Made by a program: the position numbers and the translations under genes
Part shown: piece after piece, positions 1 to 64,000 of the stretch
Layout of the letters: each line of letters begins with the position of its first letter
Numbering within the stretch: position 1 is the stretch's first letter
Assembly (NCBI GenBank): GCA_013044385.1
Contig: JABEUN010000019.1
Span: 1 to 64,000, forward strand
Origin: Acidimicrobiaceae bacterium
GTDB taxonomy: Bacteria; Actinomycetota; Acidimicrobiia; Acidimicrobiales; Acidimicrobiaceae
Direction: 5' to 3'
DNA length: 64,000 nt
Notes under the pieces: generated by a model
Told to the model about the DNA's origin: nothing
Seen by the model: the letters and a program-made list of their open reading frames with translations, nothing else
The model's database searches: none

Positions 1-305
1 CTCTCAGACCAGCTACCCGTCGAAGCCTTGGTGAGCCGTTACCTCACCAACAAGCTGATAGGCCGCGAGCCCCTCCCGAAGCGAAAAACTTTCCTCAACT
101 GACCATGCGATCAAGAGAGGACATCCAGTATTAGCACCGGTTTCCCAGTGTTATCCCAGACTTCGGGGCAGGTTGCTCACGTGTTACGCACCCGTTCGCC
201 ACTAGATGTACACAGTATTACTACCGTGCACACCCCGTTCGACTTGCATGTGTTAAGCACGCCGCCAGCGTTCGTCCTGAGCCAGGATCAAACTCTCCAT
301 CAAAG
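1..305 (-). rRNA. rrs: 16S ribosomal RNA, 5' portion (truncated by window edge)
   Basis: The reverse complement carries the conserved 16S 5' landmark (GAGTTTGATCCTGGCTCAG, plus-strand 280-298), then the GACGAACGCTGGCGGC segment and the GTGCGTAACACGTG segment. The gene starts near 305 and runs leftwards out of the window; base 1 falls near E. coli position 285, inside a CTGGTCTGAGAG conserved block. 23S and 5S would lie to the left. The mature 5' end is an estimate from homology. Confidence 0.97.
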
Positions 306-660
306 CTTCGGGATCTTTCGATCCCTAAGACTCAAATGTACTGCTTGATCAGTACCTGGCACTTTGACGTGTTGTTGTCCGTCTTCAGTGCTATTTTGAA
401 ATTGACCTTATCTATAAGGTCCCGCACTGGCTTTTAGTCCATCTATTCCGTTTTCAAGGAGCTCGGAGCACTTCTCTGAGCGGTGCTCCCCAATCGCTTG
501 GGAATACCAATATAAGCCCGCAGACTGTGACTCCGTTCATTTTTTGGAAACTTTTCCAAAACAAGCCACTGAACTGCTGATACAGCCGAAGCCACGGCTG
601 CGTCACCTAGCAATATTGAACAGAAGCTACTTCACGCTCAGTGCAAAGACAACCGCTCCT
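306..660 (-). promoter_or_regulatory. rRNA operon leader with serial hairpins and boxA-like element
   Basis: Upstream of 16S there are perfect inverted repeats in series: 310-325 (GGGATC, tetraloop, GATCCC), 338-355 (GTACTG/CAGTAC), 404-421 (GACCTTA/TAAGGTC), 465-489 (GGAGCAC/GTGCTCC), 489-502 (CCCAA/TTGGG) and 542-561 (TTTTGGAAA/TTTCCAAAA). On the minus strand, 441-464 reads CTTGAAAACGGAATAG, resembling the boxA-like antitermination element that precedes 16S in many Gram-positive bacteria. A possible sigma-70 promoter is TTGTCT (647-652), 17 bases, TAGCTT (624-629); it is weak. The repeats are seen directly; roles in RNase III processing and antitermination are inferred from rRNA operons generally. 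Confidence 0.5.
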
Positions 661-802
661 ACACGGCTCCCCTTAGTTGGTGATTCGGTAGTTCCCGTTG
701 ACTAAAGGTATCCGCGAGTACCTAGGTATGGCTGGGAGCAATGTCCATTCGAACGAGCGGGATTACGGCTGGTCGGCCATCGGCCCGCTCACTGCCTCAG
801 CT

Positions 803-2350
803 TCAACTCTTTTTAGGGTGCTTGACTCCTGTCCATTCGACGCCGGACCTATATCGGTCCTTCAATACTTTTCCCGCAGGATTTCTTGGAAGGGAGGACG
901 GGGAGATGTAGTAGTACTCCGGGATCTTGAAAACTGCCAGGCTGTCTGAAAGTTGATCTGCAATCGATTCCGGAGTGATCGGGTTACCTGCCTGCGGAAC
1001 CACCACAGCACCAACCTTTTCACCCATGACCGGATCCAAAACGCCTACAACGGCGACTTCAGCCACTCCGTCAAGTGCAGAGATGGCGTTTTCCACCTCG
1101 ATCGAATAGACGTTCTCCCCGCCTCTTATAATCATGTCCTTTCGACGATCGACGATTGTCACAAATCCAAACCGATCGATAGTCGCCATGTCGCCGGTCA
1201 GATACCAGCCATCTTGGAAACTCGACTCGTTAGCCGCATCATTCTTCCAATAGCCCTTGAAAACACTCTGGCCACGCAACCTGAGTTCACCAATTCCAGA
1301 GTGCGGATCAGGGTCAACTATGTCCACTTCAACTACAGGTACTGCTAATCCAACAGTCTCCGGCCGGACTGTCGCAAACGCGTCCGGTAAGAAGGTGGCC
1401 AGAGCCGTTGCTTCTGTCATACCGAAGCCGTTCCCAAGCTTGGATAAGGGAAACGCTTTCCGCAGGCGCATCACTAAGTCGGGAGAGATCGGGGCACCTC
1501 CATACAAAACCCAGCGAACTCCAGAGGTATCGAGCGCGTCAAACTCCGGGACACTCATTGCCAGCCAGTAGATCGCCGGAACTGAAAGTAAAAGGTCGAT
1601 CCGCTCGTCTCGCATTGCGTCGAAGAACAGTCCCACATCGAGTTTAGGGAGCAATACACTCGCGCCCCCGAATGCCAAAGCAGGAAGCAACTGTGCATTA
1701 CAACCGGTGACATGAAACAGTGGAACCGATATGAGGCTTCTGAAGCCTCCCCGAGGAAGATCGGCCGCCCTCCGGCAGTTCTCGACCGTCGAAGTAAGGT
1801 TCTCATGGCTCAGGATTGCGCCTTTAGGTAGTCCTGTGGTCCCTGATGTATAAAATATGGCAGCACTGTCACGAGCATCGACTTTTGGTAGAACTGCTTC
1901 CCGGTCTGCATCGGCAAGCTCGCCGTCCACACCAAAGGTGTAGCTGAGTTCTGCGTTCTCCACAATGTATTTGATCTCAATTTCGGTCAATCGGATGTTG
2001 ATCGGAACAGCAACGGCGCCAGCAGCCAACGTACCCATGAACGCAAGCACCCAATCAACACCGTTAGGTAGCTGGATTCCGACACGATCGCCTGACCTAA
2101 TACCATTAGTAACCAACCTCTTGGCAAGGTCCTCCGCCTCGACCAGAGCCTGCTTGAAGCTGAGGCGACGCCCTCCGAGTTCCACCAGTGCCTCAGAATC
2201 TGGAGCTTGCAATGCAGTGGCGCGGAACTGCTCGAACACGGTGGAGGGTAGATCTGAATAAACGAGTCTCGATCCCGGCATCCGTTCACGCTCGATGCCC
2301 GAAGTATCGAAGATCGGTCCGCTATACAGCTTCTCGTGATCAACTACCAC
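803..2350 (-). CDS. Acyl-CoA synthetase (AMP-forming, fatty acid/aromatic acid--CoA ligase family)
   Basis: A 515-residue member of the ANL superfamily that activates a carboxylic acid through an acyl-adenylate to its CoA thioester. The ATP-binding loop is YTSGTTGLPKG at residues 167-177, the adenine-contact motif GMTE is at 310-313, the ribose-binding Asp is in WYLTGD near 387, and the adenylation lysine is K494 in LPRNPAGK. Length is normal. The GTG start at 2350 has an AGGTGA ribosome site just upstream. It stands alone on the minus strand, 450 bp upstream of the rRNA leader. The acid is not predictable: the family includes FadD-type, cyclohexanecarboxylate and 2-succinylbenzoate ligases. 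Confidence 0.9.
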   Translation of the reverse strand: MVVDHEKLYSGPIFDTSGIERERMPGSRLVYSDLPSTVFEQFRATALQAPDSEALVELGGRRLSFKQALVEAEDLAKRLVTNGIRSGDRVGIQLPNGVDWVLAFMGTLAAGAVAVPINIRLTEIEIKYIVENAELSYTFGVDGELADADREAVLPKVDARDSAAIFYTSGTTGLPKGAILSHENLTSTVENCRRAADLPRGGFRSLISVPLFHVTGCNAQLLPALAFGGASVLLPKLDVGLFFDAMRDERIDLLLSVPAIYWLAMSVPEFDALDTSGVRWVLYGGAPISPDLVMRLRKAFPLSKLGNGFGMTEATALATFLPDAFATVRPETVGLAVPVVEVDIVDPDPHSGIGELRLRGQSVFKGYWKNDAANESSFQDGWYLTGDMATIDRFGFVTIVDRRKDMIIRGGENVYSIEVENAISALDGVAEVAVVGVLDPVMGEKVGAVVVPQAGNPITPESIADQLSDSLAVFKIPEYYYISPSSLPRNPAGKVLKDRYRSGVEWTGVKHPKKS

Positions 2351-3215
2351 TGCTCACCTGCCTTTGCCCTGGCACGCCGTGCACGCCTCTAGGGCGGAAC
2401 TCAATTACATATTACCAACTAGTAATAAACCGCACAATTAGCTCAAGGACAAATCAACCGGATAACTATACAATCCTGCGCTTTCAGTACGCAGCGCAAC
2501 GCAGGAAGTGCATCTTGCGGTAACACGAATGTCACTCAACAGTCACCAGCTTCGTTTGCGCTCTAGAAATACCACAATGAGTATGAAATCCACCACGCGA
2601 TTCGGCTGTATTAATAACTCTGAACGACCGTAGAGCTAAAATAAATAGTGCCATCGTGCTGCTCTTTCTTACAATGGGAGGGCAGAACATTTCAACTTCG
2701 ACGCACAGAGTACAAATTTCCACAAACATTTGTTGAAATGCTTCTACATCTTGTGTAATCTTCGTTATGGCCGTTATTCCGGTCAGCTCGATTGTTCTGC
2801 GCTGGTCGCATGAAGGACCGAAAGGAGGTGGCAGCTAGTGCGCCTCTGGTAGCCAAATCAGTAGTGCCGGTAGTAACGACCTAAAATGCACACCACGAAG
2901 CTATGAGCTATAAGTTCGCTCATCATGCAGGAAACTCACTGGTCGTGTGCAGTCCGTCTCCTCAGCGGGACAAACAAGCCGAGCTGGGTACAAAGTTCCA
3001 GCGAAGCCGCCTCTCAAGCATTTGGACTATACACAGAATAAAACCAGAGGGTCGGGATGTTTTGGTGTTTCATACGGCACAGTATTTCGTAAGCAATCAT
3101 GGGACCTTTTACGGAAGGGGTCGGAACCGCTATACAGCGATCTCGGCCCCTTCGCCTATTGGCATATGGCGCTTTATATCCTGTAGGAGTTCGATTTGAT
3201 TACGGGGGACCACCG
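2351..3215. other. Intergenic region (865 bp), no supportable gene
   Basis: It separates the leftward acyl-CoA ligase gene from the rightward quinone oxidoreductase gene, so it should hold both promoters. Short open frames here have no family signature and poor start contexts. Two signals stand out: a perfect inverted repeat at 2410-2427 and a very strong ribosome-binding sequence (AAAGGAGGTG, 2821-2830) that leads into a GTG followed after three codons by a stop. I see no RNA gene or terminator. Confidence 0.6.
2410..2427. promoter_or_regulatory. Perfect 6-6-6 inverted repeat, candidate operator
   Basis: TATTAC at 2410-2415 and GTAATA at 2422-2427 are exact reverse complements around a 6-base spacer, 60 bases before the acyl-CoA ligase start. 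Size and symmetry suit a TetR- or GntR-type dimer site of the kind that controls fatty-acid genes. No cognate regulator gene is in the window. The repeat is seen; the function is a guess. Confidence 0.3.
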
Positions 3216-4199
3216 ATGAAATCAGTCCAAGTAACTGCCTACGGAGGGCCAGAAGTACTCCGTTGGGTCGACGTACCAAATTTCCTTCCCGAACCTGATC
3301 TCCTAAAAGTGCGCGTCGAGTTGGCATCGGTCAATTTTGCTGACACCATGGTCAGGCGTGGTCGCTATCTAGCATCACAGCCGCCTTTCACGACCGGCAT
3401 CGACTTCATGGGAGTAGTTATCGATGCCCCCCATGAACACGAAGCACTCCGTGGACGGAGAGTTATCGGATTCGGGGATGGAACGATGGCAGAAGAGATC
3501 TCGGTGGACGCCTCGATGGTTACTCCTATAGACGACTCCATCGATCCCCTTTTCGCCGCTGCAGCTCCGCTTGTTCTATGTACGGCCCTGGAACTGATCG
3601 ACAGGGCCGGACGTCTAAAGCCTGGCGAACGTGTTGCAATCTACGCTGCAAGCGGAGGCGTTGGACGGTCCCTGATAAGGCTCGCGCGCGCCTATGGTGC
3701 AGGGGAGATCTTCGCCCTGGTTGGCAATTCCGATAAGGCTCAGCAATCCCTTGAGGTCGGAGCGGACCACGCACTCATCTACAGAGGACCGGATGCGGTC
3801 GATTATTCCGCCGAGATCCTTTCCAAGACAGACGGACATGGAGTCGACCTCATATTCAATTCGGTGGCAGGCACGACCTTCGATTCAGACTTCAAGATGA
3901 TGGCAAACTTTGGAAGGTTGGTAGTCTTCGGCATCTCCTCGGGAGACCCCGGAAATGCTCCTTCCAACCTGCTACACCCGACCTCCCGTTCCGTCATTGG
4001 CTACTCCTTCTCTAACTTGCGCCGAAACCGTCCGTACGAAGTGAAACCCGTCCTGCGGCGTGCCGTAGATCAGCTCGAGCAGGGGATGGAGTTCGAAATT
4101 GCTGGTGTCTTTCCGCCGGTTGCAGCTGATAGGGCCCACCAGCTCCTCGAGTCAGGTGAGTCATCGGGCAAGATACTGATCGACTTTCGAAACCTTTAG
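3216..4199 (+). CDS. NAD(P)H:quinone oxidoreductase-like protein (zinc-free MDR family)
   Basis: A 327-residue medium-chain dehydrogenase/reductase of the quinone oxidoreductase (zeta-crystallin/QOR) type. The N-terminal catalytic domain (about 1-120) lacks the cysteine ligands of zinc alcohol dehydrogenases. The Rossmann domain carries the nucleotide motif ASGGVGRSL in its first third. Such enzymes reduce quinones or activated alkenes with NADPH. The ATG at 3216 is preferred because GGGGGA lies 7 bases upstream and homology begins here (MKSVQVTAYGGPEVLRW); the frame is open further upstream. It ends 71 bases before mftA on the same strand, so it may be functionally linked, although mftA appears to have its own promoter. 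Confidence 0.85.
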   Translation: MKSVQVTAYGGPEVLRWVDVPNFLPEPDLLKVRVELASVNFADTMVRRGRYLASQPPFTTGIDFMGVVIDAPHEHEALRGRRVIGFGDGTMAEEISVDASMVTPIDDSIDPLFAAAAPLVLCTALELIDRAGRLKPGERVAIYAASGGVGRSLIRLARAYGAGEIFALVGNSDKAQQSLEVGADHALIYRGPDAVDYSAEILSKTDGHGVDLIFNSVAGTTFDSDFKMMANFGRLVVFGISSGDPGNAPSNLLHPTSRSVIGYSFSNLRRNRPYEVKPVLRRAVDQLEQGMEFEIAGVFPPVAADRAHQLLESGESSGKILIDFRNL

Positions 4200-4258
4200 G
4201 GCGCCAACTTACGCCACATGCCACGCCATGCCGTCCGGTCAACCGTGCTTGAGCTAGT

Positions 4259-4264
4259 TACAAT
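4259..4264 (+). promoter_or_regulatory. Candidate -10 box for leaderless mftA transcription
   Basis: TACAAT lies exactly 6 bases before the mftA ATG, so transcription would begin at or next to the A of the start codon. No purine-rich ribosome site precedes that ATG. Leaderless mRNAs with a TANNNT box 6-7 bases from the start codon are common in actinobacteria. No good -35 hexamer is visible at the right distance. This is an inference from spacing. Confidence 0.45.
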
Positions 4265-4270
4265 TGCCCT

Positions 4271-4426
4271 ATGGAGAATCAGATCGAATCGTCAGTTGCC
4301 AAAGACCCGCTACATCAAGAAGCCGAGCAACCGCATAAAACTGACGAAATAGGCACTGATCAATCAGTTCAGAAGAGTCCGATCGTATATGAGATCTCAA
4401 TCGACGGAATGTGCGGGGTCTACTAG
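4271..4426 (+). CDS. mftA: Mycofactocin precursor peptide MftA
   Basis: A 51-codon gene ending in the diagnostic mycofactocin core: the last eight residues are IDGMCGVY, followed directly by TAG. In the known pathway MftC decarboxylates and crosslinks the terminal Val-Tyr, which MftE then releases and which becomes the redox-active cofactor. The rest is a hydrophilic, mostly acidic leader with the YEISIDG stretch next to the core, where MftB should bind. It is longer than the roughly 30-residue mycobacterial peptide. It sits 6 bases before mftB at the head of the operon. The ATG at 4271 lacks a ribosome site but follows TACAAT by 6 bases, so leaderless initiation is likely. Confidence 0.97.
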   Translation: MENQIESSVAKDPLHQEAEQPHKTDEIGTDQSVQKSPIVYEISIDGMCGVY

Positions 4427-4432
4427 TCGGCC

Positions 4433-4696
4433 ATGAACTTAGAACTCCCCTACCGGATCTCTTCGAGCGTTTCGATCCGACAGGAGAGGTTTGGCGCACT
4501 CAGCTATAACCAACTCTCGAGAAGGTTGATTATGATCCAGTCAGAACGTATCGCCGGCCTCCTTGTAACTCTCGAGAGTTTCGACACCTTGGGTGATGCT
4601 CTTGCAGCGCATGGCATTACGGAAAATGACTCAACGTCTCTCTCTGCTCTACAACAACTAGAAGACTCGCAGGTGATATGTGTCTCGGTCGGATAA
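4433..4696 (+). CDS. mftB: Mycofactocin biosynthesis chaperone MftB (RiPP recognition element)
   Basis: An 87-residue PqqD-like RiPP recognition protein. MftB binds the MftA leader and delivers it to MftC. The family signature is visible: PYRISSSVSIRQERFGALSYN (residues 6-26) followed by a basic SRRLIMIQS segment, then a helical region (about 38-80) typical of the winged-helix fold. The last 17 bases overlap mftC, which implies translational coupling. The start context has no strong ribosome site; ATG 4433 is the natural start from family length and lies 6 bases after mftA. Confidence 0.93.
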   Translation: MNLELPYRISSSVSIRQERFGALSYNQLSRRLIMIQSERIAGLLVTLESFDTLGDALAAHGITENDSTSLSALQQLEDSQVICVSVG

Positions 4697-5834
4697 CTAC
4701 CCCACTCTGTCGGAAGAGATGCAGCACGGGCTAGCGGCCCCTATATGTCTCACCTGGGAGCTCACCTATGGCTGCAACCTCTCCTGCATCCACTGTCTCT
4801 CCAGCTCAGGACGGCGAGACCCAAACGAATTATCGACCCAAGAAGCGCTTAATCTCGTAGATGAATTCCGAGCCATGGGCATTTTCTACATAAACGTCGG
4901 CGGCGGCGAACCGACGATGCGCAAGGACTTCAGGGAGATTCTTTATCGCGCATCAGAAGTAGGTATCGGAGTGAAATTCTCAACAAACGGCTACTTCATC
5001 GATGACAATTTTGCCCGTGAACTTGCAAGTCTTGACTACACCGATGTCCAGATATCCCTCGACGGTTTTGACCAAGCCAGCAACGACGCAATCCGAGGTG
5101 CTGGTTCGTATGAGCGAGCTATCGCTGCCATGGAGTCACTTAGCAGTGCGGGAAAGACCGGATTCAAGATCTCCACAACCGTCAACAGGCACAATGCGGA
5201 TCGACTCGATGACCTTCTCAGCTTGGCAAATCATTACAACGCCCAGCTACGCGTGACGAGGCTCAGACCCTCGGGACGCGGTGCCCTAGTCTGGAACGAT
5301 CTAAGACTTGAACCTTCTCAACAGCGCAGCCTGTTCGAGTGGCTGTCCGAAAATCCAGGGGTGCTCACCGGTGACTCGTTTTTCCATTTGAGTCCATTCG
5401 GTGATCCCCTCCCAGGCCTGAACATGTGTGGGGCCGGCAAGGTGGTCTGTCTGGTGGATCCCGTTGGAGACGTATACGCTTGCCCCTTCACAATCCACGA
5501 ATCCTTCAGGGCCGGAACCGTCCGCTCCAGTGGCGGATTCAAAGCTGTCTGGTCGGACTCCCCATACTTCAAGTCCCTACGTCAGGACAAAAGTCCCACG
5601 TCATGCAGCGACTGCTCCGCATATCAGTCTTGTCAAGGAGGCTGCATGGCTGCTAAGTACTTTACGGGCCTGGAACTGCACGGTCCGGACCCGGAATGCG
5701 TATTTGGACGTGGCGAAACGAACTTGAAATTTGTCACGAGTCGACCCACGCCGGATCTTTCGCACAGCCGCAGAGTCAGGACTGCCAAACCCGTTGTACT
5801 TCGAAGACACGCTTCGGAACCCTTCGCAACCTAG
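4680..5834 (+). CDS. mftC: Mycofactocin radical SAM maturase MftC
   Basis: A 384-residue radical SAM/SPASM enzyme that acts on the C-terminal Val-Tyr of MftA (oxidative decarboxylation of Tyr, then a C-C bond to Val). The SAM-cluster motif is C32-x3-C36-x2-C39 in TYGCNLSCIHC, followed by the GGGEPTMR SAM-binding motif. The SPASM region has the auxiliary-cluster cysteines: MCGAGKVVC, YACPF, CSDCSAYQSCQGGC and a final DPEC. The GTG start at 4680 has AGGTG just upstream and lies within the end of mftB. The stop codon is immediately followed by the ATG of the next gene. Family assignment is firm from motifs and neighbours. Confidence 0.97.
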   Translation: MSRSDNYPTLSEEMQHGLAAPICLTWELTYGCNLSCIHCLSSSGRRDPNELSTQEALNLVDEFRAMGIFYINVGGGEPTMRKDFREILYRASEVGIGVKFSTNGYFIDDNFARELASLDYTDVQISLDGFDQASNDAIRGAGSYERAIAAMESLSSAGKTGFKISTTVNRHNADRLDDLLSLANHYNAQLRVTRLRPSGRGALVWNDLRLEPSQQRSLFEWLSENPGVLTGDSFFHLSPFGDPLPGLNMCGAGKVVCLVDPVGDVYACPFTIHESFRAGTVRSSGGFKAVWSDSPYFKSLRQDKSPTSCSDCSAYQSCQGGCMAAKYFTGLELHGPDPECVFGRGETNLKFVTSRPTPDLSHSRRVRTAKPVVLRRHASEPFAT

Positions 5835-7781
5835 ATGAAGCTACTCTCGCCGATACCGATCGGAGGTTACGCTTCGAAAAATCGCGTCATGTTCGGCCCT
5901 CATTTGACAAACCTCGGCCGAGACCGAGCCCCATCGGAGGACTGGCTGGCATACTTCGAGGCTCGTATTGTCGGAGGAGCTGGCATCGTGGTCACGGAGG
6001 AGGCGAGCGTACACCAATCCGATTGGCCTACCGAACGTTGGCTGTTGGCGGAAAGGTGTCCCTGGGGATGGAAACGCCTCGCCGATATGGCGAAAACGCA
6101 CGGAACGCTGATGATTGCGTCCATAGGACACGCTGGCGGAGAGGGAAGTTCCGCCTACTCCCAAAGGGCCATGCTCGCGCCCTCACCCGTGCCTGAGGTG
6201 GACCAGCGAGAAATGCCAAAAGAGCTCGAGGAGTTCGAAATCGAACTGCTTTTGGAATCGTTTTCAAGGGCGGCCGCTTCAGCAGTCGATGCGGGAATGA
6301 ACGGAGTAGAAATTAACTTGTCTACCCGAAGCCTGATAAGGCAATTCCTCTCGCCCCTTTCGAATCAGCGATCAGACGAACTCGGCTCGGACAGGTCACT
6401 ATTCCTACGCAAAATAGTTGCCGCCGTGAGAAGTGCCATTGGCTCAGAACTTTTCGCAGTCCGGTTGACCTTAGATGAGTTTGCGCCATGGGGAGGACTA
6501 GAGCCAGAGGCACTATGCACCATTGCCAAATCCATAGCATCTTCAGTAGATCTTTTCACCGTGACGTCTGGATCGCTCTATACCAAAGCTCGGCAAAGAC
6601 CTGACTTTCACACCCGTGAAGCCTTTAATGATCATCTAGCGACGCTGCTAAATTCCCATCTTGAACGTTCGACCCCGGTATTCCTGCAGGGTTCCGTCAC
6701 CTCGGCAGCCATTGCAGAAGTCTTGCTCACCGATCAGATCTGCGATGGGGTGGAGATGACACGAGCACAGATAGCTGATCCAAACATGGTTAACAATCTA
6801 ACCACAACACGGTCACCAACACCCTGCGTGCTTTGCAATCAATTCTGCATGGTTGGAGATTCACGCAACCTGCGGGTCTCATGCCTAGTCAATCCAGATG
6901 CGGGTTATGAGCGCTCAGAACCTGAAAAGCGCCGTGCCAGCCTACCGATGCGTAGGGTCTATGCCCCAGTGAAGGTGATCGGAGCAGGACCGGCCGGCAT
7001 GGAGCTCGCACTTAAGCTAGCTGAAGCCGGTAGAACGGTGGAAATCATTGACTCCTGTGAGGCTCCAGGTGGGCTACTTACGGCGCTCGCAGCGCACGGA
7101 GTAGGTGGGATCATGCTCAGACTCCGGGACTTCTATCTTTCAAACCTCGCTAGTTCGAAGGTTCGAATCGAGCTCGGTTACCGACTCGGAATCACAGAGC
7201 TAGAAGTGATGCTGAAGGATTCGGTTGTAGTTGAGGCAACCGGGGCGACCGGCTCAATGATTCCTGAAACGTTGCGCAACAGCGCATTCGTGCGACAGGT
7301 GTCCACCCAAGAGCTTGTTATGCAAAGGAAAATCCCAGCAGAACGGTCAGTCGTCATTGACGATCGAATTGGAAACCACGAAGCAGCTTGGGCAGCTGAG
7401 CTGGCTGCCCAATTTTCCGAGTCGACACATCTGGTTACACCCGACCCTTCTCCTCTCTCGCGGTTGAACACAGGCGACCTGATGGATGCGGTCTCCAGGT
7501 TGCGCAACAATGGCGTAATCACTCACACGCTCTCCAAGGTGAGGAGTAACAAATTGCCATCTGCAGTTACAATCGAATCTCTTTTTTCCGATGCAAAGCT
7601 GGAACTCCACGATCCGCTGCTGATCACAGTCGGCATACGAAATTCAGCAACAATCAGTCCCGACCTAGTACATCCAAAACTATTTCGCATCGGAGACTGT
7701 TTGGCCCCTCGCAACATGCATTATGCGATCCTTGAGGCACGCCGCCTTGCGGACCGCCTGCTTTCAACAGGTGCCGACTAG
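5835..7781 (+). CDS. Mycofactocin-system FadH/OYE family oxidoreductase, type 1
   Basis: A 648-residue flavoprotein built like 2,4-dienoyl-CoA reductase: an old-yellow-enzyme TIM barrel (about 1-325), a CVLCNQFC...C cysteine set for a 4Fe-4S cluster (about 330-350), and an FAD-binding domain starting with VIGAGPAGMELA (about 377-388). NADH-type reductases of this shape pass electrons through FAD, Fe-S and FMN. The barrel is divergent: the WGG motif after RQFLSP is lost, and the Tyr and His used by E. coli FadH (Tyr166, His252) align with other residues. It directly follows mftC with no spacer. Families of this kind are known companions of mycofactocin loci; the substrate is unknown. Confidence 0.88.
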   Translation: MKLLSPIPIGGYASKNRVMFGPHLTNLGRDRAPSEDWLAYFEARIVGGAGIVVTEEASVHQSDWPTERWLLAERCPWGWKRLADMAKTHGTLMIASIGHAGGEGSSAYSQRAMLAPSPVPEVDQREMPKELEEFEIELLLESFSRAAASAVDAGMNGVEINLSTRSLIRQFLSPLSNQRSDELGSDRSLFLRKIVAAVRSAIGSELFAVRLTLDEFAPWGGLEPEALCTIAKSIASSVDLFTVTSGSLYTKARQRPDFHTREAFNDHLATLLNSHLERSTPVFLQGSVTSAAIAEVLLTDQICDGVEMTRAQIADPNMVNNLTTTRSPTPCVLCNQFCMVGDSRNLRVSCLVNPDAGYERSEPEKRRASLPMRRVYAPVKVIGAGPAGMELALKLAEAGRTVEIIDSCEAPGGLLTALAAHGVGGIMLRLRDFYLSNLASSKVRIELGYRLGITELEVMLKDSVVVEATGATGSMIPETLRNSAFVRQVSTQELVMQRKIPAERSVVIDDRIGNHEAAWAAELAAQFSESTHLVTPDPSPLSRLNTGDLMDAVSRLRNNGVITHTLSKVRSNKLPSAVTIESLFSDAKLELHDPLLITVGIRNSATISPDLVHPKLFRIGDCLAPRNMHYAILEARRLADRLLSTGAD

Positions 7782-9823
7782 TGCAGCGATTCCCCAACCT
7801 ATTCCGAACGATAACTCTCGGACCAATTACCGTTCGAAACAGGATCGTCTTCTCTGCCCACCTCACTAACTTCGCTCAGAACGGAAACGTCTCTGATCAG
7901 CATGTCGCATATTACAAAGAGCGAGCACTCGGTGGAGTGGGCCTGATAATCACCGAGGAGCACTCCACACACGAGTCCGACTGGCCATACGAGAAGATGA
8001 TCCATGGATTCCGCCCAGAAGTGGTGAACGGATATATTGCGATCACCGAAGCAGTCCACCAGGCAGGATCCAGAATATTCGCGCAGATCAACCACAATGG
8101 TGCTCAGGGTACATCCAACTACTCACGACTACCTCTTTTCGGCCCATCTCCGAAGATGGACCCCATGTTCAGGGAAGTCCCGAAACAGGTGACCGAAAGT
8201 GACATCGTCGACATCATCTCCGGTTACGTCAAAGTCGCCGAACATGCACGCCTCGGAGGTTTCGACGGCATCGAACTTCAGTGCTCGCACTCTTCTATAG
8301 TCAGGCAGTTCCTATCACCTATTACTAACGAACGAACTGACCGGTGGGGTGGATCAATTGAGAACAGAGCCCGGCTCATGGTCGCCCTAATTGAAGCAAC
8401 ACGTCAGGCTATCGGACCAAACATGGCTCTTGGAATCCGAATTTGTGGTGACGAGATGGTCGAAGGTGGTCTGGAGATTGAAGATGCGGTAAAAGTGGCC
8501 CAAATCGCCAACGGTACTTCAATGGTTGACTACATCAACACCTCGATAGGAATCGCAACGCAGTCGCTCTACTCGATCGAAGCGTCGATGGCGATACCGC
8601 CCGGATATTCGCTCTTTATTCCCGCTGCCATCCGACAGGTCGTGGACATACCAGTTGTCGCCGTCGGCAGATTCAAGGATCCTAGCCATTGTGAGAGAGC
8701 GATCCGAGATGGCCAGGCTGATCTCGTGGGAGTCGTAAGGGGGCAGATTGCCGATCCCAATTTCGCAAAGAAGGCCAAAGAGGGACTAGAACACGAGATC
8801 CGCACATGCCTTAGCTGTAATCAGGAGTGCGTCGGCCGGATGGGCGTCAACAGATGGCTCGGCTGCATCGAGAACCCTGATGCCGGTAAAGAGGCAGCTA
8901 GAAACTCAACTGTCAACTCGGGCGGCTCGCTTGGAATCGGAATCGGCGCCTTCGCTGCATCGAACCAGCGGAGTGTTCGGGTAGCTGGTGCACCAAGGAG
9001 AGTAGCTGTTGTGGGTGCAGGCCCAGCGGGCTTACAGGCGGCCATCTCCTCGGCAAGACAGGGTCACTTAGTTGCACTTTTCGAAGCGAACGCAGAGGTG
9101 GGCGGAGCACTGACGTTAGCATCCAAGGCTCCCCACAGGGCCGAGTTGGCGGACCTCATCAGAAACCAGCTGTCTGAGCTTGGGAGAATGGGAGTATCTC
9201 CGAATACCAATCACACAATTACCCTCGATGAGATCCTGAATCTAACGCCGGATGCGATTGTTGTCGCTACTGGCTCGGTGCCTGAGCTGCCCTGGTGGAG
9301 CGTGGGCCATCTCGCTGATAACGAAATATCGACACCTAAAGTCACCAATCCAGCAACTGTTCTGAACGGTCTAGATAGACCTACTGGTCGGGTCGTCGTG
9401 TACGACGATCTTGGCTTCCATCAGGCGACTTCCGTTGCCGAACTGCTTGCTGAGAGGGGATGCCAGGTCGTGGTCGTGACACCACATCTGTCGGTTGGAA
9501 CTGATCTCGGCCTCACCTTGGACCTCGAGACTTGGCAGTTGAGAAATTCAAGGAATTCGGTGCGACAGGAAGTGGAGTGCGTAGCAGTCGGCATGACAGA
9601 GACATCGATCCTCCTCCAGCGCCATACCACTGGTGAAACATTGACCATCGAGGCAGACTGGGTTGTGGCCGTTAATCATGGGCGTTCCGAAAACACGCTT
9701 TACCGAAACTTACGACATGCGGGATGGAGCGAAGGGCTCTTCTTGATTGGCGACGCAGTGGCGCCCCGCAGGGCACACTCAGCCGTCATTGAAGGAGACT
9801 TAGTGGGAGCTCTCATACCATGA
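7781..9823 (+). CDS. Mycofactocin-system FadH/OYE family oxidoreductase, type 2
   Basis: A 680-residue paralogue of the preceding gene with the same order: TIM barrel (about 1-335) with intact RQFLSP...TDRWGGS motif, Fe-S cysteines in CLSCNQEC...C (about 344-365), and FAD domain starting VVGAGPAGLQAA (about 407-418). A second nucleotide fold contains VVVYDDLGFHQA, matching VVIDDRIGNHEA of its partner. The FadH catalytic Tyr and His positions read Ser and Ala here, so dienoyl-CoA reduction is unlikely. The GTG start overlaps the upstream stop by one base and the end overlaps the ETF alpha gene by four. An electron-transfer role with mycofactocin is inferred from context. Confidence 0.9.
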   Translation: MQRFPNLFRTITLGPITVRNRIVFSAHLTNFAQNGNVSDQHVAYYKERALGGVGLIITEEHSTHESDWPYEKMIHGFRPEVVNGYIAITEAVHQAGSRIFAQINHNGAQGTSNYSRLPLFGPSPKMDPMFREVPKQVTESDIVDIISGYVKVAEHARLGGFDGIELQCSHSSIVRQFLSPITNERTDRWGGSIENRARLMVALIEATRQAIGPNMALGIRICGDEMVEGGLEIEDAVKVAQIANGTSMVDYINTSIGIATQSLYSIEASMAIPPGYSLFIPAAIRQVVDIPVVAVGRFKDPSHCERAIRDGQADLVGVVRGQIADPNFAKKAKEGLEHEIRTCLSCNQECVGRMGVNRWLGCIENPDAGKEAARNSTVNSGGSLGIGIGAFAASNQRSVRVAGAPRRVAVVGAGPAGLQAAISSARQGHLVALFEANAEVGGALTLASKAPHRAELADLIRNQLSELGRMGVSPNTNHTITLDEILNLTPDAIVVATGSVPELPWWSVGHLADNEISTPKVTNPATVLNGLDRPTGRVVVYDDLGFHQATSVAELLAERGCQVVVVTPHLSVGTDLGLTLDLETWQLRNSRNSVRQEVECVAVGMTETSILLQRHTTGETLTIEADWVVAVNHGRSENTLYRNLRHAGWSEGLFLIGDAVAPRRAHSAVIEGDLVGALIP

Positions 9824-10773
9824 ATAGGGTTGAATTGGGCCCTAATATACCGGTCGTAATAATTACTTTGAGATCAGGAACGATGAGCAAGCAGGCCGCT
9901 TCTGCACTCTACTCTGCATCGACCAACCCAGCAGGTTACGAAATTATCATCGTAATGACAGATGAAAAAGAGCTGGCCAGACCACCCAGGGTAGCACAAC
10001 AGCCAATCCGAGCGCACCTCGTCAACGGAGGTAGAAGATGGCACTCCGTAGCCACACAAACACTAAACAGTCTGCGTCCCGAACTTCCCCATACCATTTT
10101 TGGTAATGACCCAGATTCCCAGATCTCCGCTATTGAGATCGCAAGAATGACTTCGGTGCCGATATGGACAGAGGTTACATCTGTAGGGGTTGACACGGTA
10201 ACTGTCTCCAGACGACACTCGACCCTGATCGAGACCTATTCGACCTCTGGTCCGAGTATCTTGCTGTTTCAGGCGACTCCGGTTGGACCGGGTGACCCGC
10301 TAGATCTAGCTCAGCTAAGGATGTTATCTGACCAGGGCCCTGATGCTAGGTCAGGTTACCAATCAGCCCAAACACTATCTAGCGCAGGAGCATCCGGAGA
10401 TCTTGGCGAGGCGGAGCACATTGTATGTGCTGGTATCGGAGTCGGGTCCGTGGAGGAGTACGGCAAGACGGTACAGTTCGCAGAAATAATCGGCGCAGCT
10501 GTCGGGGCCACTCGCCTTGTCACCGACGCCGGCTGGGCTCCACACGACCGACAGATCGGCACGACCGGCGCCGGTATCTCTCCATCGATCTATATAACGT
10601 TCGGAGTTTCAGGGGCCATCCAGCACCTAGCAGGTGTCGAACTTCCTGAAAAGACAATTTCGGTGAACATTGACAGAGGTTGTCAGATGATGAGGTCCAG
10701 CAGGATCGCCATCGTGGCCGACGCCCCGGCAGTACTGCACCAGCTCTTAGAACTGTTGAAGGGCGTACAGTGA
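9820..10773 (+). CDS. etfA: Electron transfer flavoprotein alpha subunit (mycofactocin-associated)
   Basis: A 317-residue ETF alpha/FixB homologue. The C-terminal FAD-binding domain is clear: IGTTGAGISPSIYITFGVSG and then AIQHLAG, followed by a SVNID segment and a final helix. The N-terminal third, which packs against the beta subunit, is divergent. ETF accepts electrons from dehydrogenases and hands them to an ETF:quinone oxidoreductase. ATG 9820 overlaps the stop of the OYE gene (ATGA). The beta subunit is encoded separately, after fixC and fixX, which is an unusual order. The position inside a mycofactocin operon suggests a dedicated ETF rather than the general fatty-acid-oxidation one. 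Confidence 0.92.
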   Translation: MNRVELGPNIPVVIITLRSGTMSKQAASALYSASTNPAGYEIIIVMTDEKELARPPRVAQQPIRAHLVNGGRRWHSVATQTLNSLRPELPHTIFGNDPDSQISAIEIARMTSVPIWTEVTSVGVDTVTVSRRHSTLIETYSTSGPSILLFQATPVGPGDPLDLAQLRMLSDQGPDARSGYQSAQTLSSAGASGDLGEAEHIVCAGIGVGSVEEYGKTVQFAEIIGAAVGATRLVTDAGWAPHDRQIGTTGAGISPSIYITFGVSGAIQHLAGVELPEKTISVNIDRGCQMMRSSRIAIVADAPAVLHQLLELLKGVQ

Positions 10774-10824
10774 CCACACTTTCAATGATGGTCGTGCGAC
10801 CAGATCGGGACCCGGTGGCAAGAG

Positions 10825-12120
10825 ATGAAGGATAACTACGATGTGGTCGTAGTCGGTGCTGGCCCAGCGGGTTCTGCTGCTGCTATTGCTGCATCATCAG
10901 CTGGCGCAAAGGTACTCCTTGTCGAACGTGGACCGTTTCCCGGCTCCAAGAATGTCTACGGTGGAGTGATCTACCCGGGCATTCTCGAACGATACATTCC
11001 CGACTGGCAGAACGAGGTGCCAGTCGAACGATGGATTACTAGGCGGAGCACGATGTTGCTGTCAGGAGATCGTTCGGTGACGATCGATTACGACGACCCC
11101 ACCTGGAGAACGGGGCGCAAAAACGGAGCGACGGCGTACCGAGCTGACTTCGACCGCTGGCTCGCTTCCAAGGCCCAAAAAGCCGGTGCAGATCTCGTCT
11201 GCTCAACCCTAGTAAAGGGAGTCACCCGTGATGCGAAGGGTCGGGTAACCGGAGTTGTAACCGATCGCGACGGAGCTGAGATCAGCGGTGTGGTGGTCGC
11301 CGCAGATGGCGTCAACTCGCTTCTAGCAAAAGAAGTGGGGCTCTACCCGAACTTCAAAGCCGAAGATCTCACGTTGGGCGCCAAAGAAGTGTACCGACTG
11401 TCTAAATCTAGAATCGACTCGATCTTCTCGGTGCAGTCAGACTGTGGTGTCGATATCGAAATTCTCGGCGCCACTGGCGCCATTTCAGGTGGTGGCTTTC
11501 TCTACACCAACTCAGACACGATCAGTATCGGGGTGGTCCTTTCGCTCGCTGACCTCCGCAATGCCAAGCTTCGGCCAGAGAAAATAATCGCAGACCTTCG
11601 ATCACATCCGTCGATCGAGCCATTTTTCGCCCAGAGCGAACTAGTCGAATACTCTGCCCACCTGATCCCAGAGGCTGGCTACCGGAGCTGGCCAAAACTT
11701 TCTATCGATGGCATGGTGGTAGCGGGTGACGCTGCATCGACCTGCCTTGCAACCGGAATCTGGTTGGAAGGAGTGAACATGGCGATAGGATCGGGTTTTG
11801 TAGCTGGAGAGTTTGCTGCTTCTGCATCGAAGTCGGACAGGCCCGTCAACTTCAAATCCTATGACAGACTCCTAAAGGCCAGCTTTGTGGGTAAAAACCA
11901 CGTCAGGTTCAAGAACGCCCCCCACCTCGTTATGTCCGATTCCGTACAGAGGGGCTACCCTAAACTGGCAACGGAGTTTTTAGCCGGCCTGCTTACAGTG
12001 GGCGACCCCGTACCCAAAGCTGGGCTGGGAGAACTTCTAAGAAAAGCACGCAAGAGCTCAGGAATTGGCAGATGGCAACTGTTTCAGGATCTGATTGCTG
12101 GGTGGAGGACGTTCCGATGA
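10825..12120 (+). CDS. fixC: FixC-like flavoprotein, ETF:quinone oxidoreductase family
   Basis: A 431-residue FAD-dependent oxidoreductase of the FixC/ETF-QO family. It opens with VVVGAGPAGSAAA (residues 7-19) and continues with VERGPFPGSKNVYGGVIY, the FixC signature. The second FAD contact is MVVAGDAAS near 298. FixC transfers electrons from reduced ETF to quinone together with the ferredoxin-like FixX. The gene starts 51 bases after etfA with a short AAGAG element next to the ATG, and its stop overlaps the fixX start (ATGA). It probably sits at the membrane face, although no membrane helix is evident. Confidence 0.92.
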   Translation: MKDNYDVVVVGAGPAGSAAAIAASSAGAKVLLVERGPFPGSKNVYGGVIYPGILERYIPDWQNEVPVERWITRRSTMLLSGDRSVTIDYDDPTWRTGRKNGATAYRADFDRWLASKAQKAGADLVCSTLVKGVTRDAKGRVTGVVTDRDGAEISGVVVAADGVNSLLAKEVGLYPNFKAEDLTLGAKEVYRLSKSRIDSIFSVQSDCGVDIEILGATGAISGGGFLYTNSDTISIGVVLSLADLRNAKLRPEKIIADLRSHPSIEPFFAQSELVEYSAHLIPEAGYRSWPKLSIDGMVVAGDAASTCLATGIWLEGVNMAIGSGFVAGEFAASASKSDRPVNFKSYDRLLKASFVGKNHVRFKNAPHLVMSDSVQRGYPKLATEFLAGLLTVGDPVPKAGLGELLRKARKSSGIGRWQLFQDLIAGWRTFR

Positions 12121-12458
12121 AGGAGAACAAGGCCACACTGTTCGTCGATCCGTGGGCAGCCACTCTGTTAGGAACAGGCGCAGGGGGGATGTCAAACAGA
12201 CTCGATCTCTGTGACTTTCGAATAGCCAGTACCGCACATATCGTCGTAGACGGCGAGATTTGCAGAGAGTGCTCTACCCAAGCATGTGTCTGGGCCTGTC
12301 CCGCCCAATTGTTCGTGGTTCGCCACGATGGAGCTGTCGTATTCAACTACGAGCAGTGCTTCGAGTGCGGTACGTGCTACGTGGTGTGCAATCACGAAGG
12401 TGCTATCTCATGGTCGTATCCCGCTGGAGGGATGGGGGTCGTCTTTCATCATGGTTGA
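12117..12458 (+). CDS. fixX: FixX-like ferredoxin
   Basis: A 113-residue ferredoxin-like protein. Cysteines are arranged as C-x2-C-x4-C-x3-CP (CRECSTQACVWACP) and C-x2-C-x2-C-x3-C (CFECGTCYVVC), as in FixX and the Fe-S domain of ETF:quinone oxidoreductase. It should pair with the adjacent FixC to pass electrons to quinone. ATG 12117 is preferred: it overlaps the fixC stop and has GTGGAGG about 10 bases upstream. The frame is open for 15 more codons upstream, and an internal ATG at 12190 would give a more standard length. The last 8 bases overlap etfB. Confidence 0.9.
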   Translation: MKENKATLFVDPWAATLLGTGAGGMSNRLDLCDFRIASTAHIVVDGEICRECSTQACVWACPAQLFVVRHDGAVVFNYEQCFECGTCYVVCNHEGAISWSYPAGGMGVVFHHG

Positions 12459-13311
12459 ATTGGGTAAGGACGCCGTAATTGTAGTGGTGAAACATCAAGT
12501 TCGCCGGGCTGTACAGGCGGTGCAAGGTAGGCCAGTCGCGTCGGAATACGGACTGTCGACCGCCGACGTTTCAGCAATAGCGATTGCTCAGCAAATTGCC
12601 GTGGCCACCGGGACCAATCTCTACGTATGCACCGTCGGAGATGAGTTCACCGAAGCGACGTTGAGAGATGCTGCCGAGTTCGAGGTAGACGGACTAATAA
12701 GGATTCCGGCGCCGGAGGTTGGACCAGTGGTAAGGGCGGATCTCATAGCGCAACTGGCGATCCAGTTCTCCGCCACATATATCGTCACCGGTGACTACTC
12801 AACCGAATTTGGATCTGGAAGCACCCCGCTCCATCTGGCACAGCGAATGGATTGGACATTGGTGTCCTCCGTGATTGCCGTCGAGTCGTCCGAAGGAACT
12901 CCTGTTGGGTCACTTTGGCTCAAAAGGAGGTGTTTTGGTTCGTACATCGAAGTCGCTGAGATCACTGGTCCCGCCCTAATTTCGGTCGAGCCAACAAACT
13001 TCCGCCCGAAACGGTCGTCCCTTGGAAGTGCGATCGAAGCTACCCGACCGTCAAACGCCATGACGATTTTCCATGCCAGCTCAGCCATCAACGAGAGTGG
13101 TCCGATTAGCACCGCAGCCCAGCGATTCTACGCGACCTACACTTCAGCGCCAACAGGCGTATTGGAGCGCGAAAAACTATCCTCCATCCTCAAGCTCGAC
13201 ACGACAAGTGCAACTCCAATGGTGGTGGAACTATCTCCGGAAGTTGCAGCCAGACTTATCCTCGATACCCTAATTGAGTGGGAGTTGATTGGAATTGGTG
13301 ATGAACCTTGA
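12451..13311 (+). CDS. etfB: Electron transfer flavoprotein beta subunit (mycofactocin-associated)
   Basis: A 286-residue ETF beta/FixA homologue, partner of the alpha subunit encoded upstream. It starts VIVVVKHQVRRAV, matching the family's N-terminal strand and VK-V motif, and keeps the AIAIAQQIA and Rossmann-like core including TGDYSTEFGSGSTP. The conserved ETF-beta segment near residue 190 is recognisable but divergent, and the C-terminal about 70 residues are poorly conserved. The frame is open further upstream, but ATG 12451 fits homology and overlaps fixX by 8 bases. The end overlaps mftE. Whether it binds AMP or a second FAD (bifurcating type) cannot be told by eye. Confidence 0.85.
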   Translation: MVELGKDAVIVVVKHQVRRAVQAVQGRPVASEYGLSTADVSAIAIAQQIAVATGTNLYVCTVGDEFTEATLRDAAEFEVDGLIRIPAPEVGPVVRADLIAQLAIQFSATYIVTGDYSTEFGSGSTPLHLAQRMDWTLVSSVIAVESSEGTPVGSLWLKRRCFGSYIEVAEITGPALISVEPTNFRPKRSSLGSAIEATRPSNAMTIFHASSAINESGPISTAAQRFYATYTSAPTGVLEREKLSSILKLDTTSATPMVVELSPEVAARLILDTLIEWELIGIGDEP

Positions 13312-14077
13312 TTCATACACAGCGAAGGATCTAAAGGACCGAGATACTATCCCAACTCTGGTCCTGCCAATTGGATCGACTGAGCAGCACGGTCCCCATC
13401 TACCCTTAGGCACCGATACATTCATATCGATGGCGCTAGCGATTGAACTCAATAGAGTTCGGCCCAGTTCCACTGTTGTCGCTCCCCCGCTGCCATACGG
13501 CTCATCCGGCGAACACAAAGGTGTCTTGGGAACACTTTCGATGGGCCAAAATGCCCTGGAATTCCTGGTCGTGGAGCTAGTAAGGTCCGCCGACCAGTTT
13601 AATGGCGTCGCAATAGTAAGTGCACATGGTGGGAATATCGAGCCGATCGCACGAGCAGCCAGACTCCTAGCGACGGAGGGACGAAAGATCTACTACTGGT
13701 TCCCCACCGTAAAGGCTCTTACGAGTGCCGCTGAGAGATGGGCCATTGAGCCGGGATCCAAAGGACTATGGGACCCTGATCTACACGCCGGCAGGACTGA
13801 AACATCCATCATGCTGGCACTCACACCGGACTTGGTTGGCGAAACCGGCGGAGTAGTTGGTTCGCCTGCTAGCAGCCCAGGACTGATGCAGCGCATCAGA
13901 ACTGAAGGCGTTACCGCAATTTCCGACTCAGGAATAATCGGTGACCCAAGCGGAGCTAGCTACGAAGAAGGATGCGCCATACTCGCCGCATTTGCCGATG
14001 ACTTGATAACCGGATTCGACAAGTACCAGAATTCTGAACTGAACGGTCCCCTCTCCGACAAAGGTCGACGCGTGTGA
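13301..14077 (+). CDS. mftE: Mycofactocin precursor peptide peptidase MftE (creatininase family)
   Basis: A 258-residue metal-dependent amidohydrolase of the creatininase family. MftE cleaves modified MftA to free the C-terminal dipeptide that becomes the cofactor. Metal ligands are visible: E and H in GSTEQHGPHLP, D in LGTDTF, H in SAHGGN, and E in HAGRTETS. Upstream in-frame alternatives TTG 13289 and GTG 13298 exist; GGGAG at 13280-13284 suits the TTG best, so the true start may be 13289. The gene overlaps the etfB end, and its stop overlaps the next gene as GTGA. Confidence 0.94.
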   Translation: MNLDSYTAKDLKDRDTIPTLVLPIGSTEQHGPHLPLGTDTFISMALAIELNRVRPSSTVVAPPLPYGSSGEHKGVLGTLSMGQNALEFLVVELVRSADQFNGVAIVSAHGGNIEPIARAARLLATEGRKIYYWFPTVKALTSAAERWAIEPGSKGLWDPDLHAGRTETSIMLALTPDLVGETGGVVGSPASSPGLMQRIRTEGVTAISDSGIIGDPSGASYEEGCAILAAFADDLITGFDKYQNSELNGPLSDKGRRV

Positions 14078-14850
14078 AAGACAGAGTAGTAATAGTTACG
14101 GGGGCAGCAAGGGGCATCGGAAGAGAGTCGGCACTGCACCTAGCCGGGAGCGGCTGGACAGTGGTCGCCTGTGACATAGCTGCGGAAATCCCAGGTCTTC
14201 GGTATCCACTGGCAAGCCCGGAAATGCTCAGCTCGCTTGCAGAGCATGATCGAATTCATCCACTAAGGGCCGACGTGAGGTCTCCAATGCAGTTGAGCGC
14301 CGTTGTAGAACGCGCTCTGGAACTGGGAGAACTATGCGCTGCCGTGGCCTGCGCTGGAGTGATAAGCGGAGGCAAGCCAGCCTGGTTGACAGATCTGGAA
14401 ACTCACAGACTTACTTTCGACATCAACTATTTTGGTGTACTAAACCTAATAAACGTCGCCATGCCCGCGATTTTGGCCGCTGACGCCGAACATAGGAGAT
14501 CATTCGTTGCCATTGCCTCAGCCGCCGGCCACTTACCATTAGAGACCATGTCGGACTACGTTGCGTCAAAGCACGCAGTCATCGGACTGATCAGGACGTT
14601 GGCTCTCGACCTGAAAGGAACCGGAATCACTGCTAACACAATTTCACCAGGCTCTACTGACACCCCAATCCTGACAGCTAGCGCAGAGATCTTCCGCCTA
14701 TCATCTGCGGAAGAGTTCGCGACGCACCACATGACACAACAGCTGATATCAGCCTCCGAGGTCGCGTCGATGGTTGGATACCTACTGTCGGATCAAGCCG
14801 CTTCGATAACTGGAACCGACATACGAGTAGATGCCGGCATGCTCTCCTGA
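14074..14850 (+). CDS. Mycofactocin-coupled SDR family oxidoreductase
   Basis: A 258-residue short-chain dehydrogenase. It has the dinucleotide motif TGAARGIG (residues 9-16), the active-site YVASK and an upstream catalytic Ser. After the second strand it carries an insert with YPLASPEML, which matches the insert typical of mycofactocin-coupled SDRs, a family reported to hold NAD so tightly that an external acceptor such as mycofactocin is needed for turnover. It closes the operon; GTG 14074 overlaps the mftE stop. The substrate (an alcohol or hydroxysteroid-like compound) cannot be named. Confidence 0.92.
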   Translation: MKDRVVIVTGAARGIGRESALHLAGSGWTVVACDIAAEIPGLRYPLASPEMLSSLAEHDRIHPLRADVRSPMQLSAVVERALELGELCAAVACAGVISGGKPAWLTDLETHRLTFDINYFGVLNLINVAMPAILAADAEHRRSFVAIASAAGHLPLETMSDYVASKHAVIGLIRTLALDLKGTGITANTISPGSTDTPILTASAEIFRLSSAEEFATHHMTQQLISASEVASMVGYLLSDQAASITGTDIRVDAGMLS

Positions 14851-16145
14851 ACATGCCAAATCTCCGTTGCATGAGATCAGACTTGCCACACCTTGGGCAG
14901 TTCTGACGGTTTTACCCTCAGACACCGACAGAGAACCCACGCTGAGCAGAACCGTTCCGGCATAGATCATTTATTTCCATTACGTCGACAGGCACTCATC
15001 GTCACGTAATAGTTTGAAACAGGGGTATATCTAATAATGACTCCAAACCCATCATGCAAGAATCACTGATAGAACGCAGCGGAGGTTTCAAAAGGACGAC
15101 TTGGAAGGATTGCCAACATCGATGGCAATCCAACGGTCTACAGAAGACAATGCCTCTTTCATTCCGTGGCTAGCCGTAACCGTCGACGAGCTGACCGCTA
15201 ACATTTCTATCGATACATCCAAAGATGTTGCCAAATACCTTAACAAACTGGCTCATACTCCGAAAGATCGTCAACTCTCAACACTTTTCGGCCGTTTCCC
15301 TCCTAAAGGTTCGTGGCAGACAAGGACTGACAATTGCAGCGGACAACTGCGACCATTCCCTTACATGTTTTGCAATTCCACAACTCCTTCAGAACTGTTC
15401 TGGTGGTCCAGATGACGACCAGAGTTCAAAAGACAGCCAGAACTAGGTCGAGATGACTTTGTCCACTCGGCGCGATTCTGACAGTCCAGCAGTTGGCTCG
15501 ACTAACTATAACTCCGTCACTAAGTCAACTGGGCTTCGAATACGACGAGCAGTTATTTTGGAGTGCGACAGCCATTCAGGACAGATTCCAGATAGCACCG
15601 ATTATGGAGCTGTCGAATTCACATACCCATTCGATCTGCATCGACTCAATTGTCAGCTATCTCTACTACCCAACATCAAGGCTGATTTACAAGTATCAGA
15701 TTTAATGTGCTTCCAAACTGCTCCGCAGGTAAAGCTAGGAGCCGGAGGTTACAAGATAAAACTAAGGCACATAGTTGAGACCAATGGCCCAAACCGCTCC
15801 GGTACCGATTAAGTCGATATCAACTGCGCCAGTCAAGGTGAATAACATTACGAAAAGATTGTGAAGATTGATAAATTTACATAGTCATCTATCGCAGCCT
15901 CGCCACTTACGACATGGACTTTCATACTGCTAGCGGAGGATCCTAAAGTTCACCTGAATCGGAATCGGAAACTACCACTTCTTGGACGTGCAGATCGGGT
16001 ATTATTCACCCACGGCATAATTTTTGGCATTAGTAAGCTCGGAGGCAGGGTTGTATCCTAGTTCGGTATTAGCGCAATCGTCGCCGGACCGCCTAGTGCA
16101 ATATCAGCCACTAACTCACTTCGGGTTTGGCGGGACCTTTATGCG
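14851..16145. other. Gene-poor gap (1.3 kb) after the mycofactocin operon
   Basis: No recognisable gene. The best coding candidates are plus-strand frames at 15101-15415 (TTG start with AAGGA 4 bases upstream; first 60 residues look protein-like, containing a DELTANISIDTSKDVAKYL stretch) and 15453-15812. Neither matches a family I know, and overlapping frames continue past stops, which would fit a decayed gene. A perfect inverted repeat lies at 15107-15131. Base composition looks more AT-rich than the flanks. The end of this gap should hold the MFS transporter promoter. Confidence 0.5.
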
Positions 16146-17405
16146 GTGACAGATGATTCACCAGTTTCGAAAATAGGGTCGTCAAGGAGGAAGTCACCTA
16201 CTGTCCTGTTGGTAACGGCGATCGTACTGTCAGCACTTGGCGATGGCGTACTTAACACTGCAATACCTGTTATGGGTAGCACAGTCACAAAGTCGGCATT
16301 CACGCTCTCTTTACTTCGCTTCTCTGCCACGCTCCCATGGCTTCTGCTCACCCCTGTAGCTGGAGCACTTGCAGACCGTTACAGCAGATCAAGGCTGATA
16401 CTCTACACACAGTTCACCGGGGCCATCTTGGTGGTCGCCTTCCTCGGATGGCTGACAACCTACGGTATCAGTGTCACGCTATTGCTGGTCTCATCATTCA
16501 TGCTCACAACAACGCAGGTGATAGTCGAGATAACCGTCTTCTCTATAGTTGTCGACCTTACTCCGGACCCTGAGCGATACTCTCGGATCAATAGCATGCT
16601 GGTCATGGCACAGTTGATCGGGCTCGACCTAGTTGGACCATTACTGGGAGCCAACACGATGACAATTTCAGCCTCTCTGGCGTACTGGATAGATTTAGCA
16701 AGCTACTCAGCGGCATTCCTGATCCTGTGGGTTATCCTTCGCGGTGCAATCCCATCTCTAGTCGCTGTCCAAAGTGCTACGACCGGGCTGTGGAGTCAGA
16801 TTTTTGAAGGACAACGATTTCTATTTGGCAACCGGCTCCTTCGCAGGATGAGTATCGCAGTGGCGACACTCAACTTCTTCGGCGTAGCAACGGCCGCGAC
16901 ATTGATCCTATTCGTCAAGGAGACTCTCGGCGGGCACAGCGCCGACTACGGAATACTCCTAGCCGTGCAGGGTCTTGCCGGGCTAATCGGCGGACTAGTT
17001 GTTCCGCGTCTCATGACGAAACTCCGTCCGACTGGAGCTCTGTATGGCTGTTTCTTGAGTTTCTCACTATTTGCGATGGTGACTGGTTTTGCCAATTCCT
17101 TGCTGGTCGCTGCGATCGGCCTTGCGATCATCGCTGGGACGGGGATCTACTGGAACATCGCCACCGTCACCCTAAGGCAGCAGATTGTACCCGCCCACCT
17201 TCTAGGAAGGGTGAACTCCACGTACCGACTGCTCAGTCTCGGCGTCCTTCCACTGGGCTCGCTATTTGGAGGAGTAATTGCTACGCAGTTCGGACTCCGA
17301 GCACCCTATATTCTTGCCTCTTTGGCGGCAATCTCAATGGCGATCGGTCTCGCTCTGACTCGTATCAGCCATGGCCGCAAGCACGGTCAGAAATCTGTCA
17401 TTTGA
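16146..17405 (+). CDS. MFS transporter
   Basis: A 419-residue major facilitator superfamily protein with about twelve hydrophobic segments and the loop 2-3 motif ADRYSRSRL (motif A) near residue 75. It resembles drug or metabolite exporters of the DHA/EntS type. The first 20 residues are polar, then helix 1 starts at VLLVTAIVLSALGDGVL. The GTG start at 16146 has GGCGGGA about 13 bases upstream. It ends 8 bases before the convergent amidase gene. Export cargo is unknown; closeness to the mycofactocin operon is suggestive only, because 1.3 kb of non-coding DNA separates them. Confidence 0.85.
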   Translation: MTDDSPVSKIGSSRRKSPTVLLVTAIVLSALGDGVLNTAIPVMGSTVTKSAFTLSLLRFSATLPWLLLTPVAGALADRYSRSRLILYTQFTGAILVVAFLGWLTTYGISVTLLLVSSFMLTTTQVIVEITVFSIVVDLTPDPERYSRINSMLVMAQLIGLDLVGPLLGANTMTISASLAYWIDLASYSAAFLILWVILRGAIPSLVAVQSATTGLWSQIFEGQRFLFGNRLLRRMSIAVATLNFFGVATAATLILFVKETLGGHSADYGILLAVQGLAGLIGGLVVPRLMTKLRPTGALYGCFLSFSLFAMVTGFANSLLVAAIGLAIIAGTGIYWNIATVTLRQQIVPAHLLGRVNSTYRLLSLGVLPLGSLFGGVIATQFGLRAPYILASLAAISMAIGLALTRISHGRKHGQKSVI

Positions 17406-17413
17406 ACCTTGTG

Positions 17414-18589
17414 TCAAGAGATTCGGCCAAGTATCAGTTCGGCGGTTGACATGAGTGCCTCTTCGGATCCCTCTTCGCCAACCAACTGAATCGAGATCGG
17501 CAGATGACCAGCCTTCGATCTGCCTTGAGCACTGTCACTGGAGAGTTCGAACTCCGCCGCAACATTCTCTACAAAACCAGCTGAAAGCGGAAAGGAGATC
17601 GCAGGAAGTCCCGCCACGTTGAAGGGAAGCGTATTTACATTCAGCCAACGGCCATATGCATTTCGAAGCGTGGGAATCTCAAAGGGCACGGTTGCCAATG
17701 CAAGTGGTCCATCTGCTACGACCTTCTTGGAGATGCTGGATGCAAAGGACGCGCCGTCAGTCCTTGCCTGGAGGTAGTCGTGCTCCGTCCTAGATTCTGA
17801 AAGTTTCAACCTCGACCAGATGGCTGGGTCGATCCTATGGTGCTCAAGAACCGCCTGAGGATTGTTTAGGGTGGCTTCGTAGCCCATAATCACTCCACCA
17901 ATCTCCCAAGCGGTGGAGAGACCGGGATCAGATATCTCGTTGATCGTCAACCCCCCCAAAGAAAGTGCCTCGTCGATTGCCTTCTCGATCAGCTTCGACC
18001 CAGAGGTACGTAGTCTTTGCACCGTATCAAATGCATTGGAATTGTTACCTTGGTCATGAGTCAGCCAACTCAAACCCAATCGGAGGTTCGCAAAGCTGCG
18101 AGCCATTGGTCCGACGGTGTCAAGTGTCTGCGCGAGCGGATACACCCCCTCGGTGGAGATTCGGCCCCGCGTTGTCTTGAGGCCGAGTATTCCGCAACAG
18201 GTAGCAGGAATTCGGATCGATCCGCCGGTGTCAGTACCGTATGCGACATCGGCAATGCCCCAACCAACCGCCACCGCTGATCCCGAGGAGGAGCCCCCAG
18301 GTATCAGGTCGGAGGAGAGCGGATTCTCGGGTGTTCCAAACCATGGATTTATACCCTGCGCCCCAAATGCCAACTCCGTCATGTTCGCCTTACCGATGAT
18401 TTTGGCTCCGGCCCTGATCGAGGAGTCAATGATCGGGGCATTCCGCTCTGCCGGCTTTGCATAGCTAGCCAAAAGCCGAGAACCTGCCGTCGTGACGCTT
18501 CCGGCGATGTCGATCAGATCCTTGACCGCCAAAGTCACAACTCCGTCAGGCGAATCGATTAGCTCGATGGCCCACCTTCGATCATTCAC
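17414..18589 (-). CDS. Amidase signature family protein
   Basis: A 391-residue amidase of the AS family (Ser-cisSer-Lys triad). The lysine is K23 in TLAVKDL, the GGSSSGSA motif at 98-105 holds the cis-serine, and the nucleophile is S124 in DTGGSIRIPA. It is shorter than typical 450-500-residue amidases such as GatA, so a stand-alone amidohydrolase is more likely than a tRNA amidotransferase subunit. GTG 18589 has GAGGAG 8 bases upstream. It is last in a run of four close minus-strand genes (bpa, rpiB, hydrolase, amidase). Substrate unknown. Confidence 0.88.
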   Translation of the reverse strand: MNDRRWAIELIDSPDGVVTLAVKDLIDIAGSVTTAGSRLLASYAKPAERNAPIIDSSIRAGAKIIGKANMTELAFGAQGINPWFGTPENPLSSDLIPGGSSSGSAVAVGWGIADVAYGTDTGGSIRIPATCCGILGLKTTRGRISTEGVYPLAQTLDTVGPMARSFANLRLGLSWLTHDQGNNSNAFDTVQRLRTSGSKLIEKAIDEALSLGGLTINEISDPGLSTAWEIGGVIMGYEATLNNPQAVLEHHRIDPAIWSRLKLSESRTEHDYLQARTDGASFASSISKKVVADGPLALATVPFEIPTLRNAYGRWLNVNTLPFNVAGLPAISFPLSAGFVENVAAEFELSSDSAQGRSKAGHLPISIQLVGEEGSEEALMSTAELILGRIS

Positions 18590-18635
18590 TGGCGCACTCC
18601 TCTATTTGATTGTGGGTTCGGGTAGGTGGTTCCGA

Positions 18636-19712
18636 TCAACCAGCTGTCACCTGGGAGACTCCGGGCAGATTTCCAAGTGCCAGAATCTCACTCTGGCCGA
18701 CAGTTCGCCCGAGCAGATACTCCTCCAAGAACGCGATACTAATCTTAACCACCTGCTCTTCATAGGGATCGACACTTGTGTATGGCTGGAGGTGGTCGGC
18801 TCCTATCAAGTTCAAATAGTACTTGATACCCTTAAGCGAGGAGTAGATCTGCTGTGATGCAGCGGGCGGATTCACGGTATCTGCGCTACCTTGTACTACC
18901 AGCGTAGGTATCGGGAGGGCAGAGTAGAAGATCCCAGGAAAGGCCGGAAAAGCGGCCCCCGACAAAATGAGCGCCACTTTGATCCGGGGGTCGATACAAC
19001 AAGTGTTGGCAGTGGCTGCTAATACGGTGTCTCCCCCATCGGACTGCCCTGCTGCGGCTATCTCTGAGAGGTTCATCAGATTGGACAATGAACCTGCCCC
19101 CGCAGTGTTCAAGGTAGTGAGTTCGTTGATAGCCGCGCTCAAATCTCCCGGTTGATTCAGGATGTCACCTTCATAGGCATCCGCTTCGGCAACGTCAGAT
19201 AGCTGAACACCATGTTCCTGAAGCGAATCCGAAGAGCTGAGTGGGAAAATGGGTGCTGCGACCAAGAAGCCGGCAGAAACCCACTTGCTGATCAATGGGA
19301 GATAGTCCGCCGGAACGAGATCAAAACCATGGGCGAAGAGGAGAACTGGAAAGGGTGCCTCGAACTTTGCAGGTGAGGCCGATGGCATAGGAGTCGGACC
19401 AGAAGTTATCGCAGGGTAGTAGATCTGAAGCTGATAGTTCCTAACAACACATGTCGTCGTCATAGGTATACACAACTTACGCGTAGGCTCAGTCACGGTC
19501 ACCTGCATTAGCCCAACACCAAGGGGAGATTTCGGCAAGGTAGTTGTCGGAACAGCGCTGGTTGGAGGGACAGTTTCACTAGTCGACGAGGTCGCCGAAG
19601 GACTTGATGCCGAGGAGCTGGAGACAACCCATACAACGAGGGCGACAACGACGCCAGCCACGACGAGCATTGTCCTGAGAAGTCGTTCGGCACGAGTTAG
19701 GTGACGGGGCAC
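18636..19712 (-). CDS. Membrane-anchored or secreted alpha/beta hydrolase
   Basis: A 358-residue hydrolase with an N-terminal membrane anchor (about 14-31), a Ser/Thr/Pro-rich linker (31-62), and an alpha/beta-hydrolase domain. Oxyanion-hole motif FAHGFD is at 126-131, nucleophile S224 is in GQSDGG, the acid is in GSADTV and the base in GADHLQP. It resembles the chlorophyllase/dienelactone/platelet-activating-factor acetylhydrolase group, so an extracytoplasmic esterase is likely. The GTG start lies 3 bases after the rpiB stop. Substrate not predictable. Confidence 0.8.
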   Translation of the reverse strand: MPRHLTRAERLLRTMLVVAGVVVALVVWVVSSSSASSPSATSSTSETVPPTSAVPTTTLPKSPLGVGLMQVTVTEPTRKLCIPMTTTCVVRNYQLQIYYPAITSGPTPMPSASPAKFEAPFPVLLFAHGFDLVPADYLPLISKWVSAGFLVAAPIFPLSSSDSLQEHGVQLSDVAEADAYEGDILNQPGDLSAAINELTTLNTAGAGSLSNLMNLSEIAAAGQSDGGDTVLAATANTCCIDPRIKVALILSGAAFPAFPGIFYSALPIPTLVVQGSADTVNPPAASQQIYSSLKGIKYYLNLIGADHLQPYTSVDPYEEQVVKISIAFLEEYLLGRTVGQSEILALGNLPGVSQVTAG

Positions 19713-19715
19713 CGG

Positions 19716-20192
19716 CTACCTTGGCTCAGCCTCATCGATATCAACTCCAGACTCGAGATCGGAAAGCAACTGTACCCTTCGTGAGTGACGTCCGCCTTCG
19801 AAACTCGAGCCAAGAAACGAGTCCACAATTGCGATTGCCAACTCGACTCCGATCAGTCGAGAACCGAGTGCCAATACGTTTGCGTCGTTATGTTGGCGGG
19901 CGAGCCTTGCCGACAGCTCGTTGAAACACAACGCAGCCCTTGCACCCTGAACCTTATTGGCCGCAATCTGCTCCCCTTGGCCCGAACCGCCGAACACTAT
20001 AGCGAAATCGACTCGCCCCGCGACCGCTGCTCGTGCGGCTGGAGCACAGTACCTAGGATAGTCGACCGCCACATCGGAGGCTGAGGCACCGAAATCGACG
20101 ACTTTCACGCCGAGCTCCAACAAATGAACCTTTACAAGCTCCTTCAAGTGGTATCCGGCGTGGTCAGACCCAAGGGCAACGGCGATGGACAT
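19716..20192 (-). CDS. rpiB: Ribose-5-phosphate isomerase B
   Basis: A 158-residue RpiB/LacAB-family sugar phosphate isomerase that interconverts ribose 5-phosphate and ribulose 5-phosphate in the pentose phosphate pathway. The N-terminal GSDHAGYHLKE motif, the phosphate-binding GGSGQGE, the catalytic Cys in AALCFN and His in ARQHNDANVL are all present. Length is normal. It starts 4 bases after bpa and ends 3 bases before the hydrolase gene. Confidence 0.95.
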   Translation of the reverse strand: MSIAVALGSDHAGYHLKELVKVHLLELGVKVVDFGASASDVAVDYPRYCAPAARAAVAGRVDFAIVFGGSGQGEQIAANKVQGARAALCFNELSARLARQHNDANVLALGSRLIGVELAIAIVDSFLGSSFEGGRHSRRVQLLSDLESGVDIDEAEPR

Positions 20193-20196
20193 GATA

Positions 20197-20673
20197 TTAG
20201 AGGTATGTACCCGGTCTGTGGGTATCTTGAGATTCGCCAGGCATCAGCTGACCCCTACGCATCTCCTCGAGTTGGGTCCTAGCAGCCATCTGTTGTGCAA
20301 ATAAGGTGGCTTGGATACCGTGGAAGACACCTTCCAGCCATCCAACTAGCTGGGCCTGAGCGATTCTCAGCTCAGATTCCGAAGGAATTTCATCATCTGT
20401 GAAGGGAAAACTGAGCCTCTTTAGCTCATCTGCCAACTCAGGTGACAGCCCCGACGCGAGTTCCTCAACTGACTGTTGATAGATACCTTTGAGCCTCGAT
20501 CGGGTGGTTTCGTCTGGTGAAAAGGACCTGACTTCCTCAAGGAGTCCCTTTATCATCGATCCAACTCGCAGCACTTTGGCAGGTGAAGAGACCGAGGAGG
20601 TAGGATCGGAATCCACCACGCCATCTGAGATCAACACCTGCGTCGGCGCCTCGACTTCACTTGGGTCACTCAT
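20197..20673 (-). CDS. bpa: Bacterial proteasome activator Bpa/PafE
   Basis: A 158-residue DUF2587 protein, homologue of mycobacterial Bpa (PafE), a ring-shaped ATP-independent activator of the 20S proteasome. The core has four helices (about 35-145), including the conserved AQAQLVGWLEGVFHGIQATL segment. The C-terminus is GTYL, the HbYX-like tail that docks into proteasome alpha-ring pockets (GQYL in mycobacteria). ATG 20673 is chosen because GGGAGG lies 8 bases upstream; the frame is open for 11 more codons. It implies that this organism has a proteasome. Confidence 0.92.
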   Translation of the reverse strand: MSDPSEVEAPTQVLISDGVVDSDPTSSVSSPAKVLRVGSMIKGLLEEVRSFSPDETTRSRLKGIYQQSVEELASGLSPELADELKRLSFPFTDDEIPSESELRIAQAQLVGWLEGVFHGIQATLFAQQMAARTQLEEMRRGQLMPGESQDTHRPGTYL

Positions 20674-20760
20674 AATCACAACCTCCCTGATGTGCCGGAA
20701 ACCCATGGTAGCGTCGCAAACTTAAGTGTTCGCCCTTGACCGAACCGAATCCTAAGAACC

Positions 20761-21969
20761 TCATTGAGTCACATACGAAAGAAGTGGTACCGCGACCTCG
20801 TCCGCCGTCAACGCACCATGGCGGCACACCAACTCAAATGGACCCGTATCCAGCGGATCGAAGAATGCCACCGGTTGAGTGGCGATCAATGCAACGTCAC
20901 CCAACCGTCGCTGGAAATCAGAACCCATGTCAGGTCCGAAGATACCCTGCTCCACGACCTCCTGCCTAGTCATGACTCTTGCTACCTCACCCAGACTCGC
21001 ACCTAGGGCATCTACAACTGTTTCGAGGCTCTTTGAGCGAAGATGTAGCCAGCGGAACCTGCCCTCACCACTTTGAAAATTGACATTGCTAAGTACCTCA
21101 CCTGGTAGCTGGAATGGTTCTTCCATCACCTCAACTTGTCCATGGTCCGACGTGATCGCAAGGCCAACCCCCGGGGGAAGCGCGTCGACGATGGCTCCGA
21201 TCATGTAGTCGAGAAACTCGAGCTCCCTTTCGTACTTTTCGCGCAGGCCAAACTCGTGGGCGGTGGTATCAACACCGTCGTAATACACGTAAACCAGCGG
21301 CTCGCCATCTTTCAGCAGCTCTTGGATCCACGAAACAATCCCGCTCTGGGTACGCCATCCGAAGTTTCGGCCACCCCTCAGGTGTGCAGTTGAGAATCCA
21401 CTGTTTCCAAAAATTGCTTTGGTCACCACTGCCGGCGAAAGTCCGAAAAATGGTTCTACGGGTGCCAGCTTGAGCGGAGCCAAGTCCCATCTCGACTCCT
21501 TCCGGTCTGTCATCCATCGCAAAGTATTGATAACTTCCGAAGGGCCAACCCGCATCCGATATCCAACTACACCATGGCTGGAGGGTGGCCTCCCCGTCGT
21601 TATTGAGGTCAGGGCGCTGGCAGTAGTAGTAGGTGCAACCGAGTGAATTCGGGATAGATTTAGCCCAGCAAGGTTGGGCAGGTACTGGAGCCTAGTAACG
21701 AGCTGGTTGTAGCCAAGACCATCAAGCACGAGCAGTACTAGCTGCCTACAGCCGGCAAACTCTTCTGGAACCCAAGTCGCCTTACTCGGATCGACACCAG
21801 ATCCACGAGTGGTCCGGAGCCTGATCCGCTCAGCCGTCGGAAACCGATCGCCTGACCTCTCTAAGGCGACCTTATAGGCCAGTGCCGGGAGTAGGTTCGA
21901 CAGACAGGCGCCACCGTAATCAGGCACCACCCAATCGGCTCTAGGGTCGTGAGAATTTGTCTCCATCAC
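20761..21969 (-). CDS. Alkaline phosphatase superfamily phosphodiesterase
   Basis: A 402-residue protein of the type I phosphodiesterase/nucleotide pyrophosphatase group. The first metal Asp is in LVLDGLGYN, the nucleophilic Thr in APTTTASALTSITTG, further metal ligands in YYDGVDTTAHE (Asp, His) and TSDHGQ (Asp, His). The fold and short length match cytoplasmic actinobacterial members. GTG 21969 or ATG 21966 are possible starts. It is divergent from the Rrf2 gene, and the 100-bp gap holds both promoters. Substrate unknown. Confidence 0.87.
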   Translation of the reverse strand: MMETNSHDPRADWVVPDYGGACLSNLLPALAYKVALERSGDRFPTAERIRLRTTRGSGVDPSKATWVPEEFAGCRQLVLLVLDGLGYNQLVTRLQYLPNLAGLNLSRIHSVAPTTTASALTSITTGRPPSSHGVVGYRMRVGPSEVINTLRWMTDRKESRWDLAPLKLAPVEPFFGLSPAVVTKAIFGNSGFSTAHLRGGRNFGWRTQSGIVSWIQELLKDGEPLVYVYYDGVDTTAHEFGLREKYERELEFLDYMIGAIVDALPPGVGLAITSDHGQVEVMEEPFQLPGEVLSNVNFQSGEGRFRWLHLRSKSLETVVDALGASLGEVARVMTRQEVVEQGIFGPDMGSDFQRRLGDVALIATQPVAFFDPLDTGPFELVCRHGALTADEVAVPLLSYVTQ

Positions 21970-22057
21970 TCATCACGTTACTCCGACGTTACCATTAGGA
22001 CTATTTCTCAGAGAGGCTCCGAACAACATCCAGACTCACGTCACCCACTAAAGAGGC

Positions 22058-22063
22058 TACGAT
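22058..22063 (+). promoter_or_regulatory. Candidate -10 box for a leaderless Rrf2-regulator mRNA
   Basis: TACGAT lies exactly 6 bases before the GTG start of the Rrf2 gene, and no ribosome site is present, the same layout as at mftA. Inference from spacing only. Confidence 0.4.
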
Positions 22064-22069
22064 AGATCC

Positions 22070-22579
22070 GTGAAGGTCTCTACTCGCGGCGACTATGCAT
22101 CAAGGGCACTGCTGTCTCTTGCCCTGCATACTGACTCCTCGGGACCCACATCAGTTCACGAAGTTGCTGAACGAACAGGACTTCCACAGCCATATCTCGA
22201 ACAGATATTACTAGCTTTGAAGGGTGCTGGATTAGTCCGGTCCAAGCGCGGAGTCGGGGGTGGCTACACATTGGCCAGACCACCCAAGGAGATCACTCTT
22301 GCGCAGATCGTTGCGGCCGTAGATGGGCCAATTGTAGCTGGGGACTTCGGTGAGCCACATGAAAACGGCGCTTGCGAGCACGAAGGTCAGTGCGTACTGT
22401 TGACGGTCTGGTCCGAGGTCGGTCAACATATGCGGAGCCACCTTAATTCTTATACGCTCAGTGAGATGGTTGACAGAGCGCGGGGGACTAAGTCTCTAAA
22501 GCTCGACTCTTCAATGGAGCACACTCATTCGCCGATTACCGGAGAGCCAAACGCGCGACCAGAAGTCGAATCCGCCTGA
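22070..22579 (+). CDS. Rrf2 family transcriptional regulator
   Basis: A 169-residue winged-helix regulator of the Rrf2 family (IscR, NsrR, RsrR, CymR). N-terminal MKVSTRGDYASRALLSLA, recognition helix region LPQPYLEQILLALKGAGLV, and wing KRGVGGGYTLAR are typical. Two cluster-type cysteines occur as C102-x5-C108, but the position of the third IscR/NsrR cysteine (114) is Trp. It may bind a 2Fe-2S cluster with other ligands or sense by another means. It lies 82 bases upstream of the GNAT/acyl-CoA-synthetase gene on the same strand and probably regulates it. The C-terminal 25 residues are polar and unique. Confidence 0.92.
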   Translation: MKVSTRGDYASRALLSLALHTDSSGPTSVHEVAERTGLPQPYLEQILLALKGAGLVRSKRGVGGGYTLARPPKEITLAQIVAAVDGPIVAGDFGEPHENGACEHEGQCVLLTVWSEVGQHMRSHLNSYTLSEMVDRARGTKSLKLDSSMEHTHSPITGEPNARPEVESA

Positions 22580-22661
22580 GATCTCGTACTAGATTCGGAA
22601 GCGGTGGGCGCTCTCCCAGTTGAGGGTTGGACCCATTAAATCGGATAGTCAGGTGGGATTA

Positions 22662-25322
22662 ATGATGACCCAGGTGGAGTCCGCCTATCCCTACATGTGG
22701 GAAACCGACGTAGTGCTGGCCGACGGTGGAACAGTGTTTGTAAGACCGATCAAGCCCAGCGATGCGGATCGGATCGATGCCCTCCACGCACGGCTGTCGC
22801 CTGAGACCATCTATTTCAGATTCTTCACTCCCCTGCCGAGGCTAACCCGAATCATGTTGGACAGATTCGTGAATGTCGACTACGTGGACCGGATGGCTTT
22901 CGTGGCACTGCTTGGCGACGAGATCATAGCCGTAGCACGATACGACAGGATCGCGGGTTCCTCCGAAGCCGAGGTGGCATTCTTGGTCGACGACGCTCAC
23001 CAAGGCCGTGGTCTTGCCTCGCTTATGCTCGAACACCTTGCCGCCGCGGCAAAGCCCAATGGAATTACTCGCTTCCTGGCAGATACGCTTCCTGACAACT
23101 CGAAGATGCTAAGGGTATTTCACGATGCTGGCTTCGCGGACCGCAAGATCTTCCAAGACGGCGTGGTAAGGGTTTCCTTTGACATCTCCCCGACTAAGGA
23201 GTCGATCGAGACGATGTATCGGCGCGAGAGCGTGGCCCATTCAAATAACATCTCAAAACTTCTCAACCCCAGCGTTGTCGCAGTAGTAGGCGCATCACGA
23301 CGCAGTGGTTCGGTCGGGAATCGAATCTTCCATAACATCCTCGCCGGTGGATTTCAAGGAACCGTCTATCCCGTGAATCCAAACGCCCACTCCGTCGCGG
23401 GGGTCCGTGCCTACCCTAACCTACCATCGATCCCAGACGAAGTTGACTTAGCAATTATCGTTGTCGCAACTGAAAAGGTAGAGGAGGCCGTGCACGACGC
23501 GGCCGAGGCTTCAGTCGGAGGACTTGTTATAGTCACAGCAGGTTACAGCGAACTCGGACCAGAAGGCGCTGCTAGGGAGCGGAGCCTCGTTAGGCTCGCC
23601 AGACGGAACGGCATGCGCATTGTCGGACCGAACTGTATGGGAATAGCCAACACCGATCCCCTCGTCTCTTTAAACGCTACCCTTTCTCCATTCCAGATGA
23701 TCGCCGGTAGGTCTGTTCTTCACGCACAGTCGGGCCCACTGTCACTTGCAATACTGGAGGAGGCGCGCCGACGCGGACTGGGCATGGCGACGTTCATATC
23801 CTCTGGCAACAAATCAGACATCTCCGGAAACGACCTGCTCAACTATTGGGAACACGACGCACACACCGACGTCATCATGTTATATATAGAAGACTTCGGG
23901 AATCCGAGAACCTTCGCCAGAGTTGCCAGGCGGGTAAGCCAGCAAAAGCCGATCATCGCAGTCAAGTCAAAACGTACTCAGCAACGCGTCCCAGATCACA
24001 TGGTCTCTACAAATGAGGATGCACTTCCTACTGATACAGCTGTCGACGCCCTATTCGAGCAGACCGGCGTGATAAGGGTAGATACCTTGGAACAGCTGTT
24101 CGACCAGGCCCAAGCAATGGTCAACCAGCCTCTTCCTGGCGGTCGACGAGTTGCTCTTTTAGCCAACAGCGGCGGACCAGCACCGATTGCGGCGGACTTC
24201 TGCAGGGCGGTCGGCCTTACTGTGGCAAATCTCTCAGACGAGACCATCAAGAAGCTGTCGAGCGTCATGCCCGCTAACAGCCGGTTGGCAAACCCAGTAG
24301 AGCTTCCGAATGATTCCAGGCCCGAACATTACGGAGAGGCACTTCGACTCATACTTGACGATTGCGGCATCGACTCCTGCATAGTGCTGTACATACCAAC
24401 CGTTGCAACCTCAGAACGGTGGGCCTCTCACAATCCGTCCACTGACTCTAATCTCGGCTCAGCCCCTCACGTCGCCGAAATTGCGGCCACCAAAGTAGCC
24501 GAGGCCGTTGTCGAGGCTGCACAGAACCAGGTTCCTGACAGATCGAAGCCGGTCTTGGCAAACTTCCTCGCCCTGCACTCAGTGCCAGATGCCTTGCGAA
24601 GCGGGAGGCGGCCGGTACCATTCTTTGCTTTCCCCGAAGGAGCTGCCATTGCGCTAGGGCGTATGACTGATTATGCGGATTGGCGCAGGCAGCCACGTCT
24701 CGGTCCAATCCAGTTCGACAACATCGACCCCACAGAGGCAAAACTCGTTATAAGTTCTGCCCTTCAGAAACTCATTCACGAGCAAAAACAGACGATATCC
24801 GACAATGGACTCGACCTAACCGAGTCAGAGCACTCGCTTTGGATCGACGAAGACGACGTATCAGTGATCATGCGATGTTACGGAATCGCAACCCGACCAA
24901 ATGCGAACCAGGCGTTGGCTCATGAATCATCTCGATCGGTATCGCTAAACCTGCAGATCATCCATGATCAGGCGTTTGGACAGTTCATGTCAGTCGGACT
25001 CGCCGGTTTTGCTACCGAGGTACTTGGACAGCGTGTCGTGCGTTCGGTACCAAGCGAGTTAGGCGACGCAAGCCGTCTAATCGACGCAATACCGGGATCT
25101 GTTGTACTGGCAGGTTATGAAGGAAAGCCTCCGCTTGACAGGGCCGCCCTCGAACAGGTCATAAGCAGATTGTCTCAGCTGAGCGACGACCTTTTCGAGG
25201 TAAGGCGCGTAGCACTGGAGAATCTGGTCGTAACAGAGCAGGGATGTTATATCGAACGTGCAAGGATTCAATTGAGCGACTGGTCACCAACCGCCATGCA
25301 ACTGACACGGAGCCTCCGCTAA
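22662..25322 (+). CDS. Pat-like protein: GNAT acetyltransferase fused to acyl-CoA synthetase (NDP-forming) domains
   Basis: A 886-residue fusion. Residues about 15-180 form a GNAT acetyltransferase with acetyl-CoA loop HQGRGLAS near 113-120. About 190-320 is a CoA-binding Rossmann domain (VAVVGASRRSGSVG), about 340-660 the succinyl-CoA-synthetase-like domains, and about 725-886 an ATP-grasp remnant. The histidine phosphorylated in active NDP-forming synthetases (SHTGALAG) is replaced: the aligned segment reads STNEDALP. The ATP-grasp part is short and seems to lack its ATP-lysine segment. By analogy with Pat, which acetylates and inactivates acetyl-CoA synthetase, it is probably a lysine acetyltransferase with a regulatory CoA-ligase domain. 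ATG 22662 follows AGGTGGGA. Confidence 0.88.
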   Translation: MMTQVESAYPYMWETDVVLADGGTVFVRPIKPSDADRIDALHARLSPETIYFRFFTPLPRLTRIMLDRFVNVDYVDRMAFVALLGDEIIAVARYDRIAGSSEAEVAFLVDDAHQGRGLASLMLEHLAAAAKPNGITRFLADTLPDNSKMLRVFHDAGFADRKIFQDGVVRVSFDISPTKESIETMYRRESVAHSNNISKLLNPSVVAVVGASRRSGSVGNRIFHNILAGGFQGTVYPVNPNAHSVAGVRAYPNLPSIPDEVDLAIIVVATEKVEEAVHDAAEASVGGLVIVTAGYSELGPEGAARERSLVRLARRNGMRIVGPNCMGIANTDPLVSLNATLSPFQMIAGRSVLHAQSGPLSLAILEEARRRGLGMATFISSGNKSDISGNDLLNYWEHDAHTDVIMLYIEDFGNPRTFARVARRVSQQKPIIAVKSKRTQQRVPDHMVSTNEDALPTDTAVDALFEQTGVIRVDTLEQLFDQAQAMVNQPLPGGRRVALLANSGGPAPIAADFCRAVGLTVANLSDETIKKLSSVMPANSRLANPVELPNDSRPEHYGEALRLILDDCGIDSCIVLYIPTVATSERWASHNPSTDSNLGSAPHVAEIAATKVAEAVVEAAQNQVPDRSKPVLANFLALHSVPDALRSGRRPVPFFAFPEGAAIALGRMTDYADWRRQPRLGPIQFDNIDPTEAKLVISSALQKLIHEQKQTISDNGLDLTESEHSLWIDEDDVSVIMRCYGIATRPNANQALAHESSRSVSLNLQIIHDQAFGQFMSVGLAGFATEVLGQRVVRSVPSELGDASRLIDAIPGSVVLAGYEGKPPLDRAALEQVISRLSQLSDDLFEVRRVALENLVVTEQGCYIERARIQLSDWSPTAMQLTRSLR

Positions 25323-26792
25323 TCAGCCCCGGTGGTTGATCGCCACATATTTCAGGTAAAGAAATTCGTTGATGCCCTCGAAACCGCCCTCTCTGCCGAA
25401 TCCAGAACTCTTGACTCCACCGAATGGTGCTGCAGCGTTAGAAACCAAACCCTGATTCAGTCCGATCATCCCGGTCTCAAGCCCCTCGGTCACGCGTAGG
25501 GCCCTATTTAAATTCTCGGTGAATACGTATGCCACCAGGCCATATTCCGTGTTATTCGCTAACTTGATCACCTGGTCCTCGTCTTCGAAACCGTACACCG
25601 AGGCGATGGGGCCGAATATCTCCTCATTGGCGATCCTCCAACTCGGATCTACGTCTACAACAACAGTAGGTTCATAGAAGTAGCCACCAATTGAGAGCGA
25701 CTTCCCTCCAGTAACAATTCGGGCTCCCCTACTCTGAGCGTCATCCAGCAAGTTCGATACCTTGTCGACCGCTGCCTGCTCAATAAGTGGTCCGACCTGG
25801 ACATCAGCTTCGGTTCCCCTGCCTACGGTCAGTCCAGCCATGGTTTCAGCCAACCTTGCCGAGAACTCTGGGAGAATCGATCGCTGAACGAAGATCCGGT
25901 TGGCGGACGTACAGGCTTCACCCATATTTCGCATCTTCGCAAACACTGCTCCACTGACTGCCTTATCGAGATCAGCATCCTCGAACACGATCAGTGGTGC
26001 ATTACCCCCTAGCTCCATTGACAGACGGAGGAGGCCATGGGAGGCCTGGCTCATTAGCAGCCGACCGACCTCGGTTGAACCCGTGAAACTCAGCTTCCTC
26101 AGCCTGCGATCTGCGAGCAATGGTTGCGTCACCCCTGCAGGATCTGTGGTACTAATCATGTTCACAACACCCGCCGGTAACCCTGCCTCCTCAAGGATGG
26201 TCATGAGCGCAGCCATGCATAATGGAGTCAACTCAGCCGGCTTGACGATGACAGTACAGCCAGCGGCCAGTGCCGGACCGATCTTTCGAGTTCCCATCGC
26301 CAACGGGAAGTTCCAAGGCGTGATTAGATAGGACGGTCCAACTGGCTGTTTGACCGTCATGACTCGGGTGGTTCCATCTGGAGAGAAGTAGTAATCTCCA
26401 CTGATTCTGACGGCCTCCTCCGCGAACCAACGAAAGAATTCCGCCGCATATGCGACCTCTCCCCTAGACTCAGCTATCGGTTTTCCCATCTCAAGGGTCA
26501 TGAGAAGGGCCAGCTCTTCCGATTTCGAAACCATCAATTCAAATGCACGCCGGATTATCTCGCCCCTCGTCCTGGCGGGTGTCCGTGCCCATCCGCTCTG
26601 GGCGGCATCGGCCGCCGCCAGAGCATCGATAGAATCCGACGGTGTAGCGTCCGCCATTTCGGCTAGAACCTCTCGGGTAGACGGGTCCTCTACTTGGAAC
26701 CTCCTACCTGACGCTGCCGGCCTCCATTTCCCACCTATAAAGAGATCTTTGTTGACCGACTCGACAACCGACTTCTCATCCAATTGCGCCAT
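25323..26792 (-). CDS. gabD: Succinate-semialdehyde dehydrogenase (NAD(P)+)
   Basis: A 489-residue aldehyde dehydrogenase of the GabD type, which oxidises succinic semialdehyde to succinate. The NAD(P)-site TPWNFPLAM contains N161, the general base is E260 in MELGGNAP, and the nucleophile is C294 in GEACTSANR. The C-terminal FGGVKSSGFGREGG motif is present. Succinic semialdehyde is the best-matched substrate, but related semialdehydes are possible. Its stop codon abuts the stop codon of the convergent GNAT-fusion gene with no base between. Confidence 0.9.
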   Translation of the reverse strand: MAQLDEKSVVESVNKDLFIGGKWRPAASGRRFQVEDPSTREVLAEMADATPSDSIDALAAADAAQSGWARTPARTRGEIIRRAFELMVSKSEELALLMTLEMGKPIAESRGEVAYAAEFFRWFAEEAVRISGDYYFSPDGTTRVMTVKQPVGPSYLITPWNFPLAMGTRKIGPALAAGCTVIVKPAELTPLCMAALMTILEEAGLPAGVVNMISTTDPAGVTQPLLADRRLRKLSFTGSTEVGRLLMSQASHGLLRLSMELGGNAPLIVFEDADLDKAVSGAVFAKMRNMGEACTSANRIFVQRSILPEFSARLAETMAGLTVGRGTEADVQVGPLIEQAAVDKVSNLLDDAQSRGARIVTGGKSLSIGGYFYEPTVVVDVDPSWRIANEEIFGPIASVYGFEDEDQVIKLANNTEYGLVAYVFTENLNRALRVTEGLETGMIGLNQGLVSNAAAPFGGVKSSGFGREGGFEGINEFLYLKYVAINHRG

Positions 26793-26954
26793 TACAAAAT
26801 CCGCCTTCCAACATCCATTATCGGGTGTCCACCAGTTTGACGAGTCTGACCGTAGGGATCGAGCCCTCTGTGAGAGGCTAGCGAATCATGGCTGGATAAG
26901 GCAAATATCCCCGATGAATTACCTCTCCGCCATGCTGGCAGAATGCCGAGTCTC

Positions 26955-27761
26955 TCAGGTGAGAATATCTTTTGAACGGAAGTTGAGCAGCGAGCCAACT
27001 ACGCCTATCAGTAACCAGGAGAGCTGTGAAATTACTTCCTTGATAAGTTGGGAATAGTTGGTCGGCGTCCTGAATAGATCGATGAATGCCTGCCAGTAGT
27101 GCGATGGAAGAAGCGTCGCGATTGCCTGCAGTTGCGGAATTGGATCAAGTATCTCAGATACGATCGCAACACCTAGCCCGATAGCCACTGCCGCGATTGG
27201 TGACTCGGTGTAGGTAGAGGCATAAGTTGAAATCGCCACAACCGAGACCATCGCTATACCGACGGCCAACGCAGCCTGGACCGAAAGTATAAAGGCATGA
27301 CCTTCGCTAATAACGGTGCCCGAGAGGGTAACTACCGCCCCATGAGGAAACAGCAACAAACCGAACAGCCACCCAGAACCCATTACTACGAAAGACGCAA
27401 CGAATCCAAAAACGATAGATGCTGCCATCTTGGTCAAAGCGAGCCGAGTCCTAGAGATCGGAGCCACAAGCAGGTATCTAAGTGCCCCGGACTGTGCCTC
27501 CCCTGCGATGGAGTCACCAGCGACAAAAGCAACCGCCATAGGCAGAAGAAACGTCTCTATGGTCACAAGGCCAACCAGCGACAGAAACAATGAATTCTGG
27601 GTCAACTGTTGGAAGAAAGGCGGTCCCTGTCCGCCATTACCACCGTGGCCACCAAAGTATTTGACCAGAAAACCTAAAAGTGCGGGAACCAACCCGAGCA
27701 GTGTCAGTATCACGATGTTTCTAGGTCTTCGAAATATCAGCCGCAACTCCTCAGCGAACAC
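26955..27761 (-). CDS. ABC-2 type transporter permease
   Basis: A 268-residue integral membrane protein with about six hydrophobic segments, the permease partner of the ATPase encoded just upstream. The arrangement of FLLPMAVAFVAGDSIAGE, then a SGALRYLLVAPISR segment, is typical of ABC-2/NatB-like permeases. GTG 27761 is chosen because GGGGGAGGG lies 5 bases upstream and it overlaps the ATPase end by 11 bases; the frame is open for 13 more codons upstream. Substrate unknown; membership in a LolA-ABC-ABC operon suggests lipid or lipoprotein-related export. Confidence 0.85.
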   Translation of the reverse strand: MFAEELRLIFRRPRNIVILTLLGLVPALLGFLVKYFGGHGGNGGQGPPFFQQLTQNSLFLSLVGLVTIETFLLPMAVAFVAGDSIAGEAQSGALRYLLVAPISRTRLALTKMAASIVFGFVASFVVMGSGWLFGLLLFPHGAVVTLSGTVISEGHAFILSVQAALAVGIAMVSVVAISTYASTYTESPIAAVAIGLGVAIVSEILDPIPQLQAIATLLPSHYWQAFIDLFRTPTNYSQLIKEVISQLSWLLIGVVGSLLNFRSKDILT

Positions 27762-28737
27762 CGAAGCCCTCCCCCGTAAGCGAAACGAACACATCTTCAA
27801 GCGAACGTCGGCTCGGAATGAGTGAGTGCACTCTGAAACCTTCGGCTATTAGCCTCTCATTGAGCTGCGCCGAGTCAACCCCATTACCAACCAACGACAA
27901 CAGGTCAGGTCCCGTTATGGTGATTTCAGCATCCGGATACATCGCCTTGGCGACTTCGGCAGCGACTTCAGACCTTTGTACTCCAACGATCAACTCGGGC
28001 AGTGCGGAAGCCACAAGATCGGAGATTCGACCGATCGACAACATCTGCCCCGCCTTCATGATTCCAATATGGCTGCATATAGCCTCCACCTCCCCTAGAA
28101 GGTGGGAAGAGAGAAGCACCGTAGAGCCCTCCTTTGCCAGTTGACCAACTATCTCACGGACCTCTTTCATACCGGAAGGGTCCAACCCATTGGTCGGCTC
28201 GTCGAGTATGTATAACTCACGCGGGAAAAGTAGCGCCTGTGCCAAGCCGAGTCGCTGCTTCATGCCGAGTGAGTACGACTTGACCGGTTTTCCGGCTGCT
28301 GAACTGAGGCCAACTTTGGCAATTGCTGCCTCAGCTAGTGCCATTGACTTTCGTCTCGACACCTTACGCGCAATGGCCAGTCTCGCCACCGCTTCTGCTC
28401 CGGGAAGATGTCCAGGAAACCCTGGACCCTCGATCAAGCAACCAACTTTTTCGAGTGCCTTAGCATCACCCAACTTCACTCGCTTGCCAAGGATGGATGC
28501 CTCGCCAGAATCGATCTGTATCAGTCCTAAAACCATCCTGATGGTGGTGGTCTTTCCCGAGCCATTTGGGCCGAGAAGTCCGAAGACTGACCCGGACGGA
28601 ACCTCAAAACTAAGGTCATCCACTACACGCTGATTTTTGAAGGACTTCGAGATGCCCTTCGCCTCGACTACTGAGCTAGCAGAGATTCGGCTCTCCCGGA
28701 TCTCAAGCGTTGCCGAGAAGTGTCGCGTCGGCCTCAA
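27751..28737 (-). CDS. ABC transporter ATP-binding protein
   Basis: A roughly 329-residue ABC ATPase. Walker A is GPNGSGKTT, the signature is YSLGMKQRLGLA, Walker B is LYILDEPTNGLD, and the switch His is in LLSSHLL. The C-terminal about 80 residues form a domain common in NatA/drug-export ATPases. The start is uncertain: the first family residues (VVEAKGISKSF) are preceded by no close ATG or GTG; TTG 28737 is the nearest standard start and overlaps the LolA-like gene by 35 bases. It works with the permease downstream. Confidence 0.88.
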   Translation of the reverse strand: MRPTRHFSATLEIRESRISASSVVEAKGISKSFKNQRVVDDLSFEVPSGSVFGLLGPNGSGKTTTIRMVLGLIQIDSGEASILGKRVKLGDAKALEKVGCLIEGPGFPGHLPGAEAVARLAIARKVSRRKSMALAEAAIAKVGLSSAAGKPVKSYSLGMKQRLGLAQALLFPRELYILDEPTNGLDPSGMKEVREIVGQLAKEGSTVLLSSHLLGEVEAICSHIGIMKAGQMLSIGRISDLVASALPELIVGVQRSEVAAEVAKAMYPDAEITITGPDLLSLVGNGVDSAQLNERLIAEGFRVHSLIPSRRSLEDVFVSLTGEGFGVR

Positions 28738-29809
28738 GCACAGACAGCTTGACCGTACCAGCAAGAATCTTTCCATCTGGCAAGACCAGTGCATCGAGGA
28801 ACGGTGTCGACAAGTATTGGTCTGTTTGTCCCAAAACAGTCACCTGTTGCTCTGCTTCTGTAAGCAACTGGCTGTAACTCTTGGCCGAACCGGAACTCGT
28901 AAGCTTGGCGAACGCACCCGGCTGCGACACAAACACCTTCTCAAAACCCGCGCCGAGAGTAGCCATTGCAGTCTTTGTCGAACCGGAAACACCAGAAGGT
29001 GCATTATGTCCACTAGGCATAAAAGCAGATCCAGAGTTCATTGGCGTCAATGACTTGACCGTCGCCCCCGAAGGAGGTGTGAACTGAAATACCGAGCTAC
29101 TTGGAGCGGTGAAGGCAACTTTCGAGTACTCCAGCGAGAACGAAGGCGACGAACTCCCTGAGGCAACGGCGTCAACACCCAGCACCTGATTGTACTGAGA
29201 ATCGACATAGATATTGACTTGGCTCACCGTCGAACCCGACTGTAGGGACTGAATCTTGAGGTCGTAACTAGCGATGCCTCCAACGAAAGTATTGGCTCCA
29301 AGAGACACCCTGCCATAAGGTGCCAAGTTCTGTATGAACTGGTCAGCAACCATTTGCGGATCCGCTCCAAGAGCACCAGTGGTCCCCGGCGAACTCGGTA
29401 GGTTGAGCTGTGTAGCCTTTTGGGTTGCGGAGTCCCATAGCCATGCCGACTTACCACTCACATATAGATCTTGCTCTGACTGTCCGCCCTGATACTGCAC
29501 CCGGTACTCAGACGACGAAGCTCGCCAGACGTTGAATGAGTTGGTACCAGACAGGAACTGGGAGAGTGAAGATAGTGAACTCCCACCGAGAGAAACTCCG
29601 GACGGAAGGATTTGTGAAATCTCCTGAACGGTGCCGGTGACAGGCTGTGGCACCGCACCAAGTACGTCCCCCAAGAGTTGTGAAGCTGTGACAGATGGTA
29701 GTGACGGGGTCTGAGCACTAACTAGACTCGGCGTCGTTGCAGCGAACGCAAGCGAGACTGCGCCTATGCCCAAAGGGACGGCCAGGCCGAAATACTTACC
29801 GTAGCGCAT
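28703..29809 (-). CDS. Secreted LolA-like / DUF2092-type lipoprotein-carrier fold protein
   Basis: A 368-residue exported protein. A signal peptide (about 1-32, ending LVSAQT) is followed by a Ser/Gly-rich region and a beta-rich domain resembling the LolA/LolB-like incomplete barrel (segments such as YRVQYQGGQSEQDLYVSG and VNIYVDSQYNQVLGVD). In many actinobacteria a similar protein precedes an ABC ATPase/permease pair, as here. ATG 29809 has AGGAG 7 bases upstream. The fold assignment is tentative, the export signal is clear. It is divergent from the sigma factor gene. Confidence 0.6.
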   Translation of the reverse strand: MRYGKYFGLAVPLGIGAVSLAFAATTPSLVSAQTPSLPSVTASQLLGDVLGAVPQPVTGTVQEISQILPSGVSLGGSSLSSLSQFLSGTNSFNVWRASSSEYRVQYQGGQSEQDLYVSGKSAWLWDSATQKATQLNLPSSPGTTGALGADPQMVADQFIQNLAPYGRVSLGANTFVGGIASYDLKIQSLQSGSTVSQVNIYVDSQYNQVLGVDAVASGSSSPSFSLEYSKVAFTAPSSSVFQFTPPSGATVKSLTPMNSGSAFMPSGHNAPSGVSGSTKTAMATLGAGFEKVFVSQPGAFAKLTSSGSAKSYSQLLTEAEQQVTVLGQTDQYLSTPFLDALVLPDGKILAGTVKLSVLEADATLLGNA

Positions 29810-30054
29810 AGCAAAACTCCTATCGTTATTTGCGATTCTAGAGCATCACTATGAAAAGTGGTGTATCCTAATCGGCGCGCGACTATTCCTTTTCACAGCT
29901 TTTTCCGATATAGATGTACGATGCTTAGGCAGTCGGAAGTTCTAGGGACGGCGAATTTGTCTAACAAGAGGTCTTCGGCCAGCGGACTGGACGAGTTCGG
30001 GCGAATCGCGCTAAACTGTAGCGTCACGTTTTGAAGGTGAGCGGCGAGAGAGAT

Positions 30055-30972
30055 ATGTCGAATAACAATTTGCAGGAAACTTCGACAACAGTGGAGAAGA
30101 GGACGAAGCGGCGTAAGGCGAGCAGCGATTTAGAGGTCGCGCTCAGCTCAGTAGGACTCGGTGCAGACGCAGTAAGACTTTTCCTAGACGATTTAGCTAA
30201 GCACCCACTTCCATCACCAGCAGAGCAAGTTGAGCTTGCCAAGAGGGTTCGTGACGGCGATGAAATAGCCAAAGCGGAGATGGTTGCAGCGAACCTGAGG
30301 CTGGTGGTTCACTGGGCAAGACGGTACCAGGATCGTGGAGTCGAACTGTCAGATCTGATCCAAGAGGGAACCTTCGGGCTCATCAGGGCCGTGGAGAAGT
30401 TCGACTGGAGAAGGGGTTTCAAGTTCTCGACCTACGCGACGTGGTGGGTGCGCCAGTCTCTTCAGAGGGCAGTGCACAACCATGGTCAGGCAATCCGACT
30501 CCCAATGGAGGCCGCTGAGCGGTCAAGACGAGTCGACAATGTCACAAGGGAACTTGCAGCAGATCTCGGTAGGAGCCCCACTGAAGAGGAGATTGCAGAG
30601 GCGTCCAACCTCTCTTCCTCACAGCTGGCTGATGTCAGACACGCTGCAAGGGTTGTCGCAAGTCTCGACCAAGCAGTCGGCCCAGAGGGTGAGACGAGCC
30701 TCGGAGACTTGGTGATTGGTTCCGATACGTCCTTCGAGGACAACGTGGACGAGGCACTGGCTAGAGACCAGCTAAGGAAGGCTGTCGAGGAACTCGATCC
30801 GCTCGAGCGGGCAGTAGTGACGCTGAGGTTCGGTCTGAACGGGGAGCGTCCCGCCTCGCTTGAAGCGACCGCTCGGATGCTCGGAATAGGGCCAAGGAGG
30901 GCGAGGAGGCTTGAGGCCTCAGCTCTCGACAGGCTTGCGGATCACCCCGGGCTTAAGGCGCCTGCGGCCTAG
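30055..30972 (+). CDS. Sigma-70 family RNA polymerase sigma factor (group 2-like, divergent DNA-reading regions)
   Basis: A 305-residue sigma factor with regions 1.2, 2, 3 and 4 but no long region 1.1. Region 2 contains DLIQEGTFGLIRAVEKFDW and FKFSTYATWWVRQ, the primary-sigma core-binding and -10 segments. Region 4.2 is odd: where primary sigmas read VTRERIRQIEAKAL, this protein reads IGPRRARRLEASAL. The position of E. coli Thr440 is Gln. So it looks like a SigB/HrdB relative with changed promoter preference. ATG 30055 follows GAGAG; TTG 30031 and GTG 30037 are alternatives. The gene stands alone. Confidence 0.9.
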   Translation: MSNNNLQETSTTVEKRTKRRKASSDLEVALSSVGLGADAVRLFLDDLAKHPLPSPAEQVELAKRVRDGDEIAKAEMVAANLRLVVHWARRYQDRGVELSDLIQEGTFGLIRAVEKFDWRRGFKFSTYATWWVRQSLQRAVHNHGQAIRLPMEAAERSRRVDNVTRELAADLGRSPTEEEIAEASNLSSSQLADVRHAARVVASLDQAVGPEGETSLGDLVIGSDTSFEDNVDEALARDQLRKAVEELDPLERAVVTLRFGLNGERPASLEATARMLGIGPRRARRLEASALDRLADHPGLKAPAA

Positions 30973-32093
30973 GAGGGTCGTGCGTTTCGAGTATGCCCGA
31001 GCGCGCTAGTCCGATTGGCGCTCATCTCGCGAACTAGGTCCAAATCTGGGAAAACTGGACGTCCTAGTTCTCGGCCTGAATTGGTGCAAGGTCCCTATGC
31101 GTGTCGAACAATCGAGGTAAACCGCTCGATGACAAGGGCCGACACACGTCACCGCCCTCGGTAGTAACCTTGGTCGTGGCGCTCAACCTAGTCGGGGCCC
31201 GGCTAGCCGCCATGGGGTCGAGTGCTACAGCTTCGAAATCGCAGGCAGTAAATCGAACGCCCTATCCCAGAGACAAAGTCACTGGATCTCTCCCGGCTAG
31301 AGACGTTGGTCTGGGTTTTGCTAATCGATTGTCCAATGCACGCCTGGTCAGGTTCCTCCGCCGAGATCAGAATTCAATACCTTCTCATTCGATCAGCAAA
31401 AAGTGGCCCGATGGCTGGCAGCAATGCAACACCACCTGGCATGTGCGCCCTACCATATTGTTCTAAAAATGAAGGTCAATAAAAGCACGGAATTTCGATG
31501 CCGTCGAAGTACTCCACTTCGACGGCCACCCCGGAGATAAGTCTGGCGGCAAGGCCGCCAGAAACTGTCAATTCTGCACCAAATTTGCCGACCCATGAGT
31601 ACGACTGGGCCGTGATCCTAGTCGGTCTGCGTATTGATTACGTAAGTTGGATCGCCCCGAGGCGAGGACGTATCCGCTACTCCAGATTTCTGAACGTGCT
31701 CGGCGTCCGGGCCAGAGAAGCTGGCCGTCCAGCCAGGTAGGTAGGCCGCAACCTCTCGTCAAACTGATTCATGCTGCGCCGCCGCGTGTGATGAGCCCCA
31801 TACGCTGCATGAATTATGCGAACGGAGGGGCCACGGTGACCTTGACCAAATCCCACGTCGATCGCCGCAAGCCGAGCCAAATTCGGATCTGTCTCATTCA
31901 CCCGAAGGAGATGCTCCGTGTAAGGCCCCTCAAATTGGACAGAGCACACGTTCCCCAGCCTGATGAGGAAAAAACTTTCGAGTAGCCTCCTAAATTCTGC
32001 TCAGCCGATTCTCCTGCGAAGGCTCAGAGACAACGAAGCGGGTAACCAAATCCTTTTGTAAGAACTAGAGCATGACCACAGGCGATAGAGCTG
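30973..32093. other. Gene-poor gap (1.1 kb) downstream of the sigma factor gene
   Basis: No recognisable gene on either strand; the open frames present (for example 31101-31466 and 31647-31985 on plus) lack family resemblance and good starts. Structured DNA is notable: GAACTAGG/CCTAGTTC arms at 31031-31038 and 31063-31070, then two perfect hairpins at 31501-31525 and 31543-31561. The first pair may terminate sigma-gene transcription, although no T-run follows. The region could hold a decayed gene or an unrecognised RNA. Confidence 0.5.
31501..31561. repeat. Two perfect hairpins in tandem
   Basis: CCGTCGAAGT (31501-31510) pairs exactly with ACTTCGACGG (31516-31525) around a 5-base loop. CTGGCGGC (31543-31550) pairs exactly with GCCGCCAG (31554-31561) around a 3-base loop. 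Neither is followed by a T-tract, so they are not classical intrinsic terminators. A structured RNA, a protein-binding site or a REP-like element are possible. Confidence 0.6.
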
Positions 32094-33755
32094 TCAAAGT
32101 CCTAAAGAAGCAGCCTCTATCGCTCCTTTGCGCAGGGATTCAGGAATCTTTGGTAGACACCCGATGGTCGGAGCACCCCAACTCTCGCCCAGTCTTGACT
32201 CAACGAACACCGCAGCCAACTCCGGCATGGAGTTCTCGATCATTAAATGGCTTTGAAGAAGGAGACCAAGTCGACCCACCAACTGTCTGGCATTCCACTC
32301 TGAGACCTCGAGGCCAACGAGGCGTGCCTCTAGTTCATCAAGCCGACCGTCGTAGGAGTTGATGAAACCTCTGCTCTTGGACAGCTCGGAGAGCAAAGCG
32401 TCGACCGTTGAAGGCTGACGATGCATGGCTCTCAAGGTGTCAAGTGCATTTACATTTCCAGCACCTTCCCAGATCCCGTTCAAGGGCGCCTCTCGGTAAA
32501 GTCTCGCAGTAAGGCTCTCCTCCACATACCCACTTCCGCCGAGGCATTCCATGGCTTCGGCAACAAAAGTGGGAGCACGCTTGCAAACTAGGAACTTTGA
32601 AATCGCAATCCCGATCCTCCTCAGATCAGACTCGCCCTCATCAATTCCAGACTGGTCAGTGGCGTGAGCCATCCGCAATGCCATCAACGAAGATGCCTCG
32701 GATTCCAGGATCAGATCCAGCAGCACATTCTGCATTAGGTCATGCTCGATCAGCAGACTAGAAAACGCCGAACGTCTCCTTGCGAACCACAACGCCTGCA
32801 CCAGTGCCTGGCGCATCTGCGCCGCCGCGCCAATCAACGAATCGAGTCGACAGCACCCGACCATCTCAAGTATGGTCTTGATACCCCTTCCCTCCTCACC
32901 GACGAGATGACCGACTGCACCGGCGAGTTCAATCTCAGAGGACGCATTAGAGCGATTGCCTACTTTGTCCTTAAGCCTCTGCAGTCGAATACCATTCAGA
33001 GTCCCGTCCTCTAAAACGCGAGGCACCAAAAAGCAGCTGAGTCCATTTCGGCTCTGTGCCAAAGTCATAAACGCATCCGACATAGGTGCAGAACAGAACC
33101 ACTTATGTCCCAAAAGGCGGTAGGTCCCGCTCGCGGTCAGGGTGGCCGTGGTGGTGTTCGCGCGCACATCCGAACCTCCTTGCTTCTCTGTCATAGCCAT
33201 TCCACAAGTTAGGCCAGCCTTTGAAGAAGGGATCTTTAAACCAAAGTCATAGTTGCGTGACCTAAACCCGGGCTCCCAGATCTCAGCCAGTTCAGGGGAA
33301 TGCCGTAGCGTCGGAACAGCGGCATAAGTCATAGATACCGGACAGCCATGACCCGCCTCGACCTGGGAGACGAGGTACAGGCCGACTGCACGCTTTAGAT
33401 GAGCATCCTTTCTGGTATCTGCCATATCTGGATAAGACGCCACTCCTTCACCAATGGTCAATGTCATCAAGGAATGCCAAGCAGGATGGAACTCGACCTC
33501 GTCGATACGATTACCATTTCTATCGTGCGTACGGAGAATCGGGGGGTGCTCGTTAGCCAACCGCCCCGCCTCAATCGTCTGGGTCTTACCGAGCAGTTCT
33601 CCGAGCCCCACTAAGTCATCCAGCCCTGAACCACGCCCATGAAGGTAGTTAACGATCGTCGAGTCAGATTCGAAGAGGTTGTAATCCGTCGGAGCACTCG
33701 GCTGGTTGTAAACCGCATGGGTATCGAATCCAAAGCCATTTCCAAGATCTACCAC
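32094..33755 (-). CDS. Acyl-CoA dehydrogenase family protein, AidB-like
   Basis: A 553-residue acyl-CoA dehydrogenase of the AidB branch (isovaleryl-CoA dehydrogenase-like; E. coli AidB is an alkylation-response flavoprotein). AidB-type landmarks: THAVYNQP at the N-terminus, LGRLANEHPP, FHPAWHSLM, the FAD-contact segment MTEKQGGSDVRANTT, and WEGAGNVNALD near the end. GTG 33755 is chosen: GGAGGA lies 6 bases upstream and family homology begins soon after; the frame is open for 20 more codons. Whether it acts in DNA protection or acyl-CoA oxidation is unknown. Confidence 0.85.
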   Translation of the reverse strand: MVDLGNGFGFDTHAVYNQPSAPTDYNLFESDSTIVNYLHGRGSGLDDLVGLGELLGKTQTIEAGRLANEHPPILRTHDRNGNRIDEVEFHPAWHSLMTLTIGEGVASYPDMADTRKDAHLKRAVGLYLVSQVEAGHGCPVSMTYAAVPTLRHSPELAEIWEPGFRSRNYDFGLKIPSSKAGLTCGMAMTEKQGGSDVRANTTTATLTASGTYRLLGHKWFCSAPMSDAFMTLAQSRNGLSCFLVPRVLEDGTLNGIRLQRLKDKVGNRSNASSEIELAGAVGHLVGEEGRGIKTILEMVGCCRLDSLIGAAAQMRQALVQALWFARRRSAFSSLLIEHDLMQNVLLDLILESEASSLMALRMAHATDQSGIDEGESDLRRIGIAISKFLVCKRAPTFVAEAMECLGGSGYVEESLTARLYREAPLNGIWEGAGNVNALDTLRAMHRQPSTVDALLSELSKSRGFINSYDGRLDELEARLVGLEVSEWNARQLVGRLGLLLQSHLMIENSMPELAAVFVESRLGESWGAPTIGCLPKIPESLRKGAIEAASLGL

Positions 33756-33811
33756 GGCGACTCCTCCGAATTTGGCGACCCTCCAAGGGTACATCCAACG
33801 GTGGCAGGTTC

Positions 33812-34786
33812 TCAATCAGGTCGAATTACCTGACCGTCGTATGCGGCTCCGAGCTGCCGAAGTACTGATCGAAGGTCTTTTGCTAATCCAGACGAAAAAG
33901 TAAGAGTCCTTCCGTCTAAAGGGTGCTGGAACGACAATTTTGATGAGTGGAGAAATGGTCGTCCGAGGCCTTCAAAACGCTTGCCCCTATAGGCAGTATC
34001 ACCTACCACAGAATGTCCAATCGCCTCGAGATGAACTCGAATCTGGTGGGTCCTGCCGGTCTCAAGGCGAAGCTCCAAAAGCGTAAAGGATTCTTCGGAA
34101 ACAATGCGCTCTAATACAGTGAAGTTCGTCACTGCAGCCCTTCCTGCCGATGCAATGGCCATCTTCACGGGGTCCTTAGTGGAGCGCGATATCGGTGCAT
34201 CGATCACGCCTGAGTTGAACTCCACCAACCCTCTGACCAGGGCGATATAAGTTCGTCCAACATCCCTATTGGCAATCTGCCTAGATAGCGACGAGTATGC
34301 CATTTCTGTACGCGCCAGAAGCATCAAGCCCGACGTGCCTTTGTCGAGGCGGTGTACCACACCACTTCGGCCCTCCTGGCCAACTCCATGCACCTCTGGG
34401 AAAAGTGCCAGCAGGCCTTGGCTGATGGTACCGGTGGCGTTTCCCGAACCCGGGTGCACTACCTGGCCAGCCCGCTTGTCTATCACCAGAACCTCGGCGT
34501 CAAAGTAGACGATATCCAAAGGTGTAGGGTTCGTCTCTACGACTGGTGCTCGATCTGGAATGGCCTCAATGTTTGCTGAGAGTGTCTGTGAAGGCAGCAC
34601 TCGATAGGATCGCTTGGATACTGCTTGCCCGTTGATCGAGACCGCACCTTGATCGATGAGATTTCCCGATCGCTCTCTTGTGATTCCGTAGAGCATCGAC
34701 ACGGTACGATCCAGTCTTTCCCCGGTCATAGCGTTTGGTATCTCAAAGGACTCTGCCACATGCTCACCAGGAGTTCGATCAATCAT
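33812..34786 (-). CDS. rluD: RluA-family 23S rRNA pseudouridine synthase (RluD type)
   Basis: A 324-residue pseudouridine synthase: an S4 RNA-binding domain (about 15-85) followed by the RluA catalytic domain. The catalytic Asp is in VVHRLDKGTSGLML, and the ETGRTHQIRVHL motif is intact. By family it modifies helix 69 of 23S rRNA. The ATG abuts the lspA stop (TAGATG), with AAAGAG upstream, so the pair is cotranscribed; LspA-RluD adjacency is common in actinobacteria. Confidence 0.94.
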   Translation of the reverse strand: MIDRTPGEHVAESFEIPNAMTGERLDRTVSMLYGITRERSGNLIDQGAVSINGQAVSKRSYRVLPSQTLSANIEAIPDRAPVVETNPTPLDIVYFDAEVLVIDKRAGQVVHPGSGNATGTISQGLLALFPEVHGVGQEGRSGVVHRLDKGTSGLMLLARTEMAYSSLSRQIANRDVGRTYIALVRGLVEFNSGVIDAPISRSTKDPVKMAIASAGRAAVTNFTVLERIVSEESFTLLELRLETGRTHQIRVHLEAIGHSVVGDTAYRGKRFEGLGRPFLHSSKLSFQHPLDGRTLTFSSGLAKDLRSVLRQLGAAYDGQVIRPD

Positions 34787-35308
34787 CTAAAGCTCTTTCC
34801 CGTCCCGGCTCGCCTCGGAGAGGCTGTGCTTGGACCTGCCGAAAAGCCCATTTAGAAAGATAAGTGCAACACCAGCCACAACCGCAGAATCCGCAAGGTT
34901 GAAGGTCGGCCAGAATCCGGAATAGATGAAATCTATTACCGCACCACCATTATGACGGAAGATCCTGTCCACAACGTTACCAAGCGCTCCACCAGCTATC
35001 AAGGCAATGCCGACGAGCAGCGGAAGCTGCTTAACCCGCCTAGCGAACAACACGAGCATTACCACTGCAACGACAGCAAAGAAGCCTATTATCGCCGGGT
35101 GTCCCGATCCAAGGGAGAATGCGAACCCAGAGTTGTACTCCAGCCGAAGTTTGATAGGACCCAGCACTTCGATCTGAGAGCCCCCCGCAAGCCGACTCTG
35201 CGCCCAAGACTTCGAAACCTGGTCAAGCCCAACTACCAACGCGACTATTCCAAGCAGCAGGGGGGAACTCGCATCTCCTGCTGCCCGATGGCGTCTGAAG
35301 CTTGCCAC
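34787..35308 (-). CDS. lspA: Lipoprotein signal peptidase (signal peptidase II)
   Basis: An integral membrane aspartic protease that cleaves signal peptides of diacylglyceryl-prolipoproteins. Four hydrophobic segments are visible. Catalytic Asp motifs are GNVVDRIF and FNLADSAVV; the N-terminal LDQVSKSWAQ is typical. The frame is open for 39 codons upstream, overlapping the zinc-finger gene, so GTG 35308 (173 residues, just after the upstream stop) is preferred; no strong ribosome site supports it. It sits between the DksA/TraR-like gene and rluD. Confidence 0.92.
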   Translation of the reverse strand: MASFRRHRAAGDASSPLLLGIVALVVGLDQVSKSWAQSRLAGGSQIEVLGPIKLRLEYNSGFAFSLGSGHPAIIGFFAVVAVVMLVLFARRVKQLPLLVGIALIAGGALGNVVDRIFRHNGGAVIDFIYSGFWPTFNLADSAVVAGVALIFLNGLFGRSKHSLSEASRDGKEL

Positions 35309-35319
35309 TTCGGACCGAA

Positions 35320-35820
35320 CTATCTGAGTGCCGAGAGCCCGCCAGCTTTGCACCTCACGCAAAGCTTGGCGTAAGGGAGGGCCCTGAGTCTCGCTCTGGG
35401 AATGGGGTTCTTGCAGTTTTCGCACACGCCGTAGTTTCCCATGTTGATCCTACGGAATGCCTCGTCAATCTCTTCAACCCCAGCTCTTGCCTGTGCAGCT
35501 AGTGCGAGGTCACGTTCCCTGTCGATAGTGGTTGTACCACCCTCCCCAGACTCCTCGTCAAACTGCACCTCTCCAGGCTCCGCATCCATGGCCAGCCTGT
35601 CGGCTTCGGCTTTCAGATTTGCCGCCTGATCAAGAAGTATCTCTCTCTCGGAGGCGAGCAGTTCCTTCTGCCCGACGATGAACTCTTCAGGGCTCAGCTC
35701 GTCCAACTCCTCATCAGAGAGGTCAGCGATTGGCGGTATCGTCACTGCTGCGACGTTAGGTCGATTTGAGTCGGCCGACTTGGTGCCTCCTTTTGAGGCC
35801 CCTTTTATGCTCTTTTCCAA
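35320..35820 (-). CDS. DksA/TraR-type C4 zinc finger protein
   Basis: A 166-residue protein with an acidic, coiled-coil-prone middle (about 30-120) and a C-terminal zinc finger, C-x2-C (CENC) and C-x2-C (CVRC) separated by about 17 residues, as in DksA and TraR. The sequence YGVCENCKNPIPRARLRALP is the signature. DksA proteins bind the RNA polymerase secondary channel; actinobacterial members are less studied. The first about 30 residues are Lys/Gly/Ser-rich. TTG 35820 has GAGGAAAAG upstream. It leads the lspA-rluD run and is divergent from ileS. Confidence 0.85.
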   Translation of the reverse strand: MEKSIKGASKGGTKSADSNRPNVAAVTIPPIADLSDEELDELSPEEFIVGQKELLASEREILLDQAANLKAEADRLAMDAEPGEVQFDEESGEGGTTTIDRERDLALAAQARAGVEEIDEAFRRINMGNYGVCENCKNPIPRARLRALPYAKLCVRCKAGGLSALR

Positions 35821-36026
35821 CTTTTCCTCTAAGATCCCATCTCGGTAAATCCACGGATCAAAACGCCGCTAGCCTGCCTTCGAGCGACGGACTTCGCCGA
35901 CTGACAACGTCGTACGGCCCTGAGTAACTTCAGAACGCGTGCTACACCTTAACCGCAATCGCCAAAGCCCGTGCATTCAGAGTCAACCCCTCCTAGGCAG
36001 GAATCCATCCGTACTACTCTTAATGA

Positions 36027-39000
36027 ATGACTATCAGGCGGAATGAATCCACAACTGATGGGGGTGGAGTCCACTCCTATCCGAAGCCAAGACCCCAGCT
36101 CAATCTGCCTCAAATCGAGGAAACAATACTCAATTACTGGGAAATCGATAGTACTTTCGAAGCTTCTGTGGCTAAGAACCCGACGGGTGAGACGGAGTTC
36201 GTATTCTACGATGGCCCCCCTTTTGCCAACGGACTGCCCCACTACGGCCATCTGCTTACCGGATTCGTCAAAGATGCGATACCTCGCTATCAGACGATGC
36301 GGGGCCGAAGAGTTGAACGACGTTTCGGTTGGGACTGCCATGGCCTGCCTGCCGAGATGGCGACCGAGAAGGAACTCGGAGTAAATGGACGAATAGAGGT
36401 CGAGCAGTTCGGCATTGGCAAGTTCAACGACCACTGCCGTTCGTTGGTACAACGGACCACAGACGAGTGGCACAGGTACGTCAATCGCCAGGCTCGCTGG
36501 GTGGACTTCACGAACGACTACAAGACGATGGACTCCCCATTTATGGAGTCCGTCATCTGGGCATTTAAAGAGCTCTACCGCAAAGGTCTCGCATACGAGG
36601 GATATCGTGTCCTTCCCTACTGCTGGGAGTGCGAGACGCCACTTTCAAACTTCGAGACCCGTCAAGACAACTCCTACCGAAGCAGAGTGGATCCAGCAGT
36701 CACCGTTGAATTCACACTCGACCCCGACCCATCGTGCAACGTACCGGAACTACGTGGCTCCCCCAGGCTGCTCGCGTGGACGACTACGCCGTGGACGCTT
36801 CCGGCAAATCTCGCAGTGGCAGTAGGTCCTGACATCGACTACGCCGCAGTAAAGATCGACGGAAAGATACTGGTGTTGGCTGAATCGAGAATGGAGCATT
36901 ACGGCACCGAACTCGATGGCGGTCAAGTCGTGGCAAGATTCAAGGGTACCGAGCTCGTGGGCCGAACTTTCACTCCTATTTTTGACTACTTCAACGACCT
37001 CGCCGGCGCATTCCGGGTAATCGCCGGAGACTTCGTAGCTACCGACGAAGGAACCGGTATCGTCCAGATGGCTCCCGGGTTCGGCGAAGAGGACCAACAA
37101 GCTTGTGAAGCAGCGGGCATTCCGTTAGTCTGTCCCGTCGACGACCGGGCAAGATACACCACAGAGATGGGAGACATTGCCGGAATTCAGGTATTTGAAG
37201 CAAATCCCTACTTGATTAAAAAGCTCGCCGAGCGCGGAGTCCTCTTCCAACAAGCTGACTATGACCACTCCTATCCACACTGCTGGCGCACAGACACTCC
37301 CCTCATTTATAAGGCTGTAAGTTCATGGTTCGTCAAAGTCACAGCGCTCAAAGAGCGACTTCTCGAGAAAAATGAAGAGATCAATTGGGTACCAAGCCAC
37401 ATACAGGATGGGGCGTTCGGAAAGTGGCTAGAAGGCGCTAGAGATTGGTCGATCACTCGTAACCGATACTGGGGCACGCCAATTCCGGTTTGGAAATCCG
37501 ATGATCCGGCCTATCCCCGCATCGATGTATACGGCTCGCTTGCCGAGCTGGCGGCAGATTTCGGTTCAGCGCCTACGGATCTGCATCGACCAGCCATCGA
37601 TGAACTAGTGCGGCCCAATCCCGACGATCCGACTGGGAAATCGATGATGCGTCGGGTACCAGACATTATGGATTGCTGGTTCGAATCCGGTTCGATGCCT
37701 TATGCACAGTTGCACTATCCGTTCGAGAACCGTGAACAGTTCGAGCAGCACTTCCCTGCAGACTTCATAGTTGAATACATTGGACAAACCCGTGGCTGGT
37801 TCTACACACTGCACGTTTTATCTGTGGCGATCTTCGACAAACCACCGTTCAAACACTGCATGGCCCATGGTGTCCTCCTTGGATCCGACGGAAGCAAGTT
37901 GTCCAAACGGCTCCAGAACTACCCAGACCCATGGGCGGTGTTCGAAGAGATCGGCGCGGATGCCATGAGATGGTTCCTGCTATCTTCCTCGGTGCTTCGC
38001 GGTCAGGAGATGGTGCTTGACAGAGCTGCGATTGTTGACGTGCAGCGACGCGTTATAAATCCGATCTGGAACGCATTCTATTTTCTATCGCTTTATGCCG
38101 AGATCGACGGCATAGTCGGAACGGAGCGATATGACCAGTCAGGTCTCTTAGATCGCTACATACTGGCGAAGACTGAAGAACTCATTCGAAGCACAACTGA
38201 GGCGATGGACAACTTCGATCTCACCTCGGCAACCAGCAAGATCGAAGCATTTCTAGACGCTCTGAACAACTGGTACATCAGGAGATCACGAGAGCGATTC
38301 TGGCGGGAGAATCCAAAGGACGGAACAACCGATCAGGACAAGTCCGACGCTTACGATACCCTGCACACAGTGCTGACTATCTTGACCAGGCTCACCGCTC
38401 CTCTGCTTCCGATGTTGAGCGAGGAGATATATCGAAGTCTCACGGGTGAACGAAGCGTACACCTTTCAGATTGGCCCACCGTCAAGTCACTGACGTCGGA
38501 CATGGCCCTGGTAACTGAGATGGATATGGTGCGCGAGGTATGTTCCCTTGCCCACTCAATCCGAAAGGCGAACGGCCTAAGAGCGCGACTACCTCTTAGA
38601 AAGGTGGTCGTGGCATCGCCCGACTCCGAGGCCCTATCCTCCTACAAAGAACTCATCAAGAGCGAACTAAATATCAAAGAGGTCGAACTCCTCGACGATC
38701 CCTCGTCATTATCAACAGTGGTGATATCAGTGGTCCCATCAAAAATCGGGCCGAGACTTGGCAAGGCCGTCCAGCAGGTCATTGCCGCCGCCAAACAAGG
38801 TAACTTCAGGTTGCTTGAAGATCAGCGCGCTGAGGTCGGTGGGCACCTGCTGGAAGCAGATGAGTTCGAAGTCCAAACTCGAGCAGCAGACGAATCGAGC
38901 ACCCGCGTACTGCCATCACGACAGGGAATCGTCTTTCTGGACACCGCAATCGACGACGAGCTAGAACTCGAAGGACTTGCCAGAGACGTCGTGCGAGACA

Positions 39001-39239
39001 TCCAACGATCTCGAAAGGAGGCAGACTTCTCGGTCTCGGACAGAGTCTACGTGAACCTCGAAATCGGCGACGGGGTCGATTCAAAGCTAGGTCAGGCCGT
39101 TTTAAAACACCTTGAGTCCATTGCCCACCAAGTGCTAGCTATCGAACTGAAGGTCAATTCCGGCCCGATAGCTGAGCCAGAGAGATCCGAGGCATTCAAT
39201 ATAAACGACACCGAGGTCCGACTAACTATTAGACGGTAG
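36027..39239 (+). CDS. ileS: Isoleucyl-tRNA synthetase, type 2
   Basis: A 1070-residue class I synthetase charging tRNA-Ile. HIGH is present as HYGH (residues 72-75), and KMSKS as KLSKR near 623-627. The CP1 editing domain contains WTTTPWTLPANLAVAVG. Length and the HYGH variant mark the eukaryote-like IleRS2 class found in actinobacteria, often naturally mupirocin-tolerant. TACTCT lies 6 bases before the ATG and no ribosome site is present, so translation may be leaderless. I looked for a T-box in the 200-bp upstream gap and saw none. It is convergent with divIVA. Confidence 0.96.
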   Translation: MTIRRNESTTDGGGVHSYPKPRPQLNLPQIEETILNYWEIDSTFEASVAKNPTGETEFVFYDGPPFANGLPHYGHLLTGFVKDAIPRYQTMRGRRVERRFGWDCHGLPAEMATEKELGVNGRIEVEQFGIGKFNDHCRSLVQRTTDEWHRYVNRQARWVDFTNDYKTMDSPFMESVIWAFKELYRKGLAYEGYRVLPYCWECETPLSNFETRQDNSYRSRVDPAVTVEFTLDPDPSCNVPELRGSPRLLAWTTTPWTLPANLAVAVGPDIDYAAVKIDGKILVLAESRMEHYGTELDGGQVVARFKGTELVGRTFTPIFDYFNDLAGAFRVIAGDFVATDEGTGIVQMAPGFGEEDQQACEAAGIPLVCPVDDRARYTTEMGDIAGIQVFEANPYLIKKLAERGVLFQQADYDHSYPHCWRTDTPLIYKAVSSWFVKVTALKERLLEKNEEINWVPSHIQDGAFGKWLEGARDWSITRNRYWGTPIPVWKSDDPAYPRIDVYGSLAELAADFGSAPTDLHRPAIDELVRPNPDDPTGKSMMRRVPDIMDCWFESGSMPYAQLHYPFENREQFEQHFPADFIVEYIGQTRGWFYTLHVLSVAIFDKPPFKHCMAHGVLLGSDGSKLSKRLQNYPDPWAVFEEIGADAMRWFLLSSSVLRGQEMVLDRAAIVDVQRRVINPIWNAFYFLSLYAEIDGIVGTERYDQSGLLDRYILAKTEELIRSTTEAMDNFDLTSATSKIEAFLDALNNWYIRRSRERFWRENPKDGTTDQDKSDAYDTLHTVLTILTRLTAPLLPMLSEEIYRSLTGERSVHLSDWPTVKSLTSDMALVTEMDMVREVCSLAHSIRKANGLRARLPLRKVVVASPDSEALSSYKELIKSELNIKEVELLDDPSSLSTVVISVVPSKIGPRLGKAVQQVIAAAKQGNFRLLEDQRAEVGGHLLEADEFEVQTRAADESSTRVLPSRQGIVFLDTAIDDELELEGLARDVVRDIQRSRKEADFSVSDRVYVNLEIGDGVDSKLGQAVLKHLESIAHQVLAIELKVNSGPIAEPERSEAFNINDTEVRLTIRR

Positions 39240-39303
39240 TCCAACCAATCAGACGAGATTGCAACGCCAAGTAACCTCTAATAGCTAATAAGGTGACGAG
39301 TCC

Positions 39304-40140
39304 TTAGATTCTATGGTCCTCGTCATCGAAGAGAACTGGATTGGAGTACTCGGACTCATCTTCTATCAGCCTGAACTGTGAGCGCCCGAAATCAAGACTC
39401 ATAACGTCCGAATCACCTTCATCATCGCTCGCTGTCTCGGTCGATTCATCGGAAAAGAATGGATTTGACTGAACGAATAGAACCTCTGTCTCTCCATCAG
39501 CAACTGGGAATTCATTGACTTCATCAACTTCTAATTCAGCATTTTCTGCCGACTGGTTAACTGCTGAATCGATCGTTGGCAAATCAACTTCGGCTCGAGC
39601 CGGGATCGAGTGCGAAAGCTGATCGGCAAACTCCCTAAGCAATGTGGCAGCATCTAGCCTGGCCTCATCAACTTTGGTATTGATCTCCTGAATCTCATCA
39701 AGCACGGCAGTCTTTCGGCTAGAAAGCTCGACCAGCTCGGAGTTGAGAGCATTCACCTTCGTCTCAAGCTCAACAGTCACTTTGTAATTCGCATCCTCGA
39801 TCATCTTCGCTGCACGAGCTGTTGCATCTTGTCGAATCTGTTCGGCTTCAACATGAGCATCACGTACAACTTGGTCAGCGGTGTGCTGAGCTAACAAAAG
39901 GGTCCGCTGAATTGTGTCGCCGCCCATGGACATCGGAAGTTGTGAAGACTGCGCAGAAGAGGAGGACTGCACCTTCTGCTCGGCATCACGTAGGCGCCTC
40001 TCTAGTATCTCGATACCAGCTGCAACCTTTTCGAGGAACTCATCGACGTCATCTTGGTGGTAGCCGCGAATCCTCTCGCGGAACTCGACCTCGCGCACAG
40101 TCTTGGCGCCGAACTCCAACTCCATACCTCCCTCGCTCAT
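39304..40140 (-). CDS. divIVA: DivIVA/Wag31-type cell pole and growth protein
   Basis: A 278-residue DivIVA-domain protein. The N-terminal lipid-binding segment includes REVEFRERIRGYHQDDVDEFL, then long coiled coils (about 30-70 and 95-185, rich in Glu, Lys and Ala), and an acidic C-terminal tail. In actinobacteria DivIVA marks poles and directs wall growth. ATG 40140 is chosen because GGGGG lies 7 bases upstream; TTG 40146 and an ATG at the MELEF position are alternatives. It ends the dcw cluster in the usual actinobacterial place after sepF and yggT. Confidence 0.9.
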   Translation of the reverse strand: MSEGGMELEFGAKTVREVEFRERIRGYHQDDVDEFLEKVAAGIEILERRLRDAEQKVQSSSSAQSSQLPMSMGGDTIQRTLLLAQHTADQVVRDAHVEAEQIRQDATARAAKMIEDANYKVTVELETKVNALNSELVELSSRKTAVLDEIQEINTKVDEARLDAATLLREFADQLSHSIPARAEVDLPTIDSAVNQSAENAELEVDEVNEFPVADGETEVLFVQSNPFFSDESTETASDDEGDSDVMSLDFGRSQFRLIEDESEYSNPVLFDDEDHRI

Positions 40141-40174
40141 CTGCAACCCCCAGTTCTCCCGTCGCTACTCTGAG

Positions 40175-40444
40175 CTATCGCGCCACAATTGGAATGAGAA
40201 TGAAATTGATAAGTACCAGCGCAACCAGTGGCGACAAATCGAACTGCATTGCACCAGCTCCAACTCTGGGCATCAGTCTTCTTATCGGCCTCAGAACCGG
40301 TTCAGTAAAACGCGAAAGCATCATATTCAAACGCGAGACTGACGAATATGTACCGGGTGGTATCCAACTCAGTACCACCTGAACAAGAATTGCGAGACCC
40401 AGAAGTCGGAGAATGTCAATCAGCACTACCTGAATCGGATTCAC
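40175..40444 (-). CDS. YggT family membrane protein
   Basis: An 89-residue membrane protein with two hydrophobic segments (about 5-27 and 65-88) and the YggT motif LSRFTEPVLRPIRRLMPRVG between them. YggT proteins lie next to sepF in Gram-positive division clusters; their role is unclear (possibly osmotic or division-related). GTG 40444 overlaps the sepF stop as GTGA. Confidence 0.9.
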   Translation of the reverse strand: MNPIQVVLIDILRLLGLAILVQVVLSWIPPGTYSSVSRLNMMLSRFTEPVLRPIRRLMPRVGAGAMQFDLSPLVALVLINFILIPIVAR

Positions 40445-41118
40445 GACTGACCTCGACCGAACAATGATCTCTGGGCTAATCCTTCAACTTCTTCCTGAGC
40501 AACTTCCACATTGGAAGGCGTCAGAAGAAACACTTGACCGGCCACCCGCTTCATCTTTCCATCGAGAGAGTAGGTCACGCCAGAACAGAAATCCACTATT
40601 CGCCTATGAAGATCTTTATCGATTCCTTCAAGATTCACAATGACGGGCTGTGCCAATTTCATCCTGTCACCAATGTCTTGTACGTCAGAAAATTTTGAAG
40701 GAAAGGCGATATGAAGCTTGGACTGCTCTCGACTCAGCGGTCGAATAACCTGAGTCCGATCAAAGTCAACCGCTTGACCGCTCTCAGATTGTCCGTACCC
40801 ACGGGAACCAGCCGACTGCTCGGCAACCGGAAATACCTGTACTCGAGACTGCTGCGCACGAGGTTGCTCGTGTATGACCTCAGCCATCTCATACTTCATT
40901 GTTTGGCGAGGCTGCTCCTGTACCCTCCGCTCAGGCTCCTGTCGACGATGATCGTGCTCGGAATGCCGGCCCTCAGACTCAAAACGTCTTGATTCGGGTT
41001 CCGCACTTCTATATTCGCTCTCGTAACGACGATCCCCACTGTAAACGGGGACCTCCATCTCTTCCTCTTCGTCGCTGAAGCCGAGCAACACCATCGCCCT
41101 GTGAACAAACGTTCCCAT
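40441..41118 (-). CDS. sepF: Cell division protein SepF
   Basis: A 225-residue SepF, membrane tether and partner of FtsZ. An N-terminal amphipathic segment (MGTFVHRAMVLLGF) is followed by a long charged linker rich in Arg, Glu and Gln (about 20-125) and the conserved C-terminal domain (about 135-215), with SKFSDVQDIGDRMKLAQPVI and GQVFLLTPSNVEV. SepF takes the membrane-anchor role where FtsA is missing, consistent with no ftsA here. Confidence 0.93.
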   Translation of the reverse strand: MGTFVHRAMVLLGFSDEEEEMEVPVYSGDRRYESEYRSAEPESRRFESEGRHSEHDHRRQEPERRVQEQPRQTMKYEMAEVIHEQPRAQQSRVQVFPVAEQSAGSRGYGQSESGQAVDFDRTQVIRPLSREQSKLHIAFPSKFSDVQDIGDRMKLAQPVIVNLEGIDKDLHRRIVDFCSGVTYSLDGKMKRVAGQVFLLTPSNVEVAQEEVEGLAQRSLFGRGQS

Positions 41119-41144
41119 ATTCCTAGCTTCTCCTCAAACTTCCA

Positions 41145-41861
41145 TTAACTTGTCACATTCGGATTGAAATTCGGTCTATGCCCAAGTAGGGCACTTCCTA
41201 GCCGAACTTCTGTCGCACCGGCCATTACGGCCAGCTCAAAATCATCACTCATGCCCATCGAACAGTGCTGTAGGGCGTGTTCGTCGCACAAGTCTTTTAA
41301 CATTCTAAAGACCCTCAGCGTGTTGGCAGGGACCTCTACTGGTGCAACCGTCATCAGGCCAGATATTTTCAAACCTAAATCGTCACCGTAGCGCTTCAGC
41401 CCTGGTACCTCAGATAGTTCGGCTCCGTTTCGTCCCGGATCTCGATCGAATTTCACTTGGAGAAACAGGTCGCCTTCGAATCCGATCTTGCCGAGCCGGT
41501 CCAGCTCTGAAGTGCGTGAGATGGTCTCTATCACGTCAACCATCGTCGACAGTGACCTGGCCTTGTTGGACTGCATATGACCAATGAAATGCCTTCTGAG
41601 GCCATCTAAGTCCCGAGTAGACCTGAACTTATCGGACAACTCCTGAACGTAATTCTCCCCAATTGCTCTGACTCCGGCTCTATATGCTGCTTCAGTAACA
41701 TAGGCCGGAAAACCCTTGGTCACGCAAAGAATCAGAACGGGGCGCCCGTCAGAGAGTTCCGAGATCCTCCCCTGGACGACTTGCAGACGCTCCATTATGC
41801 CTTCGGCAACGACGTCAACCTGGGAGCAAGTCGGGCTACTGGTATTGAGGTCGACCTTCAT
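41145..41861 (-). CDS. PLP homeostasis protein (YggS/PipY family)
   Basis: A 238-residue PLP-binding single-barrel protein. The PLP lysine is in LCVTKGFPA; RAIGENYVQEL, HFIGHMQSNKA and GMSDDFELAVMAGATEVRLG are hallmark segments. YggS proteins buffer pyridoxal phosphate and affect amino-acid balance. The ATG overlaps the pgeF stop by 4 bases. The place between pgeF and sepF is typical. Confidence 0.94.
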   Translation of the reverse strand: MKVDLNTSSPTCSQVDVVAEGIMERLQVVQGRISELSDGRPVLILCVTKGFPAYVTEAAYRAGVRAIGENYVQELSDKFRSTRDLDGLRRHFIGHMQSNKARSLSTMVDVIETISRTSELDRLGKIGFEGDLFLQVKFDRDPGRNGAELSEVPGLKRYGDDLGLKISGLMTVAPVEVPANTLRVFRMLKDLCDEHALQHCSMGMSDDFELAVMAGATEVRLGSALLGHRPNFNPNVTS

Positions 41862-42574
41862 TCCTGGCCTCTTCGCTGGTGGTCAGATCTGAATACGAAA
41901 CTCGCCTGTCTCTCCAACGTCGCATCTCGACGGAAGGAGCTTAGATTCGAAGATTCGAATGTGCACGCGCCTGACTCTGCCACAACCACGGCGCCGGACC
42001 GCTCTACTTCCAGTTTGATCAGTTCAGATAGATCTAGATGTTGCCTGTTGTCCACTGTCCTAAATGCTACACCACCAAAACGGCCACGAACTGTGGCGGC
42101 AGAATCACCTTCGAATTCGTAACAGTCGGCACAGATATGGGGACCAATTGCAACCTTGACATCTCCTCCCCGAGCCACATTCCGAAGTGTATGAACGGTT
42201 TTGGAGACCAGCCCTGACAAAATCCCCCGCCAACCGCAGTGAGCAATCGCCACCGCCGCATCGGTTGCCAAAGCGACCGGCACACAATCTGCCGTGAGAA
42301 TACAGAGTGCTGTTTGTCTGTCCTCCGTGAGTAGTGCATCAGCACGCACATCGCTATAGTCCGAATCTCGATCGACTACAAAGACACGGTCAGAGTGGAA
42401 CTGATACGGCCGCACCATTTCGTCCAGGTCGAATTCGAGCCGGGTAACTGTTCTAATGAGTTCAGTTGAGCTTGATCTGCCAACCGGCCATACCTCACGA
42501 GGTGGTGCCGGTGGAGAGGAGTCCAAAAATACAGCGGTGGCGCCATAATCGGCGAATTCATACCGCCAGACCAT
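41858..42574 (-). CDS. pgeF: Peptidoglycan editing factor PgeF (laccase-domain, YfiH/YlmD family)
   Basis: A 238-residue multicopper-like cytoplasmic protein. The family motif HCGWRG with the nearby Cys/His set (TADCVPVAL, CADCYEF) is present. PgeF hydrolyses mis-made UDP-MurNAc-L-Ser to keep L-Ala in the stem peptide, in keeping with its place between ftsZ and yggS. It starts 10 bases after ftsZ without a strong ribosome site. Confidence 0.9.
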   Translation of the reverse strand: MVWRYEFADYGATAVFLDSSPPAPPREVWPVGRSSSTELIRTVTRLEFDLDEMVRPYQFHSDRVFVVDRDSDYSDVRADALLTEDRQTALCILTADCVPVALATDAAVAIAHCGWRGILSGLVSKTVHTLRNVARGGDVKVAIGPHICADCYEFEGDSAATVRGRFGGVAFRTVDNRQHLDLSELIKLEVERSGAVVVAESGACTFESSNLSSFRRDATLERQASFVFRSDHQRRGQE

Positions 42575-42584
42575 TTGGGCTAGC

Positions 42585-43745
42585 TCATCTCAAGAACGAT
42601 GGAACATCATCGTCGTCATCCGGATCGAGATCCGCCACGGGTTGAGCGGGGTCCTGTCGATCTTGGCTAGCCACCTGCCCGTTGGTCCCATTTGGCTGTA
42701 GTTGAGTAACACTCGCCCTAGCTGAAGGCTTGGCGGAACCTCTCGAAGAGTTACTACCGCTACTCGACTTCGCGAGCCCAGCTATCTCTAGGTCTTTCCA
42801 CTCTTCGAATCCAGCGGCAATCACGGTTACCCGTACCTCGTCGCCCATTGACTCATCAATTACAGATCCGAAGATGATGTTCGCTTCTACATCGGCTGCA
42901 TCGTGGATGATTGAAGCTGCCTCATTGACTTCGAAAAGACCCAGATCCATACCGCCCGCAATGTTTAGTAGCACTCCTCTGGCGCCTTCTATCGAAGCCT
43001 CCAGCAGGGGGGAGGTAATTGCGGCTCGTGCAGCATTGAGCGCACGTGACTCTCCCGACGCCTTACCTATGCCCATGATCGCAGATCCGGCGCCGGCCAT
43101 GATCATCTTGACATCGGCGAAATCGGTATTAATTAGTCCCGGGGTCGTAATCAACTCAGTGATACCCTGAACTCCCTGCATCAGCACATCATCTGCGAGC
43201 CTGAAGGCCGATAACATCGACGTCTTCTCACTTGAAACCTGAATCAAACGTTCGTTCGGAATAACAATGAGAGTGTCGACATTCTCCTTGAGCGATTGGA
43301 TGCCCTCTTGGGCCTGCACGGAACGTCGCCTTCCTTCAAAGGCGAACGGCCGCGTGACAACACCGATGGTAAGTGCACCTAAATCCCTGGCAATCTCCGC
43401 CACTACGGGTGCACCGCCGGTGCCCGTGCCACCACCTTCGCCGGCAGTGATGAAGACCATGTCGGCACCCTTTAGTGCCTCCTGGATCTCATCCACATGT
43501 TCCTGAGCGGCCTGTCGGCCGATGCTAGGTGCTGAGCCTGCGCCTAACCCGCGGGTCAACTGTCTCCCGATATCAAGACGTACATCGGCTTCGCTCATGA
43601 GAAGGGCTTGAGCATCTGTGTTAATTGCAATGAACTCGACGCCCTTGAGGCCAGCCTCGATCATCCGATTAACAGCGTTACCACCGCCACCGCCGATGCC
43701 GACGACCTTAATAACGGCAATGTAATTTTGAGCATCGCCAGCCAT
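42585..43745 (-). CDS. ftsZ: Cell division protein FtsZ
   Basis: A 386-residue tubulin homologue forming the Z-ring. The GTP motif GGGTGTG is at residues 104-110, the T7 loop is [11 protein letters not shown], and after a disordered Ser/Gly/Gln linker the conserved C-terminal peptide is [11 protein letters not shown], the site that binds SepF and other partners. ATG 43745 ([16 protein letters not shown]) has GGAGG 10 bases upstream. ATG 43781 would add 12 residues; the frame is open still further but those codons do not look like FtsZ. Confidence 0.96.
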
Positions 43746-44063
43746 GGCCCCCACGCCTCCAAATCGCTTTATATCGAACATCCCCCCGGACTCGCCTAAT
43801 TTTGCCCAGATGTACGATCGGTGTGCAGTAGATACTAGCCATCGACGGGTGCAAGATTCGGCTACACGCGACATGAATTCGGTAGAATTCGCCAGCAACG
43901 CCTAGGGCTCGACCGGAACATCTTCCAATTGTGAATTCTTGATGTGAACCAGCAAATCAAACTCAGCGAGGTGTCCGCCTTGTTGACCTATGCTCAACTG
44001 CAGCAAGATTCCAATCGGCCATGGTTGAGCTCATCTCGGAGAGGCAGAATTGGCACTGATGGC
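43746..44063. other. murB-ftsZ intergenic region where ftsQ would be expected
   Basis: 318 bp between the murB stop and the ftsZ start. No full-length ftsQ (usually 230-330 codons) can fit. One minus-strand frame of about 40 codons ends in a KNSQLEDVPVEP stretch; it has no sure start and I cannot match it to FtsQ. The region probably holds an ftsZ promoter. Confidence 0.6.
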
Positions 44064-45008
44064 CTATTCTACGCAGCCATTTAGCCACTTCTCGTAATGT
44101 TCCCCGCTAAATCCGATTAGCACGACCTCAGATTGGAGGCGAATTCCAGTCACATGCAGGACCTGCTCCCTGATTTGAACCATGAGCGCAAGTACGTCCT
44201 CCGAGCTTCCGTACTTGGTCGCCTGGATGAAGTTGGCGTGTTTCTCCGACACAGCCGCTGAGGAGTTGGCCAAGCCCTTTAGGCCAGCTTCCTCGACGAG
44301 TCGACCAGCACTCAGTCCTTCTGGGTTCCTAAATACCGATCCAGCGTTCTGCCCGCCGGGCTGATGGATCCTCCGCCATCTGACAATTTCGGCAATCTTC
44401 TCTGCGGAATCCTCGGCTGAACCCGGTGACAGAACCATTTGGACCTGCCAAATCAGTTCGTTGGAGCGGACAGATGAATGTCTGTATCCAAACTCCATCG
44501 CAAACTTCCCTCGTTCACTCATCTGCCCATCATCGAGATCCAGCAGCACGGCCGTAGAAAAGGTTGCAGCGAAGTCGCTTCCGTGACCTCCGGCATTCAT
44601 TCGAGCCGCTCCACCGACGGTACCAGGTACACCTACCGCCCATTCGAAACCAGTGAGTCCGGCGGCCGCCAGTTTACGCGAAACCACTGGTAGGGAGTCT
44701 CCGGCTCCAACAGTGACTTCTGAATCGTGAACGACCGGGGTAGCAGCGGATGACTCGAGCTTGATGACAAGTCCATCGAATCCAGCATCGGACACCAATG
44801 TATTGGAGCCGTTCCCAAGCACGAAAGTGCTGACAGGACCTATTGCCCTGATCGCCGAAGCGAGTGCATCGAGTTCAGCTAGCGTCGACACCGTAACCAT
44901 TGCTGACGCCCTCCCACCAGTCCGATAGGTAGTCATTTCGCCGAAAGGCGAATTGACCCTAACCATCGACCCAAGGCGACGCTCAAGCTCGTCAACCCAC
45001 CCGGACAA
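44064..45008 (-). CDS. murB: UDP-N-acetylenolpyruvoylglucosamine reductase MurB
   Basis: A 314-residue FAD-dependent reductase making UDP-MurNAc. FAD-binding motifs include TTYRTGGRASAMV, LGNGSNTLVSDAGFDG and GVPGTVGGAARMNAGGHG; the catalytic Ser lies in QNAGSVFRNP and the C-terminal Glu in QSEVVLIG. TTG 45008 is chosen: it lies one base past the murC stop; the frame is open 20 codons further inside murC. A later ATG is possible. It follows murC as in other actinobacteria. Confidence 0.93.
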   Translation of the reverse strand: MSGWVDELERRLGSMVRVNSPFGEMTTYRTGGRASAMVTVSTLAELDALASAIRAIGPVSTFVLGNGSNTLVSDAGFDGLVIKLESSAATPVVHDSEVTVGAGDSLPVVSRKLAAAGLTGFEWAVGVPGTVGGAARMNAGGHGSDFAATFSTAVLLDLDDGQMSERGKFAMEFGYRHSSVRSNELIWQVQMVLSPGSAEDSAEKIAEIVRWRRIHQPGGQNAGSVFRNPEGLSAGRLVEEAGLKGLANSSAAVSEKHANFIQATKYGSSEDVLALMVQIREQVLHVTGIRLQSEVVLIGFSGEHYEKWLNGCVE

Positions 45009-45009
45009 T

Positions 45010-46380
45010 CTAGGTACCGGACGTCTCTTCTGGCAGTTCCCAGAAGAGGTTGGTGATATCTCCAGCACCCAGCGTTAGAACGAGGTCTCCCCTTCTGATG
45101 ACCTTTGCCACTTCGTTGCCAAGATCCGAACGATACGGCACATAAAGAACCCTGTCCTGCCCAAGAATCGCTCGCGCAGATGCCGCAACGGCCGCTCCAG
45201 AAATACCCGGTATCGGCGCCTCGCCAGCCGAGTAGACATCGGTGACTATAGCAAAATCGCAACCACCTAGGCTTTCACCGAGTTCAGATGCCAACTCCTT
45301 GGTGCGCGAATATCGGTGTGGCTGGAAAATCGCCACTACTCGGCGACCGGCGCCTACCTGTCTCGCCGATTGGAGGGTTACCCCAATCTCGCCGGGAAGG
45401 TGTGCATAATCATCATAAAATGTGGCCGAAAGCGCCTCCCCTTTCAGCTGGAACCTTCTAGCCACTCCTGTATAGCGACCCAGTGCCACAACGACTGGCG
45501 AAATGGGTACACCAAGACTCTGAGTCGCAGCAATCACGGCCGTGGCATTGAGTGCGTTGTGACGACCAGGTATGGCCAACAGCACTTTCGCTACATCATC
45601 TCCTTCAAATCTGACGGTAAACCTCGTTCCATCCTGGAGGAGTTCTAGGTCGATGATCCGATAATCGGCTCTAGTTGAGAATCCATAGCTCACACGAGGC
45701 ATATCCCTGGAGACGCGCTCTGCACCTACGTCGTCTAAACAAACCACCGCCGGAAGCACACTACGTTCCACGAAGGTCGAAAAGGCGTGCTCTAGGCCCG
45801 CAACAGAGCCATAATGATCAAGATGATCAGGTTCGACGTTGGTTAGTACAGCAAGGTACTCCGGGATTTTGAGATGTGTACCGTCACTTTCATCAGCCTC
45901 CACGACCATATAGTCCGAACCACCTGAGTGAGCGCCGGTTCCCACTTCATTCAACTCACCTCCGACCACGAAGGTCGGGTCGAGCCCAGCCCCCACGAGC
46001 GCTAGCGACATCATCGAGGTTGTAGTAGTCTTCCCGTGCGTACCGGAGATGGCAATGACCCGACGGTCAACGCATAGTTCCCGTAAAAGCTCCGCCCGAT
46101 CTATCACCTTGATGCCAGCAGTCCTCGCAGCAGAAAGTTCGCTGTTCGATTCTCGTACCGCAGTTGAGTATGCGAGAACCTTTGCATCTCCAACGTTTTC
46201 AGGTAGGTGACCGATTGTCACGTCCACTCCGAGCGCCAACAGACGCTCTGTAGCCGCCGATCCCTTCAGGTCTGAACCTGAAACTTTATATCCACGTTGA
46301 ACGAGGATCGTCGCAAGAGCGCTCATCCCAGCGCCTCCAACTCCGACTATGTGGATTCGATCCATACGATCCAGAGTCAT
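45010..46380 (-). CDS. murC: UDP-N-acetylmuramate--L-alanine ligase MurC
   Basis: A 456-residue Mur ligase adding L-Ala to UDP-MurNAc. N-terminal HIVGVGGAGMSALA, ATP loop SGTHGKTTTTSM, middle-domain NVEPDHLDHYG, and C-terminal FQPHRYSRTKEL are present. Length is normal. ATG 46380 has AAGGGGG about 10 bases upstream; an internal ATG five codons later is possible. It lies between murG and murB. Confidence 0.96.
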   Translation of the reverse strand: MTLDRMDRIHIVGVGGAGMSALATILVQRGYKVSGSDLKGSAATERLLALGVDVTIGHLPENVGDAKVLAYSTAVRESNSELSAARTAGIKVIDRAELLRELCVDRRVIAISGTHGKTTTTSMMSLALVGAGLDPTFVVGGELNEVGTGAHSGGSDYMVVEADESDGTHLKIPEYLAVLTNVEPDHLDHYGSVAGLEHAFSTFVERSVLPAVVCLDDVGAERVSRDMPRVSYGFSTRADYRIIDLELLQDGTRFTVRFEGDDVAKVLLAIPGRHNALNATAVIAATQSLGVPISPVVVALGRYTGVARRFQLKGEALSATFYDDYAHLPGEIGVTLQSARQVGAGRRVVAIFQPHRYSRTKELASELGESLGGCDFAIVTDVYSAGEAPIPGISGAAVAASARAILGQDRVLYVPYRSDLGNEVAKVIRRGDLVLTLGAGDITNLFWELPEETSGT

Positions 46381-46405
46381 CAGATCGAAACCCCCTTCGC
46401 ATCGG

Positions 46406-47533
46406 TCATTGCCGCTCCAGTAGGTCTAGAACGACCTTACCGAGCCTCTCAGTTGCGTCAGGAACTGCCAAGCCAGATGCAGCTTCTCCCATGCGCATAC
46501 GTCGTTCCCGATCCGAACCTAGCTCGACAATCCTGTCCGCAAGAACGGCACCGGTCAGTTCTTTTTGATCTACATAAAGCGTTCCACCTACATCAGCGAG
46601 TGCCATGGCATTCAATCTCTGGTGGTCGTAGGGTGAATCAGGTATTGGTACCATAATTGACGCCTTGGAGAGCACGCACAGCTCGGCAATAGTGGACGCG
46701 CCCGCCCTTGAAACAACGATATCAGACGCTGCCATCGCCTTGAAGAGTTCTCCGTCATAGCCTACACATCGATATTTGGACCGATCAATTCCAGCACTTA
46801 TGTATAGATCCTCGGTTCGTGCTAGATCCCGCTCGCCGGTGACGTGATAGATGAAGTAGCGGTCGTCCAATCTACCGGCAGCTCCAACAATTAGCTCATT
46901 CAGTCTCAGTGCACCGAGTGATCCGCCAAATGCAAGAACACCGATCTTCCCCGGGTCGATAAAGACTTTTTCTCGAAGGCTTCGACTGCCTGATTCGGTC
47001 ATACCAGCAAGCTCTACTACCTCGGGTCTGACTGGGTTACCCGTTATCACCAGCTCATCGCGAAAGTCGCCACGCTTGAATATCGGAGGTACACAGACCA
47101 CTTGGGAAACCGAGGCGCACATGCGGTTGGCAAGTCCCATAACAGCATTCTGCTCGACCGTGACCACCTGGGCACCAGCGAAGCGGCCGACCACCGCCGG
47201 CATGGCTGAATAGTATCCACCAAACGATACGACCACCGATGGACGGACTTCAATTAAGGTCGGCAGGATCTTGATTGATGCCACCAGGTTTGACCAAACA
47301 GAGCGCATACCCCCAATAGCAGATCCCCTACTTAGACCTACGCCACCATACTTGATCACGCGATAGCCCGATCTGCCCAGAACTTCTTCTTCCATACCTC
47401 TTCCAGACCCAACAAAACAGATCTGATCAGATGAGAGTCTTCCAGAGCGGACCAGGCTTTCGGCCAGCGAGAGCGCAGGAATCATATGCCCGGCAGTCCC
47501 GCCAGCAGCAATCAATAAGGTTGCACGCTTCAA
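46406..47533 (-). CDS. murG: Undecaprenyl-PP-MurNAc-pentapeptide GlcNAc transferase MurG
   Basis: A 375-residue GT28 glycosyltransferase converting lipid I to lipid II at the inner membrane face. The N-terminal GGTAGHMIPALSLAE, SFGGYYSAMP, LAFGGSLGALRLN and SRAGASTIAEL (UDP-GlcNAc contact) motifs are intact. The TTG start overlaps the ftsW stop (TTGA), implying coupling. Confidence 0.96.
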   Translation of the reverse strand: MKRATLLIAAGGTAGHMIPALSLAESLVRSGRLSSDQICFVGSGRGMEEEVLGRSGYRVIKYGGVGLSRGSAIGGMRSVWSNLVASIKILPTLIEVRPSVVVSFGGYYSAMPAVVGRFAGAQVVTVEQNAVMGLANRMCASVSQVVCVPPIFKRGDFRDELVITGNPVRPEVVELAGMTESGSRSLREKVFIDPGKIGVLAFGGSLGALRLNELIVGAAGRLDDRYFIYHVTGERDLARTEDLYISAGIDRSKYRCVGYDGELFKAMAASDIVVSRAGASTIAELCVLSKASIMVPIPDSPYDHQRLNAMALADVGGTLYVDQKELTGAVLADRIVELGSDRERRMRMGEAASGLAVPDATERLGKVVLDLLERQ

Positions 47534-48873
47534 CGTTCACTCCGTGCAGTTGCTGAAGCACTGGGCCGAACACCCTGCCTACCATGCGTTGTTCTTACCC
47601 GTCCCAACATGGACTCCATTGTGCGTTCCCTGCTGAATCTAACCGACTTCGGTGCCCCATACCCCTTGTCGGACCTGATGGCCCTGACCGCTTTAATCGT
47701 CGACCGCCGTTCCTCACCGGGCCCCTGTCCATTCAAGACGATCAGTTCGACCTTCTTGTTTCTTAATGTTGCCCGTACCAGACCCAAGGCGCTCATTATG
47801 ACCAAGGTTGAAGAACCTCCTGCGGAGATCAACGGAAGGGGGACACCCGTCACAGGAAGAACCCCTTCCACAGCACCAATATTCAGGACGGTCTGACTCG
47901 CAAGCCAACAAGCGCAAGCTGCAGCGAAAATTCCGTCGTAACTGACTGCGGCTCTTGCTGCAATTCGGAAGAGCGTGAGTACAAGCATTACGAACTGCAA
48001 AATCATGACAAGGCTTCCTAACAGTCCGAACTGCTGTCCGACAACTGCAAAGACAAAGTCGCTCTGTGCATTCGGAAGATAACCCCAAATCGCTTGTCCG
48101 GCTCCGAGTCCCTGCCCTACCAGATGGCCCGAGGCAAAGGCGCCAAGTGCCTGTACCTCTTGATAGCTAGCCCCCGTGCGATTGACCCATGGGTGGAGAA
48201 ATGAGAGCATCCGAGCTCGACGATATGGTTGGGCGAAGGCCAACACAGCACCGACGACTGCGCCAAGGATACCCAGCGCACCTAGCTGCCCTTTCGCTAT
48301 CCCCGACGCTACGAGTACGCCAAACACGATCGATGAGAGCACAATCGCCGTGCCCATATCCGGTTCCAGAATCACCAGGACAAACATCGCGCCCAGCATG
48401 GCAAGCACTGGAAATGTCGACTCCTTGAATCCAAAATCCCGATTCTTTGATGAGAGGATCTTGGCAACGAAAAGTGCAAGGGCTAGCTTCGCGAACTCAG
48501 ATGGCTGAAACTGGAACATCCCAAAGCCGATCCAACGGGACGCACCCATCACGCTCTTTCCCACACCTGGCACAAGAACCATCAGAAGTGCAGCCACCGA
48601 CGCCAACGAGATGACCACCGACAGGCCCGACAACTTAGATGGAATAACTCTGGAGCAAACCAAAAAACCTACCCAGCCCAGCGCAACCCAGACCAACTGC
48701 CTCAAGAAGAGGGTGGTTGGCTTGCCTACAGCCAGTAACGATGTTGCATAAGTGGTCGAAAAGAGCATGACTATACCGAACAGACTCAGAAAAGCCACCT
48801 GATAGAAAAGAGACCTGTAAAGGTCCTCACTTGAAGCATCTTTTCCCCAAAAGCGTCTTATGAATGCACTCAT
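47530..48873 (-). CDS. ftsW: Septal peptidoglycan glycosyltransferase FtsW (SEDS family)
   Basis: A 447-residue SEDS polymerase with about ten membrane segments. Typical motifs: FQPSEFAKL, LEPDMGTAIVL, NAQSDFVFAVVGQQFG and GVPLPLISAGGSS. It polymerises lipid II together with FtsI. The C-terminal about 75 residues (after LVRATLRNKK) form a basic, probably cytoplasmic tail. The ATG lies 2 bases after the murD stop. Confidence 0.95.
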   Translation of the reverse strand: MSAFIRRFWGKDASSEDLYRSLFYQVAFLSLFGIVMLFSTTYATSLLAVGKPTTLFLRQLVWVALGWVGFLVCSRVIPSKLSGLSVVISLASVAALLMVLVPGVGKSVMGASRWIGFGMFQFQPSEFAKLALALFVAKILSSKNRDFGFKESTFPVLAMLGAMFVLVILEPDMGTAIVLSSIVFGVLVASGIAKGQLGALGILGAVVGAVLAFAQPYRRARMLSFLHPWVNRTGASYQEVQALGAFASGHLVGQGLGAGQAIWGYLPNAQSDFVFAVVGQQFGLLGSLVMILQFVMLVLTLFRIAARAAVSYDGIFAAACACWLASQTVLNIGAVEGVLPVTGVPLPLISAGGSSTLVIMSALGLVRATLRNKKVELIVLNGQGPGEERRSTIKAVRAIRSDKGYGAPKSVRFSRERTMESMLGRVRTTHGRQGVRPSASATARSER

Positions 48874-48875
48874 GA

Positions 48876-50207
48876 CTAACCCCCAAGTCTTTCGATCATC
48901 TGCAGCACTTGAACCTTGAAGTCCTTGCCACGCTCTTTGTAGTTCTGATACCAGTCATACGATGTCGAACCGGGCGAAAGGATTACCGGCACCCCGTCAC
49001 CGGCCAATTGATACGCCGCTTCTACAGCTGCGCGCATATCCTTCGCCACTTGCACGCCACCTTCGGCAGCTAGTTCAGGAAACAGATCGACGAGTTCGGG
49101 CGCCGACTCACCAATCGCGACAAGCGCCTGCAAATGTGGTTCAACCTGTCGGAGGGGAGAGAGATCAAGGCCCTTGTTCCTTCCCCCCGCAATAAGCACA
49201 CATCTATTCAGGCCTATAACGGCTGCTATCACCGATGCAGGAGTCGTTGCCTTTGAATCGTCTATAAAATCCACACCGTGATATGTCGCGAACAGCTCGA
49301 CGCGATGCTCAAGCCCACTGAAACTCGTAACTACTTCTGATACGGCGGAGCTTTCGGCTCCCGCGGTCACTGCCACTGCAGAAGCTGCCAAGAGGTTCCG
49401 TATCTCATAGCTGCTCTTACGTCTTAGACGAGCCACTTGAGCGATCTCCCCAAATGGAGCCGATAGGCTCCCTTGATGAACGTGGAAGTCGCCGGAATCA
49501 AGGCCAAACGTCACGCGCCGAGCCTGCCCAGTCTCAACAGGTCCGGAAGTTTCATCTTCGGAATCGGGGACCACCGCGTAATCATCTGCGGATTGATTGG
49601 CGAAGATCTTTAATTTCGATCTCCTATAGCTCCCAAAATCTCCGTGCCAATCCAAATGATCGGGCGTCACGTTGAGGAGCGCAGCTATGTCCGGTCGAAA
49701 GTCTGATGAGTAGTGGAGTTGGAAGGAACTAGCCTCGGCGACCGACCATAGATTGGAAGTTCCGTCAGGGGCAAGCTCTATGAAAGGCAGTCCGTAGTTT
49801 CCGGTAGGAACCGCTGGTATTCCCGACGCTTCTAGCATCTCTGCCACGAGGAAAGTCACGGTGGTCTTACCGTTTGTTCCGGTTATCGCTGCAACTTTCG
49901 AATCCGACATTCTCCAGCCGAACTCGAATTCACCTATCGTCTTTCCCGAGAAGTACCGAAGCGCTTGATGAGTCGGCACCACTCCGGGCGAAATGATCGT
50001 AAGAGTTGGCCAGTCCCGCCCGACTACTTCGCTCACGGTCGCCAAGTCGCCAACGGACTGGACTCCTAGAGCCAGCGCTTCACTCAAACCAAGTGCACTT
50101 AACCGATCGTCCACCACGACAACCTCGCCACCCAAAGTCGAAAGGAACCGGTGACAGGCTCTACCCGAGACGCCATATCCGAGCAGTACCACACGGGATA
50201 GGTTCAA
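48876..50207 (-). CDS. murD: UDP-MurNAc-L-alanine--D-glutamate ligase MurD
   Basis: A 443-residue Mur ligase adding D-Glu. N-terminal VVLLGYGVSGRA, ATP loop TGTNGKTTVTFL, LNVTPDHLDWHG, and C-terminal ILSPGSTSYDWYQNYKERGKDF identify it. Two starts compete: TTG 50207 with GAGGGG 7 bases upstream, and GTG 50222 overlapping the mraY stop. TTG 50207 is preferred for its ribosome site. The frame is open well into mraY, but those codons are mraY's. Confidence 0.94.
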   Translation of the reverse strand: MNLSRVVLLGYGVSGRACHRFLSTLGGEVVVVDDRLSALGLSEALALGVQSVGDLATVSEVVGRDWPTLTIISPGVVPTHQALRYFSGKTIGEFEFGWRMSDSKVAAITGTNGKTTVTFLVAEMLEASGIPAVPTGNYGLPFIELAPDGTSNLWSVAEASSFQLHYSSDFRPDIAALLNVTPDHLDWHGDFGSYRRSKLKIFANQSADDYAVVPDSEDETSGPVETGQARRVTFGLDSGDFHVHQGSLSAPFGEIAQVARLRRKSSYEIRNLLAASAVAVTAGAESSAVSEVVTSFSGLEHRVELFATYHGVDFIDDSKATTPASVIAAVIGLNRCVLIAGGRNKGLDLSPLRQVEPHLQALVAIGESAPELVDLFPELAAEGGVQVAKDMRAAVEAAYQLAGDGVPVILSPGSTSYDWYQNYKERGKDFKVQVLQMIERLGG

Positions 50208-50218
50208 CTGATCGCCCC

Positions 50219-51256
50219 TCACTTGAGCACCGTTCCGAGGGAGATGAAATCCGCGTAGAAGATTCCTACCCCGAGCGCTGTGAAGATTCCAGCCAGAATC
50301 CAAAAGCGAATAAGGACGGTAGTTTCGGGCCATCCAAGCAGTTCGAAATGGTGGTGGATTGGTGCCATTTTAAGGACGCGTCTATGGAAGACCCGAAAGC
50401 TAAATACCTGGGCAATAACTGAGATCGTCTCAATGACAAAGAGTCCGCCGAGAATCGGAAGTAGCAGATCAAGATTCATCATAAGACAAAGTGCTCCGAG
50501 GCCGGCCCCGATGGCTAACGAGCCGGTATCTCCCATGAAGATTCCAGCTGGTGGTGCGTTGTACCATAAGAACGCTGTAAGTGCTCCAGTCATTGAGGCC
50601 GCTATCAGAGCAAGATCCAAAGAGTGGCTGACTCCGTAGACGGAGGGGTGCCGGAACTGCCAATATCCCAAAAGCCCGAGTACACCAAATGCGAAGATGG
50701 AGGAACCGGTCGCTAGGCCATCCAAACCATCTGTAAGGTTTACAGCATTCGAGGAGCCCACCACCACGAGCACAGCAAATATGACCCAGCCAATTGAGCC
50801 AAGTTGGATGTGCAGGGCGCTAATCCTCACGAGAGTGATTGCCGTCGAGTGGTGGGTGAACAACCGAACGCCAACAGCGAATGCCAATGCCACGGCGAAC
50901 TGTCCGGCGAGCTTCACAGACTTTGTAAGGCCAAGATTTCTACGGTTCTTGATCTTCGAATAGTCATCGATGAATCCGACTAACCCGGTCATGACAATGA
51001 CACCGAGCACCAAAAGACCCTCAACTGATACGTTGACGCCAAGGTGAGCGTGAGCGACGGCGTAGCCCACTATGACAGCTATAACCAGTGCGATACCACC
51101 CATAGTCGGCGTGCCCGCCTTGACAATATGTCGCTTGGGGCCATCCTCCCGGATCTGCTGACCAATTCCCCTTTGGGCAAGTCGCCTGATCAGGGGCGGC
51201 GTCAGGCCACCCGCCACAACTACTGCGACAATGCTCGATAGTAGGATCGCAATCAT
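50219..51256 (-). CDS. mraY: Phospho-MurNAc-pentapeptide transferase MraY
   Basis: A 345-residue polytopic enzyme that attaches the muramyl pentapeptide to undecaprenyl phosphate, forming lipid I. About ten hydrophobic segments; family motifs GTPTMGGIAL, GFIDDYSKIKNRRNLGL, NAVNLTDGLDGLA, FMGDTGSLAIG and the HHHFE loop (IHHHFELLGWPE) hold the Asp and His of the active site. It overlaps murE by 4 bases, with no murF between them. Confidence 0.96.
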   Translation of the reverse strand: MIAILLSSIVAVVVAGGLTPPLIRRLAQRGIGQQIREDGPKRHIVKAGTPTMGGIALVIAVIVGYAVAHAHLGVNVSVEGLLVLGVIVMTGLVGFIDDYSKIKNRRNLGLTKSVKLAGQFAVALAFAVGVRLFTHHSTAITLVRISALHIQLGSIGWVIFAVLVVVGSSNAVNLTDGLDGLATGSSIFAFGVLGLLGYWQFRHPSVYGVSHSLDLALIAASMTGALTAFLWYNAPPAGIFMGDTGSLAIGAGLGALCLMMNLDLLLPILGGLFVIETISVIAQVFSFRVFHRRVLKMAPIHHHFELLGWPETTVLIRFWILAGIFTALGVGIFYADFISLGTVLK

Positions 51257-52674
51257 TGCTCACCTGATGCGAATCGGCTGGCAAGCACCAATCTTGCAAC
51301 TTCATGATCGTCGAAATGACTATCAGAGTCACCTCTGCGCTGTGTAGTCTCATGACCTTTCCCAGCTATCAAGACAAGATCACCCGGCTGGGCTAACTCG
51401 ATCGCCTCTGCGATTGCACCTCTCCTGTCTTCAATCACCTGAAATCTGCCACGGCCTTGGAAACCTCGAACAATCTCGTCAATGATCTGAGTCGGATCCT
51501 CGCTTCTTGGATTGTCAGTGGTGACAATTGCCAGGTCTGACAACCTGGCCGCCACTGCACCCATCTCGGGCCGCTTGGCCCTATCCCTGTCCCCACCGCA
51601 ACCGAAAACGAGTATCAACTGGCCCGATGCAACGGTCCGGCAGGCTACCAACGCCGCCTCGAGAGCCGCCGGTGTATGCGCATAATCGATGATCACTGAG
51701 AATGGGAGTCCCACGCCAACCGGCTCCAGCCTCCCGTTGGGGGTACCGATCATCGAAACGCTCTCTGCCAATTCGCCTTCGTCGTATCCGAGTGCAGAAA
51801 GAGTGGTAACGGCTGCAAGGATGTTGTAGACATTGTGGAGACCGAACAGCTCGGAAATTATCCTTCTCCGCCGCCATTCAAAACTAACGCCATGCTGACC
51901 AAGCTCAAGTGAAGTGACGTCGTCAAGTCCAAAGTGGATCGAATCCGGACGCGACTCAATCAGTCTGGCACCAAATGGGTCATCGGAATTGACGACGGCC
52001 AACTTTGACATTTCAGGACGAAATAGCAGGGTCTTTGCACGAAAGTAGTTCTCCATGTCTCCATGGAAATCGAGGTGGTCCTGGGTGAGATTAGTAAAAA
52101 TCGCTGCGTCATAATCGATCATGTCGACCCGATGCATCACAAGAGAGTGCGAAGATACCTCCATCGCCACGGCCTGCACGCCTATTGAGACAAAGTCTCT
52201 CAGCCGCCTCTGGAGATCAGGAGACTCTGGCGTGGTCAGCCTACCCCACAGTGTGCCTAGGGCCTCGGACTTCGTGCCAAGAATGTTTAGAAGCTTTGAG
52301 ATCAAGTGGGTAACAGTCGTTTTACCGTTGGTACCAGTAACACCGATCATCGTGAGTTCAGAGGAAGGATGTTGGTAGAGTCGATCTGCCAGCAGAGCCA
52401 GAGTCGCCCTTGGCGTTCCGTCTGTCACCTTGGCTTGCGGAAGGCTGCTTTGGCTAAACCTAGCCACAATAGCGGCAACAGCACCGAGGCTCTGGGCCTC
52501 ATCTAGGAAAAGGTGGCCATCGAAGTTCGACCCCTCGATGGCAAAGAACAGACTTCCCTGCTTTACGGCCCTATGGTCAATTGCCAAGGAGTCAACCCTG
52601 ACATCTGACGGGAATCCCGGAGACCTAATAATAACCGACGGATCTAAGCCGCCCACCAGCTCATCAAACTTCAA
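51253..52674 (-). CDS. murE: UDP-MurNAc-tripeptide synthetase MurE (diaminopimelate-adding)
   Basis: A 473-residue Mur ligase adding the third stem residue. ATP loop GVTGTNGKTTVTHL, TNLTQDHLDFHG, and DNPRSEDP near the C-terminus. The DNPR motif is the determinant for diaminopimelate, so DAP-type peptidoglycan is expected. The TTG start at 52674 lacks a clear ribosome site. Its end overlaps mraY; murF is expected here in most clusters and is missing. Confidence 0.95.
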   Translation of the reverse strand: MKFDELVGGLDPSVIIRSPGFPSDVRVDSLAIDHRAVKQGSLFFAIEGSNFDGHLFLDEAQSLGAVAAIVARFSQSSLPQAKVTDGTPRATLALLADRLYQHPSSELTMIGVTGTNGKTTVTHLISKLLNILGTKSEALGTLWGRLTTPESPDLQRRLRDFVSIGVQAVAMEVSSHSLVMHRVDMIDYDAAIFTNLTQDHLDFHGDMENYFRAKTLLFRPEMSKLAVVNSDDPFGARLIESRPDSIHFGLDDVTSLELGQHGVSFEWRRRRIISELFGLHNVYNILAAVTTLSALGYDEGELAESVSMIGTPNGRLEPVGVGLPFSVIIDYAHTPAALEAALVACRTVASGQLILVFGCGGDRDRAKRPEMGAVAARLSDLAIVTTDNPRSEDPTQIIDEIVRGFQGRGRFQVIEDRRGAIAEAIELAQPGDLVLIAGKGHETTQRRGDSDSHFDDHEVARLVLASRFASGEQ

Positions 52675-52744
52675 GTGTCAACCCAACCCAAATCGACAAT
52701 CCACTAAATCCTTGGCGCGTTGGCTGATGGAGCCGCGGCAACGA

Positions 52745-54790
52745 CTACCTAGGTTCCCAAGCAGCCCCGATTCGACCGCGAATCCAAGGTGATCCAACCC
52801 ATGAGAGCGTAGTACTGACCTGATCTAGTTTGGACTTACCGATGGCGGGGAACCATTTGGACTGGCCGGATATCTTCTGTTTTCCATTTGGACCATTCGG
52901 CGTGATGGGGAAAGTCCAGCTAGGCATGGTCACCACAGTCTGTCCTGCCGAGCTTGCTAGAGCAACCGAAGTCGTAACTGTAGGCGATACGAGGCTTCCG
53001 AGTGTCGACTTGGTGATCTGGCCGTCTGGAAGGACTCCATATTTGGCCAGAGCGTAGGACATTACATGGGAGAAAACCGGTGCAGCAACAACTCCTCCAT
53101 AGATCTGATCTGGTTGATTTAGCATCACATACGCGGAGAGAACCGGATGTTGCGCCGGGGCAAATCCAACGAAGGTGGCCCAGAATGCGCCAGGTTGATA
53201 GCCAGAGGCGGTCGGCCAGGGCTTCTGAGATGTACCGGTCTTGCCTGCGATCGTATATCCAGGTATCGCCGCCGAAGGTGCTGTTCCATCTGCGGTAATC
53301 GCATTCTGGAGTAGGCCGGCCATGGTCTTCGAGATTCCGACCGACACGATCCTGTGTGCAGCAGGAGTTTGAATTTTGACCACTTTTCCATCGGGTGTTG
53401 TAATCGACTTCACCAGCTTTGGTGGCTCCATAATGCCACCATTTGCTATTGCGTTGTATGCGTCGAGGATCTGCAGAGGAGTAAGTGCTTCATCCTGCCC
53501 GATCGGTACCGAACCTATCGCGGTCCCAGACCACCTGCTAGGTGGATCGAGATACCCTTGCGATGCGCCTGGAAATGCCAGACCGGTTGGGATACCCCAG
53601 CCAAACCTGATCATTGAGGCGTTCAAGGCTGTCTTACCTAGTCTTTTAGCAATCTCTATAGTGCCGATATTTGATGACTGACCAAGTATTTGGCCCACGC
53701 TGAGGTTCTCGACGGGGTGGGGTTCAGCATCATGGAAAAGTGACCCATCTATGAGCATGTGATCTGGAACCGTAAGTATCGTCGTTGGTTTGACTACGCG
53801 ATGCTCCAACGCTGCGGTGAAAACGGCCAGCTTTACCACAGAACCTGGTTCATAAACAGAGTTTGTGGCTAGGTTGGTCGGCGCCTCCGCTGGCAGTGAT
53901 CTCTGCGCGCCCACAGGCACTGCGGAATTTGCAGATACGACCTGACCTGGCAACGGCGGAGCCGAGACGTTAGCGAGTGCGAGGATATTCCCCGTCTTCA
54001 CATCCATTACTATCGCAACTCCAGAAAGTGCCTTAGTAGCTTCCACCTGAGCGGCGAGTGCCCTCTCGGTGACATACTGGAGCCCCGAGTCCACGGTCAG
54101 CTGGATGTTGTCACCATTTACCGCCGGTGTATAGCTAACAGTGCCAGCCGGAAGGGGTAGGCCGGACACGGAAACATTCTCGACCTTCGAACCATTGTGT
54201 CCTGAAAGGAGGTTATTGAACTGATATTCGAGACCAGCTATCCCTTGTCCAAAGGAGTTGGTTGTGCCGAGCACCGGGGACAGTTCAGGGCCGGCAGGAT
54301 AGACGCGCTTCTGCTCGGTGATAAGCGATATCCCAGGTAGGAGGCCCGACGAAATCTGCTCACTGATCTTGCGGGCCTGACTGTCTGGGATCAAACGGGC
54401 AAGATATACAAACTGTGTCGACTGCAGCATTGCGAGACGAAGCTGTGTCTGTTGCATCATCATGTCAGTAGCCAACAGATGGGACTCAACAACTGGATCG
54501 GTGATCTGTAAGGGGTCAGCAACGACACTCTTTGCTGGAACCGAGAGTGCAAGAACTTGACCAGAAGCATCCGTAATCTGTCCCCTGTAAGAGTTGATCG
54601 GGATTACAGCTGAGCTCTCGGTCTGGACAAATCCCCGGTAATGAGTGGCGGGTGCGAGACTAAGCGAGACTAGCCGCAAAATCAGAATCATTGCCGAGGT
54701 TACGAAAAGCACTGACAACGCCCGAGTACGATGTCTCGGCAGTGACCAGGCCTTTTTTGCGGGTCTCCCCTGCATCGGCGGCCTAGCCAC
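52745..54790 (-). CDS. ftsI: Septal peptidoglycan transpeptidase FtsI (class B PBP)
   Basis: A 681-residue class B penicillin-binding protein. A basic cytoplasmic tail and one membrane helix (about 25-47) precede the pedestal domain and the transpeptidase domain, with active-site S-x-x-K in EPGSVVKLAVF, SSN in GQSSNIGTIEIA, and KTGT in IAGKTGTSQKP. The C-terminal about 80 residues (Ser/Thr/Val-rich, then Trp/Pro/Lys) are less conserved. GTG 54790 overlaps the ftsL-like gene by 8 bases. Confidence 0.94.
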   Translation of the reverse strand: MARPPMQGRPAKKAWSLPRHRTRALSVLFVTSAMILILRLVSLSLAPATHYRGFVQTESSAVIPINSYRGQITDASGQVLALSVPAKSVVADPLQITDPVVESHLLATDMMMQQTQLRLAMLQSTQFVYLARLIPDSQARKISEQISSGLLPGISLITEQKRVYPAGPELSPVLGTTNSFGQGIAGLEYQFNNLLSGHNGSKVENVSVSGLPLPAGTVSYTPAVNGDNIQLTVDSGLQYVTERALAAQVEATKALSGVAIVMDVKTGNILALANVSAPPLPGQVVSANSAVPVGAQRSLPAEAPTNLATNSVYEPGSVVKLAVFTAALEHRVVKPTTILTVPDHMLIDGSLFHDAEPHPVENLSVGQILGQSSNIGTIEIAKRLGKTALNASMIRFGWGIPTGLAFPGASQGYLDPPSRWSGTAIGSVPIGQDEALTPLQILDAYNAIANGGIMEPPKLVKSITTPDGKVVKIQTPAAHRIVSVGISKTMAGLLQNAITADGTAPSAAIPGYTIAGKTGTSQKPWPTASGYQPGAFWATFVGFAPAQHPVLSAYVMLNQPDQIYGGVVAAPVFSHVMSYALAKYGVLPDGQITKSTLGSLVSPTVTTSVALASSAGQTVVTMPSWTFPITPNGPNGKQKISGQSKWFPAIGKSKLDQVSTTLSWVGSPWIRGRIGAAWEPR

Positions 54791-55445
54791 TCGGCACCGA
54801 CTGAGTCAAGTTGCTCACAGGAATCGTAGTCGATGAAGTAGACGGCGACTGGCTCGGTGACGTTCCAGCCGTCCCTAAAGCCGTGGACGCAGACGTCTGA
54901 GCTTTGCCTTGGTTCGGTGATTGAAGCGACGAGACTGTAGGTGAAGCCGGAGCGATGAGGGTTTGAGTACCAGCGGGAAGAGGAAGAGACTGGCTCTGAC
55001 CAGCGCCAAGCGCAAGGGTTTTTGTTATGGCGGTCCCGTTGCTGTCTCCAACAATCTGGACAGATGAGGGGAAAACTAGGCCGAGTTTCGACGTTGCATA
55101 ATTGACAACCCTCTGCGGAGCTGCAAGCTGTGAGACCTCGAGAAGCAGTCGGTCATGCATGGACTGCGCCTTATTCAGCGCCGTGGACACGCCACTCAGC
55201 TTGACCTGCATGATAGCCATTTCGGAACGCGCAAGTAGTGTAGCGAGCATTCCGCCGCCCAGTACGACAAGTACAAGTGCTGGGAGCAAGCGGCCCGGTA
55301 TGACTAGCCGACCTCGTTGCTTTTCAATGACCCGCAGATCGGGAATCTTTGGTTTGGTCCTCGAAGCCGAGGGCTCACCCCGGTATCGATCTAAGGTCTC
55401 CTCTGGGTCTTGATACGGCAGAGCCGTCCAAGGTAAGCCGGCCAT
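54783..55445 (-). CDS. ftsL: FtsL-like septum protein
   Basis: A 220-residue bitopic protein: a basic cytoplasmic part (1-50), one membrane helix (about 51-70), then a short leucine-zipper-like coiled coil (about 75-115, with MQVKLSGVSTALNKAQSMHD) and a long Ser/Thr/Gln-rich extracytoplasmic tail. Position between rsmH and ftsI and topology match FtsL, which links FtsQ-DivIC to FtsWI. Sequence similarity is low, as usual for FtsL. ATG 55445 has GGAGGTGG 6 bases upstream. Confidence 0.8.
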   Translation of the reverse strand: MAGLPWTALPYQDPEETLDRYRGEPSASRTKPKIPDLRVIEKQRGRLVIPGRLLPALVLVVLGGGMLATLLARSEMAIMQVKLSGVSTALNKAQSMHDRLLLEVSQLAAPQRVVNYATSKLGLVFPSSVQIVGDSNGTAITKTLALGAGQSQSLPLPAGTQTLIAPASPTVSSLQSPNQGKAQTSASTALGTAGTSPSQSPSTSSTTIPVSNLTQSVPSG

Positions 55446-56431
55446 CAGCTTCCACCTCCTCGTCTAAATGCCCTCAGACGGGCGCTTCTAGACCGCGGAT
55501 TTCCAGAGATCTCCGCACTAGTCGGAAGTTTCGCTCCTCTGGTGAGCACCTCACCGAGAGAGACAGCGCCACAGACACATCCGAGTGCCTTGGGACAAAC
55601 ACAACCACCCGTGGATGCCGAGAGAAATGCCCTCTTTGTTGCCCTATCCTCGCCCGAGTGGTACGAGATCACCACGAAGATTCCACCTTGGACAAGGAGC
55701 TCAATTCCATCGAGAAGTAGCCGATCCAGCTCACTGCCCTCAGAATTGACGGCAATTCGAATTGCCTGAAAAGTGCGAGTAGCAGGGTGAATTCGACCCC
55801 TGCGCATGTGGTAGGGAACAACCTTTTCGATTGCCAAAGCCAATTCAGTCGTCGTTGCAAACGGACGATGCTCGACAACAGCTTGAGCTATTCGCCTAGC
55901 GTGTGGCTCATCTTGATCACGGAGCAGGTGGAAAAGCTCGTCGAAGCTAGCTTCGTTTAGGATTCGCTCCGCTGAGACGTCGGAAGCCCGATCCATCCTC
56001 ATGTCGAGTGGCCCCTCGTTACGTATAGAAAAGCCGCGACTTGAGTCATCTAACTGCATAGATGAAACGCCGAGATCAGCGAGAATTACAACCGGTCCAG
56101 CTGAAGCAAAGCCTGATGTCTGGGCCCTAGTGACCTCCTCAGCTATCGCTGAGAAGGGCTGGTTAACAAGACGGAATCGACCCTCAAACTTTCCAAGATT
56201 CGTCTGAGCAAGAGCCAAGGCATCAGCATCTCGATCTAGGCCAAGCAGTGTTGAACTAGAGATCGCTTCAAGAATCTGTGCTGCGTGACCCCCCAGTCCG
56301 ACAGTCGCGTCCACCACCATTCCAATTGGCGCCATCGAAATGTAGTTCAATACCTCCGACACCATCACCGGATTATGGACGTAATTTTGAGAGTCAGTCT
56401 CTCGGCTTCCGAATCCATCAGGGTTAGTCAC
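55445..56431 (-). CDS. rsmH: 16S rRNA (cytosine(1402)-N(4))-methyltransferase RsmH
   Basis: A 328-residue SAM-dependent methyltransferase (MraW). N-terminal HNPVMVSEVLNYI, SAM motif DATVGLGGHA, LADLGVSSMQLDD, GRIHPATRTFQAIRIAVN and VISYHSGEDR identify it. It methylates C1402 in the ribosomal P site. GTG 56431 overlaps the mraZ stop (GTGA), with GGGGGAG 5 bases upstream. Confidence 0.95.
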   Translation of the reverse strand: MTNPDGFGSRETDSQNYVHNPVMVSEVLNYISMAPIGMVVDATVGLGGHAAQILEAISSSTLLGLDRDADALALAQTNLGKFEGRFRLVNQPFSAIAEEVTRAQTSGFASAGPVVILADLGVSSMQLDDSSRGFSIRNEGPLDMRMDRASDVSAERILNEASFDELFHLLRDQDEPHARRIAQAVVEHRPFATTTELALAIEKVVPYHMRRGRIHPATRTFQAIRIAVNSEGSELDRLLLDGIELLVQGGIFVVISYHSGEDRATKRAFLSASTGGCVCPKALGCVCGAVSLGEVLTRGAKLPTSAEISGNPRSRSARLRAFRRGGGS

Positions 56432-56847
56432 TTCGTCTCCCCCTGATAGTTTGACCAGACCAACGGGTCCCATAGTTCAACAGTTCCCATGGCACCGTGG
56501 ACAAGAACGTCTTTTGTGAGAGATGCGTACCTTCGCAACTGCAATGGAACCGCTAGCCGTCCCAGTTTGTCCATCTCGACCTCGAAGGCCTCTCTCGACC
56601 AGGTTCGCAAGTCACGACGATTCTCATTGTCGGTCCATTGATCCGCAGTGATCTTGGACGCATAGTCGTAGAAGTCATCAGGGATCCAAAGTGCTAAACA
56701 TGGATCGCCGTACTGGGATCTTGCTACGAAACAACGTTCAGGGAAGCGCGCGCGGAACTTTGCGGGCAGGGTAATCCTGCCCTTCAAATCGAGGCTATGT
56801 TCGAAGGCCCCGAAAAACTTAGCTTCCGTCTGCTGGCTCGACCACAA
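56428..56847 (-). CDS. mraZ: Transcriptional regulator MraZ
   Basis: A 139-residue AbrB/SpoVT-like protein with two MraZ half-domains: FFGAFEHSLDLKGRITLPAKFR at the N-terminus and a second DxxGR copy in MDKLGRLAVPLQLRRYA. MraZ forms large rings and represses its own dcw operon in E. coli by binding repeated boxes, and such boxes are seen upstream here. The TTG start at 56847 is about 14 bases from GGAGAGGG; no closer alternative exists. First gene of the dcw cluster. Confidence 0.94.
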   Translation of the reverse strand: MWSSQQTEAKFFGAFEHSLDLKGRITLPAKFRARFPERCFVARSQYGDPCLALWIPDDFYDYASKITADQWTDNENRRDLRTWSREAFEVEMDKLGRLAVPLQLRRYASLTKDVLVHGAMGTVELWDPLVWSNYQGETK

Positions 56848-57288
56848 TGTCAGATCTTTGCCCTCTCCGCTCGCTCAGCAAATGCCTTGCGCTCTTCCAA
56901 ATGACACCGTCAAATCCTGACTAGTACCATCCCTCTTGCCCCACTTTCATCCACCATATTCCATTATCACCCACTCGTCTACTCAATTCGGGCACAAATT
57001 GTGGCAAGTCCGTCTCAGAAAGAGAGATATCCAGGGCTAAACGGGCGGCGTCAGATCCTGAAACCGAATTCAATGTCGATTTCCGCCATGAGCGGTCAGC
57101 ACGTCGCACGAGACAAGTTCGGAGTAGCGGCACCGGCACGCCCTCCGCCAACCTTGCCTCTGGTGAATTGCAGCAGAGCCAGTGGTGGCGGCACCCATAC
57201 TCATTTGGGGGGGCGTTCTGACTAGTGGTCCAGTATCAGCCGGAGCTAGCACCCTCGGCAGGACAGTTGAAATATCTACGCGAAATCG
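56848..57288. other. mraZ upstream region (441 bp)
   Basis: Between the mraZ start and the end of the lipoate ligase-like gene. Besides the four MraZ boxes I see no gene; plus- and minus-strand short frames have no family features. The dcw promoter must lie here, upstream of or among the boxes. Confidence 0.6.
56940..56974 (-). promoter_or_regulatory. MraZ operator: four boxes at 10-bp period
   Basis: Read on the minus strand, GTGGG (56974-56970), ATGGA (56964-56960), GTGGA (56954-56950) and GTGGG (56944-56940) repeat with an exact 10-base period, so all four face the same side of the helix. They lie 93-127 bases upstream of the mraZ start. This matches the (G/A)TGG(G/A)-N5 repeats recognised by MraZ in E. 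coli and Mycoplasma. The promoter hexamers themselves are not clear. Confidence 0.8.
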
Positions 57289-57966
57289 TCAGGTGCAATC
57301 AGATAGCGCCGAAAATAGAGCCTTCTCCAAAAAGGTGAGTTCGTGGTCGACGCCGAGGTCGCGAAGTCCTATGACTTCAACGCGTTCATTTGGAAGCGGA
57401 CCAAAGTTGAGAAGCTCGAGCAGCTCTGACTGATTGTCTTTAAGTAGGCATTGGAACTGAAAACAGACATACTCTCGACGACGTCTTTGAGACACTCCAG
57501 TCAACTTCCTACCCCTGACCTCTGCCTCAGAGACTCCTAGGCCGGAAAAGCAGATTCGAGGTGCCCTAGAGGTGCTCTGCCCTTGCCTCTCATGTATTTG
57601 GTATTCATTCACACCGATCGAGTCGAGGAACTTAGCTGTGACCACTGATAAGAAGTCAAAAGCTCGTACGACGTCGTTCACCCAGAGGGAATCATCGGGA
57701 CCAATGTACAGATTCGCCCAAAGTTGACCGCCAGGCTCCACCATGACTAGTCCACCTCCGGACCTTCTCCTGGCCGTCGATATGCCACGACGTTCAACTT
57801 CTGTCAGATCTAATATGTCGGGTCGTTGGGTAGACCCAAGGACTACCGTTTTTGATTCAGGATGGCAAAAGACCAGCTCGCGTTCGAATCCTACCAACGG
57901 TTCGTAGTCATGGCACTCTTGAGCAGTACCAGTTTGAACGAGCGGTATCCAGTCAAACGAAGGCAC
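57289..57966 (-). CDS. Lipoate--protein ligase A / octanoyltransferase family protein
   Basis: A 225-residue member of the BPL/LplA/LipB fold. RRSGGGLVMVEPGGQLWANL (about 78-97) is the lipoyl-binding signature, and a Lys in GRKLTGVSQ fits the catalytic lysine. It should attach lipoate or octanoate to the lipoyl domains of 2-oxoacid dehydrogenases or GcvH. It is shorter than E. coli LplA, lacking the accessory domain. The GTG start lies 9 bases after the HNH gene; TAGTCT sits 6 bases before it, so leaderless initiation is possible. Confidence 0.8.
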   Translation of the reverse strand: MPSFDWIPLVQTGTAQECHDYEPLVGFERELVFCHPESKTVVLGSTQRPDILDLTEVERRGISTARRRSGGGLVMVEPGGQLWANLYIGPDDSLWVNDVVRAFDFLSVVTAKFLDSIGVNEYQIHERQGQSTSRAPRICFSGLGVSEAEVRGRKLTGVSQRRRREYVCFQFQCLLKDNQSELLELLNFGPLPNERVEVIGLRDLGVDHELTFLEKALFSALSDCT

Positions 57967-57975
57967 ATAATGAGA

Positions 57976-58476
57976 CTAGGCCGACCTCACCTCGTCGAGG
58001 TATTCGAGCCAGTCGGGACGCGTACTGCCTATTGCAATCAGCCACGCACGACCTCGTGGAGCTTGGGGCTTTGATTTCAGAACGAAGTTGGACTCCGACA
58101 AAAGTCGGTCTTCTTTTCTTGCATTGCACGCCTTGCACGACGCTACTACATTGTCCCAGGAGTGGGATCCGCCACGAGAGCGCGGCACTACATGATCGAT
58201 ATTCTCGGCAGCTGCCCCACAGTACTGGCACCTGTGTCCATCCCTAGCAAATATCGCCCGACGTGACAACGCAATCCTCGAAGGAAAAGGCACCCTCACA
58301 TAATTGACCAACCGTATGACCGACGGTTCAGGAAAAACGGCACGCTCAGCGTGAAAATTACTTCCAGAGGAGTGCACCAGTTCGGCCCTGTCATTCAGGA
58401 CAAGTACTAATGCCCGACGAGAAGAGACAACACAGAGAGCTTCGTAACTTGCATTAAGTACGAGGGCCCTCGACAC
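57976..58476 (-). CDS. HNH endonuclease family protein
   Basis: A 166-residue protein common in actinobacteria. It begins ALVLNASYEAL and has an HNH domain: zinc Cys pairs CQYC and CKAC, with the catalytic IDHVVPRSRGG and WDNVV between. Such single-domain HNH proteins are abundant and mostly uncharacterised; a role in DNA or RNA cleavage is inferred. The GTG start has AAAGGG 8 bases upstream. It shares a likely transcript with the lipoate ligase-like gene. Confidence 0.88.
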   Translation of the reverse strand: MSRALVLNASYEALCVVSSRRALVLVLNDRAELVHSSGSNFHAERAVFPEPSVIRLVNYVRVPFPSRIALSRRAIFARDGHRCQYCGAAAENIDHVVPRSRGGSHSWDNVVASCKACNARKEDRLLSESNFVLKSKPQAPRGRAWLIAIGSTRPDWLEYLDEVRSA

Positions 58477-58921
58477 TTTCTAAACCCTTTGACTCAACGA
58501 ACCGAGAGTGGCTGGATGTGGCAGTCCAGACCGACATGGCGAGAACAAATGACTTAATTTCGCGCGTCTTCCAAGCACACCCACCCTCCTATGGTATCAA
58601 AATATCCACGACTGTTGACAGACCTGTCGGATTAAGTGCAACTCCAACTTATGTCAGGAACCCCGAAGATGCTCATGTTCAGTCATCGAGAGTTCGCCCT
58701 CTGTCTGTGGGACCAGTCCAAGAAGGAGAGAAGCTCACCGACTGGGATTTGGCGATCAGGCGAGTACGTCTCCCGTCTAAATTTGAAATAAGCATTGAGT
58801 TCACTCCTCCTTCCCGCAATGACAGATAGTGCTACCAAATAGCCCCACCGAATCCCCTCCCAGCCGACCCCAAGGAGTCTCCGTCCACTCAGGCTCTTTA
58901 AGTCGGTATTCCGGAGCGTCA
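58477..58921. other. Gap with a possible small coupled gene (58683-58925, minus)
   Basis: 445 bp between the acyl-CoA dehydrogenase and HNH genes. A minus-strand frame of 80 codons (58683-58925) starts with GTG overlapping the acyl-CoA dehydrogenase stop (GTGATG), a layout typical of coupled genes. Its product would be basic, with a short hydrophobic stretch (WGYLVALSVIAG), and matches nothing I know. A plus-strand frame at 58518-58829 is equally unsupported. I would not call either without comparative data. Confidence 0.3.
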
Positions 58922-60172
58922 TCACCTAGTCTGCTGTTCGTTCCAGGGTCCAGAGTCCGAACGAGTCTCCTTGGGGAGGCCTAGAACCAGCTCACCGAGT
59001 ATATTCTTCTGAATTTCAGAGGTACCAGCGTAGATAGTGCCCGCCCTAGCGTTTAAGAATGTGTCCACCCAGGACAGAGAAGTATTTGGCGCACCAGGAT
59101 CGTCAGTTTGGAAGGCAGATGATGGCTTCCTGCCGACCGGAACTAGTGAGGCAGCTCCCAGAATATCCACTCCAAGTTCAGTAACCCTCTTGTGGTATTC
59201 ACTCCAATAAAGCTTGGATATCGAAGCCTCGGGGCCTGGCGACTTGCCCGAGACGAAGCTCGTCAGTGACCTGTAACCGAGGTAGCGCATAATCTCGACT
59301 TTCGAATAACACCACGCCAAACGCTGACGAATATTGGGATCGTCGGCTGCCCCGGACTGCTTCGCCAACTCGAAAAGCCGGTCCAACTCCCCCTTGAATC
59401 GAATAGGTACTACGGCTGCCGCTTCACCACGCTCAAAGCCGAGCAAAGTCATCGCCACTGACCACCCACCACCGACCTGTCCAACGACGTTCTTCAGCGA
59501 GGTTCTTGCATCTGTAAAGAAGACCTCATTAAATTCGGACTCCCCCGAAATCATTTTGATCGGTCTAACCTCCACACCAGCCTGGTCCATTGGCACCAGA
59601 AGAAAGGTAATGCCTTTGTGCTTCGGCGCAGAGGGATCGGTCCTAGTCAGAACAAAAATCCAATTGGCCAGGTGGCCAGCTGATGTCCATATCTTCTGGC
59701 CATTTATCACCCACTCGTCACCGTCAAGCACCGCTCGACAGCCAAGGTTGCCAAGGTCAGAACCGGCATTCGGCTCGGAGTAGCCCTGACACCATCTGTC
59801 CTCACCGGAAAGAATCCTTGGCAGGAAGTACGCCTTCTGCTCTTCCGTTCCCCAGTGGATGATCGTGTTCCCGACCATCTGTATGCCGAAAGCATCGTTC
59901 GGACCACCTGTTGGGACGCCTGCCCTTGTGAACTCCTCGACTAGGACGACCTGCTCCATTGCTGACAAGCCTGGCCCGCCATACTGTTTCGGCCACGAAA
60001 GTGCCAAGAGGTTGTTGGCGTAGAGAACCTGTCTCCATTTCTCCACGAACTCATGAACTTCATCTGTGGAAAGGGTACCCGTCCCCTGCCATTCCGGCGG
60101 CAGATTCTCACTTAGGAAACTTCGAATCCTAGCCCTGAAATGCTCTGCCTCGACTGGGTAACTGATGTCCAT
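58922..60172 (-). CDS. Acyl-CoA dehydrogenase
   Basis: A 416-residue FAD-dependent acyl-CoA dehydrogenase (FadE-like). Signature segments: QGYSEPNAGSDLGNL (flavin and substrate contact), INGQKIWTSAGHLANW, a middle LLGFERGEAAA region and the C-terminal YAGTSEIQKNILGEL. It carries out the first step of beta-oxidation or a related alpha-beta desaturation and passes electrons to ETF. ATG 60172 is chosen (homology starts at MDISYPVEAEHF); TAACTT 7 bases before it could drive leaderless transcription. The frame is open 12 codons further. Confidence 0.92.
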   Translation of the reverse strand: MDISYPVEAEHFRARIRSFLSENLPPEWQGTGTLSTDEVHEFVEKWRQVLYANNLLALSWPKQYGGPGLSAMEQVVLVEEFTRAGVPTGGPNDAFGIQMVGNTIIHWGTEEQKAYFLPRILSGEDRWCQGYSEPNAGSDLGNLGCRAVLDGDEWVINGQKIWTSAGHLANWIFVLTRTDPSAPKHKGITFLLVPMDQAGVEVRPIKMISGESEFNEVFFTDARTSLKNVVGQVGGGWSVAMTLLGFERGEAAAVVPIRFKGELDRLFELAKQSGAADDPNIRQRLAWCYSKVEIMRYLGYRSLTSFVSGKSPGPEASISKLYWSEYHKRVTELGVDILGAASLVPVGRKPSSAFQTDDPGAPNTSLSWVDTFLNARAGTIYAGTSEIQKNILGELVLGLPKETRSDSGPWNEQQTR

Positions 60173-60845
60173 ACACAAGAAGTTATCAGGCCGCGCAATT
60201 CCACGCACGTCGCCACAACCTGCATGTGCTTAGGGCCCCAAAGCATCGCCGCTATCAAGAAACCCTTCGGGCAGTTTTATTCGACCTTACGAAAAATAGA
60301 ATCACATAGTTCACCCAACCTCAACGAACTTCCAATATCGCCGTATGCTTGCAATTTCGAAGCGGTATCTTCCAAAGCCTTCGATTCCACCGATACGGGA
60401 CAGCACGTCGGTGACCTGCCGCAACTGCGGGCAAGTTGGCCTAACTGCTAATTTCACTGTTCTTGAAGATGATCGTCACGGAACTTCGGCATCATTGCAC
60501 CGAAAACCAGTGAGTGCCATCTTGGAATTAATTGGACTGGAATTTCGATTCGAAGTAGATCCGAACCCAAGAAGTGTCTTTGGATCCGTCAGTCCGGCAC
60601 GAAGTGTAATGCAAATTCAACTCGTCAGACTCTATAAGAACGAACTGCAGCCAAGACGAGTCGCTTTACATTTAGTCTCCCACGGGAAACTATGCAGAGG
60701 CCGATCCGACAAACCAAACCTAAATTACTACCGCAACCCGAGGGGTAGGATGATTGTCCGAGCAGATCTCATTCAGCCTGGACGTTGATACATTTAGGGT
60801 TGCCGGACGGGTTCCTAAAGCTTGATCTACCTTTGGTCCGAGCTA
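60173..60845. other. Intergenic region (673 bp), no supportable gene
   Basis: Between the ROK kinase stop and the acyl-CoA dehydrogenase start, both minus strand. The longest frame is plus-strand 60345-60788 (147 codons) with one CxxC; it resembles nothing I recognise and has no good ribosome site. The region should hold the acyl-CoA dehydrogenase promoter and the ROK terminator, but no hairpin with T-run is obvious. Confidence 0.5.
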
Positions 60846-61739
60846 TCAGAGGTCATTCTCAGCTAAGTCCAACTCAGCTAATGCGTATGCAGCGGCACCC
60901 ATCAGCGAAGATCGCGTTCCATGCTGGGTCGGTCCGACAGAAATCCTCTGGAGGAAGGAGATGTAAGCCGCCTCGTTCGCGTATAATTCGGTCGCCTGCA
61001 TGAAGCCTGGACCAAACCCAATTGCCACAGAGCCTGCGAGGTAAAAGTCCGATACATCAAGCAATGATGCGACATTTGCAATAGCACGACCCAAATAGCG
61101 TGCACACTGATCTCGCACCTCCACCGATGCCGCCGCAGCCGGCTTTCCGGTAATCCTCTCGATTGATGGACCCGACACGTACGCCTCTAGACAGCCGCTA
61201 CCCCCACAAGCACAGAGCCGGCCACCAGGAACGACCTGCATATGTCCAATATGGCCCGCATTCCCGGAGCCACCATTCAGCAAGGAACCATCAAGAACTA
61301 TTCCAGATCCCACTCCAGTTGATACGACCATCGCTACGAAGTTGTTCAGCCCTTCCGCCGCACCGAAGCGCCTTTCACCGACCGCTAACACTTTTGCGTC
61401 ATTGTCGACGTAGGTGGGACGTCCAAGAAGCTCCGCGAGCTTCAACTTCAATGGGAAATCGCGCCAAGCCGGAATGTTGAGCGGTGACAGGAGATCCCCA
61501 CCATTTGTCATCGGCCCACCGCTTCCAACGCCAACTGCCGACACGGCTGAGTAGTCGACCTTCGAGATCAAATCCGTCAGAGCGCCATAAACGACCTCTG
61601 CGTCTTCGGTAATTGGGGTTGGTATTCGAGCGGAGGACACGATAGCGCCACCAGCGCTCACGATTCCCACCTCAAGCTTCGTACCGCCGATGTCCACGGC
61701 GAGCACCGTGGCGGATTTAGTCACCTTTGCGATTGACAC
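60846..61739 (-). CDS. ROK family sugar kinase (glucokinase-like)
   Basis: A 297-residue ROK protein. Phosphate-binding AVDIGGTKLEVG near the N-terminus, catalytic Asp in YVDNDAKV, and the zinc site GHIGHMQVVPGGRLC continuing CACGGSGCLEAY. No N-terminal DNA-binding domain, so it is a kinase rather than a repressor; glucose is the most likely substrate. The GTG start follows the DUF3040 gene by 17 bases. Confidence 0.88.
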   Translation of the reverse strand: MSIAKVTKSATVLAVDIGGTKLEVGIVSAGGAIVSSARIPTPITEDAEVVYGALTDLISKVDYSAVSAVGVGSGGPMTNGGDLLSPLNIPAWRDFPLKLKLAELLGRPTYVDNDAKVLAVGERRFGAAEGLNNFVAMVVSTGVGSGIVLDGSLLNGGSGNAGHIGHMQVVPGGRLCACGGSGCLEAYVSGPSIERITGKPAAAASVEVRDQCARYLGRAIANVASLLDVSDFYLAGSVAIGFGPGFMQATELYANEAAYISFLQRISVGPTQHGTRSSLMGAAAYALAELDLAENDL

Positions 61740-61756
61740 GGCCCACTGAGTACGCC

Positions 61757-62131
61757 TTAGTTCTCCTTGTTGAAGCGGCCCTTCAGCTTCTTTTGCATTG
61801 CGGACATAGATCCAGACACGCCATTTGCTTTGACGTTAGAGGAGATGTCCTGCCACCCTGCACGGCCCATCTTGCGAATATTCTCCTCGAAATAGACCGC
61901 AGACCCCAACATAACTGCGAACCCCACTAGGCCAAGAAGCACGGACGCAGCGAACGTTGCGACCGTAAAGACCAAACCGACTACGAAGGCAACTATCGCC
62001 CACTTAATATTTCTTCCAGTATGTCGATAGACTGTCTCTGACCTGACCCTGTCAGCAAAGGCGGGATCATGGTCGTAAAAAGTCTTCTCGATCTCTTGGA
62101 GAATTCTCTGCTCTTCCTCGGAAAGAGGCAC
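61757..62131 (-). CDS. DUF3040 membrane protein
   Basis: A 124-residue actinobacterial protein: N-terminal PLSEEEQRILQEIEKTF motif with DPAFADRVR (DUF3040 signature), two membrane segments (about 42-62 and 64-82), and a basic C-terminus. Function unknown; in other actinobacteria DUF3040 genes often lie close to mraZ, here about 5 kb away. The GTG start has GGGGGAGGG immediately upstream. Probably cotranscribed with the ROK gene. Confidence 0.88.
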   Translation of the reverse strand: MPLSEEEQRILQEIEKTFYDHDPAFADRVRSETVYRHTGRNIKWAIVAFVVGLVFTVATFAASVLLGLVGFAVMLGSAVYFEENIRKMGRAGWQDISSNVKANGVSGSMSAMQKKLKGRFNKEN

Positions 62132-62457
62132 GCCCTCCCCCTTCTTTACGACTCAGGTCCAAGACCCTGTACCAATCCGCACCGTGTGGCTAATATCATC
62201 GACACATCTAGGCTTCGAGTAAAACACCTCAACGTCTGTCGAACTCAATCTTAGCCGCAAACCAAATTCCTACTATGAAACACTAGTCAAACCAGAACAC
62301 TAAGTTTTCGAAATCGCACAAGCCTCATACTATTCTCAGCTGCGTCGACCCAATTAATGAACACCTACCAGAGTATTGAACCGAAAATCCGGCCACGATG
62401 TTCCGGCCTAGAGTTTCGCTCCAATCATGGTCGAAGCTATCTATAGGCGAAGCGACC
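62132..62457. other. Intergenic region (326 bp)
   Basis: Between the PIG-L stop and the DUF3040 start, both minus strand. AT-rich; no gene, RNA or clear terminator seen. It should hold the DUF3040-ROK promoter. Confidence 0.6.
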
Positions 62458-63162
62458 TTATCCTCCACCCTGAATCAGTCGAAAACACTCACCGTATTTC
62501 AGCCCCGAGCCTTTGGCAACATCTTCGGCACGTCGCGACAGCGCTGTTCCTAGCCATTCAACACCGTATTCGAGTTGGCTTGAATGCTCGGCAACAGCTT
62601 CGATCTTGGCACGAAGTCCACCCGATATATCTACTAACACATCGGGAAACAGAGTTCCAGACAACAGGCACAATCCTACGGAGTGTGGGCGACCCTCTTC
62701 AGGAAAGTATTTTGGCAGCCTTGCTGCAGGAAAGGCCGAATCTAACGCTGCCCACCCTACCTCTCGATGGTCGCGGTGGTTGTAGTAGCCCCCTGCAAAG
62801 TACACCGTGGTCGGGTCAGGACAAATGACTACCTCGGGCTCGAACTCCCTGATCTGGCCGACGATTCGTCGCCTTATCGAGGACTCGTTCGTTACCTCTC
62901 CATCTGGATACCCGAGTGTGATGAGCGAGCCGACTCCCAGCCTCGCGGCCGCATTAGACGCCTCATGGGACCGCCTCAAAGCCACCGCTTCAGGCGAATC
63001 GTCCGCACGGGAACCCTTATCTCCAAGGGTACATAGGACGAGCCTAACCTCAGCTCCCTGTGAAGCCCAGCTCGCTAACGTGCCCCCCGCTGCAATCTCG
63101 GCATCGTCAGGATGTGCGAAAATGGCGAGCACCCGACCAGGAACGTCAGAAAAGAGTCTCAC
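62458..63162 (-). CDS. PIG-L family deacetylase (LmbE-like)
   Basis: A 234-residue zinc-dependent N-acetylglucosaminyl deacetylase-fold protein. AHPDDAEIAAGG near the N-terminus and HRDHRE in the middle supply the zinc ligands and the catalytic Asp. Family members act on GlcNAc-containing conjugates, including mycothiol intermediates (MshB) and teicoplanin-type substrates; this one is shorter than typical MshB, so the substrate is left open. The GTG start lies 4 bases after the threonine aldolase stop. Confidence 0.87.
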   Translation of the reverse strand: MRLFSDVPGRVLAIFAHPDDAEIAAGGTLASWASQGAEVRLVLCTLGDKGSRADDSPEAVALRRSHEASNAAARLGVGSLITLGYPDGEVTNESSIRRRIVGQIREFEPEVVICPDPTTVYFAGGYYNHRDHREVGWAALDSAFPAARLPKYFPEEGRPHSVGLCLLSGTLFPDVLVDISGGLRAKIEAVAEHSSQLEYGVEWLGTALSRRAEDVAKGSGLKYGECFRLIQGGG

Positions 63163-63166
63163 TTAG

Positions 63167-64000
63167 CTATGGAGCCGAAGTGATTATCTTCATGGCAAGT
63201 TCAATCGATTCAAAGCTCACATCACTGTGGGTTACTAATCGGACGTGGGTGGGCGAAATCGTTCCCGCCAGCACTCCCTGCGATTTCAGGTAGGAGATGA
63301 ACGAGGCGGGATCTGGGTGTTCGAAGATAACAATGTTCGTACGTACATTTTCGGGTTGAAGTCCACAAGTTGGGTATCGATCCGAAATCGCACCAGCAAG
63401 TAACGTTGCATGGTAGTGGTCCTCAGGCAGTCTCTCACGCATCTCTTTCAGGGCTACGAGCCCCGCCGCAGCGATGATGCCGGCTTGACGCATCTGCCCA
63501 CCTAGGATCTGCCGCTCAACTTTGGCATGGTCTATGAAGTCAGACGGTCCCGCGAGCAGTGAGCCCACCGGCGCTGAAAGCCCTTTGGAGACACAGGACA
63601 TCACTGTGTCAACGTACTTAGTTATCTCGCTCGGTTCGACTCCCTGGCTTGCTACGGCGTTGAACAGTCTCGCCCCATCCATGTGTACCGGAATACCTGC
63701 GGAGATTCGCCTGATCTCCTGCAACCCACCAATCGACCAAGGGGTTCCCCCTGAATGCATATGGGTGTTCTCGAAACAGACCAAAGAAACCTCGAGCCCG
63801 AAATAGCTTTGCAAGGCCAACTCGCTTTCGACCTCGCTTGGGTCTAGCTCACCGGTCCGATCATTCACTAGGGCGAACTGGATCGAAGAGTTCTTGGCAG
63901 CGCCTGCGCGCTCGAATTGGACCAGATGCTGATTTCGGCCAGCTACAACCACTGAACCCGGTTTAGTCCAAGTCCTGAGGGCAACTTGATTGGCCATGGT
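63167..64000 (-). CDS. ltaE: Low-specificity L-threonine aldolase (N-terminus outside window)
   Basis: Partial gene, about 277 C-terminal residues. PLP-dependent fold type I enzyme cleaving L-threonine and L-allo-threonine to glycine and acetaldehyde. The PLP lysine is in SCVSKGLSAPVGS; HMDGARLFNA and ENTHMHSGG are typical. The reading frame is open at the right edge; the apparent ATG at 63997 belongs to the internal GTMANQVAL motif, so about 60-80 N-terminal residues lie beyond 64000. Beta-eliminating lyase relatives such as phenylserine aldolase are possible. Confidence 0.9.
   Translation of the reverse strand, partial: TMANQVALRTWTKPGSVVVAGRNQHLVQFERAGAAKNSSIQFALVNDRTGELDPSEVESELALQSYFGLEVSLVCFENTHMHSGGTPWSIGGLQEIRRISAGIPVHMDGARLFNAVASQGVEPSEITKYVDTVMSCVSKGLSAPVGSLLAGPSDFIDHAKVERQILGGQMRQAGIIAAAGLVALKEMRERLPEDHYHATLLAGAISDRYPTCGLQPENVRTNIVIFEHPDPASFISYLKSQGVLAGTISPTHVRLVTHSDVSFESIELAMKIITSAP

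Follow-up and report, generated by a model that had tools for sequence, protein, structure and literature searches.

We found that a block of genes for two flavoproteins (OYE_1 and OYE_2), an ETF and an ETF-quinone reductase of FixC/FixX type occupies the place expected for mftD in mycofactocin clusters and excludes MftD genome-wide. We consider it rather likely that OYE_2, helped by OYE_1, replaces MftD, oxidatively deaminating AHDP to premycofactocin and passing the electrons to the ETF and the FixCX-type ETF-quinone reductase, not to O2. The observations behind this proposal are gene content and order, the residues retained and lost, the fold and the genome-wide exclusion of MftD; from them we infer which reaction is catalysed, how the electrons travel and that the two proteins form a heteromer. 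The exclusion and the split into a probably catalytic OYE_2 and a degenerate OYE_1 are new here, while the naming of families TIGR03996 and TIGR03997 and an mftD gap in one genus (PMC11162802) were already known.

The window analysed is a stretch of 64,000 nucleotides (positions 1-64,000 of contig JABEUN010000019.1) from an Acidimicrobiaceae bacterium whose genome is 95% complete. Both open reading frames of the original prediction, which described a pair of FadH-like proteins, proved real and encode full-length FadH/TMADH-fold proteins. They are enclosed by a mycofactocin cluster with the order mftA-B-C-OYE_1-OYE_2-etfA-fixC-fixX-etfB-mftE-SDR (Table 1). The biosynthesis set mftA, mftB, mftC and mftE is complete, each gene scoring above its NCBIfam cutoff. 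The etfB open reading frame was delimited mechanically and its true start is probably at 12451. A search of viral contigs for relatives of the pair found none.

Table 1. Features of the mycofactocin cluster in the window
Feature	Position	Strand	Evidence
mftA, mycofactocin precursor peptide, end IDGMCGVY	4271..4426	+	TIGR03969 26.0 bits, cutoff 25
mftB, peptide chaperone	4433..4696	+	TIGR03967 57.8 bits, cutoff 33
mftC, radical SAM maturase	4680..5834	+	TIGR03962 541 bits, cutoff 265
OYE_1, FadH/TMADH-fold flavoprotein, 648 aa	5835..7781	+	best family TIGR03996, 493 bits, below cutoff 628
OYE_1 Ser166 codon, FadH Tyr166 position	6330..6332	+	alignment
OYE_2, FadH/TMADH-fold flavoprotein, 680 aa	7781..9823	+	TIGR03997 836 bits, cutoff 793
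OYE_2 His170 codon, aligned to TMADH His172	8288..8290	+	invariant 34/34
OYE_2 Ser172 codon, FadH Tyr166 position	8294..8296	+	invariant 34/34
etfA, mycofactocin-associated ETF alpha subunit	9820..10773	+	best family NF038209 158 bits, below cutoff 240; PF00766
fixC-like ETF:quinone oxidoreductase flavoprotein	10825..12120	+	FixC subfamily 276 bits, below cutoff 610; PF21162 ETF-QO quinone-binding domain
fixX-like ferredoxin	12072..12458	+	NF011993 FixX 54 bits, below cutoff 166; 4Fe-4S domains
etfB, mycofactocin-associated ETF beta subunit	12286..13311	+	best family TIGR04503 74 bits, below cutoff 200; PF01012
mftE, peptidase releasing AHDP	13289..14077	+	TIGR03964 220 bits, cutoff 172
Mycofactocin-coupled SDR dehydrogenase	14074..14850	+	TIGR04504 276 bits, cutoff 250

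The second protein belongs to TIGR03997 (mycofact_OYE_2; 836.3 bits against a cutoff of 793.15). TIGR03996 (mycofact_OYE_1) is the best family for the first, which stays below its cutoff of 627.9 at 493 bits; it clusters with other OYE_1 sequences from the same cluster position with 100% SH-aLRT and is hence OYE_1-like. The NCBIfam names of both families rest on context and give no function. Profile searches for MftD, the mark of the canonical cluster type, found none in the window's genome. The best candidate for a hidden MftD, at C45:19331-20416, was rejected as LldD-type, with 255 bits as MftD (cutoff 471) but 316 bits as L-lactate dehydrogenase. Cutoff bias is an unlikely cause of the absence, because a sister genus within the family has MftD scores of 590-615 bits.

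The exclusion was examined in 80 mftC-bearing genomes (36 with OYE_2, 44 without) and 50 further OYE_2 genomes, about 130 in total. MftD scored above its cutoff in 1/36 OYE_2 genomes, compared with 40/44 mftC genomes lacking OYE_2 (Fisher 6e-17), and both states were seen inside seven families. The single overlap genome, G109, carries two mftC genes, one adjoining MftD with no OYE block nearby. MftD was missing in 46 of the 50 further genomes; of the four that carried it, two have an additional mftC next to MftD. The genomes of Saccharopolyspora dendranthemae and S. endophytica combine the OYE block and a single mftC with an orphan MftD. Neither OYE block nor MftD was present in G018 and G038, the latter 73% complete. 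At the level of loci, MftD was found in 0/108 OYE_2 loci, and OYE or ETF genes in 0/21 mftC-MftD loci. In most cases mftC and mftE flank the OYE/ETF block.

OYE_2 is dependent on mftC, which was present in 30/31 OYE_2 genomes versus 33/116 of the remaining genomes. MftF in most OYE_2 genomes and mftE within the cluster indicate that the pathway continues. About half of the sampled mftC genomes around this lineage have the OYE-type cluster. The mftC tree gave 16 changes of state, at least six of them forced, which points to repeated switching and rules out two separate cluster lineages. A strict independent-pairs test on well-supported branches was underpowered: it had only 6 pairs, none of them in the opposite direction, at a median p of 0.25. 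Lactate-dehydrogenase-like MftD paralogues, found in many OYE_2 genomes including the window's, could substitute for MftD.

We then compared both proteins with E. coli FadH (2,4-dienoyl-CoA reductase; residues numbered as in structure 1PS9, Met1 not counted). Both gave sequence hits to 1PS9 (E 2e-28 for OYE_1, 1e-68 for OYE_2). AF2 models of the single proteins, a check proposed with the original prediction, gave the FadH fold when superposed on 1PS9, for OYE_1 (pLDDT 87.6; Z 48.1, rmsd 2.6, 614 aligned) and OYE_2 (pLDDT 84.4; Z 46.3, rmsd 3.1, 627 aligned). The pair shares with FadH the fold, the CX2CX3CX11C cluster motif and the FAD domain, but has lost Tyr166, His252 and the NADPH motif. 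In the alignment, Tyr166 corresponds to Ser166 in OYE_1 and Ser172 in OYE_2, and His252 to Ser247 and Ala259. The change from Tyr to Ser is family-wide (32/32 OYE_1 and 34/34 OYE_2 relatives, 66/66 together). The original prediction had claimed the loss of both residues and named a Tyr and His at equivalent active-site positions as its refutation; Ser/Ser and Ser/Ala were found instead. It was also right that the 4Fe-4S cysteines (Cys331/334/338/350 in OYE_1, Cys343/346/350/362 in OYE_2) and the FAD motifs remain, the cysteines in 66/66 relatives and GxGxxG in both proteins. Its VVIDDR/VVYDD segment is indeed a second Rossmann fold, where VVIDDRIGNHEA and VVVYDDLGFHQA stand in the window proteins against the NADPH motif IIGCGGIGFD of FadH, and the glycine motif is gone. 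With both catalytic residues and this motif absent family-wide, an NADPH-dependent enoyl reductase role is unlikely, as had been proposed, and we do not regard the pair as fatty-acid reductases.

The two active sites have diverged. OYE_1 lacks the WGG loop, as predicted, with a gap there in 31/32 relatives, and its FMN site is degenerate (Ser96, Ser287; Q to S/A/G in 32/32 and the GR-Arg to S/G/I in 32/32 relatives). OYE_2 retains every FMN ligand tested (Gln102, Arg220, Arg297, Arg320) and has His170 at the position of His172 of trimethylamine dehydrogenase (TMADH), the same His being present in 34/34 relatives. Because of these ligands and this His, OYE_2 looks catalytic and is probably the catalytic subunit, while OYE_1 is probably accessory; a heterodimer is plausible. 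TMADH, histamine dehydrogenase and 6-HPON amine oxidase resemble OYE_2 in full-length fold (Z 47-48), FMN ligands, 4Fe-4S cluster, His172 and, by alignment, the missing NADPH motif. Histamine dehydrogenase and 6-HPON amine oxidase also have Ser at the Tyr166 position and lack both Tyr166 and His252, so the loss of these residues is not in itself a sign of lost catalysis. As in the amine dehydrogenases, the sequences suggest a 4Fe-4S cluster as electron exit, with no NADPH-domain motif. OYE_2 differs from this group at Cys30, the 6-S-cysteinyl FMN site of TMADH and histamine dehydrogenase, which is Leu28 in OYE_2 (Leu in 34/34) and Leu24 in OYE_1. Among Tyr169, His172 and Asp267 of TMADH only the His is kept (here Tyr169 is Gln and Asp267 Ser), and Trp264 is likewise non-conserved. 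The phylogeny called for in the original prediction placed OYE_1 and OYE_2 in clades of their own, not nested among amine dehydrogenases; Cys30, Tyr169, Asp267 and the tree rule out TMADH membership. The original prediction passed over the mycofactocin cluster, the existing NCBIfam families, the mftD exclusion and the candidate catalytic His170.

In the proposed replacement of MftD, AHDP would be made from MftA by MftC and MftE, the usual route. The FMN of OYE_2 would oxidise the alpha-amino lactam AHDP, with hydride transfer to N5 and His170 as candidate base, and hydrolysis would then free ammonia to give the alpha-keto amide premycofactocin. Electrons would pass from FMN through 4Fe-4S, EtfAB and FixC/FixX to quinone, with neither NADP+ nor O2 as acceptor; such a role fits because the ETF and FixC/FixX genes come next. 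OYE_1, a diverged paralogue with intact Fe-S and FAD sites, would probably be a structural or electron-transfer partner. MftD also carries out an oxidative deamination (PMC7491314), described as aerobic (PMC8406134). MftD (TIGR03966) shares cluster place and predicted step with the pair but is of the FMN alpha-hydroxy-acid oxidase type, unrelated to them, and has no accompanying ETF genes. We give about even chances to the broader reading of a second, evolutionarily unrelated premycofactocin synthase, a heteromer of catalytic and degenerate FadH-fold subunits that dehydrogenates a peptide-derived amine, has an O2-free electron exit via a dedicated ETF and ETF-quinone reductase, and has been swapped with MftD many times in actinobacterial lineages. 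If true, this would fill the missing step of MftD-less mycofactocin producers, give a role to the associated ETF and to two NCBIfam families that have long had no assigned function, and provide an O2-free way to make the mycofactocin redox centre.

MftG links mycofactocinol to respiration, and its lack in about a quarter of mftC genomes has been posed as an open question (PMC11778925). The OYE/ETF/FixCX module might be a mycofactocinol dehydrogenase that re-oxidises reduced mycofactocin into the quinone pool, another enzyme performing the MftD step. An ETF/ETF-quinone reductase route suits this, and MftG scored above its cutoff in 0/36 OYE_2 genomes. We nevertheless find it unlikely. In the window's order MftG exceeds its cutoff in no mftC genome of either type, so the block tracks the loss of MftD and not of MftG, and AHDP deamination in MftD-less genomes would be left without explanation. 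MftG replacement, first suggested by the lack of MftG in the window's genome, was demoted once MftD-type clusters of the same order were found to lack it too. Less probable still is a module that does both steps or yields a variant redox centre for which MftD is unneeded. The invariant active-site motifs of OYE_2 (QCSHSSIVR, NTSIGxATxSLxxIEASM), which no characterised relative shares, would agree with it, but the MftA end is standard and mftE and the coupled SDR are present. Moreover, Saccharopolyspora erythraea is reported to make a methylated mycofactocin, and clusters of this genus lack mftD (PMC11162802), although an orphan MftD may be present there. The original prediction saw the pair as electron-transfer partners, which the adjoining ETF genes support; that both barrels merely relay electrons, as the lost FadH residues and the degenerate OYE_1 FMN site might suggest, is very improbable, since a pure relay would need neither the FMN ligands nor the invariant pocket of OYE_2, and at least one cluster (L052) has OYE_2 with OYE_1 undetected.

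In the 2024 BGCFlow survey of Saccharopolyspora, 17 mycofactocin clusters had TIGR03997 and no mftD (PMC11162802). That survey covered one genus at cluster level and discussed no mechanism, genome-wide test or ETF block. It reported that such clusters had been misread as ranthipeptides; if the proposed replacement is right, genome-mining tools should not demand mftD.

The open reading frames of OYE_1 and OYE_2, paired flavoproteins of the mycofactocin cluster, were confirmed where the original prediction had placed them. The genome is a 2.8 Mb draft with 95% completeness.

Features of the mycofactocin cluster and of related loci
Feature	Position	Remarks
Quinone-oxidoreductase-like MDR protein	window 3099-4199	upstream of mftA
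mftA	4271-4426	NCBIfam
mftB	4433-4696	NCBIfam
mftC	4680-5834	NCBIfam
OYE_1-like	5835-7781	TIGR03996, 493 bits, cutoff 628 not reached
OYE_2	7781-9823	TIGR03997, 836 bits, cutoff 793 exceeded
ETF alpha, FixC-like ETF-quinone reductase, FixX-like ferredoxin, ETF beta, mftE, mycofactocin-coupled SDR		downstream of OYE_2
Divergent MftF homologue	G000:C45:27452-28855	same genome, outside cluster; 206 bits (cutoff 280)
G109 loci	C27:162000-175806 (L205), C54 (L166), C1 (L061)	
Orphan MftD, S. dendranthemae	G565:C2:237801	
Orphan MftD, S. endophytica	G566:C6:139530	

We aligned full E. coli FadH and five solved relatives with 66 family members. Every OYE_1 (32/32) and OYE_2 (34/34) sequence had Ser in place of FadH Tyr166. 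At the His252 position, OYE_1 sequences had Ser, Gly or Ala, and OYE_2 sequences Ala, with a single Thr. The absence of both catalytic residues had been read correctly for both proteins, but the losses extend to both families in full and are no peculiarity of this pair. The FAD glycines are intact in all 66 sequences, as are all four cysteines of the Fe-S site. Neither family has the FadH NADPH motif IIGCGGIGFD, which trimethylamine dehydrogenase (TMADH), histamine dehydrogenase (HDH) and 6-HPON amine oxidase also lack.

In the same alignment, all OYE_2 FMN ligands tested (Gln102, Arg220, Arg297, Arg320) were invariant, and an invariant His170 occupied the TMADH His172 position. OYE_1 had replaced the FMN-site Gln (by S/A/G) and the phosphate-side Arg (by S/G/I) in 32/32 sequences and lost the WGG loop in 31/32, with the Arg220 equivalent retained; it probably lacks FMN. 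It also diverges faster (45% identity to a same-genus relative, against 59% for OYE_2). AF2 models of both proteins gave full-length matches to NCR, TMADH, 6-HPON oxidase, HDH and FadH (Z 46-50). In the tree, OYE_1 and OYE_2 formed separate clades (SH-aLRT 100 and 96%), consistent with an old duplication, and neither was nested within TMADH/HDH.

Neighbourhoods were scored with thresholds of our own. MftD was found at none of 108 non-duplicate OYE_2 loci. Where flanks sufficed, OYE_1 was present at 56/70 OYE_2 loci, etfA and fixC at 77/85 and fixX at 75/85, most commonly as mftB-mftC-OYE_1-OYE_2-etfA-fixC-fixX-etfB-mftE, then SDR and mftF. At the 21 loci where mftC and MftD co-occur, no OYE or ETF genes of this type were present. 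One divergent OYE_2 (L052, G325) lies with mftC, etfA, fixC and fixX in a cluster where OYE_1 was not detected; that genome has eight other FadH-like paralogues. Two OYE_2 clusters (L108, L118) come from MAG records titled Bifidobacterium breve; the titles look wrong, since the L108 mftC clusters with Acidimicrobiia.

Among 147 relatives, mftC was found in 63 and OYE_2 in 31, 30 of these with mftC; the remaining genome is 74% complete. MftD was searched for in 80 genomes with mftC or OYE_2: 35 had OYE_2 only, 40 MftD only, one both and four neither (Fisher 6e-17, kinship ignored). Among the four, G117 carries a fragment of MftD, and in G036 OYE_1 adjoins mftC where the contig ends. One mftB-mftC-mftE cluster (L167; G018, 91% complete) has neither MftD nor the OYE block. 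In G109, the sole genome with both, one of the two mftC genes adjoins MftD; with its OYE/ETF block, G109 seems to hold both kinds of system. Three approaches took kinship into account. Both states occur within seven families. The mftC tree, on which 16 loci with neither gene nearby were labelled by genome, called for 16 switches, of which at least 6 fall on well-supported branches. A strict independent-pairs test yielded 6 pairs, 3-4 of them concordant and none discordant, a number too small to reach significance. Of 50 further OYE_2 genomes, taken from named records (including Amycolatopsis, Prauserella, Frankia and MAGs), 46 lacked MftD. The four exceptions are all Saccharopolyspora, two with a second mftC beside MftD. 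The true exceptions, S. dendranthemae and S. endophytica (L148, L149), combine an OYE-type cluster and single mftC with an orphan MftD elsewhere, perhaps the remnant of a lost second cluster.

In TMADH, electrons pass via a 4Fe-4S cluster to ETF, and OYE_2 is related to such amine-oxidising flavoenzymes. If the cofactor is made in a genome that has mftA, B, C and E as well as an MftF homologue yet lacks MftD, the MftD step must be filled in another way. With an amine-oxidising relative in MftD's place, accompanied by its own ETF and ETF-quinone reductase, we propose OYE_2 as an AHDP dehydrogenase. Together with OYE_1, possibly as a heteromer, it would act independently of oxygen and would pass electrons to the ETF; MftD's step is described as aerobic (PMC8406134).

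In a rival reading, the block could instead oxidise mycofactocinol, the MftG substrate, in place of MftG; roughly one in four mftC genomes has no MftG, an open question in PMC11778925. However, no mftC genome of this order, OYE-type or MftD-type, had MftG over the cutoff; all over-cutoff matches were confined to one family, f89. Since MftG is not over cutoff with either cluster type in this order, the block tracks MftD loss better. It might still serve in both steps.

NCBIfam names both OYE families and the ETF subunits through mycofactocin association, and MftD was known not to be universal (Haft 2011, PMC3023750). BGCFlow listed 17 Saccharopolyspora clusters with TIGR03997 and without mftD (PMC11162802, which also cites methylated mycofactocin production by S. 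erythraea). Among the papers searched, none linked mycofactocin to electron transfer flavoprotein. The new findings are a genome-wide exclusion of MftD that recurs in different families, the inclusion of the ETF block in the unit, and a reading of the pair as catalytic and degenerate partners.

About 7 kb from the MftF homologue lies a lactate-dehydrogenase-like FMN protein. Several genomes of the same family have homologues of the MDR protein upstream of mftC (L071, L072, L076, L042, L044, L045, L073).
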